Below, piece by piece: positions 1 through 64,000 of a stretch of DNA of 64,000 nucleotides. The stretch spans positions 1-64,000 of the forward strand of contig NW_007360612.1 in the NCBI RefSeq assembly GCF_000192795.1, given 5' to 3'. The notes below the pieces were generated by a model. It was not told the origin of the DNA. It was given only the letters and a program-made list of their open reading frames with translations, and did not search any database. Position 1 is the first letter of the stretch. Every line of letters starts with the position of its first letter. Made by a program: the position numbers and the translations under genes. Source of the DNA: Vavraia culicis subsp. floridensis. Taxonomy: Eukaryota; Microsporidia; Pleistophoridae.

Positions 1-3000
1 GGTACGTGTTTCCGATACACATACATTATGCTCATCATCATTGTCATCAGGCACGACATCAAGATCGTACTTCTCGTGGTGACCGGCCCTGAGAAACACG
101 CCCAGGCTGCTCATAATATTCTCCAGCTGAATTATACAGTCTTTGTGATCAAAGCTGAATGTCTGGAATGTTTCTTTAGCAATATTTAGCCGTAAATCAG
201 AACATTTGACTGTTATCTTGTTGCCCAACATGGCAACCACGATACTGGCAGGCTCAAACAACAGCTCATATTCCAAGATCTTCGGATTAAAAATATATCC
301 TGAGAATCTAAGACTGCCAGTGGTTGGCGAGAAAAATATCAGTTTTTCGATTTGAAACATAAGCAACGGCATAGTCTCCACAAAGTAACTTGTGTCTTCA
401 TCCTGTGGCTTGCTTCTGTTGAGATACAGTTCGCTCTCTTTGACTATCAAATTAACCTGGGTGTACCTGCCACTCGTAAAGTTGGTATTAGACTCATCGA
501 GGAGGGTCTGAAGAAGCTTGTGATACATTTCATAATCTTCAACCTCATTTTTTACGATAACGTTATTTGTCGAGATCTTCAAAGTATTGACCACATCGTA
601 TGTTGTCTTTATATTAATCCGTGCATCAATACCTCCATACTCCACATCGAACTTCGTAGTATCGTTTTCAATGCATAGACTGGTGATATCCAACTTGACT
701 CGGGAATTATATGACAGGTCACATCGAATCTTTCCAATTTTTATCGTGTAATTGAGACGCAGTGCTGTACCGATAATACCCAACTGCGGAAGTAGATAAT
801 ACTCCTTCAAGATAAGAACCTGGTGCAAGAGAATCGAATTGTGTATTTCTGAAACAGATACATCCAAATTCATTCCGTACTCTATTTTCTTAATCTTCAC
901 CTTAAGGTCATTCACTACAACTTCGTGCTCTAATAATCCTGTGCTTTCTCCAATAATGCTGTTATTTTTATCAAACGACTTATTTAAAATAGACAACGTG
1001 TCAGAATGTCCCGTACTCTGATTTATAGCTGTTAAAAAACCCTTTTCAACTGTTACAGTGATATTTTCTCCTAAAATAACAACGCTTGCACTGGTAGTGA
1101 GCCGATAGCATTCCTCAGCACAATGGGCTGACCTTGCGCACACAACTCCCCTCAACAGCATCTTTGCATCGGCATTTATTAGAACCATCTTCGATTTTGT
1201 TTTTCCCTCGTACGAATTATCTAGAATTGTTATGAGTATGTCAATAAATTCAATAATGCAATATAAAATGCTGTTATATTCCGCAGTGTCTACGGCTCCC
1301 TCAACTTTTAAATCAACTTTGACCTCTGTATCGCTTATTCCTAGATTTATATGAACGGCAAGACCACCGCTGAGAACCCTCAAAGTAAGCGTATCATTTT
1401 TAAATAGCAAACATTCTATTTCGAACATGCTTTTATGGTAGTATGTGATCTTTTTGATACAAATTTCAACATCTTTTCCTGGGTCTTTTGTTGGGCTACT
1501 GAACTGATCCGTAATAAATGAGTAAACAACATTTTTGATGCCGTAAATAGTTTGCACGAGATCATATTCATTGTGAATAACAATTTTATCGATTTCTACC
1601 TTAATTATATCCTCAAAGGTTATCACAAAGTTGTCCAACTGTGTCTTTTTGTATTGAACACGTCCTACACAATAACCATTTGTGCATTTTTTGATCTCGT
1701 CAATGGTGAAATTTCCGAAATGAAACCGTGATATTGGTACTGCACTATCGACTAATGTAACGCAGATGTCATGTTTCTCGTGCTCATACCAGCGGATAGT
1801 ATCCGATTTGATCACGTATCCTTGCGTATCATCTGAAATTAGCTGTTTACCCCCTGTTGCCAACTGCTCTAGCTCCTCAATGTTCTTATCAATACAACCC
1901 GGTATAACTGAGAAGTTGCCAACGAATAGGGATGTATTCATGATACAGCTTTGGAGACAGAAAATAACCCAAGGCATCTTTGTATCTGATCGTGTACCCA
2001 ATCTGTTAGTAATTTTTTTCAAAAATCTGTTTCCCTTTGTCAATTCGATATGCGTCTTCACGAACATAAGCAATTTGCAAACATCAGCGCTAATATTAAT
2101 TTCAGATATTTTTGTGAAAATCAGCTCTGCGGCGCTGTGCATCCAGAAAAATGGGATTTCAAAGCAAACGTCTTTGCCTTTCAACCTAAACCCTTTCAAC
2201 GCACATCTTTTCTTATCTATTCCTATTTCACTGCATGAAACGGTCAAGTCTAGCTTGTTCCTCAGACGATAACCAAGCCGTTTCATTATTTTTATGGTAT
2301 TGACATATATCTCAGAAACAGTAATACGATCATTTTCCATGTTATAAAAAAGCCTTACTGTGCTTGAATCTAGCCTAAAGTTCAAGTTTGTACTGTTTCG
2401 GTGTTCCAATTTCAAGTCCAGTATTCGATATTTAAGAACCTTGATCAGACCCTTTCTAGTTTCTTTTATGATCTTTAATTTGAGCTTATCCATCACTAAA
2501 CATATTTTAATCTCCTCATCCAAGTTGATGATGCGCTTCGTATCTCCTTCAAGCTCCTGTTCGATTTTATTTTCGCCATCAATTTTAGGCAGAAGATGAT
2601 CACCGTGCAACTCTTTCTCTGAGGCATTGACATCTCGTTTTGAGGATGCTACCTTGTACATTTCATCATGTTCTTCCGATACTTGCAAAATTTCCTTGTA
2701 CAAATCCAACATATCGCACGTGATTTCAACTATATCTCTTCTCCTGACCAGGACATCAACACAATCTACGTATGCGTTGATGCTGTTGTCCGAAATCTTA
2801 CCTCGGAAATCGAAAGGCATAATTTTCTTTATATATGTTTCATTGCTATTCATTTCTAGTGATATACTCTCAATGTTGATTTCTTTTTTGTCGTTAATCG
2901 ATATCATATTCACTTTTAATCGATATTTCCTGTAGTAAATTGTCAAATTTTCTACCTTAATAAGTAGTTTTTCGAGTAGCTTCCTCAGAAAAAAACTCAT

Positions 3001-3342
3001 TTTCTTCTTCTCTTTTTTGTCGTCACTGCTTATCGACTCGCTGTTATTTACCGCCAACTTGCTCAAGTTTTGTTGAATATCATAGCTTTCTATGTAAATA
3101 TCAACATTGCTTGCCTCTATCGTCACATAACCATTCAAAAAATTCTTCCACGGGATTACCAAACGCAAATCCTCAATCATCCCCCGCACGCTAAAATTAT
3201 GGTAGTATTTTTGCACCAGTTCAATCTTCTTGAGATTCACATTGCCGTTCCATGACTGGACGAGTAAATTCTTATCTTCGTCGATTATTATATACTCTTT
3301 CAAAAACTTATTGATGAGTTTGGTCGTAATACTTTTCAACAT
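1..3342 (-). CDS. VPS13: VPS13/chorein-family bridge-like lipid transfer protein, N-terminal 1114 codons (3' end outside window)
   Basis: On the minus strand the frame is open without a stop from the ATG at 3342-3340 to base 1 (1114 codons, checked codon by codon), so the gene continues left of the window. The N-terminus starts MLKSITTKLINKFLKEYI and is followed by a WNGNVNLKKIEL stretch, matching the chorein-N pattern of VPS13 (MLE..VAWVLNTYLGKYV, then ..GAVELENLPL). The rest is a long run of alternating short beta-type segments (repeated I/V-K-I patterns), as expected for the repeating beta-groove rod. VPS13 proteins move phospholipids between membranes at organelle contact sites. An in-frame TAA lies just upstream of the ATG and six C (minus strand) sit 10 nt before it, supporting this start. 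ATG2 or another BLTP family is the alternative, but the N-terminus fits VPS13 better. Confidence 0.7.
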   Translation of the reverse strand, partial: MLKSITTKLINKFLKEYIIIDEDKNLLVQSWNGNVNLKKIELVQKYYHNFSVRGMIEDLRLVIPWKNFLNGYVTIEASNVDIYIESYDIQQNLSKLAVNNSESISSDDKKEKKKMSFFLRKLLEKLLIKVENLTIYYRKYRLKVNMISINDKKEINIESISLEMNSNETYIKKIMPFDFRGKISDNSINAYVDCVDVLVRRRDIVEITCDMLDLYKEILQVSEEHDEMYKVASSKRDVNASEKELHGDHLLPKIDGENKIEQELEGDTKRIINLDEEIKICLVMDKLKLKIIKETRKGLIKVLKYRILDLKLEHRNSTNLNFRLDSSTVRLFYNMENDRITVSEIYVNTIKIMKRLGYRLRNKLDLTVSCSEIGIDKKRCALKGFRLKGKDVCFEIPFFWMHSAAELIFTKISEINISADVCKLLMFVKTHIELTKGNRFLKKITNRLGTRSDTKMPWVIFCLQSCIMNTSLFVGNFSVIPGCIDKNIEELEQLATGGKQLISDDTQGYVIKSDTIRWYEHEKHDICVTLVDSAVPISRFHFGNFTIDEIKKCTNGYCVGRVQYKKTQLDNFVITFEDIIKVEIDKIVIHNEYDLVQTIYGIKNVVYSFITDQFSSPTKDPGKDVEICIKKITYYHKSMFEIECLLFKNDTLTLRVLSGGLAVHINLGISDTEVKVDLKVEGAVDTAEYNSILYCIIEFIDILITILDNSYEGKTKSKMVLINADAKMLLRGVVCARSAHCAEECYRLTTSASVVILGENITVTVEKGFLTAINQSTGHSDTLSILNKSFDKNNSIIGESTGLLEHEVVVNDLKVKIKKIEYGMNLDVSVSEIHNSILLHQVLILKEYYLLPQLGIIGTALRLNYTIKIGKIRCDLSYNSRVKLDITSLCIENDTTKFDVEYGGIDARINIKTTYDVVNTLKISTNNVIVKNEVEDYEMYHKLLQTLLDESNTNFTSGRYTQVNLIVKESELYLNRSKPQDEDTSYFVETMPLLMFQIEKLIFFSPTTGSLRFSGYIFNPKILEYELLFEPASIVVAMLGNKITVKCSDLRLNIAKETFQTFSFDHKDCIIQLENIMSSLGVFLRAGHHEKYDLDVVPDDNDDEHNVCVSETRT

Positions 3343-6300
3343 CAAGAATAATGGGGGGTTTAGTTTTACAAGCCCTTAAACCAGAATGAAACAACAACGC
3401 CACAGTTTTAAAAGGTAGCAAAAGGGGGTAGAAATCCAGAATGTGCTGTTCTTTCGTAATTGATTAGAAGATTCGGCTACCACACAGCATAGTGTTATAA
3501 TAAGAAATAATCCATATTGTTGTTTCAGCATCAAAAGCCATATCTTCGTATTTTTTTGACTCTACAGGCAAAAAAATCTGGATAGAGGTTAAGTGGCTGT
3601 CTTTATCATAACAGTATAATTTTCTACATTCTTTTGAACTTTTTCCACTGGCACCAGGGAATATTGTTAAAGCAAATAAATATGGATACATAACAAGATC
3701 ATGAACTAGCAAGTCTTTAGGCAAATAGTACGCTAACAAACATAAAGATGATTGATTGTTATACTACTTAGATAACCGACGATTTATCTCTGGCCTCAGA
3801 CCGCTGCTTAGTCAAAGAAATAAATGAAAATTTTTCAATTGTATGCGAAATGATTGTGTATTATCACCGAGGCGATACATGGATTAGAAGCTTTGATTTT
3901 AGATCGTGTGATACTCCAAATTTTTTCTACAAGAATAATGAAGTACGTTATTCATAGCACAAATATTTTATACAGAACAGTAAATTGTTGCTCCGCTGAA
4001 ATCTCACAAGTGAATATGATGTGGGTGATTAAATGCTCTAATTTACATGTTGTTGCACGAGTAGCAACTTGTTAAACATTGATCTGGCCAAATTGTAATC
4101 GAAAAACTCACACGATAATATTGTGACGACAGGTAATAAATAATAAACATGTTTATCTTTCAGTTATAACACCTTAATAGTAACAATCATATTATTAAGG
4201 AAATAATACCAAGGTGAGTAAACATCAGAAATTGAACAAATGGTGCATAAAACATTCATTTGAATCCTGCTTCATGTGTACAAAGACTATTCTTAAAACG
4301 TTTTAATCGGGGTTGATCCTATGTAGATGGTAATGCCTTTTATATAAAATAGATATTACTTTTGAAGGCCTATTCAAGATGTTCTTATTCGTTACTATTG
4401 CTCTTCGAGATCGTACCTGTAAGTTTGTATGATTCATCTGAATATGTGTCTTAGGTATGTACTAGAACTTTTCGGTAATTCAATTCACATGCAGTGTTCA
4501 TTAATCATTTCAACTTTGACACAATGTTTTTATCAATTATTTGATTGATGTTTTTCTTTGATAGGTTACAAGCAGCTTGTACCGCGATTTTTAGCTATTA
4601 TTTGTAGTAAATTTTTATTCAATCTTAAAGAATGAAGTTTACTAGCTGAGGGTTGCGCCAAAGACCGTATTATCTATCTTCACACGATAATTCATAGCAA
4701 AGAGCTAAATCTCTTGACTAAGTGGTGAATATAATTAACTTATTGGAAGATTTGTAATCACATCCTAGCTGTGGCTAAGAGTGGAAGCATCTACTGTGTA
4801 TGTTGAAAATTAAGAGTGTGTGCCCGGTTATCACATTTGTTCGTGTGTTCACTCAAGTTGCTCAGTGCACTCACACAATCATATTTTATCGTGCGGTACT
4901 TTAGGGTTAAGTTTTTTATCGTTTAAACACGGCCTTTTGAATTGCCAACCATCACAATAATGTACTACAGGCCAATAGAAATGTAATTGCAATGTTAAAT
5001 AAATACTAGATGCATTTACCACAGAGCCATGTATTTTTGTAGAATATCAAAAAATTTTTGATCTATCCACTCATCAATCGGATCTACGAGCTTAAAGGGC
5101 CTAATCTGTATGTTAATGTTGCTCACATATAAAAACAAATACATCGGGTAATAAATGAATGACAAATGATTAAAATTGTACTGATACATGATGGTAACGT
5201 ATGATCATATCGGTCCAGGTATGATTTCTGTTAGCGCAAATAATAGATATATAGCTTGCATTATTATTTAATTGCAGGAATCACCTAAATCCATAAAAAT
5301 TATGGAAAAACGAACATTGAAATCGTATCAAAGTATCAATCAAGATGGGCGTTGGTTACATAATACACATTAGGCTAAAAGAGGGTTTCCTTTTTTCTCG
5401 TAAATAAGGCGGGAAAAATATTTTCTATCACCACCACTGATCGCATGTAGATTGCCATGTTTGCGATGAAAATTTCGATGTAACTCATATTCAGGACATT
5501 TAGTGCTCATGTTCCGGTAATTACGATGTACACAAGACTAAATGTGCAATATGCATTCAAATCTTTGTCAATCAAACCATAACTGTATATATATAGAACG
5601 AATTTGATGCGCTATGTGATTAATTGTCAAAACATATAACGAACATTACATGTAGAACTGCATAGAATTATATGCAACAACTAGCTCCTGTATCGCTATT
5701 AAATATTGTATTTCTACCATGTATTGATTTCATACGCTGTTAAACTATCGTATGGATAGTCATTTTAGTAGACCACCATTAACCATTTTTAGAAGTACTC
5801 AAGGTTGGATATGTGTATCGTATTGCAGGCATATTTAGTAATACACGTCATATATGTGAATATTTGAGTGCATAGGACCTATAGTAAGGATATGTGTCAT
5901 ATAATCGAAATATTCAACAAATATAACATCAAAGTGTGTATGAATCTGACATACAATGCTAAAAATAGATGATTTTGTTCATTGAAACTCGTTTACTAGT
6001 AAAATATGGATGACAAACCATTTTAATGATTTGTAGAACGCTGTTCTGGCCCAACAGAGTGCATGTGCGATATAAATACTTAAATAGTGTTCATTGATTG
6101 TTTTTACCATGCAAATGAGAATATTGCTCGCAGTGCAAGAAAATGTCACTCAAATAATTTAAATTAAAAAATTTTATTCTCTCGTCTCAGCCAGATAGCT
6201 CATTCATTGTGTTGTAATGATCTATAACCCGAACAGCAGTTTATGATCGCAGTGACAATTCAGTCATCCGTGTTACTCCTTTTTCACAGTTACTTAGTAG

Positions 6301-6983
6301 CGTAAAAACCTCTTTTGGTTTATAACCAAACTTGCCCTCTATTGATATTGTCTATTTTCATCCATGAGTGATTTGGGAAAATTACCGACTCTACAACAAA
6401 ATTTATTTTGTGTTATGTACATCCGTATGACTCGTAGCCTGGCATGAATAACCTCTATCTGGTCTTTAAGAACATGTTTGTGTGGAAGGATTTGCTATAA
6501 GTTAGTTGCTTCTCCTCACTTCCGCAGTAGAAACACAATTAAAATATTAACACAGCCAACCATATATGCACACGCATCAAATAGTGATACTACCGTATAT
6601 TAATCATGACATGCGCAATGTAGCCACATGCTCTTCTTTTATATATTTACATTTTATCGTGTTTGTTGTATGCCTGATCATCGAATAAAAGATATCGAAC
6701 ATTAATCCGGTCCTGAATTTACAAAATTAAATTTTTATTAAATTTAGTGACTTTGATTTTTTCCAAATATAGATCATTTAATGAAATCATAATTGCACGA
6801 AATTCTCATGCAGCTGGACTTATTAGCCGGTCTCTGTTGCCATGATGTCTATTAGCACGTGGTATCTACGACACGGGGTGATATGTTTATTACCGTTTAC
6901 CATCTCGCAAAAATGCACGAGCATCACTGGCACAAGAAAAACGATAATTAAACAAAATCTACCATTTTATACACCAATATTTA
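3343..6983. other. AT-rich intergenic region, no gene recognised
   Basis: This 3.6-kb stretch between the VPS13-like and homeodomain genes is AT-rich with frequent stops in all frames. The longest open stretch (3464-3739, minus) opens without an ATG and resembles nothing. I see no tRNA-like cloverleaf or tandem array. It could hold the distal promoter of the VPS13-like gene. Confidence 0.5.
3353..3358 (-). promoter_or_regulatory. C6 start-associated motif of the VPS13-like gene
   Basis: Read on the minus strand, six C end 10 nt before the ATG at 3342. C-rich or G-rich triplets just upstream of starts are a known microsporidian signal, and the same arrangement recurs at many genes in this window. 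Confidence 0.5.
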
Positions 6984-7619
6984 TTAACAAAAGAAATTAT
7001 TTGGATCAAACGAAATTGTATTATCAGCAATTCCGTCGTTGTTCTCATAATGCGGTCGCATGTCGATCCAGCTAGTATCTAGCGTATCTACAGGTGGATA
7101 TTCCATTTTATTATCATTCTTCTGTGAGATTTCCGTTCTATTAGCGCCCTGATCGTTTTGAGTCATCTTTTTGAGCGCTTTGTCGTGGACAGGCGAAATT
7201 GGGTATCTGTCATTGCAAAACGTGGTGGTCTTTTCCAAAGGCGCGATCGGCATAAACATCATAGATTCGTCCGGAGGAGGCATCATGCAGTTTATGTAGT
7301 CGTATTTCGGACCATTTCCATTTTGGCCATGGTTTTCCCGGCTGTCGTTCTTGCTCCTGTTCTTTGCTTTCTTCTGCTTGGCCCTTCTATTCTGGAACCA
7401 TACCTGAACTGACCTGGGCGTCATTCCAAGCTGCTCACTCAGCTGATTCCTCAGCACGGCATCAGGCTTGATATTGACCTCGAACGTCTTTTCCAAAATC
7501 TTTAGCTGTGTTTTGCTTGTTCGTTTTCTATGTTTAACTACAAACGGATCAAAGAAGGTGCTTTTAAGTTCACCGTGCGAATTTCGATGAAAACTATTAA
7601 AGTAACTCGACTTATCCAT
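6984..7619 (-). CDS. Homeodomain transcription factor (211 aa)
   Basis: Residues about 30-89 form a complete homeodomain: a basic N-terminal arm (KHRKRTSKTQ), helix 1 with LEKTF, and recognition helix 3 with VQVWFQNRRAKQKK at about 72-84. The W, F, N and R that define homeodomain DNA contacts are all present. The rest is Asp/Asn/Met-rich with no other domain. Homeodomain proteins bind TAAT-core DNA in the nucleus; microsporidia keep a small set of them, but which member this is cannot be read from the sequence. The ATG at 7619 is preceded on the coding strand by GGGG and one base. The stop overlaps an AATAAA. TAATTA sites lie about 65-85 bp upstream. Confidence 0.9.
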   Translation of the reverse strand: MDKSSYFNSFHRNSHGELKSTFFDPFVVKHRKRTSKTQLKILEKTFEVNIKPDAVLRNQLSEQLGMTPRSVQVWFQNRRAKQKKAKNRSKNDSRENHGQNGNGPKYDYINCMMPPPDESMMFMPIAPLEKTTTFCNDRYPISPVHDKALKKMTQNDQGANRTEISQKNDNKMEYPPVDTLDTSWIDMRPHYENNDGIADNTISFDPNNFFC

Positions 7620-7620
7620 G

Positions 7621-7624
7621 CCCC
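7621..7624 (-). promoter_or_regulatory. GGGG start-associated motif of the homeodomain gene
   Basis: On the coding strand GGGG stands one base before the ATG, the closest spacing seen in this window. Confidence 0.45.
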
Positions 7625-7684
7625 TAGATATTTTTCATTTGTTTATATTTATTTTAAACATCCTATCATCTTCCCATTTCGGTT

Positions 7685-7702
7685 TAATTAGAGATTTAAT
7701 TA
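7685..7702 (-). promoter_or_regulatory. TAATTA pair upstream of the homeodomain gene
   Basis: Two TAATTA palindromes (7685-7690 and 7697-7702) lie 65-85 bp upstream of the homeodomain start. TAAT is the core site bound by most homeodomains, so autoregulation is possible. In AT-rich DNA the motif also arises by chance. Confidence 0.25.
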
Positions 7703-9944
7703 ATTTTACTGATAGATTAAATAAATTTATCTCAAAACGTAACATTGATAAATTGCTTTGTGCTGCTTCTTAATCAAGAAAGCCTCCTTCGGGAATTTTC
7801 CGACCTATTTTTTTGAAATTTGTTAAAAATGGAGAAATATCATGTAAGGTACCAAACAAACAAATATTTGCGACCGAAAAAATTCCCGCTTTTTTCCACA
7901 AACCTATCAAAAATTAAAAAATTCACAACAACTATAGACACTTTGATATATGCGATACTAGATGTCATCTTTGGTGGCAATTCGAAGGGACAGGTCCACC
8001 TGACCGTATCAAACTCTAACTATGTTTCATGGTCGACGTATATGATCAAATTTAAATAAACAGGGGATAATCTGCACCTAAAAGTATTAATTATCAAATT
8101 TGTCCTTAAAGAGGAATATTTAGTAAAGTGCGTGTTGTTGAAAACAGGTAAATAAGCACCCTCTGTGTTTTCTTTTATTAGTTGAAAAAAGTCATTACCG
8201 GTGCATCTGTCAACTCGCGCTTGAGAATAAAAGTCAAACGTTCCAGATCTTACCATATATTTGAATGATGATGTGTTATGATAGATTGAAAATCGCAACA
8301 TCAACCTATGACTTTAATTAAAACAGCTTGTCCACATCAAGGAAGGCGGCGAGGTGGTCTTTATCGGCATCATCATATCATCTTCAGTTTGTCCAACATT
8401 ATTCCAAAATATGTGACCCAGCATTTTCTGATAAGAAAATCTTTGTATCAAATATTGTGTACTTGTCTAAACCATGGAAACAAGGCCGCATTTCTTTTAT
8501 TATTTGGCTTGAATAAGATGTTTTTGCGCTATTTATTGTTTTTATTACCTTGAATACACCATTTTGTTCTCTGCCGCAAAAATATTTTGTCAAAGTGAAT
8601 AAATGACACACCCAGTATCAGCATCTGCTAAATGTAACAAAAAAACCAATGTATTAGACATATGTGGAAGCTCATGTTGCCGGACCAGTGATTGCACGTT
8701 CGAAAATTTCGATTACAAACACGCTATCTTTCGCCTTTAAACTTTTTTCGATTTCCAACTCTCATCTGTCACCTTGACATCTAGTAAGAGTGACAGAGGA
8801 ATCCAAACAAATAATTTATACACCTATCAAGCACATTCGAGCCATTTTTCTCGTCAGAGATTAGAAATGAGAATTTTCGATTATATTATTGCAGAGGGGC
8901 GATGTTCCATGCTTGAAGCTCATGAAACTACATTCTTGCCCGACCAGTTCATAATTTCACGACACTAACATTTGCGCACGATATTTTTATAGAAATTGCC
9001 ATTTTTATAATTCAAGATACTTTTGTGCTAAGCAGACCATGTTATATTCTGTTACGTTATGTAACTGCAGTAGTTGTTTCTTTTAAAACCCGGATACATC
9101 CACTCAGAAGTGCATATCAAATCAAACATTTCAAGGAATTTAGGAAACCTTAAAGGTTCTGTATATTATCAATTTCTTGATGGAAGAACACTGTAATAAA
9201 CTATTTCAAGCCGCAATATATGTTAATGCTGGACGAGAGATAATTTATCTTTGATTCGCATTTTTAGGGTTTTACGATCTTGACATTGACATTCGAAATA
9301 CAGAGAAATTCCTCCGCAAAATGTTCACAATGTCTTATGCGCTCAAAATGTACAGAGCCTGAGTTTTACCGGTCTTCGCATACGGGATATGATTTATTGT
9401 TTGTGTGATTTAGGTCAAGCAACTGGTGTGGAGTCGTAAAAGGTGCAGTTCATGGTATGACACTCACTCCAGTTTGAGATGTGCAAAGCGCTTGATGCGC
9501 AGAAATTTTCTAGTCATCTTCGCAGCAGCGCAAAATAAGCATGTCGTTGCGGTGTGAGGAGCAACTCGAGATGAAAATAAACATAGTCATTATTTTTACA
9601 CTACACTTTCTAGTATTCGCCAATAGAACACAAACAATGTATTTCTTTGCGTGTGGTATACATTCACTAACTCGCCTGTTTTACTGCGCAGTGTTATGGA
9701 ATTATAATTTGTTTAGAGAGTCGCTCATGTCAATTGTTTTGTTATTCATAAAATACGTCTTTGGCAGCAACTTAATTTGCATACCACCGCATTGTTGCAT
9801 TTTGCAGGAACACTGCTATTCATAGCCTTGGTGACCACAGAGAGTCTTTCATAAAAAATAATAGTTGCTATACTCACTCATTACTGCATTTATAGGATGT
9901 TTTTAATTTTCAAAAACGATTTCATCAAAGAAGTGCGGATCGCA

Positions 9945-9949
9945 CCCCC
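9945..9949 (+). promoter_or_regulatory. C5 start-associated motif that selects the SAP-gene start
   Basis: CCCCC is followed by one A and then the ATG at 9951. The frame is also open from an ATG at 9897, but the C-run and the position of the SAP domain right after 9951 favour the downstream start. Confidence 0.5.
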
Positions 9950-9950
9950 A

Positions 9951-10304
9951 ATGGATTTTAAAAAATTAACAGTAGTCCAGCTGCGTGAGGAGTGCAGAAA
10001 AAGAAACATAAACTCCGTCAACATAAAAAAGTCTGATCTCATCGACCTCCTTTTAAGATACGAGGATGAGAACAAAGCTGTTTACAGGGACGAAGCTGGT
10101 GAGTCATCATCAGTTCCTTTGGAATCAAGGTCTTTTGATGAATTGTCTGAGTCCGAAAAGATTCAAGCAAGAATTCGAAGATTTGCGTGCAATAAATCCG
10201 GGAAGGATTCGGAGGGGGCTAATGCACTCGATGCCGTATATGCGGAGGAGTTGCAGAAACAGGAGGAACGTCGGCGCAGATTTGCTAGACCGGCTGATAA
10301 ATAA
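9951..10304 (+). CDS. SAP-domain protein, THO1/SARNP-like (117 aa)
   Basis: Residues about 4-38 form a SAP motif: LTVVQLREECRKRN, then a basic turn and KKSDLIDLLLRY, the helix-turn-helix that binds DNA or RNA. The remainder is charged and has two short Arg-Phe boxes (ARIRRFA and RRRRFA near the C-terminus), reminiscent of the RxxRFG-type repeats of THO1/SARNP (CIP29), which act in mRNP assembly and export. The small size fits that family. The ATG at 9951 is chosen over the in-frame ATG at 9897 because of the adjacent CCCCC and because the extra 18 residues precede the domain without adding to it. The stop sits inside AATAAA. SAP is well supported; THO1/SARNP is inference. Confidence 0.75.
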   Translation: MDFKKLTVVQLREECRKRNINSVNIKKSDLIDLLLRYEDENKAVYRDEAGESSSVPLESRSFDELSESEKIQARIRRFACNKSGKDSEGANALDAVYAEELQKQEERRRRFARPADK

Positions 10305-10326
10305 AAATGTGCAAATTTACTTGTTT

Positions 10327-10461
10327 AGTCCGTTTTCTCTCCTCATGTCGGTATCATGTGCAAAAATGTATAGTCCGTTTTCTCTTCTCGTGTCGGTATC
10401 ATGTGCAAAAATGTTTAGTCCGTTTTCTCTCCTCATGTCGGTATCATGAGCAAAAATTTTT
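10327..10461. repeat. 45-bp minisatellite, 3 copies
   Basis: Units start at 10327, 10372 and 10417 with AGTCCGTTTTCTCT and end near TGCAAAAATG; they differ by only a few bases. The array begins 22 nt after the SAP-gene stop, so it may be transcribed in its 3' UTR. Because 45 is a multiple of three, open frames appear on both strands through it; they are artefacts. Confidence 0.9.
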
Positions 10462-11785
10462 GGTGCTGTTATATGGTCTCTACGTGTTATCATCAAGTTT
10501 AGGTGATTTCGCATCGATGCAAATAATGCGTGCGTCTGAATATGTCACATGATCATATCTTTATAGTATAACACAAGGTTATTGTCTCTAGCACATACTG
10601 AATTGTTACACTCTCATATTTGCGTGGTATGTCCAGGCCTGTATATTAATTTCTATTTGATCTGCGCTCATCAGCATGGGGCGGCACGTTCTGCAGAATA
10701 TATAGGCACGGTGTCATTAACGCTTCTCATGAATAAACTTAATAATGACTCATTAGCAAGAAATGCATCGTCTATTGATAACCGGTTGTGGTTCTTGATA
10801 ACACCAAGACCGATAGTGTCGAGTTGATTTTTTATAGAAAGAACCGGAAATAAGAGAATATAACGGTTATTTGTCGATATTACCATCGTGAGGGCTGTAT
10901 CATACTTCCTGACATCGAAATGTGCGAATCATATCATCTTCAAACCAAGATTACAAAGTTTGTTTCTTATGGTGAAGGTACCAGACAAAATGATTTGTAC
11001 GTTCTAATAGCACATTTCATATTTATACGTATAATTGACTGATAATCGCACCATTTTACGTGCTAAAGCCAAATATCTACGTGGACAAATAAAATTACGA
11101 ATATTAATTACTTGCATCTACAAAACACAGGCTTGGCTATTAATATTTATCTACTAAGCATTTGGCATAAAACAACTGGTATATCAAACGACAGTGGAGA
11201 GTACTGGTGCTCAAAATAGGAACATATCCTTAATATAGCGACATTCCCTAGATTTGAGTTCATTAGAGGAAAGCTGTACACACGATTTCAGAATAGTGCT
11301 AGGCCAAGAATTTACAATATAGCATAGTTATAATTTCATTAATACGAGTAAACATCTGCACGCCTGCTTATCATAGCAATTGTCTCTTTTGAGTTCAGTC
11401 CTATTGTACATGATTTACCAACCATATAAACCGTATATTCGGTGCACTCGTATGCGAACCAAGAATCTAAAAATACAACCATACCACGGTAAATCCGACT
11501 AAGTTATGTATTGTTGAGTAGTCAGAAGTATAATAAGCAATACAGAATCATTTATAATGAAATAAACGGTTTAGCTGCGGTACTTCACGTACACCCAAAC
11601 AAATTTTTTTTCTGACGTATTTCAACATTGTTCATTGTAAGAACGTGACTCTTTCAATGTTGAAATGGGTAAGGCATTATTTAATAATAACTTTTGTTTG
11701 TAAAGGAAGTTGCATGTTACAGCAACGTGAAAAGACCATTCCAGCAACTATCACCGCTACACCTGCCTACCACAAACTAAATTAA
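10462..11785. other. Intergenic region, nothing recognised
   Basis: These 1.3 kb between the minisatellite and the SmD3 gene are AT-rich. I find no convincing ORF, RNA gene or repeat. Confidence 0.5.
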
Positions 11786-11812
11786 ATGCCGCCACCCCTC
11801 AGAAAACGATGA
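11786..11812 (+). other. 8-codon upstream ORF overlapping the SmD3 start
   Basis: An ATG at 11786 opens a short frame (reads MPPPLRKR) whose TGA overlaps the SmD3 ATG as ATGA. It contains the CCCC start motif. If the mRNA begins upstream of it, it could affect initiation; if transcription starts at the C-run, it is not in the mRNA. Confidence 0.25.
11795..11798 (+). promoter_or_regulatory. CCCC start-associated motif of SmD3
   Basis: CCCC lies 10 nt before the ATG at 11809, the same spacing as for the VPS13-like gene. Confidence 0.4.
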
Positions 11813-12081
11813 AATTATCGGTGCCGCTCAAACTTTTGTACGAATGCGAAAACTTCCAGCTCACGGTGGAATTGGACAATGGAGTAAAAGTGACCGGAAA
11901 GCTGATGCAGATGGACGACCTCATGAATTTAACTCTGGATGACGTGGTATTAACAGAGGCAAATGGACATAACATCAAGGTAGAACGAATGATGGTACGT
12001 GGATCCTTGATCCAGTTTATTGTACTTCCTCCAATTTTGCGGCACAGTCCGTTTTTGAAAGCTGATGAAACGAGAGCCTAA
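11809..12081 (+). CDS. SMD3: Small nuclear ribonucleoprotein SmD3 (90 aa)
   Basis: The 90-residue protein is one Sm fold. Sm1 is at about 5-45 (VPLKLLYECENFQLTVEL, then GVKVTGKL and the DDLMNLTLDDV core) and Sm2 follows with VRGSLIQFIVLPP. The I/V-RGS-x-I-x-F-x-ILP pattern with a following LxxxPxLK is typical of SmD3 (RGSKIRFLILP, then LKNAPMLK). SmD3 is one of the seven ring proteins of spliceosomal U snRNPs. The Arg-Gly tail of animal and yeast SmD3 is missing: the protein ends about 10 residues after the Sm2 motif. Its presence implies that some splicing remains, though no intron was recognised here. Confidence 0.85.
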   Translation: MKLSVPLKLLYECENFQLTVELDNGVKVTGKLMQMDDLMNLTLDDVVLTEANGHNIKVERMMVRGSLIQFIVLPPILRHSPFLKADETRA

Positions 12082-12874
12082 TTAGGTCATCGCCAATTTT
12101 GGCAGGAAAGAAGAAATGTTCACATGTGGTCTTCTGTACAAAGTTATGCCAAATATTTTGCTAATATGATTCAGAAGATGGTCTGTTAGCAGCTGTCGAA
12201 ATTGTATTTTTCAGATTTTAATCGCTAGAATGAAACACATATCAAATATTTATTTGCCAAATAGCACAATAACGCAGCATAAAACAAGTAAAGAACAGTA
12301 TTTAGCGAAACTACTTCTATATCAACCATCAAGGTTGCACATTTTATGTTTGATACCTTGAGTTCCATTTTGATTTGACTTGAGCACCTGTTTCCTCACA
12401 TCGAACTATCTATAAGAACATAAATAAATGAACGCAGAATGAATTAGATAATAATATCCAGTTTGAAGAATGAAATATTTCGGAGTGTATACTATTATAT
12501 GGAATTCCTGTATTATTAACACAATGAAGTATGTCCATTATAGGTATACACTCTGTACTACTACCCATTTCTTGATGGAGCGGAAGGTTGAAACCGAACT
12601 ATCTTTCGTATGAAGTCTTATCATTATAAATACACGCTTCTCGACAGTTTTTTCTCCATGAACCGAACAGTAGTGTTCATGGTCGGTCTTGGTGGATCAA
12701 AAAATAAGTTATTTAGACACTGTAGCGTATGAAGTGATAAAACAATACATTTTCGGTGAAAAGCATGCACGTTTTTGTCTAATAATAAGTACTTAAACAT
12801 GCTACTTCATCACTGTATGGTACATTTGGCAAAGATATTGAACGATACAACGCTCCATCACATCACAGTGAAAG
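12082..12874. other. Intergenic region, nothing recognised
   Basis: AT-rich spacer between SmD3 and the convergent tail-anchored ORF; no feature found apart from the short ORF that follows at 12875. Confidence 0.45.
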
Positions 12875-12997
12875 ATGGCTTCCCGGTATTGGGATAGCGA
12901 CGAAGTCAGTCCGATATTTAAAAAAGCATTTAATGAAGAGACGATGCGCTACTTCTCGGTACTATTTTTTGTTTTGAAAGTGCAAATCATCGATTAA
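12875..12997 (+). CDS. Possible 40-aa ORF or first exon
   Basis: ATG at 12875 opens 40 codons beginning MASRYWDSDEVSPIFKK, with a protein-like acidic/aromatic composition unlike translated spacer. The last 12 codons overlap the 3' end of the convergent gene that ends at 12962. It may be a very small protein, an exon cut short by an unseen intron, or chance. I do not recognise it. Confidence 0.22.
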   Translation: MASRYWDSDEVSPIFKKAFNEETMRYFSVLFFVLKVQIID

Positions 12998-13585
12998 TTT
13001 GAACTGACCCTTTTCTACGATAACTACCAGAATTGAAACCACACAGAGGATTAAAACCAGTGTCATGAAGATAGAAAACATCTTTTTCCTGCTGATAGCG
13101 TGCATTTTTTTCTTCTTGTTGAACTTGAAACTGACCGACAGCGCATCAAGAGGATCCTCCTTGTGGAATATTTTGGTTCTGAAGCAGTTGCTGTCCAGAA
13201 AATCCCTGTATGATCCCATATACTCTGCCTTTAAGGGTGTTTCGGAATCATAGCAGAGCCTGAAAAAGCTCAGTTCTGTAATAGTTCGTTTGTAAATCGG
13301 GTCCTTGAAATTCTTAATCTGTATTTTCCGGCCCTTTGGCCCAATTACCATCTCAAATACGTATTTGCACAGCTGCCTTGCATCGTAGCAGAAATATATA
13401 CCACTTACGTTCACACCCTTGTCCTTTCTCATGCCCACACACCGTACGCGTGCCAGATAATAGTCCTGCGACTGCGAATGGGCCTCACTTATCAGGTCAA
13501 TAAATCGTTTTTGCGTGAATATTTCTGTCTGGCCTCCTTCAAGTGCACAACGTCTCGTACCCTCTTTTTCAAGAATCAGTGCCAT
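12962..13585 (-). CDS. Hypothetical tail-anchored-like membrane protein (207 aa)
   Basis: I do not recognise this protein. Residues 1-150 look like a soluble alpha/beta domain with six or seven scattered Cys. A Lys-rich patch (FKFNKKKKMHAISRKK, about 154-168) precedes a single hydrophobic segment at about 169-191 (MFSIFMTLVLILCVVSILVV), leaving a tail of about 16 residues. There is no N-terminal signal peptide, so the topology suggests a C-terminally anchored protein facing the cytosol. An in-frame stop lies upstream of the ATG at 13585, which limits the N-terminus. No C-run precedes this start. It could be a lineage-specific ER or plasma-membrane protein; that is inference. Confidence 0.7.
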   Translation of the reverse strand: MALILEKEGTRRCALEGGQTEIFTQKRFIDLISEAHSQSQDYYLARVRCVGMRKDKGVNVSGIYFCYDARQLCKYVFEMVIGPKGRKIQIKNFKDPIYKRTITELSFFRLCYDSETPLKAEYMGSYRDFLDSNCFRTKIFHKEDPLDALSVSFKFNKKKKMHAISRKKMFSIFMTLVLILCVVSILVVIVEKGQFKLIDDLHFQNKK

Positions 13586-15137
13586 TGCTGTTCTGATAGG
13601 CGAAGTATTTTATCTTTGTCTGCAACTTTGTGTAACAAAGTATGAATGAATCGACACATTTATGTTTCACTGATTACAAGCGATTGGTTCTTTGCGTGAG
13701 TGAAAAATGATCTTCTAAGAACAAATTATATGCTAAGAAATGAGGCAAAGAACTGCTTTTTTATAGTGTTCATGTGGCGCAACATGCACTTCATTATGGC
13801 TCTTCAGAATGATTCTGCCAGTTGTAACAACTTGTTTAAAAGAAAAAACATAAAGTATCACACGAAACACCGACCTGTAACAGAGATAAATACCTAAAAT
13901 ATATACATGTACATATTATGAACGAACTTAATGCTCATTTAATACTGATCGTAAAACAACACAGCTTACATAACTTTGTTTGATTTACATGTTTTAACTC
14001 ACCGTGTTACAAAACTCTAGTTATCATGATCTACTCTCAAAAATATGTTTATCTTCATAAAAGTGCTAAATAACACTGTTGCTCTTCGTTAACAAAGAGT
14101 ATAATTAATAACCTTACAAGCTGCGAAAAGACAAATGTCACAACGGAGCCACATCTACGAAAGATAGAATCGAAAGATTTGGATGGTTCCCGTGAACAGT
14201 ACTGACACAAAAGCCAATGTGCTAGTCGTTAAAACTGATCTGATAAAAGCGCCATAGGCAGGTATCTTGGAAATGTTGGTCAACACTAGCAAATTCACAG
14301 CAATATTCACCATATGATCGTTTGATCGCCGCTGTTCATGTCATCTCATAAAAGTTCGTATAGACTTAACAACCGAATGCACTCACAATATAAACAGGAA
14401 ATGATTTCAGGTGATAAAGGAGTTAAAAAATAGTTTGGTTATGTTTAATAGTGCATATCAGACCTAAGAGCCTTTAATTATCCTGTAAGAATACCTAATA
14501 TGGTCAAATTTCATCTTGTAGGTTACACCCTTTAGCGATGCGCTCCTAAAACTGAATTATTCCACCATATTACAATTTTTATCTCAGCCATGCATGTCAC
14601 ATATTTGTTTTTCTTATTTTTGTCAGCAGTATAATTTGTAACAGCGCTGTATTGATACCTGTGCTCTAGAGAGAAATAATGACCTAAGGCAGTGACCGTG
14701 GTCAGTTCTAGCGGACATAGAAATGTATTTTAAGTCAGTAATGCGTATGATTGGCAAAAAGACAATTTTTAATAGATAAGGTGTTCTTGCACTCTTTTAC
14801 TGCGCAAGGTAAAAATTTTTTTAGTTGTTGTGTAGGGAATACACGCATACAAAGGTATCAAAAAATGGTATATCATCAACGTTTTCTTAAATTCAGCAGT
14901 AAATCCGCAGCTTTCCTATGTTTCCAGAAGTATCATTCACCAAAATGAAGTTTTTAACAAAAAATGCACAATGCGAATAAATCGTCTGGCAATTTCATAT
15001 AATACCTGATAAAGACTTGTGTATAACTGACAAATAACGAATCGCTCAATTTCGCCACCAAACAAGATGTGTACGTTCTTTACAGCGCATTTTTACATCA
15101 ACAGATAATACAGACAAACCATAAAAACCAAATTTAT
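13586..15137. other. Intergenic region, nothing recognised
   Basis: 1.55 kb of AT-rich spacer. The open stretches at 13700-13897 and 14751-14948 have no recognisable protein features. Confidence 0.5.
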
Positions 15138-17057
15138 TTATTTCTTGGCTGTTCGCCATGATTCCCCCTTTCTAATTTCTTTTTCAGGTTTTTCATCTGG
15201 GCTGCTCAAATTTGATGCACTGTGTAAACCTACGTTCTTGCTCTGAGAAGTCTGGTCCACAGCACCTGCATCTACAAAATCTTTTCTAACAAATTTGTAC
15301 ACCTTGCTCTCATCAGCGGTGCTAACATCTTTGCTGGCAGGCTTTCTTATCTTAGATGGTTCGTAAAAAGCTGATCGAGATGTGTCCTTTGACTCAAAAG
15401 ACAAGGACTGCGGTTTCTTAGATGGCTCGTAAAAAGTCGATCGAGACGTGTCCTTTGACTCAAAAGATGTAGGCATTGGCTTTCTTATACTCGACGGATC
15501 ATATATATTCGGATTGACCGCTTCTTTTGGTTCAAAAGCTGGGGTCTCGCGCGTAAACTTAGGTGGCTGATATACGCTGCCCTCAGCTGGCTTACTATAC
15601 CCCACACTAGGCTTATAAACACTCTCTGTTTTGAATGATTCGGGAGTAGCAGTTCGCCATGAGCCTTTAATCACCCTAGCTTCGTCCTGTCTGGCAGCGA
15701 CCGGTTGATAACTCTTTTGTTTTCTTTCTTCATATTTCTTAAGCACCTCAACTATCTCATCTTTTCTTTGCTCATACAATCCCCTCAGTCTTTCCTTCTT
15801 TTCAAAGTCTCTCTGAAAATCCATGTCAAGCTGGCACTGCCGCAATTCTAAATCATTAGGATCATCAACCAGCTGTGTTTTTATTTGGTAAATGCGAAAA
15901 AGATTGAAATTCTTCGTAAATCGATCCTCCCAGATCTTCTTCTCTTCCTTTACCATTTCACCACGATTTTCTTCCCTATCACTTGCCACAAGCGTCTCTT
16001 TTATCATCTTTTCTCGCTTTAGGTTCTCTTTAATTCTGATCGCTTCAACATTCCGCGTCACCACAGAGTCTTTTTGATCCTTCATTCCCTTTAAAATTTC
16101 GAATACCTTCGCTGAATTACTTTTCTTGCTGTAAGTTCCGTCAAATATCAAAATTCCATCGTCAAGCGAAAAGTTAAAATTGTTGAGCCTGAGGAAAGAG
16201 ATAAATATGAGCATTTCATTGTCGCATTCAAATGTTTTTTTGGCATTCTCTCGGTAAAACACGAAATTGTCTAAACATTCTTCATTTAGCTGGAGCAATA
16301 CGTCCTGCTCGTATTCAATATTCTTAGCTTCCTGCTGGAATGTACGCGAGTTAACGCTAGGAAGACCGCAGAACATCTTGCTGTGCTCTTCTTCGCAGTC
16401 TTTCAAATGCATAAGATCTGCAAGCGCCTGCACATACTTTTCCCTTAAATTTACCTTTTTGTCGATACAAATCAGCCGATAAAGGGCGTTCACGGCAGAG
16501 AATATGCATCCTCTGCTCAAAAATATATTAAAAAGCATTGAAAAGTACAAAATGGTGTTCTTCTTGAACGGAAACTTGTTCACAATGGCTATCAGATCGG
16601 CCACAATGTCCAGCAACGTAAAACACTCATATAACGCGTCAGCATCGTAAAGCTTGTAACTTAGCTCAACCAGATTGTTTATCTCGTCCAGCAGGTCATT
16701 TGAATTGTATTTCTGCACCTTCTTTCTGAAGAACAGCAACTGCTGATAAATCTGACCAAGTGCTTCTCTCTGTAAAAAAATGTAGTTATCAAACGAGTTC
16801 GCGCTGTCAAATATCTGCCTAAACACCGTATTGAATGTTTTGTTGGCGCCTCGTAGCAGAAAATTGAACGATATGAAGAATTTCAGATGGTCCATATCGT
16901 TAAACTGCGCCACTATCTCCTCAATCAAGAAATGAAACTCTCGATTTGTCAACGAGTTTGATTCTCTAAGCATCTGCTCTCTCAAGCCATTGGCCGCTCT
17001 CTTGTCGTTTAAATCTACTTTTCTAAGCAGTTCAACGTATTTATCGCTATTTCTCAT
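15138..17057 (-). CDS. Translation initiation factor eIF3 subunit a (at least 639 aa)
   Basis: Residues about 140-200 (LLDIVADL..., then LYFSMLFNIFLSRG and ALYRLICIDKK) align with the eIF3a stretch in which a YY-KVS-VFWKSGN segment is followed by LHRLYHLS. A PCI-type helical region is followed by a long Lys/Glu-rich coiled-coil-like stretch (about 340-450) and a low-complexity C-terminus. The tail has 20-residue repeats built on FESKDTSRS (near 534 and 554) and two (E/G)SWRTA boxes. eIF3a scaffolds the eIF3 complex on the 40S subunit. The first ATG in frame is at 17057, but the frame stays open upstream to 17120 and those residues also resemble eIF3a, so the true start may be further 5'. The stop overlaps AATAAA. 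Confidence 0.65.
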   Translation of the reverse strand: MRNSDKYVELLRKVDLNDKRAANGLREQMLRESNSLTNREFHFLIEEIVAQFNDMDHLKFFISFNFLLRGANKTFNTVFRQIFDSANSFDNYIFLQREALGQIYQQLLFFRKKVQKYNSNDLLDEINNLVELSYKLYDADALYECFTLLDIVADLIAIVNKFPFKKNTILYFSMLFNIFLSRGCIFSAVNALYRLICIDKKVNLREKYVQALADLMHLKDCEEEHSKMFCGLPSVNSRTFQQEAKNIEYEQDVLLQLNEECLDNFVFYRENAKKTFECDNEMLIFISFLRLNNFNFSLDDGILIFDGTYSKKSNSAKVFEILKGMKDQKDSVVTRNVEAIRIKENLKREKMIKETLVASDREENRGEMVKEEKKIWEDRFTKNFNLFRIYQIKTQLVDDPNDLELRQCQLDMDFQRDFEKKERLRGLYEQRKDEIVEVLKKYEERKQKSYQPVAARQDEARVIKGSWRTATPESFKTESVYKPSVGYSKPAEGSVYQPPKFTRETPAFEPKEAVNPNIYDPSSIRKPMPTSFESKDTSRSTFYEPSKKPQSLSFESKDTSRSAFYEPSKIRKPASKDVSTADESKVYKFVRKDFVDAGAVDQTSQSKNVGLHSASNLSSPDEKPEKEIRKGESWRTAKK

Positions 17058-17120
17058 CAAATCTACTGCGGCGTCTAGCTCTTCGTGTTTTGTGCCCTTC
17101 CAAGATTTTTTTAATAAATT
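17058..17120 (-). other. In-frame upstream extension of eIF3a without an ATG
   Basis: Between the stop at 17121-17123 and the first ATG (17057) lie 21 open codons. They begin NLLKKSWKGTKHEELDAA and run into VDLM. This resembles the conserved eIF3a N-terminus (NALKRA..., GKKQPALD, DVM). It suggests a non-ATG start, a short upstream exon, or a frameshift in the sequence. No GT...AG pair that would fix the frame was evident. Confidence 0.35.
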
Positions 17121-18251
17121 TTATTTTTCAGACCAAACTTTTGCGTAACAGCTGCCGATTATGGAGCAAAGAACGACATAAACAGCTTGGTTTGTCGCGG
17201 TAAGTTATCATGTCTAGCCTTGCAACCGCTCTGAGTGTCTAAACGGTATCATAAACAACTCCATCTCATCAGCAACACATTTACAAAACAAATGTCATTG
17301 ATAGCAGTGACAACATTTTCGCAAAACGAAGATCAAAGCGCAGTTTAATTTTATAGGTCAAATAAAGAATTATCATTGCTGGGCACGCGGTAGGGTAGTT
17401 TGTCTTTTAATACGATATTCTAAAACACCTTTGTACCTGTGTTAGGTCTGATATGTTCCGTTTGTGGACTAATAATGAGCTATGACGCGTTAAAACATCG
17501 TACTTGCATCTTAAGCAAATTTCTGGTCAGTTAAATCACCGTATCGATGGTGTGATGTGCATAACGAGTATTTTGCAGCGATAATCATGTCTTCATACCA
17601 TTTCACTGTGCAAAGAGCCTTTCAGCGTGAGATGCTATCCGATGATAGCTTTTAACACACACCACCCAGAACTGAGCATTTTTTCGCAAATTTTACCGAT
17701 CCCTCAATGCTTAATCAATTCTTCTTGGAATACACAGAAGCACTGGGAAAATCCTTCATTCTCGCAACAACTACGACCTTTCTTAGGAACGTTATCAGTT
17801 TAAAAAATCGTAAGTGTAACTCTTTAATTATGGCGGCATACCAGGGATATTCATCCAATCTGTGCGTTCAAGTAATTTACAGACATCTACATTTATGATC
17901 AATTCGATGTTCTCCTGCATTTTTCTTCATTATTACAAGGTGCGGTACCCGTACTTTTGTGCGTATTTGCTTGGTGAAATTGTGAACCACCTGAGGTACG
18001 GTTTGAGATATGCGTTGAAGACCGGCATTTACAGTGCTTTTGTTTCTTCAGTAAGTGATAAGCTATTGAATTAGAAAGCTCTGGTAGGAGAAATAACGGA
18101 AAAGCTCGAGCAGAATAAAAATAGTTTTACCTTTGTATTGCATCATGAATATTTTGTTGTTCCGTTGATTGCATGTTCATTGATTTTTACCATGAGAAGA
18201 AAAACATCTGCGTTTTATTACGGCATCGTTTTCGTTGCACATTCCGCTGTG
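17121..18251. other. Intergenic region, nothing recognised
   Basis: Spacer upstream of eIF3a and of the 51-bp array. An ATG at 17179 (minus) opens MSFFAP and then a stop; it is noted because eIF3a proteins begin in a similar way, but it is out of frame with the eIF3a ORF. Confidence 0.4.
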
Positions 18252-18645
18252 CATTTTTGTGCACGGACAGGAGCGTTGTTGCCTGTCACGATAAGACCAT
18301 TTCATTTTTGTACACGGACAGGAGCGTTGTTGCCTGCCACGATAAGACCATTTCATTTTTGTACACGGACAGGAGCGTTGTTGCCTGCCACAATAAGACC
18401 ATTTCATTTTTGTGTACGGACAGGAGCGTTGTTGCCTGCCACAATAAGACCATTTCATTTTTGTGTACGGACAGGAGCGTTGTTGCCTGCCACAATAAGA
18501 CCATTTCATTTTTGTACACGGACAGGAGCGTTGTTGCCTGCCACGATAAGACCATTTCATTTTTGTACACGGACAGGAGCGTTGTTGCCTGCCATAATAA
18601 GACCATTTCATTTTTGTGTACGGACAGGAGCGTTGTTGCCTACTA
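18252..18645. repeat. 51-bp minisatellite, about 8 copies, each with an inverted repeat
   Basis: Units start at 18263, 18314, 18365, 18416, 18467, 18518, 18569 and 18620 (ACGGACAGGAGCGTTGTTGC...). The last unit decays near 18640. Each holds GACAGG, a 10-nt loop and CCTGTC or CCTGCC, a potential hairpin. The copies differ at a few positions that alternate between the same variants (GTACA/GTGTA, CGATAA/CAATAA). The multiple-of-three period creates four overlapping open frames on both strands. The array ends about 330 bp before the SNARE start. Confidence 0.92.
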
Positions 18646-18976
18646 ACATAAAATACCTTTTTCCACACTTGCCATGGCCTGCATGTAGTATGTCAAGAAC
18701 CGAAGTATCGTAAATAATATTCCTGTTTTGAATAAATCTAACAAATTACTCACTTGGTAGCAAAAACAATTTCACCTAAACATAAGCACTTCGCTACAAA
18801 ATCCGGTCTACCCAGTTTGTACAGTTGATGCAGCAGCTAACAGACACGTATAAAATCACACATACGACATTTCATACGAACAATCATTTGGAACGTAGTA
18901 TCTGCTGCTATGTAGTGATATATTGAATGCTTTTCCGCTATGCATTCTATCCGCATTTAACGATTCGCTACATTAA

Positions 18977-18980
18977 CCCC
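18977..18980 (+). promoter_or_regulatory. CCCC start-associated motif that selects the SNARE start
   Basis: CCCC directly abuts the ATG at 18981. The frame is open from an ATG at 18927, but this signal and the N-peptide that begins at 18981 favour the downstream start. Confidence 0.5.
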
Positions 18981-19709
18981 ATGAACAGAACAGGGGAGTA
19001 TCTGAATTTCACACGGACAAGCAGTTATGATGGGAGTGATACCAAGAATAGATATGGCGAGCGTGAACAGGGAAAAAAAGACGGTGAACAAAAGAATTTT
19101 TACGACAGCGTGTACCAAAATATACAAAACTTCAATACAAATGTTGCAACATACACAAGTCTGCTCAAGAAGGAGCAGGAGTTCAACAAACTGCAAAGAG
19201 AAACGATTGATCTGTTCAAGATGATTGAGCTAGAATCTAACAATGATTTGAAGATGCACTTCGAGGGAATTAAAAAAATTATTATGACAAAACTTGCTGA
19301 CAAAAATGCTGAGATACAGAGCAAAAAAAGACGATTTATTAATAAGAACATACATTTGGAACCTGAAAAGCCTTTTGTGTATCTGAACGCGCACCAAGAT
19401 AGGAATTTGGAAATGGAAAATAAGATGATAATGAAGGAGACTCAGTCTCTTGACTACCAAATGAAACAGACTAGGAAGTCTCTGCAAGAGATCAAACATA
19501 TACAAGATCAGATAAATCTGAACTTGAATGTACAGAACGAAAGCATCGACCAGATATTCAATAAGTCTAAGTCTATCAGTGAAAACGTAAAGGGTGGCAA
19601 CAAGTACCTGAAGATGGGAAAAGAGAAAAGAAGACTGATGAGGCGGGCCCTATTCATATGGTTGTTATGTATATCATTCATTTTATTGTTTTTGCATTGG
19701 CACTACTGA
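18981..19709 (+). CDS. ER/Golgi Qa-SNARE, Ufe1/syntaxin-18 or Sed5/syntaxin-5 type (242 aa)
   Basis: The C-terminus has a SNARE heptad region (about 150-212) with the zero-layer Gln at about 185 (NVQNESIDQIF), then NVKGGNKYL, a basic linker (KEKRRLMRR) and one membrane segment at about 223-240 ending LLFLHWHY. Syntaxin-18/Ufe1 ends in the same way (ENIKEGN, then LLFLDWY). The N-terminus, MNRTGEYLNF, matches the D-R-T-x-E-F peptide by which Sed5/syntaxin 5 binds Sly1. The middle is helical. Qa-SNAREs drive membrane fusion; this type works between ER and Golgi. A Sly1-type protein is encoded at 31620. Start 18981 is chosen because CCCC abuts it and the N-peptide must be N-terminal. Mixed features leave Ufe1 versus Sed5 open. 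Confidence 0.8.
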   Translation: MNRTGEYLNFTRTSSYDGSDTKNRYGEREQGKKDGEQKNFYDSVYQNIQNFNTNVATYTSLLKKEQEFNKLQRETIDLFKMIELESNNDLKMHFEGIKKIIMTKLADKNAEIQSKKRRFINKNIHLEPEKPFVYLNAHQDRNLEMENKMIMKETQSLDYQMKQTRKSLQEIKHIQDQINLNLNVQNESIDQIFNKSKSISENVKGGNKYLKMGKEKRRLMRRALFIWLLCISFILLFLHWHY

Positions 19710-21176
19710 GCTTTTATCCGTGCTGATCTTGTTAACACGACATCTGCCATTTCTATATTAAAGATTTGTTAGAAAAGACAAGATTTTCGGTTTACTAGCT
19801 GGAGTCGACATGAGTTAACTCCTGAACCCGTTGATCTTCAGAGGTTACTCTTTCAACATGACGATGCCTTCGGTTCATAGTAGGACATTTCCATTTCCGA
19901 CGTTAAGATTTACTGGCAATCAGAGATTTACCAAGAGTTATGTTATGAAATACCTTTTTGCGATAAAGAATCGCACCATTGTGGATACCATTTCGAATTG
20001 ACGATTCTCATCCCTGGACCATGCTTTCCATCAGGATGCCTTCGTTGTTTTATAACTTGCGTCTCGAACATTTCCACGAACTTGCCTGTTAGGACGAATT
20101 TGGGTCCGAGCTTACAAGCAGAGAGGCCAGTTTCTTTGCTCGGCCCGGACCTTACAAGCAGAAAAGCCAGTTTCTCCGCTCGGCCCGGACCTTACAAGCA
20201 GAAAGGCCAGTTTCTCCGCTCGGCCCGGACCTTACAAGCAGAAACAAGGTTGCACCGGTCTTGATTTTGACATGATTTCAATACCGAAGTGAAAACAAGC
20301 ACAGTTTGACATGGACTGACAATTTAGAATGATATAATCTTAGCTAACCTAGGCTATTGCAGTGGTACGAATGATCATTTCAGGTTACATTCATAATTAA
20401 AAATTGCTACGTTGTGTAATCTATCTAAACAACAAAAGTTCCTAATTGTTGTAGAAGAACATATGTGTAATTTATTGTTGCTTTCTTTTTTTATCTTTTA
20501 CAAATGGTACGTGGTGAACCGATCATTTCAAGGATACGCACAAAAGAGCATCATTTGCTGCGCCACAGGTACACAACCTTAACATTGCTTTAATACGTCC
20601 ATATGCGCAGTAGATAACGAAGATGGTTTGTTACACTAAAAGTCGTTGGTTAGTACCTCATCAATCCCGAACAAACACATTTTTCTGATCAAGCACACAA
20701 AATTAACTTAACACGCAACCAACAGATAAACACAACTTACGTCGTGGAATGTGGTGTAACTCAGCCGGTGAGTAAATTTGCAAACCAGTTTCGCACATAA
20801 GATAATCTGGTTCATTAAACACTCGCTACCACGAATCGATAGACATTGCAACGTTCGCGTCTTTTCAAATTATACCGATCATAAGGCTGAGGAGCAAGCG
20901 CAACATCAATAACAAACCCTAAACGGCTCATAACACGTTTTACCAGGAATCAGAGATACTTTGGAACAGAACACTACAACAATATACGAGAGCAGAAGAT
21001 TAAGAAAATTTTATAAACCAAGAAATCGCACAAGCTGCCAATACTGGCAGATAATTCACACGATCTGTACGACAGAAAAAGAAGGATTTATCAAATTATA
21101 GAAACTACGCGTACAACCGCTTTATCGTATGGATCAATAGATGCAACAAACAATTGTGAGATCGCTGGCGCTATAC
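19710..21176. other. Intergenic region holding a 40-bp minisatellite
   Basis: Apart from the array at 20111-20244 no gene is supported. A TAACTCAGCCGG word near 20758 recalls a tRNA A box, but no cloverleaf forms around it. Confidence 0.5.
20111..20244. repeat. 40-bp GC-rich minisatellite, 3 full copies plus a partial
   Basis: Units begin CTTACAAGCAGA at 20111, 20151, 20191 and 20231 (partial). Each contains two GGCC palindromes about 22 nt apart (AGGCCAG and TCGGCCCGG), although the second copy has AGCC at the first site. It lies about 400 bp downstream of the SNARE gene and is clearly more GC-rich than its flanks. Confidence 0.9.
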
Positions 21177-21995
21177 TCATTCGTTCTTCTTTTCCAAGAA
21201 GTACTCAAGAACTTTCTTGTCATTTAAAACGTCGTTAACAGTGTATTTAACCTCATCATCAGCACAAACTATCTTAGTATAATCTAATTTTGGTAAAATA
21301 TTTGACACGTTTAGATCAAAAATAGAAATCTCAACAGGCTTGGTTGTGGCTGAAGTTTTTTCTCGCTTTGCACTCTCATCGCTGGGCACAAAGTTTTCGC
21401 TATCTAAATTGGTGATTCTTACTGTGGTTGTTTCTCTGATCCTCTGCACCTCGACCTCTTCGCTTCTTGTTTTATATTCTATGCATGTCCTAAGCTTGAT
21501 AGGCACAATCCACGGCATGTTCTTAAGAATTGCAGCCTCCTCTCTGTCTTTATCTCTGTAATTTCCGTGTTTCATGTCTGTCTTCTCGACCAAAAACAGC
21601 TTTGTCATGTTCTTCTCCAACGAAAAAGATACTCTTTTGGCTTTTTTCTTTCTCTTTGACGGGTTTTCGTCATCAACCATAGCAACAGCATCCACCTTCT
21701 TCCTTGCTTCCGCACATTCAGCCATAAATTCGTTCATTTCATGTTTTTCCAGAGTTTGGTCGTCAATCTCCAAGTTCCTGACAAAATCGAGAAACTCCCT
21801 GTCGTTCTTCAGTATCAAAAATGCGTCCTTCAAGAAAATGAAGAAGTTCTTGTTCGCAAAAAACATGGCTAGTTCATCCCTGGTCATCTGCTTAAATCTA
21901 ACGAAAGCGGTCTGCAGCATTTCCATCGATTTGATCGGATCCTCGACAGATTTAAACTCCAGAAAATTAAAATCTTCCTTCTCATTGACCGTCAT
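21177..21995 (-). CDS. PNUTS-like protein phosphatase 1 regulatory subunit (272 aa)
   Basis: A canonical PP1-docking RVSF motif stands at residues 121-124, right after a basic cluster (KRKKKAK). As in PNUTS/PPP1R10 it is followed by a short segment (KLFLVEKTD) and about 25 residues later by MPWIVPIKL, which parallels the PNUTS VPWVCPRPL segment. Residues about 25-80 are helical and could be the TFIIS N-terminal-like domain expected there. The C-terminal LNVSNILPKLDY resembles another short PNUTS-type segment. PNUTS targets PP1 to RNA polymerase II during transcription termination; its yeast counterpart is Ref2. No zinc finger or Arg-Gly tail is present. On the coding strand CCCC and then GGG precede the ATG. 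The RVSF motif is seen; the family call is inference. Confidence 0.55.
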   Translation of the reverse strand: MTVNEKEDFNFLEFKSVEDPIKSMEMLQTAFVRFKQMTRDELAMFFANKNFFIFLKDAFLILKNDREFLDFVRNLEIDDQTLEKHEMNEFMAECAEARKKVDAVAMVDDENPSKRKKKAKRVSFSLEKNMTKLFLVEKTDMKHGNYRDKDREEAAILKNMPWIVPIKLRTCIEYKTRSEEVEVQRIRETTTVRITNLDSENFVPSDESAKREKTSATTKPVEISIFDLNVSNILPKLDYTKIVCADDEVKYTVNDVLNDKKVLEYFLEKKNE

Positions 21996-23793
21996 CCCGC
22001 AGGGGCAAGAGAATGAAAATTTTAAAGGATGTGCGATTTGTCATCAACACGCCAAAACAGCGAAATGCACATGCAACGAAGAATAGAAACACAATAAATG
22101 CTATTTATGTGCTATAGTACATTTTTAATGGAAATGGCATACGAAGAAATGGTTTGTTTATCGAATTGTTAGTGTCAACGATCATAAATTTATGTTATAA
22201 AGAAGAACGCTATAAGGCGATTCAAGGAGCGCAACCGGCTCAATCACCCATTTATGTGCACGCAAACAGAAATTGATCACATGCACGAGCAGCAACAGAT
22301 ACCTGTCGTGTGAGCAACGTATCGAATGAGCAAATTGTTCTGTACGTCAAGTCTATAATATCAAACCTATCATGTGCGAGTGATTGCAGCAGGTCAACCG
22401 CTAAACATACATATAATCGACACGTTCACCGATATTCGGGCACCGCCCAACGATAAACTATCACATGCCCACATCTCCTGTGCAGAGGTCACGCACCGTG
22501 GAGCATAACACTTTGCAGTGCCAAACACGGTACACATCTGATGCTAGCCAAGTTACGCAGACTCACGATAACAGACATACCACATGATGATAGAAAAAAT
22601 TTTCTAGTTGTTGCTGTTATTACGCTCTAACAGAAATGAAAATTGGACCGTAACCATCAATCGCAGCTTCCTTAATCCTTGATATGCACAGATACAGCAC
22701 CTGGTGATCTCGAAACAAAAGTGATTGTGAAGCATTTGTTGAGAGCTTGAAAGACAAGTGGCTAAAACTGTGCACAATAAAGGACTGCCACATGCCCAAC
22801 ACGCAAATAATGTACCACTTTTACACGGTATTATCGTGCACTTGACATGAAACGGCTATTGAACGGTTATAAACGTATTCCATTCGAAGCAGGAGTATAA
22901 AAGGAACAGAGCAGAAAGGCCCGATTGAAATAGTGTTTGACGTAACATATGACAGCGTTCACGATAAACATGTAATAACAGCAGATTTAGCGTGCATGTT
23001 ACGATTACCAGGTGCTTTGCTCTGTGTGATGCACAGCAGCATTACCAACACGTGCACCTTTTACAATTTCCGTTCATAATACCAACGGTACTTCATTTCA
23101 ATATTACACGCTAAATTGAAGCGCTGCTCCTTTCTATTCGCAGCTTACGTATTTTTTGCGTAATCGATTGGTGTTGTGTCTTCTTCTAAGCTGGTTGATT
23201 ACTCCGCAATGATTGTTCACATGATGATTAACCAAAATAGCTAAAAGTAGCACAAAATGCAGTGAACACCGATCAAGAATAAATGGCAGATTTGCTTGCT
23301 ATTTCATTCTCATTGAGCATGAATCGTGTTAAATTACGTGTAAGCAAAAGAAAATGGGGTAAATGCCTTAACTGAACCAAGTTTGGAGAAGTTAGCAAGG
23401 TACAGGAGCAAATTAAACTTACTTTATCACGGCAAAGTAGCCAATCTACCAATTTATGACAGAACAAGTAAATATTGCAAGTAATGGACCAATACGATTT
23501 ATTATAGGTTGAGACGGTGAGGCAGAGAATTTATGGTGGTGCAGATTAAAAACCACGGTTGTAAATCGAGTGATTGACGTGTTAAGCACAGTGCTATGCA
23601 CGACAAGATGCGTATCGCTTGATGTACGGGCACAAGATTACCTTTTCTGCTCATGTGAACTATTCCTGCTCAAATGCTTTGACAGCGATTGCATTATCGC
23701 CTATAACACGGTAACAATTCGTAAAAAATTGCAATGTCTCGCTCTTTTTTATTCCTACAGCAGTGCATAAAAATTATTTATGCGAGGCCTCGA
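21996..23793. other. Intergenic region between divergent PNUTS-like and NAR1 genes
   Basis: 1.8 kb holding both promoters. No ORF or RNA gene is supported; short open stretches at 22620-22802 and 23273-23467 look random. Confidence 0.5.
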
Positions 23794-25149
23794 ATGAATA
23801 AAAAGATAAATCCATGCATAAAAGGAGATAAGCCTTTTGAGCTCACGCTCAATGACTGCCTGGCATGCAGCGGCTGTCTGTCGATAGAAGAGAACAAAAT
23901 TACGTTGTCCGACCTGCAACACGTCCCTATCAACATGATAATGAGCCATTACAGCGTGTTGAACTTGTATAACGAGATGAAAAAGCAACGCTGTGAACAA
24001 AAAAACAATCTGCACGGTATAACAATCAAAGAGTGGTATGTGTGTTTACAGCGAGCACTGATGAAGACGTTCAACGTAAAACGATTCATAAACACGTATG
24101 ATTACCAGCAAATGAGCAATCACTTGGTGTATAACGAGTGGCTGGCCAGCAACAAACTTATACTAAGTGAATGTCCGGGTGTAGTAGCGTATATAGAACG
24201 AAGAAAACCAGAGTTGATACGGTATTTGAGTGAGGTACCATCTTTACAGCAAATATGTGCGTATTTGTGTGAGGAGGAAGGTGTTTTGACAGTAAGCGTG
24301 ATGCAGTGCTATGATAAGAGATTGGAGGGTGATGTGAGGATTGATTATGTACTGAGCAGCAGGGATGTGTACGAAGTGGTGAGAAGCATGGGTTTTGATG
24401 TGGGTGCGGATGAGCAGGAGAAGATGATCGGGGATGTATATGGAGGTGCGGGTGCGGATGAGCAGGAGAGGATGATCGGGGATGTATGTGTGGGTGCGGA
24501 TGAGCAGGAGAAGATGATCAGGGATGCATATGGAGGTGTCGATAGAAACACAGGATCAAGCGAAAGAGCGAATACAAATTTGGACAGAGAAGAGTACAAG
24601 AAGAACCGAAAGGTCGATGAAGATTGCACCATACACGCTGGTGATAGGTTCGAAGAAGTACATTCGAGCCACGCAATAGAATCGCTTCCTAGGAATGGAA
24701 TAGCAGACCATGATATAGAAACAAAAAATGATATAAGAGAGGTATTTACGGATGAAAAAGAATTCGTAACAAGTGTAACACCGTACATGATAAAAAAACT
24801 TAACCTGGAAATAGAAAGAATAGAACACATCAGCAAGTCGTACAGAGTACTTCACTTTAAGCACAGCAATTTGATGTTTGCGCACATCACAGGCCTTAAA
24901 AGCCTGCTAAACTTTCTGAACGAGAAGGAGATGCGCTACAATTTTGTTGATGTTTTTTTGTGCGATAATCGATGCTTCGGTGGACCTGGACAGATTGAGA
25001 ATAATGTTCAGGATGATTATCACGAATACTTTAACATGGTCAGCAACGATGTGACAAAAGAACCTGAAGTAGCACCGGTACTACAAGATAAGAAGAGGAA
25101 ATTTGAAAACAGAAAGGTCTATAAAAGCAATTTTCAGGTGGAATGGTGA
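23794..25149 (+). CDS. NAR1: Cytosolic Fe-S cluster assembly factor Nar1 (451 aa)
   Basis: The N-terminus carries Cys8 and the DCLACSGC motif (Cys22, 25 and 28), the four ligands of the N-terminal 4Fe-4S cluster of Nar1/IOP1. The hydrogenase-like core keeps its Cys landmarks: ECPGVVAYIER with PELIRYLSEV (compare CPGWVCYAEK), VMQCYDKRLEGD, and near the C-terminus LCDNRCFGGPGQI (compare CP-GC-NGGGQ). Nar1 works in the cytosolic Fe-S assembly (CIA) pathway. Between the core motifs sits an insert with three degenerate GADEQEKMIGDVYGG-type repeats and a long charged stretch. Start 23794 (MNKKINP) is preferred over the in-frame ATG at 23734 because Nar1 starts close to its first Cys. Length is near that of yeast Nar1. 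Confidence 0.88.
   Translation: MNKKINPCIKGDKPFELTLNDCLACSGCLSIEENKITLSDLQHVPINMIMSHYSVLNLYNEMKKQRCEQKNNLHGITIKEWYVCLQRALMKTFNVKRFINTYDYQQMSNHLVYNEWLASNKLILSECPGVVAYIERRKPELIRYLSEVPSLQQICAYLCEEEGVLTVSVMQCYDKRLEGDVRIDYVLSSRDVYEVVRSMGFDVGADEQEKMIGDVYGGAGADEQERMIGDVCVGADEQEKMIRDAYGGVDRNTGSSERANTNLDREEYKKNRKVDEDCTIHAGDRFEEVHSSHAIESLPRNGIADHDIETKNDIREVFTDEKEFVTSVTPYMIKKLNLEIERIEHISKSYRVLHFKHSNLMFAHITGLKSLLNFLNEKEMRYNFVDVFLCDNRCFGGPGQIENNVQDDYHEYFNMVSNDVTKEPEVAPVLQDKKRKFENRKVYKSNFQVEW
24393..24540. repeat. Degenerate in-frame repeat inside NAR1
   Basis: Three related units encoding GADEQEKMIGDVYGG-like segments, the third diverged. They lie between the VMQCYDKRLE and C-terminal Cys motifs, a surface-loop position where expansion should be tolerated. 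Confidence 0.75.
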
Positions 25150-25879
25150 ATATCAAGGAATGCTCCAGTTATAAAGAGAATACACTAGCTGTGTAAGCTG
25201 AACACGAAGCACATTTCTCAAAACGTTCTATCTAAAAACTTATCATTTCAGAGGCATATAATGATTAGAGGGGCTGCCATACAAAATGAGTGTATTAGAT
25301 TTACAGGTCATAAGACGGGGATGTAACAAACGCACCGATAATTTACAACAGCATTTATGGTGCTAGAGAATAATATTTAAACGGAATTGTAAGTTGTTCA
25401 TTGCATGGAGACGTACCCTGTTGGATCAGAACCATGCCTCGATGTTCAGTCTGTAAAATCACCGAGCAAACGATTACTTTGTTACCAACGGTACGTTTAT
25501 TTACTGCTCATACACCAGAAGAACATCTAAAACGATACAAACTCGTGGTCACCAACGCATTGTCATTACGCTGTATTTGTCGTATTCTCTTAAGTCAATC
25601 ACATTTTAACCTATCAGTATGCCTTCATTGCTACATCCAATTACCAGGCAAACCCTCCGAGCGCAGATACGTGAAATATGCCTGTGATGTAACACAATCT
25701 TTCATGAACATAAAACCAGCATTAGCATGCACTGCTCCGCACAAAAGGTAACAATCGTTGCACCGCTAACAACAATGATAATCTATCACACATATACAAA
25801 CCGTTCCCTCCACACACTACAACCACAATACGTTAAAACTCTTTAATAAATTACTCCTCTCCAATAAATAAGAACTCTA
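25150..25879. other. Spacer between convergent NAR1 and haspin genes
   Basis: 730 bp. It holds only the doubtful Cys-rich ORF at 25434-25751. Confidence 0.45.
25434..25751 (+). CDS. Doubtful Cys-rich ORF (105 aa)
   Basis: From the ATG at 25434 the frame encodes MPRCSVCKITEQ..., later CIC and CLHC pairs. Spaced Cys pairs could bind zinc, but spacing fits no family I know and the rest lacks a clear domain. No C-run precedes the ATG. It may be chance in a region that would otherwise be empty. Confidence 0.2.
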   Translation: MPRCSVCKITEQTITLLPTVRLFTAHTPEEHLKRYKLVVTNALSLRCICRILLSQSHFNLSVCLHCYIQLPGKPSERRYVKYACDVTQSFMNIKPALACTAPHKR

Positions 25880-28534
25880 TTAAATCGATTGCATATGCTG
25901 CTCTAGCTCGGTGGCAGACCCTGAAGCAACAACCATTCTCATTATTCTATCACACAGTTCTTCGCCAAGGCCTTTGTCCTTCAGTTTGTTGACCAGGTAT
26001 TTAATCCATAACACGTTGGTGAACGGGTTGAACTTGGACCACTCGTTGCAACATATCTTCTTCATCAGCCTGTAAACATCGTACTGCTCGTCGCCTGTGC
26101 CCTCAAACAGCTCTTTTTCGGGTGATAGGTCCTTGTACACAAGACCGTGATCGGTTGAAAGGCGCGAAAGCCCAAAATCTATTATACTCACTTTGAACGG
26201 TGCACTATCCTCAGTCACGAAGCGGCTGCTCAAATTAAAATTGCGCAGATTCTCGCTGAACGTACACAAACTGTCGTTCCGCATGCTGTTGTCCTGGATC
26301 AGGATATTACCCCAGTGGAGGTCCCGGTGTTCGAACTGGTACTTAAACTCAAGCACTGAGAGACACTCAATAATGATTTTGAGGAAGAACAGAATGTCGC
26401 TTATCTTCTTGAACTGGTAGTTCTCAAGATCAGTGCCTGCATCTTCCATCACTAAACAGCCGTAATCTTCACCTTTTCCACAACCACTCGGTCTCTTATT
26501 CTCCGATTTGTGCTTTTTGGCATACGCATCCCATGCGGTGTACAAATGCTGGTTGTACGCGCCCTTGCACAGGAAGAAATTCCGCATTTTTATCACGTAT
26601 TTCTCGTTCTGCAGTGTCTTAAGCACGTACACTTCCCTAAGAAACTCCTCCTTCGTGTAATATTCGGTGAACGGTATGATTTTGTAAATCTTGTCCTTGA
26701 ATTTGTACACATCAGAGAACGATGCCTCAGCGACCTTCTTTACGCCTTTTAGGTTCATCGTTGAAAAGTACCGCGTTTTTGGCTTGAGAATGCTCACCAG
26801 TTCAGCCTCTGAGAGCATCTGCTCAGCCACCTCCCTATTGCACGAAATGTTTTCGTCCGGAGGGCACTTATCGTTCGAACTCAACACGCTGCTGTCATCC
26901 TTAAATTCTATTTTGTATTTCTTTCTGTTCTTCTTTATGTTTATTTTCAGGGATTTCCTGCGCATCGGCTTGTTCTCCTTTAAGAATATTCCCTGTTTCT
27001 TGAAAATACGTGATCGTGTACCAAACAAGTCGCACGATACAGCACTGTTTTGGGCGGCGTTCACGTCTGTTACACGGTTCAAGGTCAACTTTCTGTTCAA
27101 GAACAGTTCTTCTCTTTTCAGATCGAGTAATTTGCTTTTGAGCGTGTTGTGCTCATCGTACTCGTTGACCGCGGCACACATTCCGTGTGATTTATCTTCA
27201 TTCCGCATGTCACGCTCATTCGCCACAGCACACACCCCGTGCGAGTCGCCACCAAGCAGCAACGACCGATCCGCCTCAGAGAGCAACATTTTGGCACCTT
27301 CCGATATTCTGAGCTTTCTCTTCAAATTTCTTGTATTTTCGATCCTTAGCACACTCTTGCCCACACATTCCTTGTCACCGTTTACACACTCTCTTACCGT
27401 TGATGCCACAACATCTCCACCGCTTACCTTTTCTCCAACTGTTGCATTGTCCAATTTCCTCACTGCGCTCAAACGCATCTTTTTGTTTTTATACACCTTG
27501 ACAGAACTGTCATCACTCCTGGCACCCCTTTTGAGACGTATGTTGATGACCTTGTTTGCATAAATGTTCGTGCCATGCATCGTGCTTTTTACAGTTTCAT
27601 GCACGTATTTGGTTTGTTTTATGCTTCGTTCGGCTGAGCATTGGCCTGATTTGAAGAAACTGGTGTTGCAGTTTTGATTGGTGATGCATCTAGCGTAAGA
27701 GCTGGTGCGGTGTTTTGTAACATTTTTGTTCACATGCACGGGAGTGCCATCTCCTCCATTCATTGAAATGCAATGCCTTCCCTCTACATCTGTGGAAGTG
27801 CTGCATTTTGCCCCCTCATTCATAGCAATGCAATGCCTTCCCTCTACATCTGTGGAAGTGCTGCATTTTGCCCCCTCATTCATAGCAATGCAATGCTTTT
27901 CCTCACTTTCAAAACTACCGCCGCAATTCACCCCAATTTGTCCAAAATCGCTGCCACGCGTAAATTTCAGTTTTCTAATGTCCCTCACGTCGCGATGCGA
28001 ATGCTCACACCCCATCTTGCCGCCCATAAACTCATTCCAATCAGAGTTTCTTTTCATGTCTTCTTCACGGCAAGGCTCCGCCTTATCCCTGTGTGCCAGA
28101 TCAGCAGAGCAGTCATCCGCATGATCATCGGCACCGATTCCACTATGCACAACCACGCTCTTCTCAAAACCGGCTGTTTCTTCGATGAGCTCGTCTGCAC
28201 TTTCGAGCACCACGCTCTTCTCAAAGCTCAACGAGTCAAAAAAGTCCCCATCCTTTCCCTTTTCACCCCTGAACTGTTTTTTAAAATGGTCATACGAGCA
28301 AAACACGCAATTATCTCCACTGCTCTCCTCATCATCCTCCCTTTCCTTATTATCACTTATAATGCTCAGCAACAGCTGCTGTATCCCCTCGCTGAACAGC
28401 GTGCTCTGTATGTACGACTTGTCCTTTTTCTTATGCTGGTAATCGGTCTTAATCTTCTCAAATAAACAGCTCGTGTTGTCAATTTTGTTGTGCACCATTT
28501 TTCTAATTTTGTCAAAAGAAGGGTATTTTTCCAT
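25880..28534 (-). CDS. Haspin-type protein kinase (884 aa)
   Basis: The C-terminal 300 residues are a haspin kinase domain. A degenerate glycine loop (EASFSDVYKF) is followed by the catalytic loop FEHRDLHWGNILI (HRD at 736-738), IIDFGLSRL (DFG at 786-788), a GDEQYDVYRLM segment and FNPFTNVLWIKYL. The HRDLHWGN and TNVLWxxYL signatures are specific to haspin, which phosphorylates histone H3 Thr3 in mitosis and recruits the chromosomal passenger complex. Haspins usually have DYT or DFT in place of DFG; this protein has DFG. The N-terminal ~580 residues are Ser/Asp/Lys-rich and contain a 20-residue tandem repeat. The ATG at 28534 opens the frame. Shadow frames on the plus strand are artefacts. 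Confidence 0.9.
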   Translation of the reverse strand: MEKYPSFDKIRKMVHNKIDNTSCLFEKIKTDYQHKKKDKSYIQSTLFSEGIQQLLLSIISDNKEREDDEESSGDNCVFCSYDHFKKQFRGEKGKDGDFFDSLSFEKSVVLESADELIEETAGFEKSVVVHSGIGADDHADDCSADLAHRDKAEPCREEDMKRNSDWNEFMGGKMGCEHSHRDVRDIRKLKFTRGSDFGQIGVNCGGSFESEEKHCIAMNEGAKCSTSTDVEGRHCIAMNEGAKCSTSTDVEGRHCISMNGGDGTPVHVNKNVTKHRTSSYARCITNQNCNTSFFKSGQCSAERSIKQTKYVHETVKSTMHGTNIYANKVINIRLKRGARSDDSSVKVYKNKKMRLSAVRKLDNATVGEKVSGGDVVASTVRECVNGDKECVGKSVLRIENTRNLKRKLRISEGAKMLLSEADRSLLLGGDSHGVCAVANERDMRNEDKSHGMCAAVNEYDEHNTLKSKLLDLKREELFLNRKLTLNRVTDVNAAQNSAVSCDLFGTRSRIFKKQGIFLKENKPMRRKSLKINIKKNRKKYKIEFKDDSSVLSSNDKCPPDENISCNREVAEQMLSEAELVSILKPKTRYFSTMNLKGVKKVAEASFSDVYKFKDKIYKIIPFTEYYTKEEFLREVYVLKTLQNEKYVIKMRNFFLCKGAYNQHLYTAWDAYAKKHKSENKRPSGCGKGEDYGCLVMEDAGTDLENYQFKKISDILFFLKIIIECLSVLEFKYQFEHRDLHWGNILIQDNSMRNDSLCTFSENLRNFNLSSRFVTEDSAPFKVSIIDFGLSRLSTDHGLVYKDLSPEKELFEGTGDEQYDVYRLMKKICCNEWSKFNPFTNVLWIKYLVNKLKDKGLGEELCDRIMRMVVASGSATELEQHMQSI
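27761..27900. repeat. 60-bp in-frame tandem repeat inside the haspin gene
   Basis: Two near-identical 60-bp units plus a partial third (core CAATGCCTTCCCTCTACATC on the plus strand at 27771 and 27831). They encode a 20-residue segment around RHCIAMNEGAKCSTSTDVEG in the disordered N-terminal half. Confidence 0.88.
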
Positions 28535-29949
28535 TTTATCAAAAATTATTGAATAATTCCCTTTGATAAATTAAAACATATTCAATTTAAATAAAATTGT
28601 GATAGCATTATCAATTTGCGGCTATGGTGACGTTTCCATTTTATTTAGTGATGAACGAAAAGAGCAAATTACTTTATTAATTTGGAAAATTACCAAAAAC
28701 AAAGAACAATGAGAATGTGGAGAAGAAGAAAAAACGCGTGATATCGGAGGAATACCGCAGTTGAACGAAGAAAGACGTGTAGATAAAAATTAATGGTGCT
28801 ATTTGCATATGCTGCTGCGAAAGAATACACAAAATAGAGTGTGTGTTTGATGCAGCCAAAATGGTAAATGTGAAAAAAAAGAAGAAATGATAGTAAAGTA
28901 ACGAATGGCACGTGAAAATGGCAAAAATGGTGACATAAAAGGGTAGCACGAGATTACATGCCAGGACGAGAAAAGACTGAGCATGGAGTGCGGGTGCATT
29001 CAACATTGTAGAAAATACAAAAAAACATTTTACGGAAATGGAGTAGAAAGTGTTTGTTTGTCTATGGAAAGAAAATGACGAAAATGCAGGCGTAATTATT
29101 GGGAAGGAGTGCCTTTGCCTGGTAAAATTTTTTATGGCACAATACAAAGAATTTTTAACATGCCCATTAAACGGTTTTGTGCGCGCTATCCGCAGTGATG
29201 AATTTTCAGTGCATTAATGAAAGCATTGATGTGCAATTTTGAGGTTAATTTTTGTGTTTGTTTTAGTTTTTGATTTACCCTTTCAGCTAATATAGCACAA
29301 TTATACAAACCGAGCAGAGACCATAAATTAATTCTTTCGTGCAGGGAATATTTTGTATTAAGATGATAATTTAATGCAAAATACGCTGCCATGTTTGTTG
29401 CGACCGCTCCCATAGGTGCATTTAAAGCGTGCTCATCGCTCTCATTCTCATTAAACAACACTTCTCGCACGATTTATTCCCCACGCTGCGCTATCACTGC
29501 TTACACCATAGGTTCAGAAGTGTTCCTATCACACGCTATCATCACTGCCTGTCATTCTCATATTAACTATTTTTGTGGAAAAATCGTGCCAACCGTATTG
29601 AGACGCTCTTCCTCAGAGCTGTTACCGCTCCTTTCATCCTTTCCTCTGCTGAACAACGAAAGAAATGCTTAAAACCGTTCATATGACCATTTGCTGAGCA
29701 ATGATGTGGCTCAGGAGACCAGAAGTGCACTAAAACACCATTTTGTTTTGCTGGCACCAAAATTCTTGGCAAAGAGGAAAGTTAACAATCGGCACAAAGC
29801 GTGTGCTCCAAGCGATTAACTAGTGGTTTGCTGTTCATGGTTCCACCAAATGTGCTGTGCACACGTAAACAATAAAATATGCTGTTGGTATTTTCTATTT
29901 CTGGTAGCTGTGATTAGCCAATCAGAAAAATACATTTGTAAAAAAATAA
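28535..29949. other. Upstream region of haspin with a strand-biased purine tract
   Basis: From about 28680 to 29150 the plus strand is strongly purine-rich (runs such as GAAGAAGAAAAAA), so minus-strand frames there read Phe/Ser/Leu/His and are not genes. A minus frame at 29186-29470 lacks a proximal ATG and is doubtful. No other feature is seen. Confidence 0.5.
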
Positions 29950-30385
29950 ACAGGGCGATGTCCGTGCCCTATTGACCTGGCAGAAAGGTGTGTTCGGCAG
30001 GAGCAGCCGATTGATCGTTAGAGTGAACATGCGTGACTGGTGGCACAAAATGCTTGGCACGCGGGTTCAGGTAAACCATGCAGCTGCATGCCATGGTGTG
30101 CATTACCTAGTTATCCGGATGGTTAGCGAAGATGAACATGCACGGATGCGCAGCAGCCTCTAGGTGGTTCCGGACGGCAACTTGCAGCAGAAAAGATGCT
30201 CTGCAAGGCCGAGGACTGCACAGGCCGGCTGGTCACCGGCACAGAGCCGGTTGTACCGGCCAGCAATGCCGCGAGCATGCGATTACTTAGCGCAAGGGAC
30301 CACACAAGCAGTGGACACAAGCATGCCACCCCTTTGCCAATGGTGGCTCAGAACACCTCAAGAACGGGTGAGAGTGGTCCAACGA
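29950..30385. ncRNA. Candidate structured non-coding RNA (GC-rich hairpin island), strand uncertain
   Basis: This 430-bp GC-rich island in AT-rich spacer has perfect stems almost end to end. They are 29952-56/29966-70, 29994-98/30006-10, 30025-28+30031-35/30058-62+30065-68, 30069-80/30092-97+30103-108, 30181-87/30201-07, 30228-32/30260-64 around 30236-40/30246-50, and 30297-303/30374-380 enclosing 30325-30/30342-47 and 30354-57/30367-70. No long ORF fits. On the minus strand the last hairpin is followed by GTTTATTTTTTT, a Pol III-like terminator; on the plus strand only TTTT at 30411 follows. Size would suit RNase P, MRP or SRP RNA, but I could not match the conserved boxes of any. Confidence 0.45.
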
Positions 30386-31280
30386 TGAACTAAAACCGTG
30401 GGTAGAACCGATTTTCTTCTCGTACACTGATGAAAAGCAAAGGCTGCGCGATGTACGGCATAGATGTACGCTATAATTCATGGCGCAAACACAGGTTTGC
30501 AGTGTGGCACCGATGTCCTCCATTTCACACAGTGCCTTGATCCGGACAAAGCGACCATTCTGTCACACAAGAGATCGAAAGCGAGAAGGAATGCATTTGC
30601 AGGCTAGTGCAACATGAGGAGGTGGCAATGAAGTATGGGAGTAACAGTATGTTCTTCGGTATGTGAGCATCCCAAGTTGAGGGAGTATCCGTAATGGGAT
30701 ATGCAATCACATATTTTGAACTGGGTTGTCAACTCGTGGTTGGTACGGGAGCGGTATTTTATCCACGTATTGATTGGAGAGCAACTAAAAAATGTTATTA
30801 TTATTTATTTTTCACGTTTTCCTTTGCTGATCAGATTTACCGGTTGTATGATCGGTTTATGAGTTTAAGTTCGTGATGCGGTGAGAAGGTGCACAATTTT
30901 GATCAGTTCTGTGGATTGTGTTTAGTTGTAAGGATCGGTCCGGTTGTCAAAGTCTGACTGTCCTGTTGTCGTTCATAAAAGATGCGAATAGCTGTAAATC
31001 ATGGATGAGATTAAGGTAACTCGTGTTTTTTGTTGTATGATCTTTCTATGAACGAAGGTGGTCCGTAATTTGATCCTACGAAGCAAATGCCTTTGGATCA
31101 TGGATGAGTGCTTGGTTGGATGGTATTGAGCGTCAATCTAATGTACGGCTGTTGATGTGTGTGGAGGACATGACTTACTCCATCATTGTACATGATAAAC
31201 CGCGATAACAGGTCAAAACAGGACCGTTCATTAGAGCGGTACCGCAGAAAGGTGTTTATTTGGAGCAGTGTGGGATGGTA

Positions 31281-31353
31281 AATGAACCGCTTCTGGTGAA
31301 AGGTGTGTTGTTCGATGTGAAGAGGAATGAACCGCTTCTGGTGAAAGGTGTGT
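31281..31353. repeat. 28-bp direct repeat, two copies 45 bp apart
   Basis: AATGAACCGCTTCTGGTGAA followed by AGGTGTGT occurs at 31281 and 31326. The 45-bp offset equals the unit length of the array at 10327, so it looks like a minimal two-copy minisatellite about 270 bp upstream of the Sly1-type gene. Confidence 0.85.
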
Positions 31354-31611
31354 ACTTATGCTACGAGAATGTGCATGCCACACAGATGAGGTGAAGAAAA
31401 ACTCAATCGATTCGGCTGCTTTTATCACCCAAAGGAACAAAATGATAATCAAACACACTTCCAGTAAAAATAGCAGTTCTAACGTAAATACCGTTGGGGT
31501 ATTTTTTTCAGGTGGTATCTTTTACCAGAGCTTGGTCCCTCTGCCCTTTATCGCATAATCTGGCCGGTACTAATTAAAAACGTGCCCTTCATTTATGCTT
31601 CTTTAATTTTA

Positions 31612-31615
31612 CCCC
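31612..31615 (+). promoter_or_regulatory. CCCC start-associated motif of the Sly1-type gene
   Basis: CCCC ends four bases before the ATG at 31620. Confidence 0.4.
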
Positions 31616-31619
31616 TGCA

Positions 31620-33047
31620 ATGATTCAAAACTTGCAAAAGTCTAAGCTTGCTGCGCTCCTCAGCACCGACACATGGACGGTTCTCATACTCGACGATGCC
31701 ACATTCCCCATAATTAACACGCTGTTTCGTCTCATAGAGCTACGCAGGTTCAACATAACAACCATTTTCAAGCTGGAGAACGACAGGGAGCAGGTAAATG
31801 CGAATGCAATCTATTTCGTGCACAGCAGCAGCATATCTGCCATCGTGTCAGATGTTACAGGCAAGATGTACAGCACGTACCACCTGAACTTTATCGATTC
31901 TGTGAGTCGGGACAGTCTGGAAATGCTGGCAGCCACGCTGTCTGAAAAAAGACTGGCGTTGAAGGTGGAGAGCGTGTGGGACAGGCACCTTAATTTCTTG
32001 GCCCTCGATAACAACCTGTTTGTGGTGAATGGGAGCAACCGGGATATGGCGGCCGGTCTGTTTTCACTTTTTTTCAACCTGGACAATGAGCCGTTCATCG
32101 TGTCTGGCGATGAAAACGTTTCTGAGCTGCTCTACAAGAAAATGAAGAACAATCTGGTAAAGAGAAAGGACAGGAGGCCCCTGCTCATCTTCTTCAAACG
32201 CGAAAACGACATAATCACGCCCCTTGAGCACAACTGGACGTATTCCGGTTTGATTAACGATATTCTTTCGTTTGATATCAACAAGGTGGCGTATTCCAAG
32301 GAGAAGGACACGTGCACGTACAGCATCACGCCCGATGACACGTTCTACGCCACCAACAAATACGAAAAGTTTCCGTTGGTAACCGAGCGGATAGAAAAGG
32401 AGCATATGAACTACAAGAAGGAGATCGGCAAGAAGAACTACAACATTGCCGAACTTAACAGGGCCAACGAAATGATTGATGCACACATGTCAATTTGCCT
32501 GAACCTGATCAACGAGATCAGTGACCGGGGATACGACGAGTACCATGAGATGGAGCAGCGTAATGCATCGGACGAGCAGATCTACAAAATGGTTGAGAAG
32601 GGCTCGGCAGAGGACGTGAAACGGTTCGTGTGCACGTTGTTGAAGAAGGGAGCACGACCTGAGGTGGTTCAGTACATAATGAACAAGCGGGGAATAACAC
32701 AGCAGTTCGTTGAGAACGTGGTACAGCGCATCCAAATTGAGGAGAGCTCGCTGTTTAAACGGGCCACAAACATTCTGTCCAAAATAATTAACGTGGAGAC
32801 GAGCACTCCGTTGAGTGCGTATGTTGGTGAGGTTGTAGCGAAGGCAAAGAGGGGAGAACTGAAGGTGATGGGCAACAGGAAGGTGTATTACGAGGAGGTG
32901 TCTGGTATTTACGTGTTTGTGGTTGGTGGCGGGTGTTACAAAGAGATTGATAGCCTGAGACGAATGGATGGCGGCATTGTGTACGGATGCGATGTGGTTT
33001 TGAACGGAAGAATGGCATTGGAGAGAATTGAGGGGGGGATGAAATAA
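31620..33047 (+). CDS. SLY1: Sec1/Munc18-family protein, Sly1 type (475 aa)
   Basis: The protein has Sec1/Munc18 (SM) features in order: an N-terminal domain-1 segment (WTVLILDDATFPIINTLF), ANAIYFVHSSS (the I-Y-F-I/V-x-P/H strand), RRPLLIFFKRENDIITPLEHNWTYSGLINDIL (the R-P-x-L-I-I/F-x-R-x-x-D-x-x-T-P-L-x-H-x-W-T-Y hallmark of Sly1), and a C-terminal VVGGGCYKEIDSL that parallels the G-G-G-x-x-E-Y segment. SM proteins clasp SNARE bundles to promote fusion, and Sly1 serves ER-Golgi traffic. At 475 aa it is much shorter than yeast Sly1 (666 aa), mainly through shorter loops. The Qa-SNARE at 18981 carries a Sly1-binding type N-peptide. CCCC precedes the ATG. The assignment to Sly1 rather than Vps45/Sec1 is likely but inferred. 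Confidence 0.83.
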   Translation: MIQNLQKSKLAALLSTDTWTVLILDDATFPIINTLFRLIELRRFNITTIFKLENDREQVNANAIYFVHSSSISAIVSDVTGKMYSTYHLNFIDSVSRDSLEMLAATLSEKRLALKVESVWDRHLNFLALDNNLFVVNGSNRDMAAGLFSLFFNLDNEPFIVSGDENVSELLYKKMKNNLVKRKDRRPLLIFFKRENDIITPLEHNWTYSGLINDILSFDINKVAYSKEKDTCTYSITPDDTFYATNKYEKFPLVTERIEKEHMNYKKEIGKKNYNIAELNRANEMIDAHMSICLNLINEISDRGYDEYHEMEQRNASDEQIYKMVEKGSAEDVKRFVCTLLKKGARPEVVQYIMNKRGITQQFVENVVQRIQIEESSLFKRATNILSKIINVETSTPLSAYVGEVVAKAKRGELKVMGNRKVYYEEVSGIYVFVVGGGCYKEIDSLRRMDGGIVYGCDVVLNGRMALERIEGGMK

Positions 33048-33639
33048 CACATGGTAAATTTGCAGTATGGTGTTCATTTACGATGCAGGGGTTGCTGCTC
33101 GGTACCTGCTGTTGATCCTGAATTACCATGATCGGCAGCATTCCTGCTACATGATCTGACCGTTACAATCAGAACATGGTGATTATGATGGGATGTGAAC
33201 CGTTAGATTGAACACGCCGTTTGATTTGTGCACCTGAACACCCTCTGCAGTGCTAATGCGTGTCTTAAATTGTTGTTTAAACTGCACCAGGTGCTTAAAA
33301 CCGTGCTTCACCGTGAAACGGTCATGTACTTGTAGCGATTGTGTGGTACAACCATGTAATTTCTGAGGTGAAGGGAAGGGTTGTACTGGAAGGGAAAGGA
33401 TGTGTATGATTGACACGCAGCTCTAAAAAGATATGGGTGCTAAAATGGCACGGGCACTGCTCTTTGTGATTGATGCTGAATGAATCACGGGAATGTTTGG
33501 TGTTGCATTGGCCCAGATGATTATGGTGTGCTAAACATGCGTGAGGGCAGGAATGCGGTTAATGATGAACTGATGTGAAATAGTAGCGGTATAAAACAAA
33601 AGTATAGGAGCAACGTGATTTATTCGTTATTCTGTGCTT
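33048..33639. other. Spacer between convergent Sly1-type gene and orphan
   Basis: About 590 bp. Nothing recognised except AATAAA (minus) about 17 nt downstream of the orphan's stop. Confidence 0.45.
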
Positions 33640-34596
33640 TTACACCTGATCATTCCTCTGCTGCTCCATTTCATGCTGACTATAAGTTTGTCCTTCTCCC
33701 TCGCTTGTTCCCGCTCGTCTGAGCAGCCTGGCAATTGGCCCTAGCGCGCCGGTGTCAAGCACAGACGGCCATATGTGAGCATCATGAGTTGGTGACTCTT
33801 GGTATCTGAGCGAGTTCTTCTTGTATCGGTCAAAGTTGGTATCAATAATTGGGTCATTTGGGCCTTGCATGGGCCACTCGGATGTGAAATAATGCTGCAT
33901 CGGTATTGGATCGCACACATTGTATGAATCGACTGGATGCACGCCCATTTGCACCAGTGCCGGTTCATAATATGATTCGATAGGGCAAGCGTCCTGAAGA
34001 AAGCCTCCGTTGGTGTAGGGCATGTTGGTATAGGGGCCGTTGGCAGACACACACCTACAATCGTCGGTGGCAAACTCGTCGTGGGCATCTCCGAGACCCT
34101 GTCTAATTCTTTCATTAGCCGCATTCACTTCACCATCGGTGCCGTAGCACCCGCACGTATCGCTGCACTTCGTTCGCGCAACTGCCCGGCCAAGAATAGG
34201 ATCCTCCAGATAGTCCATCTCGTATCCCATAGCCTCCATACTGTCGTACTGCCCTGCATTATCCGCAGTTGTGCACACACTCTCAAGGCTGCTGCTTGGG
34301 TGATCGGACCACCTACTCTCTGAGCTGTGGTAACGGTCAGACCCTTCCAGAGCAGAAGGAGGATGCACATGGACTGTGCCTGTCTTTTTGCCGATCCTGC
34401 ACATCTCTCTGAACTCCCTCTCTAGCTTTAGCTGCATTACACGCTCGTATCCCTCCACACCCTCCTCTGCTATGAGGTCCATTCCACGCCGTGCCATGTT
34501 GCGCACGCTCTCCTCGTCTTCATCCACACGTGTGTAGATTCTGCCTATTTTCTTCTTTTCAGGCTTGTCAGTACTGATTGATGTCTTTCTGAACAT
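33640..34596 (-). CDS. Hypothetical protein, acidic/Tyr-rich (318 aa)
   Basis: I do not recognise this protein. The N-terminal ~75 residues are strongly charged and probably helical (KKKIGRIYTRVDEDEES..., then LKLEREFREM). The remaining 240 residues look disordered, with many Asp, Ser, Tyr, Met and Pro, a short YTNMPYTNG duplication, and Cys clusters (CSDTCGCYG and DDCRCV). There is no signal peptide or membrane segment. A TATAAAT element lies about 20-30 nt upstream of the ATG at 34596 on the coding strand; no C-run is found. Coding is supported by the 318-codon length and by the protein-like composition. The Cys clusters could bind metal, but that is a guess. Confidence 0.6.
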   Translation of the reverse strand: MFRKTSISTDKPEKKKIGRIYTRVDEDEESVRNMARRGMDLIAEEGVEGYERVMQLKLEREFREMCRIGKKTGTVHVHPPSALEGSDRYHSSESRWSDHPSSSLESVCTTADNAGQYDSMEAMGYEMDYLEDPILGRAVARTKCSDTCGCYGTDGEVNAANERIRQGLGDAHDEFATDDCRCVSANGPYTNMPYTNGGFLQDACPIESYYEPALVQMGVHPVDSYNVCDPIPMQHYFTSEWPMQGPNDPIIDTNFDRYKKNSLRYQESPTHDAHIWPSVLDTGALGPIARLLRRAGTSEGEGQTYSQHEMEQQRNDQV

Positions 34597-37160
34597 AACG
34601 AGAACGATTCAGATGTATTTATAGTTTTATATGTTTTTTTATCACAATCAAGTATTTGTTCGTTTCAGTGATTGGTTTCGATTTTGTTTGGTGGTCGGTT
34701 GAGAGATAAACAGCAAAATTGATCAAAAAAGGAATTTTTGTGTAATATATTGGTCAATGATGCAATGATCGTGTTATATTAGCAATATCAGAAGCGGTAA
34801 TTGTGAGTAGATCACATTTTATGCACCAGAGCACTCAAAGTAGGCTTAAATAAAATTGAAGCTGTTGTTTACTTTAACATGGATGAACGCTGCAGATTGA
34901 AGACCAACTTTTATGTTCGGATCAGCAAGTATTTCTGTGCCTTAGGTGCTCTGCGCGCGTCCATCAAGACTGAAGCAGGCTCAAAACGATGCGATGATAT
35001 CGCACAGTGTGAGAATGACGTATGAAACAGTGTTCTGACGCAAAACTGTGATATTTGCCGTAAATAACCTCTTCATAACGTGATCAGTCTGAAACGCTAA
35101 GGTTGTTTCCAAATAGATGAAGAAATAAACGCAGTCATACTTCGCTATTAACAGCGGTAGCACGTCCGTTCTGTCAGTCATACGTTGAGTCTTTTCTTTC
35201 ATCGATCTGGTGCCACTCATTCATTTTCTTCCTTTTTTTCGGTTGTTTGTTTAACGTTCAATCAGCGATGAAACGGCATTACACGCAATGATTCAGGCAA
35301 TAAATCATCAACTGAAAGCTTTCATCAAGAATGTGGAGTGAGCGAGCGCATGTGCTGTGCTAGCAACGTATTTGTTGCGTATACCGGTAATATCGTACGA
35401 TATATTTGAATCATTGCTACTTCGTAAATAAATAGAACAAAAGATTGGGATAAACGATAAATCTGTCCTAGTGCAAGAACGATAGCATGCTTTCTTCTGC
35501 CAAGCGAGTACAAGGCGAATTAAACAAAAGCATTGGTTGCTACTCGTTGTGAGAGTCATTGTAAATTTCTTATCATAATTAGTGCGCAGCACGTCATCCT
35601 TAATTCGAGTGCGTTCAGCTATTCGGCCCTTTTCTATCCTGGGGAATTGAAGTAGCAATTTTTAATCACAAGTCCTTTCCAGTGGTGTGTTATTCCACGT
35701 TAAGAGTGCGGATACGGTGTAGTACATCAAACTATATGGAGAGTTATACCATTGTAGGCTGTGTTTGTTGATTTGATGGTTATTTCTACCTTATGTGTAT
35801 TCTAAAGGCATCATCAACCAATGAGTTTTTTACATCATAGCCGGTACAAAAACAAGAAAATAAGCGTAACATTCCACAGCGTGGTATCCTTAACATACTC
35901 TACACGCTATTTTTGCAGTGGAAATTGGTAAAATACATGCTTACCGTATTTTCAGGTGCTCCAGTTGCTCTGCTTGGAAGGAAATCAAAAATCTTAAAAT
36001 GATGAATGAACCAAGCAATAAACAACATAACGTACTTTTAGCGACAGGCAAGAATGGCAATCTAAACATTACCAGAACAACAAACCATCATGGAACATGC
36101 AAAACAATCTATCAAATGGTATTATTAGAGCATAAATTCGTGCGGAGTGAATGATATGGCATTCTTAAACGTAATTTTTGCAAAATATACTTTAATATGC
36201 TAACCTGAAGAGATACCAAACCAAATGTGGATCATAAATGGAATGTTGTAAAATCAAAAATGGTAAAGAGCTGTATGCCAGTAGATATGGATAATCAATT
36301 AAATCGTTACACGCTCCCAGATTAGAAGACGGTCAGACCTACGTTGCGGAGTGTGCACAACGCACCGTGGGGTGTTTGATGAAACGGTGTTTTAGTTGGG
36401 CCTACACCTCTTTGATCATGTGTTACGGCCAGAAAAGGACTGATATACAAGAAAGTGATCAAGTATCAGAAAAAAAGTGATTTATCCTATCAATCATTAC
36501 TTTATCAGCTGATGTTGTCTTCTTTTGCTGTTCACGTGCTGATACAGGGTGCTCTACCGCTAATGTTAAGGATTCGACATGTCCTGGACATAAAAGTGTT
36601 CGGTAATTTGCCTACAGGTTGGTATGAGAAGCAGCAGGAAAGACGGTAAGTTTGGTTTGAAACGGTGTAACCGATTTTGTTTGGTATTGCACGACGTATC
36701 AGAGCGTTCTTCACACGTTTTTTGATAGGTGGCAAGTACAGCACCATTTCTGCAACAACCTCATGCTGTGATACGTACGTAGGCACAGCACCATTTCTGC
36801 AACAACCTCATGCTGTGATACGTACGTAGGCACAGCACCATTTCTGCAACAACCCCATGCTGTGATACGTACGTAGGCACAGCACCATTTCTGCAACAAC
36901 CTCATGCTGTGATACGTACGTAGGCACAGCACCATTTCTGCAACAACCTCATTCAGTGATATGTACGTGTGCTTATCAATTATCACACAAAACATGAAAT
37001 AGCCTGTCAGCACACAATCACCACGCTCCGTGATTTGTTTCTTTTTTAATTTTCTTTTCATTGGCTGTTACCGCACAATCAGCAACAAAACGTGTCTCAG
37101 TTGGTGGTTCTCCTTTTTCTTTTCTTTCTTCTTTTTTTCCATCCTTACCACAAAAAACTG
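34597..37160. other. Intergenic region with a 47-bp minisatellite and a pyrimidine-rich CK1 leader
   Basis: 2.5 kb without a supported gene. It ends in the 47-bp array (36734-36968) and, from about 37100 to 37160, a pyrimidine-rich tract just upstream of CK1. Confidence 0.5.
36734..36968. repeat. 47-bp minisatellite, 5 copies, with internal inverted repeats
   Basis: Units begin at about 36734, 36781, 36828, 36875 and 36922. Each middle unit contains CACAGCA and, 20 nt later, its perfect complement TGCTGTG, then the palindrome TACGTACGTA at the junction with the next unit. The first and last copies are diverged at their outer ends. The array lies about 190 bp upstream of CK1. Confidence 0.92.
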
Positions 37161-38051
37161 ATGAATGATTTTTCAGACATCCAGATCACCCACAAACTCG
37201 GAACAGGCACATTCGGCGACGTGTACGCATTCTTGGACTGCAAAACGAACCGCAAGATGGCCCTTAAAATTGAAAAAAAGAACTGCGATCTTCTGCGCAA
37301 CGAGTACAAGATTTATGTGCGGTTGAACCGCACAACAAACGATTACGTGTGCCGTACGTATTTTTATGGCAAGGTCAAGCTCAATAACACGCTCAACAAC
37401 GCGATGGTGATGGACCTTCTCGGTCTTTCGCTCCAGAAACTTTTTATCAGACAGGACAAGCATTTCTCGGCGGCCACCATACTGAAGATGGGGATTATGA
37501 TGATAAGATGTGTGGAGTTCTTGCACGTGCGGCATTTTGTGCACAGAGACATCAAGCCCGACAATTTTGTGTTCGGGATGGGAGAAAACTGCGACAAGCT
37601 GTATTTGATCGATCTGGGCCTTGCAAAGAGGTACAGGAGCTCGAAAACGCACACACACATACCACACAAGAAGGGAAAGATGCTTGTTGGGACGGCACGG
37701 TACGCATCCGTAAATGTGCATCGCGGCGAGGAGCAGAGCAGACGCGACGACCTGGAGAGCCTGGGATACTGCCTGATATTCTTTGCTAAGGGAAAGCTGC
37801 CGTGGCAGGGCCTTAAGGCGAGCACCAAACAGGAGAAGCACATGCTGATAAGAGAGGTAAAGGAGAGCGTGAGCCTGATGGAGCTGTGCGATGGCCTGCA
37901 CACGTGCTTTTACGAGTATATGAAATATGTGAGGAACCTTAAGTTCAAGACCATGCCTGATTACGGTTACTTAAAACAGCTGTTCGATAATGCTCTGTAC
38001 GAAATTGGGGAGGAGTGTGATAAGCGGTTTGACTGGAGCGACAGTGAATGA
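37161..38051 (+). CDS. Casein kinase 1-family protein kinase (296 aa)
   Basis: A compact CK1 catalytic domain with almost no tail. The glycine loop is LGTGTFGDVY (13-22), the catalytic Lys is in MALKIEKK (Lys36), the catalytic loop is VHRDIKPDNFV (HRD 128-130), and the CK1-specific activation segment is GTARYASVNVHRGEEQSRRDDLESLGY with LPWQG after it. The metal-binding DFG is DLG here (LIDLGLAKRY, 151-153). CK1 kinases are monomeric Ser/Thr kinases in many processes, including vesicle traffic and DNA repair; the lack of a C-terminal extension leaves no targeting signal. Start 37161 (MNDFSDI) is chosen because the 23 codons from 37092 are a hydrophobic read-through of the pyrimidine tract. Confidence 0.9.
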   Translation: MNDFSDIQITHKLGTGTFGDVYAFLDCKTNRKMALKIEKKNCDLLRNEYKIYVRLNRTTNDYVCRTYFYGKVKLNNTLNNAMVMDLLGLSLQKLFIRQDKHFSAATILKMGIMMIRCVEFLHVRHFVHRDIKPDNFVFGMGENCDKLYLIDLGLAKRYRSSKTHTHIPHKKGKMLVGTARYASVNVHRGEEQSRRDDLESLGYCLIFFAKGKLPWQGLKASTKQEKHMLIREVKESVSLMELCDGLHTCFYEYMKYVRNLKFKTMPDYGYLKQLFDNALYEIGEECDKRFDWSDSE

Positions 38052-39458
38052 ACGGCGGGTGCATTGAACGATGGGAACGGCTCAGATTGTTTGTGAGGTG
38101 CCAGCAGATTGCCGACACAGCCATGGCGATTTCCACCGTAGAAAACCTCAGATAAGGAGATCGGTGCACGCGGTGTAATGCGGTGTTCGCGCGGATCAAG
38201 CACTGTTTGTGATCAGCATCTCGTTCTAAGGCACTAACAGCATTTAAATACGCTTTTCATCGCTGCTGCCACCCATCGTCTTGATTGCAGGGATAGTGTG
38301 CAGGTCCCGCTGCTTGAACAGAAAGAAATAGGCCTTTATACAAAATAAAAAGCTTACAAAGAACCTTTTCGTGCAGTAGCACACTCTCAGCACATTCATC
38401 CGCAATACACCAATTCTACCTTTTCACGCCGTTCAATACCTCTGAAGTACCTGTGCGGTAGTATAAAAATGAGAACTGCTCAACACACCATGCCTGTCCT
38501 CACAACAAATTCTTCTATTTCTATCGTAGCCTTGATGATCCCCGGTCCAGGGTTTGCTGTGTAGTGCCGTGGTGTAGAACATGTCTGGTCCAGGGTTTGC
38601 TGCGTAGTGCCGTGGTGTAGAACATGCCTGGTCCAGGGTTTGCTGTGTAGTGCCGTGGTGTAGAACATGCCTGGTCCAGGGTTTGCTGTGTAGTGCCGTG
38701 GTGTAGAACATGTCTGGTCCAGGGTTTGCTGCGTAGTGACGTGGTGTAGAACATGCCTGGTCGCATCGTATCAAAAACGTGTGCTTGCTAGGCGCTGTTG
38801 CGGAAGTGGCAATTAATGCACGCTTTATAAGTAAAGTAAACGTGCTTGGTAGACATGCATGCACGAACCGTTCTCACTTCGTATTGGAAAGGCTCTGTTA
38901 GCAAATTACAACGTAAAATGGTAATTCATGCACAAATATAACAAAGTAATTGTTGGGACCGCACCACAATACCGTTCTTATTTGTTTGTCAATCAATCGC
39001 TTGAACACCGAAGAAATACCAGGCGGTCAGAACGCGCAGCTATTGGATTGTGCCAAGGTTCTGCCTATCTCTTTGTAAATTTTGTTCATGCAAAAAGCCT
39101 TGTGTGCCAGGTCAATCTAAATTTACCTGTTACCCCAGTTACTCCTCGTACCACATTAAAAACGATTCCTTCATCTCAGTGATGAGTAAATCATCTTTTC
39201 AAATGTTATTAACTAAATTAAACTTAACGTGCATCAAATTGCAAACATGGATGAAACGCTGATCACCGCCACAGGACCGGTTTATTGGGAGAGAACGGCT
39301 GCTGAAGAGCACAATGCGCTTGTTTAAAGTGTATTTTAATTAAAGTATGGGAGAATGAAGCATGCCTGAAACTTCCACCCGTACTGGTTCTATGGCCGGT
39401 GCTCGCACATTCTTAGTTCCTGGGTCTTTCATCGCAAATTGTGTTTGTCTTGGGTAGG
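38052..39458. other. Intergenic region with a 43-bp minisatellite
   Basis: Apart from the array at 38538-38760 no gene or RNA is supported. Confidence 0.5.
38538..38760. repeat. 43-bp minisatellite, 5 copies
   Basis: Units start at about 38538, 38581, 38624, 38667 and 38710, with a partial one at 38753. They share TGGTCCAGGGTTTGCTG. Most contain CCTGG-T-CCAGG, an 11-bp perfect palindrome. The array is about 490 bp downstream of CK1. Three reading frames are open through it because stop codons are rare in the unit; none is a gene. Confidence 0.9.
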
Positions 39459-40337
39459 CTATGTCTGTGTTTGCCGTGTGTTTCTCTGTAACGGACGGAC
39501 AAAATAACTCCACAAACCTTGTGCCTTATTTTTCAGCGTTGCTAAAAGCGAAATTGAGCTTCGTTTACACCAGCTCAGTCCATTCTTGCATTTCACAGCC
39601 AATGGCACCATGCGTTGTCCCGCAGACACCAGAAAATTGCCGAGGCGGCTGACATTGCTATTTCGCTTGATGAGATAGATCAGCAGGATAAAGCATGTTA
39701 TGGTGATCGTGAGCGATGTGATAAAACACGACATTCTCGTGCATGCACGCCGGTATCTATCCGCTTTCTGGTGCCGAGGATTTGTTGCTGGCGTGCTCGG
39801 CAAAAAGAACATAAGAAAGAACGACGGTATGATCAGAAGCGGCAGAAGAATGCGCCAGTCATAGATCAACTCCTTCCGTACCACTGTCATGATCACGATG
39901 GTGAGCACGCTGCTAATTGCCTTGAAGATCACCGCGTGCTCCCTCTTGAGCACGGTCATAATGCCGAGATCAACGAACCCGGAGAACAGAATCGGCAGCA
40001 AATTGATGATGATTTTCTTTTCGAAGAGCTTTAGTGCAAGATCAATCAGCGGTTGGTACTGCGAGTTCATGGTTATGTTGAACAGGAACTGTGCGAGTAT
40101 GCCCAGTCCGCAGCACAGCGTGATGATCTCACTGCTGTCGCGAATTACGGTCGACGACTTCTGGAACAGCAGGTTTATCGTGGACACGGCTATAATGCCC
40201 AACGAGAGCGGCAGGTTTATCTTCATGGATGAGCCCGTACTGTGTATGAAAATGGTGAGGAGCGAGGATAGAATGGGTATTGATGCGATGTACAGCTTGT
40301 GCAGGCTGAGGTTGAGTGTTGAGAGATAGTTGAACAT
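39459..40337 (-). CDS. Hypothetical polytopic membrane protein (292 aa)
   Basis: I do not recognise the family. About seven hydrophobic segments are visible, near residues 15-32, 42-58, 70-89, 110-130, 139-153, 162-180 and 203-223. They are followed by a basic cytosol-like tail of about 70 residues rich in Lys, Arg and Trp. There is no cleavable signal peptide. A transporter or lipid-handling membrane protein is possible, but no diagnostic motif is seen. On the coding strand CCC lies 5 nt before the ATG at 40337, which supports the start. Confidence 0.65.
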   Translation of the reverse strand: MFNYLSTLNLSLHKLYIASIPILSSLLTIFIHSTGSSMKINLPLSLGIIAVSTINLLFQKSSTVIRDSSEIITLCCGLGILAQFLFNITMNSQYQPLIDLALKLFEKKIIINLLPILFSGFVDLGIMTVLKREHAVIFKAISSVLTIVIMTVVRKELIYDWRILLPLLIIPSFFLMFFLPSTPATNPRHQKADRYRRACTRMSCFITSLTITITCFILLIYLIKRNSNVSRLGNFLVSAGQRMVPLAVKCKNGLSWCKRSSISLLATLKNKAQGLWSYFVRPLQRNTRQTQT

Positions 40338-40835
40338 AGAACGGGAACAACCTCATTTGCTATTATAGCGGCGATGTAAATTAATATGTTTGTTTTGAGG
40401 GATGCTCTGAATTTATACATTTACGGCAAATTGAACGAGGTATTGGAGATAGGGAGTGCAGCACTGTGAGGAGGCTTTATAATTGTGTTTGAACACAAAG
40501 GAAAGACGTATGGTCTTGCCAGGACAATGTTAGCACGAATACGGTGGTACCATTGTGAGAAATGGGAGATTCCGTGTGCAAAACAGAATTTACATCGGTG
40601 AACAAGTCTGATACTCCAAAAAAGTACCATAAAGGTATGCACAGACCGGCAAGGAGTTTAAGCTGTTGCATTTCTCTCTTAGTACCAGGTGATATGTAAG
40701 GCAATAAAAAATGAGTCCGTCTGTTTTCGGACTGTACCTGCTTCATAGGACTGTGCTCACACACCAAACATGTTATCTTACGGATTTTGTTCGTTTAACG
40801 CAGTAATATATTTGCGGGTGAATGTACGTCTTTTG

Positions 40836-40860
40836 ATGCCATGAACTCAGTTCATGGCAT
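40836..40860. repeat. 25-bp near-perfect palindrome
   Basis: ATGCCATGAACT, one C, then its exact reverse complement AGTTCATGGCAT. It stands about 500 bp upstream of the polytopic membrane protein gene. It could be a dimeric regulator site or simply an inverted duplication. Confidence 0.9.
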
Positions 40861-42907
40861 GTAACACTCCGTATTCATACGATAAGCTCAATTCAATGGT
40901 TCTTCTCGTTATAATTCGTTTTCCACGTGAACTTGGAGGTACTTTTCGTCACCGTTGCAGAAGGTTACTTCCCTATGTTGCTCGGTCCACGGGCATTCGT
41001 ATCATTCTTAGACCGAACAACCGTGCATATCACGGAAATACGCGGTTAGGTATCATAGCAAAGCAAGAACACTCTTATGTACTCTTCCGGTGCGCTGAGA
41101 AACGTGCAAAAACATAACGAGAATGTTTGTGAGGGAAGATGCCTTTTATATTGCTCCAACTCGTAATTATTCACTGACCCTGTATACGGTTCATGTTTTT
41201 AATACTTCCTTTTCAGGATTTGGTAGGGTGTAGGTATGCACGGAAATTAAACTTGCACATCGTGCACCAACTGCTCTTTACGCATCGTTTATGAAGCAAA
41301 ATATGTGCAAAATGTGTTTCTTTACGATATGGTGCGCATCTCTATGTCCGTGTTTATCACAACAATGAGTTACAAAAAGGTTAATTTTTTGTACTCTCGA
41401 TTCAAACAAAGAAATGCGCATTCCGAATGATACGCCCTTTTCTACCAACTTTACTGTTCAAACCATGTTTCTACCAAAAGATGTGTCCAAGTACTTGCAA
41501 ATTGAGCATTCATGCCTATTGAATACGTGTTCTGTGAGAATGCAGCTATACATGGTGAACTAAAATTATATGTCATCTTTACATTCTCCAACATCTTGTT
41601 ACACATGCTAAACGGTAGTAGCTGCCATTGTTTCGCTGCTCGTGGTGCGTGTTCTCCGTCAAAAGGTCCCATCAATTTTCGTATCAATCACTGCAATCTG
41701 CCGAGTAATTAAATTTGAGTGATTAAATTGATTGTTTGTGCAAATTACCAATTTACACTTCATATTTCTCCTTTTTACAACATCTTTTATTGGAATCACG
41801 TATTTAAGCGTAGACGTGAACTCATCACACCGCTCAAACATGTTATAACAAAATGCGGTGACACGTGCGTGTTGATGACCGTCAATTCATCGATAAATCA
41901 GAGTTTTCTTCTTTTGGAACTTACTAGGATTAGCAGACACGAAAGTCGGTGTTCCATATAACGAAGTTGCTGTTTATGTATTTACATATTGGTGGGATAT
42001 GAACAATAAGGTAATCGCAGCGGTAATTTTGTTGGAACGATTCGTTACTTACCCATTCTCTCTTTGTCCTGCTCACTACGCATCATGTTGTGGTAGGTTT
42101 ACAGATTAAGAAGGCTCGCACGCAGATAATTTCTGTACATGGCAATCTATCACTGCCATTTAAATTGATTAGGGGATGTTGACAGCCGCGATGAGCTGCT
42201 TAATAAATATTTCCGTGTTCAAGTGGTGAGTATTGCACCGAGACTGCCCTTGAAGTACGGTAGATTACTGCGGAACGTTGGGAATACGTCAATGATTCAC
42301 CGCTGAAATGCTTTGTCAATTCGTACGAATGCACCAGCACCATAGTTAACGCACGGTAATCCCTTTTATGACATTCCTTTCAATATATAATTCATCTCCG
42401 AACTCAGTAATTAATCACTTGGCCATTAAAGCGTTTTTTCATTCAAAACTGGCGAGCAGGAAGTTGCACCATTCGCTAACGCTTCGTTTTATTTACCTTT
42501 AGCGAATAAATACGCAAAATTTTTTAGTGTACACGATTTCGATAAGGAATTTTACCAAATTGGCGTTTCAAACGATAAAATATGGATTTAGGGAATACTT
42601 TACATACTACTTTGCGAATTATCTGCCATTTTAGAGCGCTATTTTTATTTTTGAAAATAAAAGCACCTAAATGTAAATTACTGTTTCTACGGATAATATG
42701 TCAAGATGACACGTCATTAAATCGTTAATCTTGCTGGGAGTTCAAGTTGTGCGGGCATTTCATAAAATTGTTGAGTATGTCGGTTAACATTCAACACTTA
42801 ATTTGGATGCTTGGCGAAAGAACTGTAAATGGATAGAACAAAGGATTGAAACATGTGCTTAGGCAACAACACGGTGCTGACCGCATTGAATCGTTCAACA
42901 CGATAAG

Positions 42908-43067
42908 CAAATACGTGTGTTGTTCTGCAGTGCTCCCAAATACCGAGCAAATACGTGTGTTGTTCTGCAGTGCTCCCAAGTACCGAACAAATACGTGTGT
43001 TGTTCTGCAGTGCTCCCAAGTACCGAGCAAATACGTGTGTTGTTCTGCAGTGCTTCCCAAGTACCGT
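42908..43067. repeat. 40-bp minisatellite, 4 copies
   Basis: Units start at 42908, 42948, 42988 and 43028 (CAAATACGTGTGTTGTTCTG). Each contains CTGCAG. The array lies about 190 bp beyond the 3' end of the Sfp1-like gene. The period is the same as for the array at 20111, but the sequences are unrelated. Confidence 0.92.
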
Positions 43068-43254
43068 TATGATAATCACGGCTCTACAAACGAGTGGCAA
43101 GTGCAAGGCACTGGTAAAAACGATAAGACACAGAATATAACATCCAAGCAATATCAAGCGGTTCGATGAGCTGTCACTTCCACGGAACGGCTCAAACAAA
43201 GCAGAACGTGTCGTACCCGCATCTCGCACTGCATTTCATTAAAAATTAAATATT

Positions 43255-43950
43255 TTATTGCTTATGAAAATGTTCAAGGTGGTATTTCAAGCCATTCGAG
43301 TTCTTGTACCTCTTTCCACAATTAGAAAAGCTGCAAATATGCGGCTTGTTCGAATCGTCTTTCTGCACGTGTCCGTTTTCGATGTGGTATCTAAGGCCGT
43401 ATGCCGATGTATACGCCTTTTTGCAACCTGTGATATCACACCGGTAGGGTTTGCACTTCTCCAACGGATCGGCCTGAACACCTTCGGTACCCACGCTTCG
43501 TGAAACGTTGAAATTGGCGATGCTGCTGGCATTGATAGTGTTGTGCATGTTACTGAACGTGCTGCCCGTGCCAACACATTCGCGCTCTCGGCCCGTGCCG
43601 GCCTCGTCCTGGGCGCTCTCCTCGTCATTGCTGTGCTCGAAGTTTCTATGCTGTGCAAAGCTGTTGAACGTGTCAAAGTAGTTGCCACAGCAGTCCAGGT
43701 TGTTCAAGAACCTTTTTTCAGTGCTCTCCAGCACCTCATCCATGCTTACCTCACCACGTCCCTTAAACAGCACGTCCTCTTCGATGTTGAGCAGCAAGTT
43801 CTCAAGCACTATCTGGTCCCTGTTCATCTTATACTGGTTGATTTCGTACAGTTTCTTGTTCCTGTAGAACTCGTTGCGGTAGTGCGCCAAAGAGTCAATG
43901 TCTGTAAGCTTTGCTTTTTTATTGTTCATTGGTTTGATTGTCTTTTGCAT
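43255..43950 (-). CDS. Sfp1/JAZF1-like C2H2 zinc-finger protein (231 aa)
   Basis: Two C-terminal C2H2 fingers have the Sfp1 form: KPYRCDITGCKKAYTSAYGL with RYHIENGH (Cys171, Cys176, His189, His194) and CSFSNCGKRYKNSNGL with KYHLEHFH (Cys206, Cys211, His224, His229). The YKNxNGLKYHxxH pattern is characteristic of Sfp1/JAZF1. Upstream, CCGNYFDTFNSFAQH with FEH (about 87-106) occupies the place of the family's first finger, but its second Cys is replaced by Asn90. In yeast Sfp1 activates ribosomal-protein and ribosome-biogenesis genes under TOR control. The linker is acidic and disordered. CCC stands one base before the ATG at 43950. The stop overlaps AATAAA. Confidence 0.82.
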   Translation of the reverse strand: MQKTIKPMNNKKAKLTDIDSLAHYRNEFYRNKKLYEINQYKMNRDQIVLENLLLNIEEDVLFKGRGEVSMDEVLESTEKRFLNNLDCCGNYFDTFNSFAQHRNFEHSNDEESAQDEAGTGRERECVGTGSTFSNMHNTINASSIANFNVSRSVGTEGVQADPLEKCKPYRCDITGCKKAYTSAYGLRYHIENGHVQKDDSNKPHICSFSNCGKRYKNSNGLKYHLEHFHKQ

Positions 43951-46900
43951 AGGGAGGACCGTTGATGTTTTTTCTATATACCCTTTTTTTGTGGGTTAAT
44001 TTGTAATGATAAGATGGAATTGGTAAATTATAGAAAGTGGAGGTTTAGCGCACTTATTGCGGAGTTGAATACGGAAAGACCGGCACGGAAGTTTCAGCCG
44101 AATTAATTAATTTATTAATTTGAACGTTTATGCTGATAATGAAAAGGTACGCATTTGTGCACGGTTATAAGCAGTTGGGTGATGAGGATGATGCAAGACA
44201 CCGTTTTTTAATTGTTTTTACATTCATGGCATATTTGTCTGCGTATGACACTCCTTCTTTTCTCCTTCCTTTTTTGTCCTTGATTCTCTAATCATTACGT
44301 TGTGTTTCTTTTACAGCACAGTTTCACACCATGCTAAACATCTTCAGATTCTGTGCATGGTCCTGTTCCCATGCCTCTGTCCCTCGGCATGTGCATTCCT
44401 CGCCCCATCGTTCATGCTTACACAGCTTCCCAGTCCTACCCAGTTTCGTCTCTCAACACCATCCTTATCTAACAGCAGACACGTCCCTCAAGTATTTTTG
44501 TCCTCTCCTCCTCACATTTCCATTTACACACCCATTATTCGTCCTTTCCGTTTCACACGCTCGTTCACTGCGCCATAGCATCGTTTAGATCATCGATCAC
44601 CATTTCATACATGTGTGTTATATCATTGCTCGCTTTCCGTCACTCATACAGCACCAAATGTGTTTTACAGTATCTCCATGAGCGGAAGAGTATTATCATG
44701 TTTTCCTTCGATAGTGTATCAGTGCAACATAATGAGTTGATCTACGCCTCCAAGCCGTGCAGAACACGAATTAACGTTGTACCCATCCACCTCCACGTAC
44801 ATTGAGCCGATAGAGCTGTCATATGCGTTGCTATCAAAATATGATATTGGTTAAAGACAGCGTGTCCTGCTCATAGCGCGTTGCCGTTCACAATTTATCA
44901 TTGTGCCTAAACGGTAATATTTTTTAATTTACTGCGGCATTAAGCTGTAACGATTTCATCTCGGATAAACTACAAAAAGGAACTGCGCTTGCCGGGAGAA
45001 ATTCTAGAGATGGGCCGGCAGATGGTTTCATCGGTGTGAACTGCTGTTGTGGTTTCGTTGATTTCAATATCCTGTTGCTATGATTTTAATTGGTACGATT
45101 TGATGAGTCCTGAAATACAAATTAATAATCGAATGTACGCTCATTACGCAGTAATTGCGTAAACAGATAGCGCATTTACTGTGAGACGGCTGGTGTGTAA
45201 GCGATTGATTGTTGGTCACGATCACGTATTGCTGATCAATTGCGATCATGAATTGCCAGAATCTGAGATACCGATTTTTAACCGTAATTACGCGCCGAAA
45301 CGCGAAAAGTTTTCTTGGATCAACACACACGGTACCGTGCAACGAACGATAAAAGTCATATTCAGCGGTAACAGTTGCTGTTGTGTGGTGGAACGCTTGC
45401 TCACGGGCACTCTGAGTTGCAGATAATTCGTGTGAAAATATGTTAAATTCGTTTGAAATTTGAACCAACCGCGAATACAATCCTATACACTATGAAGTAC
45501 GTACTATGATTGTGGGTCGAGCGTTATGGAACAAGGATTGCCGCCGAACGTAAAATAAGCAGGTATAGTGATATCACCATGGTTCCGATATTTTATACGA
45601 AAAAGTGCCGTTCTCCAAATTATTTCAATGATCGTTCTGCCTGCGCACAACTATTTTTTGGCATTTTACCATTTTATGGCGAATGTTTCTGGAGGACGGG
45701 TCTTCTTGCACAGATAGCATCGTGTTGAAAATGTGCCAAGAAGATGTTACAGCACAAGCGCATAGCAATGTGCACGTTCACATGAATGTTTAATAAACCT
45801 TCAAATGGTGTATGTGCGGTATCTTCGGTTACAGTAATTTGGGTACAAAATACAATTTAAGTCACGCTATCAGAGTATAATACGCAGCAAGAAATGCATG
45901 CGTATGCAGCAGATTAATGGATTGCACGCCCTTGTGCAGTTTAGATACGATGATCTGCGGGTGTATGCTGAACATGGTATTCGTTCAATTTTACCGAAAA
46001 TGTTTTTACAGTGTAATGCAAATTTGGATGGACATTGGCAAGGAGAGCAATGTAATTATGGCAATGGCACAACTTCAATCCATAAAAAGATTGTTTGCCA
46101 TAATCTTTGAACAATCGTACAACTATAGCACGCTTCTTCAAACAGTTTCTGTTTTTGGAAGTATTGGTAAAAAGGGAAGTTAACTTATGAAGGATGATTT
46201 TTCAACACCAATGCTAACAAACTTGATAAACTTTATGTAATTCTGAGGATATTGCAATATTCCTTTTTAATACCTACCATGAAATGCAACTATGTAACGA
46301 AGGAGGTGAACACGTAATGTGGTGTTTCTGATGGAGTACCGGGTAAGTAGCTGTGCTTTTTGTGCTATATGCACTGTTTTATCCAAAAATATGTTAAAAC
46401 TTGACTTACAGCTGTACTCCCGCAAAACCGGGGTATCTCCTGTGGTAAGGAGAAGGCTCCACATCATATCTTATGTTTTAATCACCGTAGCCGTAACAAG
46501 TCGCGATTAGTGTTCAAGAACTAATCTATTAATTGCTGCCAGGAAATACACTTAGCCGTTTTTAACGTATGTCGTTGATTCCCTCACATAGCAGCCGCAT
46601 CAAACATAACACATTTTATGGACCGCAAAGACAGGTCATGGTCATTGATCCATGGGCGTACACTCACTGGTCACGAGCGCTATACACAGCTACCGAAATG
46701 TTACCATGAACAAAATGCTAAAGTGTTGGTACGAGTAAAATATAAATTTTTGGAAAGGGAAAGATGAGTAGGGCGTGTTACAACGGGTTTACGCACCGTT
46801 TTAAACTTAAGCAGTGTTGCTTCACGATGAACATCCCATCAATTTGTGCAAAAGTGTGTTTTAATCGGCCAATTAAACTGATGTACTGATATGAGCAGAT

Positions 46901-49900
46901 GACAGCACAGCGCATTTGTGTGAATCAACGGGATTAAATTCTTTTTTTGCCGCCTGTGCGTGTGCTGGTCTGACATGTGGGTCAAGGAACCACTTCGTTG
47001 CAAAATATCCGTTTTTGAATGTATGAGCTGTGCACACCGCTTTTTCCAGCGTTCAGAATGTTCTGTTAACAGCAATGAACCACGGCCGAACCGTTTTATA
47101 CCTAAAACATTGCACACGCCACTTTTTTTTATAAAAGAATGTTTTAGAGCTGTAAATTCGCCATCCACCTAAATTAAAGTGTGATATCCGTTGTAAGTGT
47201 TGCGCAGAGTGCCTTTTTGTTCTTCGTAATTTTGGCGGGTAACTAAACAAAGGAGTTGGTACCATGAAGCGGTACTAGAACGGATGCAGGCGGTAACAAC
47301 GGCTATAGTACAGAGATTAGCAACGCATTGAGATGAAAGTACTCAATACCAGCTAATTGCTCGTGATCACTGTTGAACATTTTGGCAGTTAACCATAATT
47401 TAACTAATACAAATTGTTAGGTTGTATAATGATTTGTAGGGGAACGGCCATTTACATGGCATAGTATTTAATTTATTTAATGTTATGGAGCAGAGTTGAT
47501 ATTGCCTATTTTTTATGAAGGTTGTTTTACCAATGCTGACGCAAGAACAGCAACAATTTGCACCATTTATGAAGGTTGTTTTACCAATGCTGACGCAAGA
47601 ACAGCAACAATTTGCACCATTTATGAAGGTTGTTTTGCCAATGCTGACGCAAGAACAGCAACAATTTGCACCATTTATGAAGGTTGTTTTGCCAATGCTG
47701 ACGCAAGAACAGCAACAATTTGCACCATTGAAAATGTTTGAATGCAGAATAAAACTTGATCATGGTGCTGTGACGTACGGTCTAATATTGGTGTTTTATT
47801 TAAAAGATTGATTACATCGCGCTAAGACACCTCTGCGGTATTTTCATCGTAGGCTTGGAAAATAGGGGTTGCTCACCGATCCTAGAAGTGCCCAAAGAGC
47901 AAAAAATTGGCAACAATTTACTATGATGTACCAGGAAGAGATAGCTCGAGCAACTAAATACAACACTTGCTGTCTACCATGGCTGTGTTTGTTTTTCAAC
48001 CCAAAGTATCGGAATATGATGGTGTTGATACGTTAAACTATATTTGCACACCTTTGCTGTTTCTTGCACGTAAACTGCTGTACCACCCGTATAGCGCGTA
48101 TTTTACATCGCATTTCATCTTCTCGATCCGCATTGGAGACATGCTGTATTGCCGTAGACCGCGACTTAGCTAACTAATTTTACTCAGTGCACTCTCCACA
48201 GGGGATAATACGCTATGTGCATGTTTATTGTTTGTGTGAATCAAGCACACTTTTTCCTTTCATACTATTACCTTTTTGACCTGCAACATACCAAATATTG
48301 ATATAACTGCTACGGTGCTATGCACCATACCATTCAGTCCTTCCGAACACCTCGCACCCACATGTTTACCAAAATGCCGTCATAACAAATTTGCACCATT
48401 ACGCTTTTTCTTCGAATTTATTACTCATTAAAAAGCTGGGCTGTGCGCCAACACAGTCGTACAACCGGTTCATTACGCCTATATTCTATTCATTGTTGTT
48501 TCATGGATGACACTCGTTTCATTACCGAGTAAACTCTTGTAACGTATTTCGCCATGATTAAAGCGGCTGTTGGGTGCCCATTTGAAAGGTATCCATGGGA
48601 TTAACAGGTTCTTTCTAACTTCTGTACGTAAGCCATGGTTAAACCAATCAACGACCACGCTAACGTGTACTAAAACGCTCGTAACATATTTTGAAAGCTT
48701 TCAGGATGACTTTTTTAGCATTTGCTATTCATAAAATGTACAATTCAACAAAACTCTCTTTCTACCTTCTCAACCTGCTGCCAACACCTCGCATCAAGCA
48801 AAAAATGGCAGAAGAGGAGTGACAGGGGGTGTTACGTGAAGTATTCTGCCAGTAAATGCACGTGATTTGGTAACTTTGACATGAATGCAATCTGATCTGA
48901 AATAAAGAACGTTTTGGATGGTTGGTACAAACTGCCCGTTAAGGCTATGAGTGTATTATACGACCGGTTCGTGATGGTTATTGAGGAATTACTTGGTGTG
49001 GACCTGCAGATATGCAAAATAATGTGCCAGTTTAGGGAGATAGCACCTACAAAGTGTCAAGAATATCAAAAAGATGAAATTGAGCAGTAAATAACGAATA
49101 ACTTGGTGTCATTCGTTTCAACTATATCGATTAATGTACACAAAACGAAGAAAAACAACTTTTTTGTACTGAATGGCAATTTAAATGTGTTTTCACACGC
49201 AAATCAATGTTCACTACGTGTACGAATGCTCATGTTAAAGACGTATGTTCGTATGCGTACCGATGAGTCGAAATGCATTCTTTTGGTGGCTGTGATCACT
49301 CACTTTACAGGCAGTGTTGAAACGAATAATTTTATTGAGCAATTCAGAAGAACACCAATTATGGCCAAACCAACCGCAACGTGACCGGCATGTACTCAAC
49401 AAACTGGCACATAGCGTGTTCATTTACTATTAATAACTCTTCTTTTGTTTATTATTAAGGAAACAGGGCTTCACCTTCTTTCCTGCCACAGATGCCATTA
49501 TTATCACCGTTTAAGTGCCATCGACACGTGTGGTAGAACGAAAGGTGTTTAAGCCGCAAATGTAATGTGTGGAACACGGAATGACATGTTACAAGAATTT
49601 AGAAATCATCTTAGCGTTTGTAAACCGTTCATCGACGGTGAATCAGTTAACCGATAGATGCGGCAGAATGCAAATACAGGCACATTGTGTGATGGTACAC
49701 AACGTAAAACCGATAAAAAGGAATTATTTACCGTTTTGATGGATGTGTGCAAAATGCGTGATGGATTAAATGGAAATTTTACAGAAAATGTGTTTGCACA
49801 TGGTACAAGTAATTTTGGCAGTTTTTGACAGGTATAACACTTCTTTACAACAAAATAGACAAACATTGCCGTTATAACTCATTTTTAATCCGTTGTTCAC

Positions 49901-50289
49901 TTCATATTCGTGCTATACGACTGTGTAACGGCTCGGTTCGTTTCATCCACTGCGCTCTGTTTTTGTTTGTCCCCCCAGAACAATTTCTACCTGAGGAGCA
50001 GTTTGCTGTATTCTGTGATAAATTCATCAAAAAACAGCTGTTTGATCCGCAGCACCATCTTGCTGTTGCATAACGCTGCTTTTTACGCTCCGCTTTTGCA
50101 CAGCACTTTGTAAATAGCACGTTGTTGCCCCTCTCCGCCACGCTAGCCAATCAATATCTTCCTTACCCCGTTTTTCCTCACTTGTCATTTTCCCGTGTTT
50201 CAAATTAAATCTCTTTGTTTTCTTTTAATCCCTTTATCTGCGTATTTCCCCTAAAATTTTTTAATTAATTTTTTCATAGAAAAAAGAAA
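43951..50289. other. 6.3-kb gene desert
   Basis: No supported gene. From about 44250 to 44590 the plus strand is strongly pyrimidine-rich (TCCTTCTTTTCTCC-type runs), upstream of the Sfp1-like gene. A TTAATTAATTTATTAATTTG run lies near 44100. The only clear structure further on is the 54-bp array at 47515. No transposon ORF or terminal repeats were noticed. Confidence 0.5.
47515..47730. repeat. 54-bp minisatellite, 4 copies
   Basis: Units start with ATGAAGGTTGTTTT at 47515, 47569, 47623 and 47677 and are almost identical. Because 54 is a multiple of three and each unit has an ATG, the plus frame reads MKVVLPMLTQEQQQFAPF four times, followed by about 27 unrelated codons to 47811. TTGTT and AACAA in each unit form a weak inverted repeat. 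It resembles the non-coding arrays elsewhere, so I treat it as non-coding. Confidence 0.9.
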
Positions 50290-51249
50290 ATGTTAAACAA
50301 AGAAGACAATTTTTATCCTACCAATAAAATAGAAGAATCCCTACAGTCAAAAATCGCCAGAGACATGCAAATAATTAAAAGGGAGATAAGAGAGGCCCTC
50401 AGCAGCCCGGCAAAGTTGCGCTATCTCGTTGATTTTGAGCACGGGGCTGTGGCTTATAATCCTCCAAAAATTTTCAAAAAAATTGTGATACAGAAGAAGT
50501 GGAGTTTGAAAGAGTGTGCGAGGAGAAGTGAGGAGTATTACAGAGAAATTGTAAATTTACCGATAAAGTTCGTGCTTGTCGGATCGGACAAGGTGGTGTT
50601 TACGGAGGAATGGATATACGCGATTGAGGAACGCAGGAATTTGAAGTTGCTGAGGAAGATAAATTTTTATAGAGCAAAGTTGTTCAGAGAGGAAGACGAG
50701 AATACGGGCAGAGAGGACGTGGTGATGAATGGAGGGTGGAGGAACTGTGACTACGAAAAAAAAATGCTGGATGGACTGGCTGGGACCGACCGTGCGATCA
50801 CAATGAGCGATCAGCCAGGAATTACCGCCTTAGAGGGCTTTAGAACGGCAACCGATGAGAACATGGACACGAACCAGCTCATACACTCTCAGCGAGTGCT
50901 CGCTCGTAAGCTTGCACACGAAGCGAAAGAGTTCATCCAGAGGAACACGCTTTATGAGGACGATGAAATACGAATTTTGGATTTCCAAAACACCTACACA
51001 TACCAGAAGGAGATGCCCAAGGAGCCACCGAAGGAGACCATTGATCACACCAAGGTGTTTGAGCTCATGAAAAGCGAAAATTCAAAAACAAATTTCAAAA
51101 TTCCAAATATTAAGAAGAAGGGCACGTGCCACTCATCACATGCAGCCGCTCTTTCGAAGATTCCGTATGACCTGGGCAGAATGGCCACGCCGACCGAAAT
51201 TTTGAGCTATAAAACGATGAGAAGCAGTAACAATATACGACAACAATAG
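50290..51249 (+). CDS. Hypothetical protein, lineage-specific (319 aa)
   Basis: I do not recognise it. The N-terminal half (about 15-145) looks folded and helical with basic patches (KIFKKIVIQKKWSLKE, EEWIYAIEERRNLKLLRK). The second half is charged and partly disordered, with a Tyr/Pro segment (YTYQKEMPKEPPKE) and a basic C-terminus. No signal peptide or membrane segment. Its upstream region is pyrimidine-rich with CCCC about 40 nt before the ATG and a TTAATTAA between; this resembles the CK1 leader. Composition and length argue for a real nuclear or cytoplasmic protein. Confidence 0.7.
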   Translation: MLNKEDNFYPTNKIEESLQSKIARDMQIIKREIREALSSPAKLRYLVDFEHGAVAYNPPKIFKKIVIQKKWSLKECARRSEEYYREIVNLPIKFVLVGSDKVVFTEEWIYAIEERRNLKLLRKINFYRAKLFREEDENTGREDVVMNGGWRNCDYEKKMLDGLAGTDRAITMSDQPGITALEGFRTATDENMDTNQLIHSQRVLARKLAHEAKEFIQRNTLYEDDEIRILDFQNTYTYQKEMPKEPPKETIDHTKVFELMKSENSKTNFKIPNIKKKGTCHSSHAAALSKIPYDLGRMATPTEILSYKTMRSSNNIRQQ

Positions 51250-53325
51250 AAATGTGTGACAGAATGTTAATAGAGGATGAGCAGATACAATTTATAGAGC
51301 ATAGGCAAATAAATTATTTTTGGGGGTTGTAACACGTGGTTGAGCTGGTGGTTGTTTTGTAATATACTCAAGGTTTGAGAGACCGTGTCAGTTGCATATG
51401 CAGTGAATAAACGTGATTGTAAGAAACGTGCTCTTGGATCGAGAATTGCTTTTGTAGCTGTACATGAGCATTTTACTCGGCATTGTCTATATGTTACCAT
51501 CCGTTTACTACTGTATGATTACAGATGGACAATTCTCAGTGCTATATGTCATGCTTGTGATGTACCATGGTCCATGGTGTTTTAGTTTTCCACCAAATTT
51601 GATTTGTTAACTGTAACGTTCCGTTATTTCCTCTTTCACGCGAAAATTTCGCTATTTTTAATAATCAGAAGAAACCGGCCAAGGACTAAATCGCGAATTA
51701 GTAATTTTGGTTGATGCAGATGCGTTACTTGGCGCTACACGGGAAATAACGGTTTCAACAGAAAATGTCACAAATTTTTAGAACTTAGTTCTGAGGACAT
51801 CATAAATTGTGTACTTCAGGCTTTATCGCGATTTGGTAAATTAAAATTACGAAGTTCTCATCATTTTTCCTTTGTGTTAATACCATACCGGTACACGGTC
51901 ACTGAACAGGTTATATTTAAGTACAACTCACAATTTCCGATCCTTTTTGTTAATACCATACAGGCATATGCTCTAATGAACGTGGCTGTTCATACTCCTC
52001 AGAGCCATTCTATTTACGGTGAGCACCTCTGGCAAAAATGGACCTAGAAGTGCTGTCCGAATAACTCAAATTGATACCACAAAAACTGCAACATGCAGGT
52101 ACCAATTGCTTACAACGCTCTCGTTTGGCTATACAGTGAGAAGTGCTGAGACAGCATTTTTGTTATGTTCTGAACAGCATGTACCTCAGGTTCTTTATAC
52201 AATCCTGTACTTCTTCTTACATTGGGGTATGATTGCATACTTCACACCATTTTGTTTTCTATTAGTTCCGCTAACAATGTAAGGCATCTCAAACTGTTGA
52301 TTTACTTTCATGAACTCGTTTGTATGCTTAGTTCAAGATTTGTACACTTTTATAATGTGTAGTCAAAATCTGACATCACAAATGTTTTCATAACGATTTT
52401 CGCAGATATTTCTGTCTGGCTCTTGATGTCCCGATAGCTAAAGCCAGCACAGAATGAAAAAGGGGAACGCAGCAAATCCGAAACAAAACTTTGTTTTGCA
52501 AGTGAAGGCCTTGCACATTCTGTAAATTTATACTAAAAAACCCATCAATGATATGACATGCGATAAGAACTGCTTATTACTTCCCTAAAGGGTATATGGC
52601 CATAAAAGCGACGAATATTGTTCATATTTTGCATCAAAAAACTTACTTTAAAGGTATGGTACAGCAACAAATATATTTTTTACCTTTTCTTTTACTAAAA
52701 TATCCTACCAGTCAACAATTTTATTTACTTGCCATGCAGGTTACTCAGCACTTATTGGTCTATGGTTAACCAAGGACGTACTTACGACTAATTTATTTTT
52801 AAACGACATAATTTTGATCATACGCATTGAATTATGACATGATCATGGAATGATCCGCTATCTGTGCGTTCTAAATGTTTTAAATCGATGTTTATTTTGC
52901 TATACATCCTCTAAATGCTTGTGTTGGGAAATGCCCACTCTGGAATAGTGCTAGGCTTGTGAGACAGGTTATTTCACGGTATGATGATTTGTTGGAATGA
53001 AGGCTGAGTTTGGTGAATAGTGTTCTCAGCTCCATTTTGATTTTGGCGTAAAATAATGTTCGTAGGACCAGGAGATGATAACACTTTTCAATTATGACGT
53101 GTAACGCTGCGTTTAAGCATCATTATTCGAATGCAGAGTTATGATGTGTCCTCATTTGCACGTAGTATCGATGGTAAATAGAACTGAACGAATGTACTGC
53201 CACCATTGTGTATGTTTGCTATAAATGCACGGTCTTAGAGTGCAAGAACACGTTAAATAGATATATCTCTGGTAATAGCGAAGAATTAACGCGCTATTTC
53301 TCGTAAATAAAATGTATGCTGCCAG
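51250..53325. other. Intergenic region, nothing recognised
   Basis: 2.1 kb of AT-rich spacer. ACCATGG-T-CCATGGT (51564-51578) is a short palindrome. The open stretch at 52019-52282 begins with GTG and is not convincing. Confidence 0.5.
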
Positions 53326-53724
53326 ATGAACCTACAGCAATTGATAACAGATCCTTTGCACGATTCTTCGAATGCTGCAGCCGTAGCAAAATTAGCAGCT
53401 GTCAACTCATGTCATAAGCCTATAGAAAATCAAAATGTGTTGCCTGTGCCTGCCATATCATCTCAGCCGATCAAGCACAAACGCTTTAAAAGTATGCCTT
53501 CTCCTGATCTCTCGGCATGTGCGGTTTTATCCGAAAACACCTGTCTAGATGGGCAATTCGCAAAACGTGCCACCGACCCTTCACACTGACATTCTGAGGA
53601 TTCATCATTCTCCGTTTCATCGCTCTCAGCGCACAAAGCATTTCTAGCAATCCGTGACAGCGTTTTGATCCCAAAATATTTTGAATTTTTAAGCCGGAAA
53701 ATAAAAGAGCCCTTTCAACAATGA
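53326..53724 (+). pseudogene. Possible gene interrupted by one in-frame TGA, abutting 14-3-3
   Basis: From the ATG at 53326 (MNLQQLITDPLHDSSNAA) 87 codons run to a TGA at 53587-53589. The same frame then stays open for 44 more codons with similar Ser-rich, protein-like composition (HSEDSSFSVSSLSAHK and on to LSRKIKEPFQQ) and ends in a TGA that overlaps the 14-3-3 ATG as ATGA. It could be a decayed gene, a stop read-through product, a sequencing error, or chance. The base after the TGA is C, which favours leaky termination in other eukaryotes. No family is recognised. Confidence 0.3.
53710..53712 (+). promoter_or_regulatory. CCC start-associated motif of 14-3-3
   Basis: CCC ends 8 nt before the ATG at 53721. 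It lies within the tail of the interrupted upstream ORF. Confidence 0.35.
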
Positions 53725-54488
53725 GAGACGATTTGAACCTTGACCAATTGATTCTACGCGCAAGCCTTAGCGAGCGTGCCGAGCGGTACGAGGACATGAT
53801 AAAAGACATGAAACGTGTGGTCAAGCTGCACTGGGAGGAAAAAATGGAGATAACACCCAAGGTACGCAACTACTTCTCGGTGGCATTCAAAAACCTGACA
53901 GGAACAAGACGAGCAGCGTGGCGCACGCTATGTATCGAGAAGGAGAAATACAAGGACACAAATTTAGACTACTATAACGTGATTGTAGACTATTTGGTGG
54001 AGGTGGAGAACGAGCTGAACACGATTTGCGACGATGTGATAGGTCATATAGACAAGCACATTCTTAAGGAAAATGAGACTGCACTTGATGTCGAATCGCA
54101 GGTATTCTTTTTGAAAATGAAGGGCGACTATTTCAGGTATAAGGCGGAGGTTGCCACCAGCCAAGACTTCTTGGCGTTCAAGACGGAGAGCAAGAACGCG
54201 TACGAAAAGGCAAGCGAGATTGCGAATGAGTTGGCACCGGTGAACTCGCTCAGACTTGGCCTGTGTCTTAATTATTCGGTGTTCTACTATGAAATTGAGA
54301 AGATGCCAGATAAGGCGTGCATGCTTGCCAAGCAGGCGTTCGACGACGCAATAAAAGATATTGATGTGTTGTCGGAAGAGCACTACAAGGACTCAACGCT
54401 CATCATGCAGTTGCTGAGAGACAACCTGTCTCTGTGGACGCATCGTGAGGAGAGCAACAAGGACTACATCGATGAAAGAGCTGATTAA
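53721..54488 (+). CDS. 14-3-3 protein (255 aa)
   Basis: A full-length 14-3-3 with nine-helix pattern. Landmarks: ASLSERAERYEDMIKDMK (helices 1-2), RNYFSVAFKNLTGTRRAAWR (the L-SVAYKN-x-x-G-x-RR-x-SWR signature, Lys in place), KMKGDYFRYKAEV (KMKGDYYRYLAE), LRLGLCLNYSVFYYEI (the P-x-R-LGL-x-LN-FSVF-YYEI signature) and LRDNLSLWT. The basic phosphopeptide-binding residues (Lys, Arg, Arg, Tyr) appear kept. 14-3-3 proteins are dimeric adaptors for phospho-Ser/Thr partners. Several residues of the RNLLSVAYKNVVG box are changed (YFSVAFKNLTG), so it is diverged but intact. It shares the window with three kinases. Confidence 0.96.
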   Translation: MRDDLNLDQLILRASLSERAERYEDMIKDMKRVVKLHWEEKMEITPKVRNYFSVAFKNLTGTRRAAWRTLCIEKEKYKDTNLDYYNVIVDYLVEVENELNTICDDVIGHIDKHILKENETALDVESQVFFLKMKGDYFRYKAEVATSQDFLAFKTESKNAYEKASEIANELAPVNSLRLGLCLNYSVFYYEIEKMPDKACMLAKQAFDDAIKDIDVLSEEHYKDSTLIMQLLRDNLSLWTHREESNKDYIDERAD

Positions 54489-56914
54489 ATTTCTTAAGTA
54501 AAATTGTCTTTACGAATGAATTTTATGGCTGAATAGCACGTATGCACAGTTTCGTCTGTGATTGAACCGTTTCCGTTTGAGATCCTGATTTAGGTACGGA
54601 GATAAGGCAAACGTGGTCTGTTCGCGATGAAATGCGCCGTACGGTACTTTTAGCAGTGTTGAAGATAATGCGAGTTCAAGATGACAACAATGTTGGTTCG
54701 ATGAGTTTTTACCAGAAACTGGATTTATAAGATGCAAAAACGGGTATGACCAATCCGAAGATTGTTGCTGAATCTGTTCATAAGCCGTTTTAGAACGAAG
54801 AATTGCACCACAGGACACAATAAAATAGCTAAGCATGCTTTCATGAAAGAGTTTGCAATCATTTTAACGCAAGGATTGTATTTCTAATGTAAAGCGTTGT
54901 ACATAATACTGCTGCGGTTTATCTCCCACATTTCTTCAGCATTCAAGAGTAATTTCAACGTGCTATGCTTTCAACACTGCATACTTCTGCTGCAGCTGTT
55001 TGCAGGTTACCTCACATTTTACCTTTATAACGCTAAAATTACGTCTCTCAATGCCAACGTTAAGTAAAACACCCTTCTGCGGCAACACCAACACAAGCGC
55101 ATGTTGAAGGTGCCAATACGAGTTGTTGCCAAAAATTCCTGATTTGTGCTTTACACTTCCTAAATTACCAAACCATCTCAGTGTTCGTGCCGTGTATACG
55201 GAGCAGGTAGATTTTATTACCTGCAGTACCAGTCGTGAAGGTAGTTTATAGCTGACGTACAGCACTTCGTGTTCCATAGAAACTTATAGTGGATGATCTA
55301 ACATGGCATTTACGCTTGCGGCACAGCAATGCCTCGTAGCAACAGAACTGCTTTTTTTAGTTTGCTGCAATTTTATAAATTGAAAAAATTTGACCCCCTC
55401 AATTTCCGTCTTCAATCACACAAATATTCGTTTCCTTGTGTTTCATGCGGCGGAGACATTTTTAAATAAAATATTGTGATTTACGAGCGGTTTGAACGCA
55501 CGTAATTAACCGTTGTGGACGGTCATGTCATGATGTGTTTGTAATGTGTCCGAGACATTTTGCTTGCTGCTTGTGTGGTATCTGAGATGTTTGCATTTAA
55601 TGTTTTGCTCTCGGTAAATTTTTGTCTGATCGGTCTAATATGCTCGTTTTTATGCACTTCTTTTCCCGAGCACGATTTAATGTAAGGATTGCAGTTCTAG
55701 GTTTGTACGATCAAGCGTTAAAGTGCACATTGATTGGTTAAAAGGTTTTTGCGTACCAAGCAGCCGTGCAAAATATGTTGTACAACCAATTATGGTGGCG
55801 TATCTCCTTATTTTTGATCAGGGTTCTTCTCATGGCACTGATTCGTAAGCATGTCTCCAGGGTTGATGGTAGGTTTGCCGTTGGTAATGTTAGTTTGCTC
55901 GGTATTGATTCGATGAGCGCTCTCAAATGGCCTGTTCACAGTAAATCACCAGGTCAGCACTACGTGGAGTGCACCTTTAGACAGCACTTCCATCTTTTTC
56001 GCTTTTGCACCACTAAAATTAATTTATCTTTCTCCTCACGCCATACGAACAAACACACCTTCTGCTACGCTGCAGCATATTTTTAAAGTGCTTTAAACAC
56101 GTTCTAAGCGGCATGATGAACGCGCCATGCTTTGACCCCTCATGGACGGGTCTCAGCAAACAACGGTTCAAGTCTTCTTTCTGTTTTGGATGAATAAGCA
56201 ATAGCGGTTCAAATTTACCTCTCACGTGCATAAATTGCGCTGCGGTGCTCTAACCCACCTGCACAGGGTTAAAAGCTCCTTACATCAGTTTTTGGACGGG
56301 AGGGTCGGTGAAACACGTGCACTACAAAACAGATCACTCAGGAATTCTACATTTGAATAAAGCGAATGAGATCGACAGATCAGCGTAGCGTACTTGCCGT
56401 TTCAAGTGTGTTGCTGTATCTTACAGCGTATCGAGGTGGGCGTTCTCTGGCAGTGCTCTGATGTGACAGAGCAAGCTGTTTTTTGTTTATCTCCATACCG
56501 AAAGGGATTGTTCACCATAGGGCACCTCGTTTTCCATATCCAATGTACTATCCGTGTATGTGGCTTGTTCATTCCTACCCGTACGGATGGGGCATTCCAT
56601 TGGTATCGGTTGATCAAAGAGCGGAATAAACAGGTGATTCGTGGTCAGGACTTGTATCCAGGTGCCATAAGCATTCCATGCTACCTATTCTCGATTCGAT
56701 TGGTCGTAATCTCAGAGATAAGCACACGCATCGCTAAGCGGTAATCAAAGATGCTCATTGCGTCACGCCACCCCTCCTAGCACGCACATGGTGGTTTGTG
56801 TATTCTGGTTCAACCGGTCCATGGATTGGTGTTCACCCCTAGCACGATCAACACCCACACAATCAGTTTCACAATCCAAACTTGACATAAACACACGTCT
56901 CAAAACACAACAGA
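54489..56914. other. Spacer between 14-3-3 and the CAP-domain gene
   Basis: It contains the 104-aa minus ORF at 54963-55277. Other open stretches (54510-54836 minus, 55766-56086 and 56394-56744 plus) lack recognisable features or an ATG. No RNA gene seen. Confidence 0.45.
54963..55277 (-). CDS. Hypothetical small protein (104 aa)
   Basis: ATG at 55277 opens 104 codons with a balanced, folded-protein composition: MEHEVLYVSYKLPSRLVL, then TARTLRWFGNLGSVKHKSG, later ALVLVLPQKGVLLNVGIERR and a basic end. The mix of beta-like hydrophobic strands and Lys/Arg recalls a ribosomal or RNA-binding protein, but no family signature is seen. It is convergent with 14-3-3. No C-run precedes it. Confidence 0.42.
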   Translation of the reverse strand: MEHEVLYVSYKLPSRLVLQVIKSTCSVYTARTLRWFGNLGSVKHKSGIFGNNSYWHLQHALVLVLPQKGVLLNVGIERRNFSVIKVKCEVTCKQLQQKYAVLKA

Positions 56915-59900
56915 ATGTTACCATTAATCGCCGTTGCACTGCACATACTCACTGTTTGCACGTCGTTGCTCACCATAACAAACACCTACCGCAAACAAAA
57001 CGCACTTGTGCCGCTCACGGAGCATCCCAGTCTTGCGCGTGCTGCCGTTCAGCAGGCAAACGCCATGTGTGCACGCAAGTCGCTCGTGCACAACAATTTG
57101 AGCGACAGGCTTGCGGCTGTTGATTTTGTGGGTACCAGGATAGGTGAAAATATTGCGAGATCGATTGAAAATGATGAGCAGAGAGTGTTTGAGGTGTGGT
57201 TGAAGAGCGACATGCACAAGGACAATATTGCGGGTGACTATGAGTTTGTGGGTGTGGGGAAATGTGTGGATGTGGATGGTTACTTTTATTATGTGGAGAT
57301 ATTTGGAAAGAGGGCGCGTGATGATGTCTGTAAGACGAGTCCTGCAGACAAGCTTTGCGAACAGCGTATCGAGAAGGATGTCTGTAAGACGAGTCCTGCA
57401 GACAAGCTTTGCGAACAGCGTATCGAGAAGGATGTCTGTAAGACGAGTCCTGCAGACAAGCTTTGCGAACAGCGTATTGAGAAGGATGTCTGTAAGACGA
57501 GTCCTGCAGACAAGCTTTGCGAACGGCGTGTCGAGAAGGGCAATGAGAAGATAAAAACGAAGAGAACGATAAGATTGATAATAGACAGGAACGCAAGGGA
57601 CAATACGCCTACAAAGGAAAACAATAGCGCAACTGCTACCGGGTACGGCATTAACTATGGCTACAACACCAATTCCATCTCTTATTCCGATTTCTTGGTG
57701 TATTACGATCAATTTCTTAAAAATTACCTGAGCAGTTTTCAGGCAAAGGACGATCGCACGGTGAACGAGATAAACGAAAAATTGAAAAGCATTGATGAAC
57801 AGTTGAGCAAGTTGCTTGGGAAAGCAGATGAAAAAGAGACGAAGAATAGCGCGGAGGGTAGGAGTGACAGCAGCCATATGGAACATGGCAATGGCAAAAA
57901 TATAATCAGCATTCATAACAGTAATGATAGCATGAGCTACAGTGGTGGTAACAACGATAGGAATAGGACCAATGATCGCGATAGCAAGGACAGCGGTGAC
58001 GAAAACAATGGTAGTAATGATGGGAACGGTGGTAGTAACCACGAAACCAGGCAGGGCAATGAAAGTAACAGCCAGGGCAGTAACAACGGCCAAAGCAATG
58101 AAAGTAACAGCCAAGGCAATGAAAGTAACAGCCAAGGCAATGAAAGTAACAGGCAGGGCAATGAAAGTAACAGCCAAAGCAATGAAAGTAATAACAGGGA
58201 CAGTAACGCTGTGAATGATGCAAGTACTGCAACCAAGGATAATAATTCTGGAAGTAGCGGGAATAGCGTCAAAGATAACACCGATAGTGGTAATGGCGGT
58301 AAAACCGTGGAAAGCGATCCTAGCAGCAGTATGAACAGCTCAGCTGCTGACAAACCAAAGAACAGTGTAAGAGTACCGATCGTGGTGAGTGATAAATCAA
58401 ACGAAAAACGCAGAAATGTTCTGTTGATCGATTTGAAAGATTTGCTTGAGAGTATAGGAAACATAAAGAACGTGGAAGATAGCGGAGCAGGTAATGGTAA
58501 AGAAAGTGGTGCGGAGGAAAAGAAGAAAAATGGTGAGAAAGAGACGGATGCCCAGCAAAATAAGGTGCATGGCAACAAGAATGGCAAAGCGGATGATGAC
58601 CCTCATAGCACGGACGCACGTGACGGTGCAAATGGCAGCAAAGCGGGTGATGGTGAGAGCACCGGAACGAATGACCAAAGAGGGAATGTTGATAAAAAGG
58701 ACGGCAGTAGCGGTAGGAAGAACGGAAAAGAGAACAAAAATGATAGCGAGGGGCAGAAAGCGGACAAAAAGGAGGGGACTGAAACTGCCGAGAACAACAG
58801 TGAAATTAACTTAGGTAGTGATGTAAAGAGCCTGGTAGAAATTCTTAAGCAGCTGAAGGAGGGCAAGAACCCAAAGGTGGAAAAGGGCAACACGAATGCA
58901 AATACCAGAGAAAAAAATACAACAGAACAGACCGACAACCAACAGGACATGAATGGCAACACGAATGCAAATACCAGAGAAAAAAATACAACAGAACAGA
59001 CCGACAACCAACAGGACATGAATGGCAACACGAATGCAAATACCAAAGAAAAAAATACAACAGAACAGACCGACAACCAACAGGACATGAATGGCGATTT
59101 ACGATTTGTCATAAAAATAGGAAACAATGGAATAGAAAACGAGAACGAAATAGGCGAACTGATAGATGTTCTGAAAAAAATCACAAAGAGCAAGAAGGAG
59201 AAAGATTCTGATACGGATAAGGAGAGTGACAGCCCGAATGATGCGAACAAAAACAAACCAAAAGACGAGGGGCAAAGTCAGGAGGATGGTAGCGATGAAG
59301 GAGGAAACGAGCTGATTTTGAAGGAGTTGGTGAGCTTGATCGGAAAGTTAGAACGTATAAGGACTGGTGAGAGTGCAAAAGACCTAAGAAAGGAGGAAGA
59401 GGGTGGTGATAAGAAGGAGATGGCAAATTGGGTGAAAGGTTTGAAAAGTATCATAGAAGGATACAAAGAGGAAAATAAAGATAACGCTGGCAACAAACAG
59501 GATAATCACAGCAATGAAACGGATGATAAGAAGACAGATGGGAATAAGAATGGTAAAAATGCCAAAGATAGCGATAAGGAGAAGGATAGCGATAAGGAGA
59601 AGGATAGCGATAAGGAGAAGGATAGCGATAATGGAAAAGATAACAGCCATGATACGGATAGCGAAAAAGATTCAAACGGTAATCGAACCAAGAACACTGA
59701 AAAAAATGACAAAAAAATCAGAACCAGAGATAATGGCAAAGACAGCGATCCTAGTGCAGAAAAAGATACTAGCGATAAAGACACTAAGAACGAAAGGAAC
59801 AGAAACAAAAAGAAGGATGGGGACGACAGCAATAATGAGGATAAAGATGATCGTAAAGACGGAAATGGCAGCGAAACTAAGGAGAGCGGCACTAACACCG

Positions 59901-60160
59901 GAAAGCGCAAACATGCAAATGTCGTCAGAGTACGAAGACGATACAACCCGTTCAACCTCAACCAAACAAAAATATCAACAAAGTTGGCCGAACTGTGCCG
60001 CTTACTCTCTGCATCCGATAACATGAACGGCTTAAATTACAAAAACGTGAGCAAACTCTGTATCGATAATGAAAATAGACTTGATGATGAGGTTTACGGT
60101 GATAGTGAACAAATAGAAATTGGTATACCACTGTATTACGGTGCACAATTAATCAATTGA
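56915..60160 (+). CDS. Secreted CAP/SCP-domain protein with long hydrophilic repeat tail (1081 aa)
   Basis: Residues 1-21 are a hydrophobic signal peptide (MLPLIAVALHILTVCTSLLT). Residues about 27-131 fit a CAP/SCP/PR-1 domain: ALVPLTEHPSLARAAVQQAN, LVHN (His59), GENIARSI (Glu78), VFEVWLKSDMHKDNI (His101) and FVGVGKCVDVDGYFYYVEIFG. The cavity His/Glu residues are kept. Then come four 18-residue DVCKTSPADKLCEQRIEK repeats (137-208), an Asn/Gly/Ser/Asp/Lys-rich region of about 750 residues with NESNSQG, NTNANTREKNTTEQTD and KEKDSD repeats, and a compact C-terminal segment (YNPFNLNQTKISTKLAELC to the end) that looks folded. CAP proteins are mostly extracellular and can bind sterols or lipids. 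It is probably secreted or in the spore wall; no GPI-type end is seen. Confidence 0.75.
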   Translation: MLPLIAVALHILTVCTSLLTITNTYRKQNALVPLTEHPSLARAAVQQANAMCARKSLVHNNLSDRLAAVDFVGTRIGENIARSIENDEQRVFEVWLKSDMHKDNIAGDYEFVGVGKCVDVDGYFYYVEIFGKRARDDVCKTSPADKLCEQRIEKDVCKTSPADKLCEQRIEKDVCKTSPADKLCEQRIEKDVCKTSPADKLCERRVEKGNEKIKTKRTIRLIIDRNARDNTPTKENNSATATGYGINYGYNTNSISYSDFLVYYDQFLKNYLSSFQAKDDRTVNEINEKLKSIDEQLSKLLGKADEKETKNSAEGRSDSSHMEHGNGKNIISIHNSNDSMSYSGGNNDRNRTNDRDSKDSGDENNGSNDGNGGSNHETRQGNESNSQGSNNGQSNESNSQGNESNSQGNESNRQGNESNSQSNESNNRDSNAVNDASTATKDNNSGSSGNSVKDNTDSGNGGKTVESDPSSSMNSSAADKPKNSVRVPIVVSDKSNEKRRNVLLIDLKDLLESIGNIKNVEDSGAGNGKESGAEEKKKNGEKETDAQQNKVHGNKNGKADDDPHSTDARDGANGSKAGDGESTGTNDQRGNVDKKDGSSGRKNGKENKNDSEGQKADKKEGTETAENNSEINLGSDVKSLVEILKQLKEGKNPKVEKGNTNANTREKNTTEQTDNQQDMNGNTNANTREKNTTEQTDNQQDMNGNTNANTKEKNTTEQTDNQQDMNGDLRFVIKIGNNGIENENEIGELIDVLKKITKSKKEKDSDTDKESDSPNDANKNKPKDEGQSQEDGSDEGGNELILKELVSLIGKLERIRTGESAKDLRKEEEGGDKKEMANWVKGLKSIIEGYKEENKDNAGNKQDNHSNETDDKKTDGNKNGKNAKDSDKEKDSDKEKDSDKEKDSDNGKDNSHDTDSEKDSNGNRTKNTEKNDKKIRTRDNGKDSDPSAEKDTSDKDTKNERNRNKKKDGDDSNNEDKDDRKDGNGSETKESGTNTGKRKHANVVRVRRRYNPFNLNQTKISTKLAELCRLLSASDNMNGLNYKNVSKLCIDNENRLDDEVYGDSEQIEIGIPLYYGAQLIN
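57323..57538. repeat. 54-bp coding repeat, 4 copies, in the CAP-protein gene
   Basis: Four near-identical 54-bp units (GATGTCTGTAAGACGAGTCC...) encode the 18-residue DVCKTSPADKLCEQRIEK. Each has two Cys, so the array could form a disulfide-linked stalk. The last unit changes EQRI to ERRV. Confidence 0.92.
58040..58200. repeat. Short NESNSQG-type coding repeats
   Basis: About seven degenerate copies of a 21-bp unit (GGCAATGAAAGTAACAGCCA...) encode NESNSQG-type heptads. Highly hydrophilic and probably disordered. Confidence 0.85.
58886..59092. repeat. 69-bp coding repeat, 3 copies, in the CAP-protein gene
   Basis: Units start at 58886, 58955 and 59024 and are nearly identical (GGCAACACGAATGCAAATAC...). 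They encode a 23-residue segment around NTNANTREKNTTEQTD. NTT gives a potential N-glycosylation sequon per unit, although microsporidia are thought to lack N-glycosylation. Confidence 0.92.
59562..59635. repeat. 18-bp KEKDSD coding repeat
   Basis: Four copies of GATAAGGAGAAGGATAGC encode KEKDSD hexads, an alternating-charge segment. Confidence 0.88.
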
Positions 60161-61379
60161 TGGCTGTTTGATAGATATAAATTAAATTTGTTATTTAATA
60201 AGGCTATTGTGAGTATCTGTGCTGATATGGGAGGTAGGCTGTTGGTTTCTTAAACATTTTTACTGCATTCTTATGTCTGTGTGCTTCTCATCCTCGAGTT
60301 CGATCCAACGTGTTTTTGCAATAATTCCTGATCAAAGACCACTTGGCGAAGATATTCGTTTCACAGTACTACAGAACAGGAGGTGCTCATGGGTATGCAT
60401 TTGTGACATGCTGCTCATTGCAGTCCGCTCAAATGGTCTTACTCTCCGATGTGAACTGCAATTACATCTTTTGCCCGAACGTGTAAATCAGAGTTTACCT
60501 TGCTATATCATATTGGCAGCATATTACGTTTGACCACTCGTGACCACGGTTCGACACGGGTTGTAATTCGTAGGTGTTATTTACCGCAATTATTCATTCA
60601 TAGGAAATGAAGAACAGCACGGTTTGAGTTCGATCAGTGTTAATATGGCAATTATCATTGCTCAGGAGGTATCACTACCCAACAATGACATGAGGATGTG
60701 TGAATCTCAACAGCTGTGTTGTAGAAGAAGCAATTTGTGGTAAATATTTGCTGATATGGGCGAGAACTTGAACGAAATAGTGGGGTGGTTTATCGAAAGG
60801 CATCATTAAGGAAGTACAAATACGGTGGTGCGAGCAGAGGAGCTAAAAATTATTAATGGCAAAGCAAGATCGTTGCTCACAATTCGACTACAGCCCAACT
60901 ATGACATCATTAAGTTCACAAGTGTTGTGAAATGAAAGATTTATTTAATTAACAGAGATTGTTGATGGATAATGCACATTCCTTGTCTCAATCATTCGTT
61001 CACAACTTTTTCGTTGGTTCTACACGAATTAAACACCACACGGATGCTCCGTTGATTTATTGAAGCGGTTCGGCGTGCAATACGTAGGCAATAACTTTTT
61101 AAAAGGGATATAATTGTAAAGAAATCGCAGGTAGTACGCAAGCGAATGTGCTGCCAATCTCAGAGATGGTGTTCAATGCCTTGCCGTTGACCAGCCACAA
61201 TCTTTAGCCTGCTACCCTCCACAGTCCTAATTTGTATTTTCATCCATGTGTCATTAAATTCACGTTTGAGCGTGCGATATGCCGAAGTATTCACACAGGC
61301 ACGAGTTACTCTACGAGATTTCTCCGTCCAAATGTCTTTTCTCCCTGTCTGTGCATCCTCGCGCTTCATCGCCACGTGT
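60161..61379. other. Spacer between convergent CAP-protein and KIN1-like genes
   Basis: 1.2 kb. The open stretch at 60219-60533 starts with GTG and has no recognisable features. Nothing else seen. Confidence 0.5.
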
Positions 61380-63221
61380 TCAGTTTTCTCGGCTGCCCAG
61401 CACTTCTTTCAGCCACACGACCACGGTATCAAAGAGCTCTCTGCTCCCATGCTTTTTCCTCACACACACGTAGTGCTTCTTTATCACCACGTTGAAATAA
61501 AATGCAAGGCTAAACTCTACGTACATCCCCTCCATCTTCAGCAAACAGCTGTAATTGTCCTCACCAATCATCGTTTTGATATGGTGCAGCTTAAAGAACC
61601 TGTGTATTGCTTTGCCAAGCCTGTCTGAATTGTTAACGTTGTTGCAGCTTATACCGGTGAAAATGCCTTTCAACAGCGTATTTTGCACTTTTACCTTTGG
61701 CTGGACAATGTCCGTCATGGGAACGAGGTTTAGACGCGGACAGTCGTTCTGCAAGACCACAATAAGCCTATGCAGAGTTTCCTTCCGGCTGCTGGTGGCC
61801 ACCGACCGCGATAATTCCTTGTTGGCAAAGTGGTTTTCCAACAAACGGTACATTTTGATGGTTGGACGAATGCACGAGAGCATCGAAACATCGTTAACAC
61901 ATGCCTGCATGTCCATCTCTGTGTTTTCGAAGGTCTTTCCGCCCACTTTGCGCAGAACATGAATGAACTCCGGGCTAAAGGAGTGTGGTACCCGTGTCTT
62001 GGCAGTCACGGACGTGACAGTAGGGTTTATGTATGGATGGCTGTGTGTATATTGAGAGTCGTTTTCGCTCTTCGCATCCTTCTTTACATCCCGATTGCTT
62101 TCATTCAGCCACTCGCTTTTGAGCACGTCCCTCATACGGTAACGCTTCCTTGCATCGTTCTCAATCAGTCCTCTGACCAATTTACGCGCGCTGCCGGACA
62201 CCTCTCTGTGAAACATAAATCGCCCTTTCTTTATCTTGCTGTGCAGCACGCCGACGTCCTTGTCATCAAAAGGCAGTGTTCCCACGACCATTACATAGAG
62301 AACCACGCCAAGTGACCACATATCAACCTCTGGGCCCGTGTACACTTTGCCCCTAAGCAGCTCGGGCGCAGCAAACTGCAGTGATCCACAAAACGTGCCC
62401 AGAAACTGCTTTGAGTCGTAGAAGTTGCTCAGCCCAAAGTCAATGATTTTGATATTTCCTCCTTTATCGATCAGAATGTTCTCAATTTTTAGATCGCGGT
62501 GGACAATTGCGTTAGAATGCATGAAATTCACGGCATCAACGATCTGCACGAAAAACTTCCTGGCGAGCGGCTCGTCAAGCACGCCGTTCTCACGAATGCA
62601 GCTGAGCAATGACTTGCCACTCACGTATTCATACACCATGTAGAAGTGTAGATCGTTGTAGAAGAATGCATGTAGCTTTATTATGTGTGGATGAGAGGCG
62701 AGAGCTGTTATTATAGCCTCCCTGTAGATACGCTCTTCGCGTTTGCACCTGCTTTCCTTGTTGACAGAGTTGTATCGCAGGTTTCTGGGTATGATTTTGA
62801 TGGCCACGTGCTGTCCCTCCTGTGATACAGCGAGTTTAACCTTTGAGAAACTGCCCTTTCCAAGCGTGCGCAGCAGCCTGTAGTTCTTGATACGCCGCTC
62901 GTTGAGCATCCTGTCCGCACACACGTAACCTCTCCTATGCGTCTCGTCTTGAGCCGCGCTGCTGTTCCATTCCAGGCTGGACATGCCACTCTTGCCACCC
63001 TTTCTCTGATCGATACCGTCAGATCCTTCGTTCCTCAGTTTAGAATCCATGGTCCGGCATCTTCCCGAACAGTACTCATCCACACACTCGCCCTTGTATC
63101 CGCTCAAACGCTGCTGCTCCGCGTCCTCATGCTCAGTGTCAAGCCCGTTCTCCGTCTTGAGATTTTCGCTGTTTGTATCGTCGTATATTTCGTCAAGACT
63201 TGACGACGAGTTCGTGTGCAT
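61380..63221 (-). CDS. KIN1/MARK (PAR-1)-like Ser/Thr kinase (613 aa)
   Basis: After a disordered acidic N-terminus (1-110) comes a CAMKL-type kinase domain: YRLLRTLGKGSFSKVKLA (glycine loop 121-128), VAIKIIPR (Lys142), VHRDLKIENILID (HRD 241-243), IIDFGLSNFY (DFG 261-263), CGSLQFAAPELL and VDMWSLGVVLYVMVVGTLPFDD. The C-terminal ~100 residues (from KGIFTGISCNN to the end, ending FDTVVVWLKEVLG) resemble a KA1 domain that binds acidic phospholipids. An insertion of Lys/Arg-rich residues (NKESRCKREER) lies in the N-lobe, as in fungal Kin1. Kin1-type kinases act in polarity and exocytosis. The frame opens at a TTG at 63224, but the first ATG is at 63221. Confidence 0.9.
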   Translation of the reverse strand: MHTNSSSSLDEIYDDTNSENLKTENGLDTEHEDAEQQRLSGYKGECVDEYCSGRCRTMDSKLRNEGSDGIDQRKGGKSGMSSLEWNSSAAQDETHRRGYVCADRMLNERRIKNYRLLRTLGKGSFSKVKLAVSQEGQHVAIKIIPRNLRYNSVNKESRCKREERIYREAIITALASHPHIIKLHAFFYNDLHFYMVYEYVSGKSLLSCIRENGVLDEPLARKFFVQIVDAVNFMHSNAIVHRDLKIENILIDKGGNIKIIDFGLSNFYDSKQFLGTFCGSLQFAAPELLRGKVYTGPEVDMWSLGVVLYVMVVGTLPFDDKDVGVLHSKIKKGRFMFHREVSGSARKLVRGLIENDARKRYRMRDVLKSEWLNESNRDVKKDAKSENDSQYTHSHPYINPTVTSVTAKTRVPHSFSPEFIHVLRKVGGKTFENTEMDMQACVNDVSMLSCIRPTIKMYRLLENHFANKELSRSVATSSRKETLHRLIVVLQNDCPRLNLVPMTDIVQPKVKVQNTLLKGIFTGISCNNVNNSDRLGKAIHRFFKLHHIKTMIGEDNYSCLLKMEGMYVEFSLAFYFNVVIKKHYVCVRKKHGSRELFDTVVVWLKEVLGSREN

Positions 63222-64000
63222 CAAAGTGCGAGTGCCGATTTTTTCTATTTTTGTACGTGCGCGCCACCAATCGTTTTAAAGGGAAAAGAGAAGTCTAATT
63301 AAGGAGAAGAGGGCCATTTATAGTTTTTAGAACATGAGATAAATTATTTAGCACGTATTCTCGGTGAGAGCACGGATCACATTTTATTACCCGTAAATGG
63401 GGTGGCAGCAACCTTCCTCGCCAGCACGATCACACCAAGCGGTTGCCTTCCTGTGCCGTAATGATACCAACAGCTTTAAAGTATTTAAATTGCATGTACG
63501 ACCGGTATTTCAGTCACACACCACTCTATTTGCGATACCGAGCCGTGTTTAACAGCTTATCACTCGGTTCTCATCCAATATTTTGTCTTATTAGCAAAAT
63601 CCGGCATATTTCCCGCTCAGCGATTATTAGATCAGAACTGCGAAGCTGCGATCTTTTTCAAAACACGTGCTCGCAAAAGCACCACCGCTTGGTATGACAG
63701 AGAAGCGATGTGTCCATGTGAACGACGAAAAGAGCGTTGGATAAGATATAACAGACAAAACAGCGTATTTATTACGATCAGATGGAAAAGACAAATTGAA
63801 TGTCTGTTGCTGGCAAATTACTGATTAGTTGGGGTCTGACCAATAAAAATACATAGGGAGGGACAAAAATGATTGGATAAAACGTATAGCAGACGCATTA
63901 GCTTTACTGGTACCACAGACGGATAACGCGCTCTATTTCCCGTTCTCGCTGCCCTCATTTTCTTGCCTTGCACCAAGTGCAGCTTGCCGTATCTGTCTCT
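63222..64000. other. Right-edge spacer, possible end of another minus-strand gene
   Basis: Upstream region of the KIN1-like gene. At the edge, a minus frame ends at TAG (63935-63933) after 21 open codons (ending GARQENEGSENGK), which could be the tail of a gene lying to the right. A second minus frame is open to 63818. Neither can be judged from so short a piece. The 84-codon plus frame at 63443 is not convincing. Confidence 0.2.

What the first reader, a model, noticed from the sequence alone, without database searches (positions are those of the whole stretch)
56915..60160. Secreted CAP-domain protein with a Cys-paired repeat stalk and a giant charged tail
Seen: signal peptide, a CAP/SCP-like domain with its His/Glu residues, four 18-residue repeats with two Cys each, about 750 residues of Asn/Lys/Asp/Ser-rich repeats, and a compact conserved-looking C-terminus. 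Known: CAP proteins are extracellular in most eukaryotes and often serve host interaction or sterol binding. Inferred: this may be a surface, spore-wall or secreted host-interaction protein. The layout of CAP head, stalk, disordered brush and C-terminal anchor domain is not one I know as described, and the recent in-frame expansions suggest rapid evolution.
Basis: partly seen in the sequence, partly recalled or inferred. Interest (0 to 1): 0.78.

Follow-up and report, generated by a model that had tools for sequence, protein, structure and literature searches.

The report
Microsporidian secreted CAP-domain protein
A gene in a microsporidian parasite encodes a probably secreted protein with a small CAP head and a very long, fast-changing, charged tail; the family was already described in 2013, so this is a real but largely ordinary new member.

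Summary
ORF 56915-60160 (1081 codons) has a hydrophobic N-terminus, a CAP domain (Pfam PF00188, 34.2 bits, cut-off 21.1), four 54-bp repeats encoding 18 residues with two Cys, a long Asn/Lys/Asp/Ser-rich tail and a conserved C-terminal segment.

Two corrections. First, the layout is in print: Nakjang et al. 2013 (PMC3879972, section 21 read) describe a one-copy-per-taxon microsporidian family of signal peptide, N-terminal CAP and disordered remainder, similar to bacterial, oomycete and Dictyostelium sequences, reported from T. hominis spores and rising with spore formation in two other species. The closest named homologue is a T. hominis 'putative CAP domain protein'. Second, the Cys 'stalk' is not conserved: the 18-mer occurs four times here, once in a near-identical relative and not in T. 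hominis.

An addition I did not find in my searches: the tail is not uniform. Six islands (19-56 residues) keep their order and are 173 of 213 identical to T. hominis, against 132 of 417 in the linkers.

Most likely role (inferred): a secreted spore-stage matrix protein. AlphaFold2 models were too weak to test the fold.

The parts
56915..56977 (+). putative signal peptide, residues 1-21
   Evidence: most hydrophobic stretch of the protein; 15 of 21 identical in T. hominis; cleavage site not predicted
56978..57322 (+). CAP domain, residues 22-136, with H59, E78, H101
   Evidence: Pfam PF00188 34.2 bits; invariant residues against 9 bacterial CAP stretches; 96 of 115 identical in T. hominis
57323..57538 (+). 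four 54-bp units, 18 residues with two Cys each; recent local expansion
   Evidence: 4, 1 and 0 copies in P0001, P0002, P0003
57539..57595 (+). conserved island 1, residues 209-227
   Evidence: 14 of 17 aligned residues identical in T. hominis
57653..57820 (+). conserved island 2, residues 247-302
   Evidence: 46 of 56 identical in T. hominis
58048..58191 (+). 21-bp in-frame array, 7 copies, in a linker
58352..58453 (+). conserved island 3, residues 480-513
   Evidence: 29 of 34 identical in T. hominis
58802..58864 (+). conserved island 4, residues 630-650
   Evidence: 15 of 21 identical in T. hominis
58886..59095 (+). 69-bp in-frame array, 3 copies, in a linker; one copy in P0002
59096..59185 (+). 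conserved island 5, residues 728-757
   Evidence: 26 of 30 identical in T. hominis
59306..59470 (+). conserved island 6, residues 798-852
   Evidence: 43 of 55 identical in T. hominis
59567..59631 (+). 18-bp in-frame array, 3.6 copies, in a linker
59924..60157 (+). conserved C-terminal segment, residues 1004-1081, with C1028 and C1049
   Evidence: 59 of 78 identical in T. hominis, both Cys kept; single copy in the genome

Best explanation
It is the single CAP-family protein of a microsporidian close to Trachipleistophora hominis, a member of the family that Nakjang et al. described in 2013. Shown here: a CAP domain by sequence, with a residue pattern shared with bacterial CAP proteins; a hydrophobic leader; a long low-complexity tail that grows by in-frame tandem duplication; conserved islands in that tail; and a conserved C-terminal segment. 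Inferred: the leader sends it into the secretory pathway during spore formation. The CAP head sits outside the cell and binds a ligand or partner, perhaps with a cation, in the His/Glu cavity. The hydrophilic tail spreads through the spore wall or the space beneath it, and its conserved islands act as separate contact points joined by spacers of free length and sequence.
For: CAP. Homologues. Leader. One CAP match in the genome. Spore presence and timing are for orthologues and from a paper (section 21 read): T. hominis spore proteome, and transcripts of the E. cuniculi and N. parisii members that rise with spore formation. Islands against linkers: T. hominis identity 173 of 213 against 132 of 417; indel residues 3 per 215 against 248 per 580.
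Against: Nothing here shows location, expression or ligand. AlphaFold2 gave mean pLDDT 60 for the CAP domain, in a mostly helical model, and 29 for the whole protein, from 3 sequences, so the fold rests on sequence profiles. Island limits were chosen from the same T. hominis comparison that is then counted; with P0002, not used to draw them, substitutions are 2 of 215 against 18 of 507 (Fisher p = 0.050), although indels are 0 against 73 residues. In the T. hominis genome paper, which is cited for the spore proteome, I found no mention of a CAP domain in the main text (term search; section 13 read); its tables were not seen. Two further protein searches found no relatives.
Confidence: 0.62

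Rival explanations
1. It is a host-directed secreted factor: released from the parasite into the host cell or vacuole, where the CAP head or the fast-changing tail acts on host molecules.
For: Leader, fast linker turnover, and Nakjang et al. [quoted passage not shown]
Against: Reported timing of orthologues follows spore formation; the CAP head and islands are steady while only the linkers change fast. Timing does not exclude release by spores at infection.
Confidence: 0.25
2. It is a lipid or sterol carrier, like yeast Pry1, that takes up or shields host lipids; the tail is only a spacer.
For: CAP proteins such as Pry1 bind cholesterol (PMC4921858, abstract and passages); CAP domain present.
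Against: A profile of this CAP with 9 bacterial stretches matches the Pry1 chains at only 15-17 bits, against 96 bits for the best chain (the profile is nine-tenths bacterial). No sterol-site motif was tested here.
Confidence: 0.08
3. The tail has no function of its own: it is low-complexity filler grown by replication slippage, and the islands are conserved by chance or by short divergence time.
For: Four tandem arrays and in-frame indels; only three sequences, one of them nearly identical; p = 0.050 in the independent comparison.
Against: Identity to T. hominis is far more clustered than in 2000 shuffles (gaps counted as mismatches inflate this), and indels are nearly absent from islands.
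Confidence: 0.05

Closest known systems
Microsporidian CAP family of Nakjang et al. 2013 (PMC3879972, section 21 read), with the T. hominis 'putative CAP domain protein' P0003
   Same: N-terminal leader and CAP domain, long low-complexity remainder, one copy per genome; P0003 is 96 of 115 identical in the CAP domain and shares the six islands and the C-terminal segment
   Different: This member has four copies of a Cys-pair 18-mer that P0003 lacks, and three copies of a 69-bp unit. The paper's section 21 does not mention islands or a conserved C-terminus; it reports similarity outside the CAP domain only among close relatives
Bacterial YkwD-like CAP proteins (NCBIfam TIGR02909, spore_YkwD)
   Same: Best NCBIfam match, 41.1 bits over residues 17-130; shared N..R, H59, E78-N79, W95..S98..H101..N104 pattern with 9 bacterial stretches
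   Different: Far below that model's curated cut-off of 171 bits
Pry1 and other sterol-binding CAP proteins (PMC4921858, abstract and passages)
   Same: CAP superfamily; three of the four cavity residues can be placed
   Different: Weak profile match, 15-17 bits; sterol binding and its loop motif were not tested

Membership tests
CAP superfamily (Pfam PF00188) | match to the curated family model above its cut-off | tested here: met
   34.2 bits, cut-off 21.1, residues 21-128, profile 3-115 of 117; P0002 34.4 and P0003 45 bits
CAP superfamily (Pfam PF00188) | cavity tetrad of two His and two Glu (definition from PMC4921858) | tested here: inconclusive
   H59, E78 and H101 are invariant against 9 bacterial stretches; the second Glu is not fixed there: candidate E93 faces D in four and R, P, Q, K and N in one each
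CAP superfamily (Pfam PF00188) | alpha-beta-alpha sandwich fold | tested here: inconclusive
   AlphaFold2 with 3 sequences: pLDDT 60, pTM 0.44, mostly helical; no fold search was run on so weak a model
Microsporidian CAP family of Nakjang et al. 2013 | N-terminal signal peptide and CAP domain followed by a long disordered region | tested here: met
   definition. Leader judged by hydrophobicity and disorder by composition; no dedicated predictor of either was run
Microsporidian CAP family of Nakjang et al. 2013 | one copy per genome | tested here: met
   one PF00188 match in 5,626,998 bases, 80 contigs; completeness of the assembly is not known
Microsporidian CAP family of Nakjang et al. 2013 | present in spores or expressed with spore formation | not testable with these tools
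   reported for T. hominis, E. cuniculi and N. parisii members
NCBIfam TIGR02909 (spore_YkwD) | score above the curated cut-off | tested here: not met
   41.1 bits against 171
Sterol-binding CAP proteins (Pry1-like) | sterol binding through the caveolin-binding-motif loop | not tested
   no assay, model or motif search was made; role of the loop in Pry1

The most novel reading that the evidence does not exclude
The tail is a multivalent spacer-and-contact scaffold: six conserved short segments, strand-like or helix-like, held in fixed order between freely evolving charged spacers and closed by a Cys-containing end segment, so that one CAP protein ties together several parts of the spore wall or polar-tube apparatus while spacer length is free to change by tandem duplication.
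Probability: 0.28. Interest if true: 0.45.

Novelty: new member of a known kind. Interest (0 to 1): 0.24.

Why it matters
The 2013 paper called the family worth testing, and I found no later paper on it in the library (searches; most subscription journals are not held). The comparison with T. hominis separates parts under constraint (CAP head, six islands, C-terminus) from free spacers, and so says which pieces to express and localise first.

Tried and rejected
A conserved Cys 'stalk': rejected, since copy number is 4, 1 and 0 in the three homologues. T. hominis keeps two Cys in about the same place (C142, C148), so one Cys pair after the CAP may be older than the repeat. Caution: P0002 comes from an unnamed assembly (source 'lgn'), and assemblies can collapse repeats; its substitution next to the repeat argues for a real one-copy allele but does not prove it.

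Islands as copies of one ancient repeat: not supported. Of 28 pairs of segments, three had 25 or fewer of 500 shuffles at or above the observed score (18, 5 and 18), before any correction for 28 tests.

Paralogues in the same genome of the Cys repeat, of residues 212-304 (islands 1-2), of residues 728-853 (islands 5-6) and of the C-terminus: none convincing. The second matches were the opposite strand of the same repeat (E 0.0007), then E 0.52 and 0.11. Islands 3 and 4 were not searched on their own.

CAP relatives by back-translated patterns: 67 stretches in genome contigs and 30 in viral contigs, none confirmed. Microsporidian SSU rRNA (RF02542): no match in the genome, so the organism rests on the T. 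hominis homologue. G+C of the window (0.32-0.47 in 2-kb steps) and the 5.6-Mb assembly are near the values for Vavraia culicis (39.7%, 6.1 Mb; passages of PMC4435813); the species stays open. Nakjang et al. say one copy per taxon with V. culicis among their genomes, yet no V. culicis protein appeared; I cannot say why.

AlphaFold2 models were too weak for a fold search. A profile of A2, which carried whole tails, matched only low-complexity stretches of the helicase DHX8 among solved structures.

Full report
Observation. The ORF at 56915-60160 on the + strand has an ATG start and 1081 codons. The N-terminus is the most hydrophobic stretch of the protein. Residues 21-128 match Pfam CAP at 34.2 bits, over the curated cut-off of 21.1. 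Four 54-bp units lie at 57323-57539 with 97% matches, and three further arrays (21, 69 and 18 bp) lie downstream. Residues 209-1000 are rich in Asn (15%), Lys (13%), Asp (11%) and Ser (11%). The C-terminal 78 residues are 59 of 78 identical to T. hominis.

CAP beyond chance. Pfam is the independent test (P0002 34.4 and P0003 45 bits). A second test used nine bacterial stretches found by tblastn with this CAP domain: 9 of the 29 plasmid records matched. The best record, Nonomuraea, has E 3e-7, but three of the nine have E of 0.1, 1 and 2. Five of the nine are annotated as CAP domain proteins, one as an SH3 domain protein and one as a sigma factor, and two have no annotation. A profile of these nine scores this protein at 63.1 bits; the best of 5000 shuffles of the domain reaches 7.2, and no other window ORF of 60 aa or more ranks above that shuffle (326 ORFs, this one included). 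hhalign gives probability 99.0 over 113 columns. Because the nine were picked by their likeness to this protein, these two numbers overstate the case. Invariant in all ten sequences are N23, R26, A44, H59, E78, N79, A81, W95, S98, H101, N104 and G113. Three of the four cavity residues are thus placed; the second Glu is uncertain. A profile of the ten matches three solved chains at 96, 52 and 44 bits, GAPR-1 at 28 and 22, plant PR-1 at 20 and 18 and Pry1 at 17 and 15. That the top three are bacterial is recalled, as the listing does not name organisms, and the profile is nine-tenths bacterial.

Homologues. The search with residues 1-230 found two proteins among 2991 candidates: P0002 (954 aa, source 'lgn', no name) and P0003 (970 aa, T. 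hominis, 'putative CAP domain protein'). Two narrower searches gave none (E limit 0.01, E limit 10). The CAP domain has 0 of 115 differences from P0002 and 19 of 115 from P0003. The Cys 18-mer is present four times here, once in P0002 and not in P0003, which has two Cys of different spacing there. The 69-bp unit is present three times here and once in P0002. The 'stalk' is therefore a recent local expansion.

Tail. Identity to T. hominis is strongly clustered. Six islands (residues 209-227, 247-302, 480-513, 630-650, 728-757, 798-852) are 173 of 213 identical, with 3 indel residues per 215. The linkers between them, the Cys repeat left out, are 132 of 417 identical, with 248 indel residues per 580. 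In 2000 shuffles of the match pattern over residues 209-1000, the variance of 21-residue windows never passed 0.019, against 0.068 observed; windows at 80% identity or more number 74 against at most 10. Two cautions: gaps were counted as mismatches and come in runs, which inflates the contrast, and the island limits were drawn from this same comparison. With P0002, which had no part in drawing them, substitutions are 2 of 215 in islands and 18 of 507 in linkers (Fisher p = 0.050), and indels are 0 against 73 residues. Most helices and strands that the full-length AlphaFold2 model shows between residues 209 and 1003 lie in islands 2-6, but the model has pLDDT below 50 throughout and is only a hint. 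The islands are not clearly copies of one unit.

Genome. The genome (5,626,998 bases, 80 contigs) has one CAP match. The Cys repeat, islands 1-2, islands 5-6 and the C-terminus have no convincing second place. Neighbouring genes include a protein kinase (61380-63221, minus strand) and, further upstream, a 14-3-3 protein (53721-54488); neither bears on the function.

What is known. Nakjang et al. 2013 (PMC3879972: section 21 read; passages; [quoted passage not shown] They report members in purified T. hominis spores, and transcripts in E. cuniculi and N. parisii that rise with spore formation, and they suggest a role with host cells. The T. hominis genome paper (PMC3486916: passages; section 13 read) does not name a CAP domain in the main text; its tables were not seen. 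In PMC4654818 and PMC4435813 a term search found no 'CAP domain' (passages only). My searches for later work on the family returned no other paper on it, judged by listing.

Mechanism. Shown: CAP domain by sequence, hydrophobic leader, single CAP locus, repeat turnover, conserved islands. From the paper, for orthologues: spore presence and timing. Inferred: secretion in sporogony, ligand or cation binding by the CAP head, and a tail that makes several contacts through its islands. A host-directed factor is the main rival; it is disfavoured by the reported timing and the steadiness of the CAP head, but not excluded.

Verdict. Real, mostly well read in its parts, and already described as a family. 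The useful additions are the correction of the stalk, the map of conserved islands and the bacterial-type residue pattern.

Noticed in passing
window 25880-28534 (-): An 884-codon ORF carries near-identical short repeats in its first half, another sign of in-frame repeat growth in this genome; its C-terminal part reads like a protein kinase (by eye only).
   Followed up: no
window 23734-25149 (+): A 471-codon ORF that looks NAR1/hydrogenase-like by eye also holds a degenerate tandem repeat.
   Followed up: no
window 56924-58177 (-): A 417-codon ORF runs opposite the repeat-rich part of the gene; I take it to be a by-product of the sense-strand composition, untested.
   Followed up: no
whole genome G000: The Rfam microsporidian SSU rRNA model (RF02542) finds no match in the 80 contigs, although it does in 9 of 14 prokaryote controls; rRNA genes may be missing from the assembly or withheld.
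   Followed up: no
window 57323-57538: Two or more Cys right after the CAP domain occur in all three homologues, with different spacing in T. hominis, so one Cys pair may be the ancestral element that was later multiplied.
   Followed up: partly
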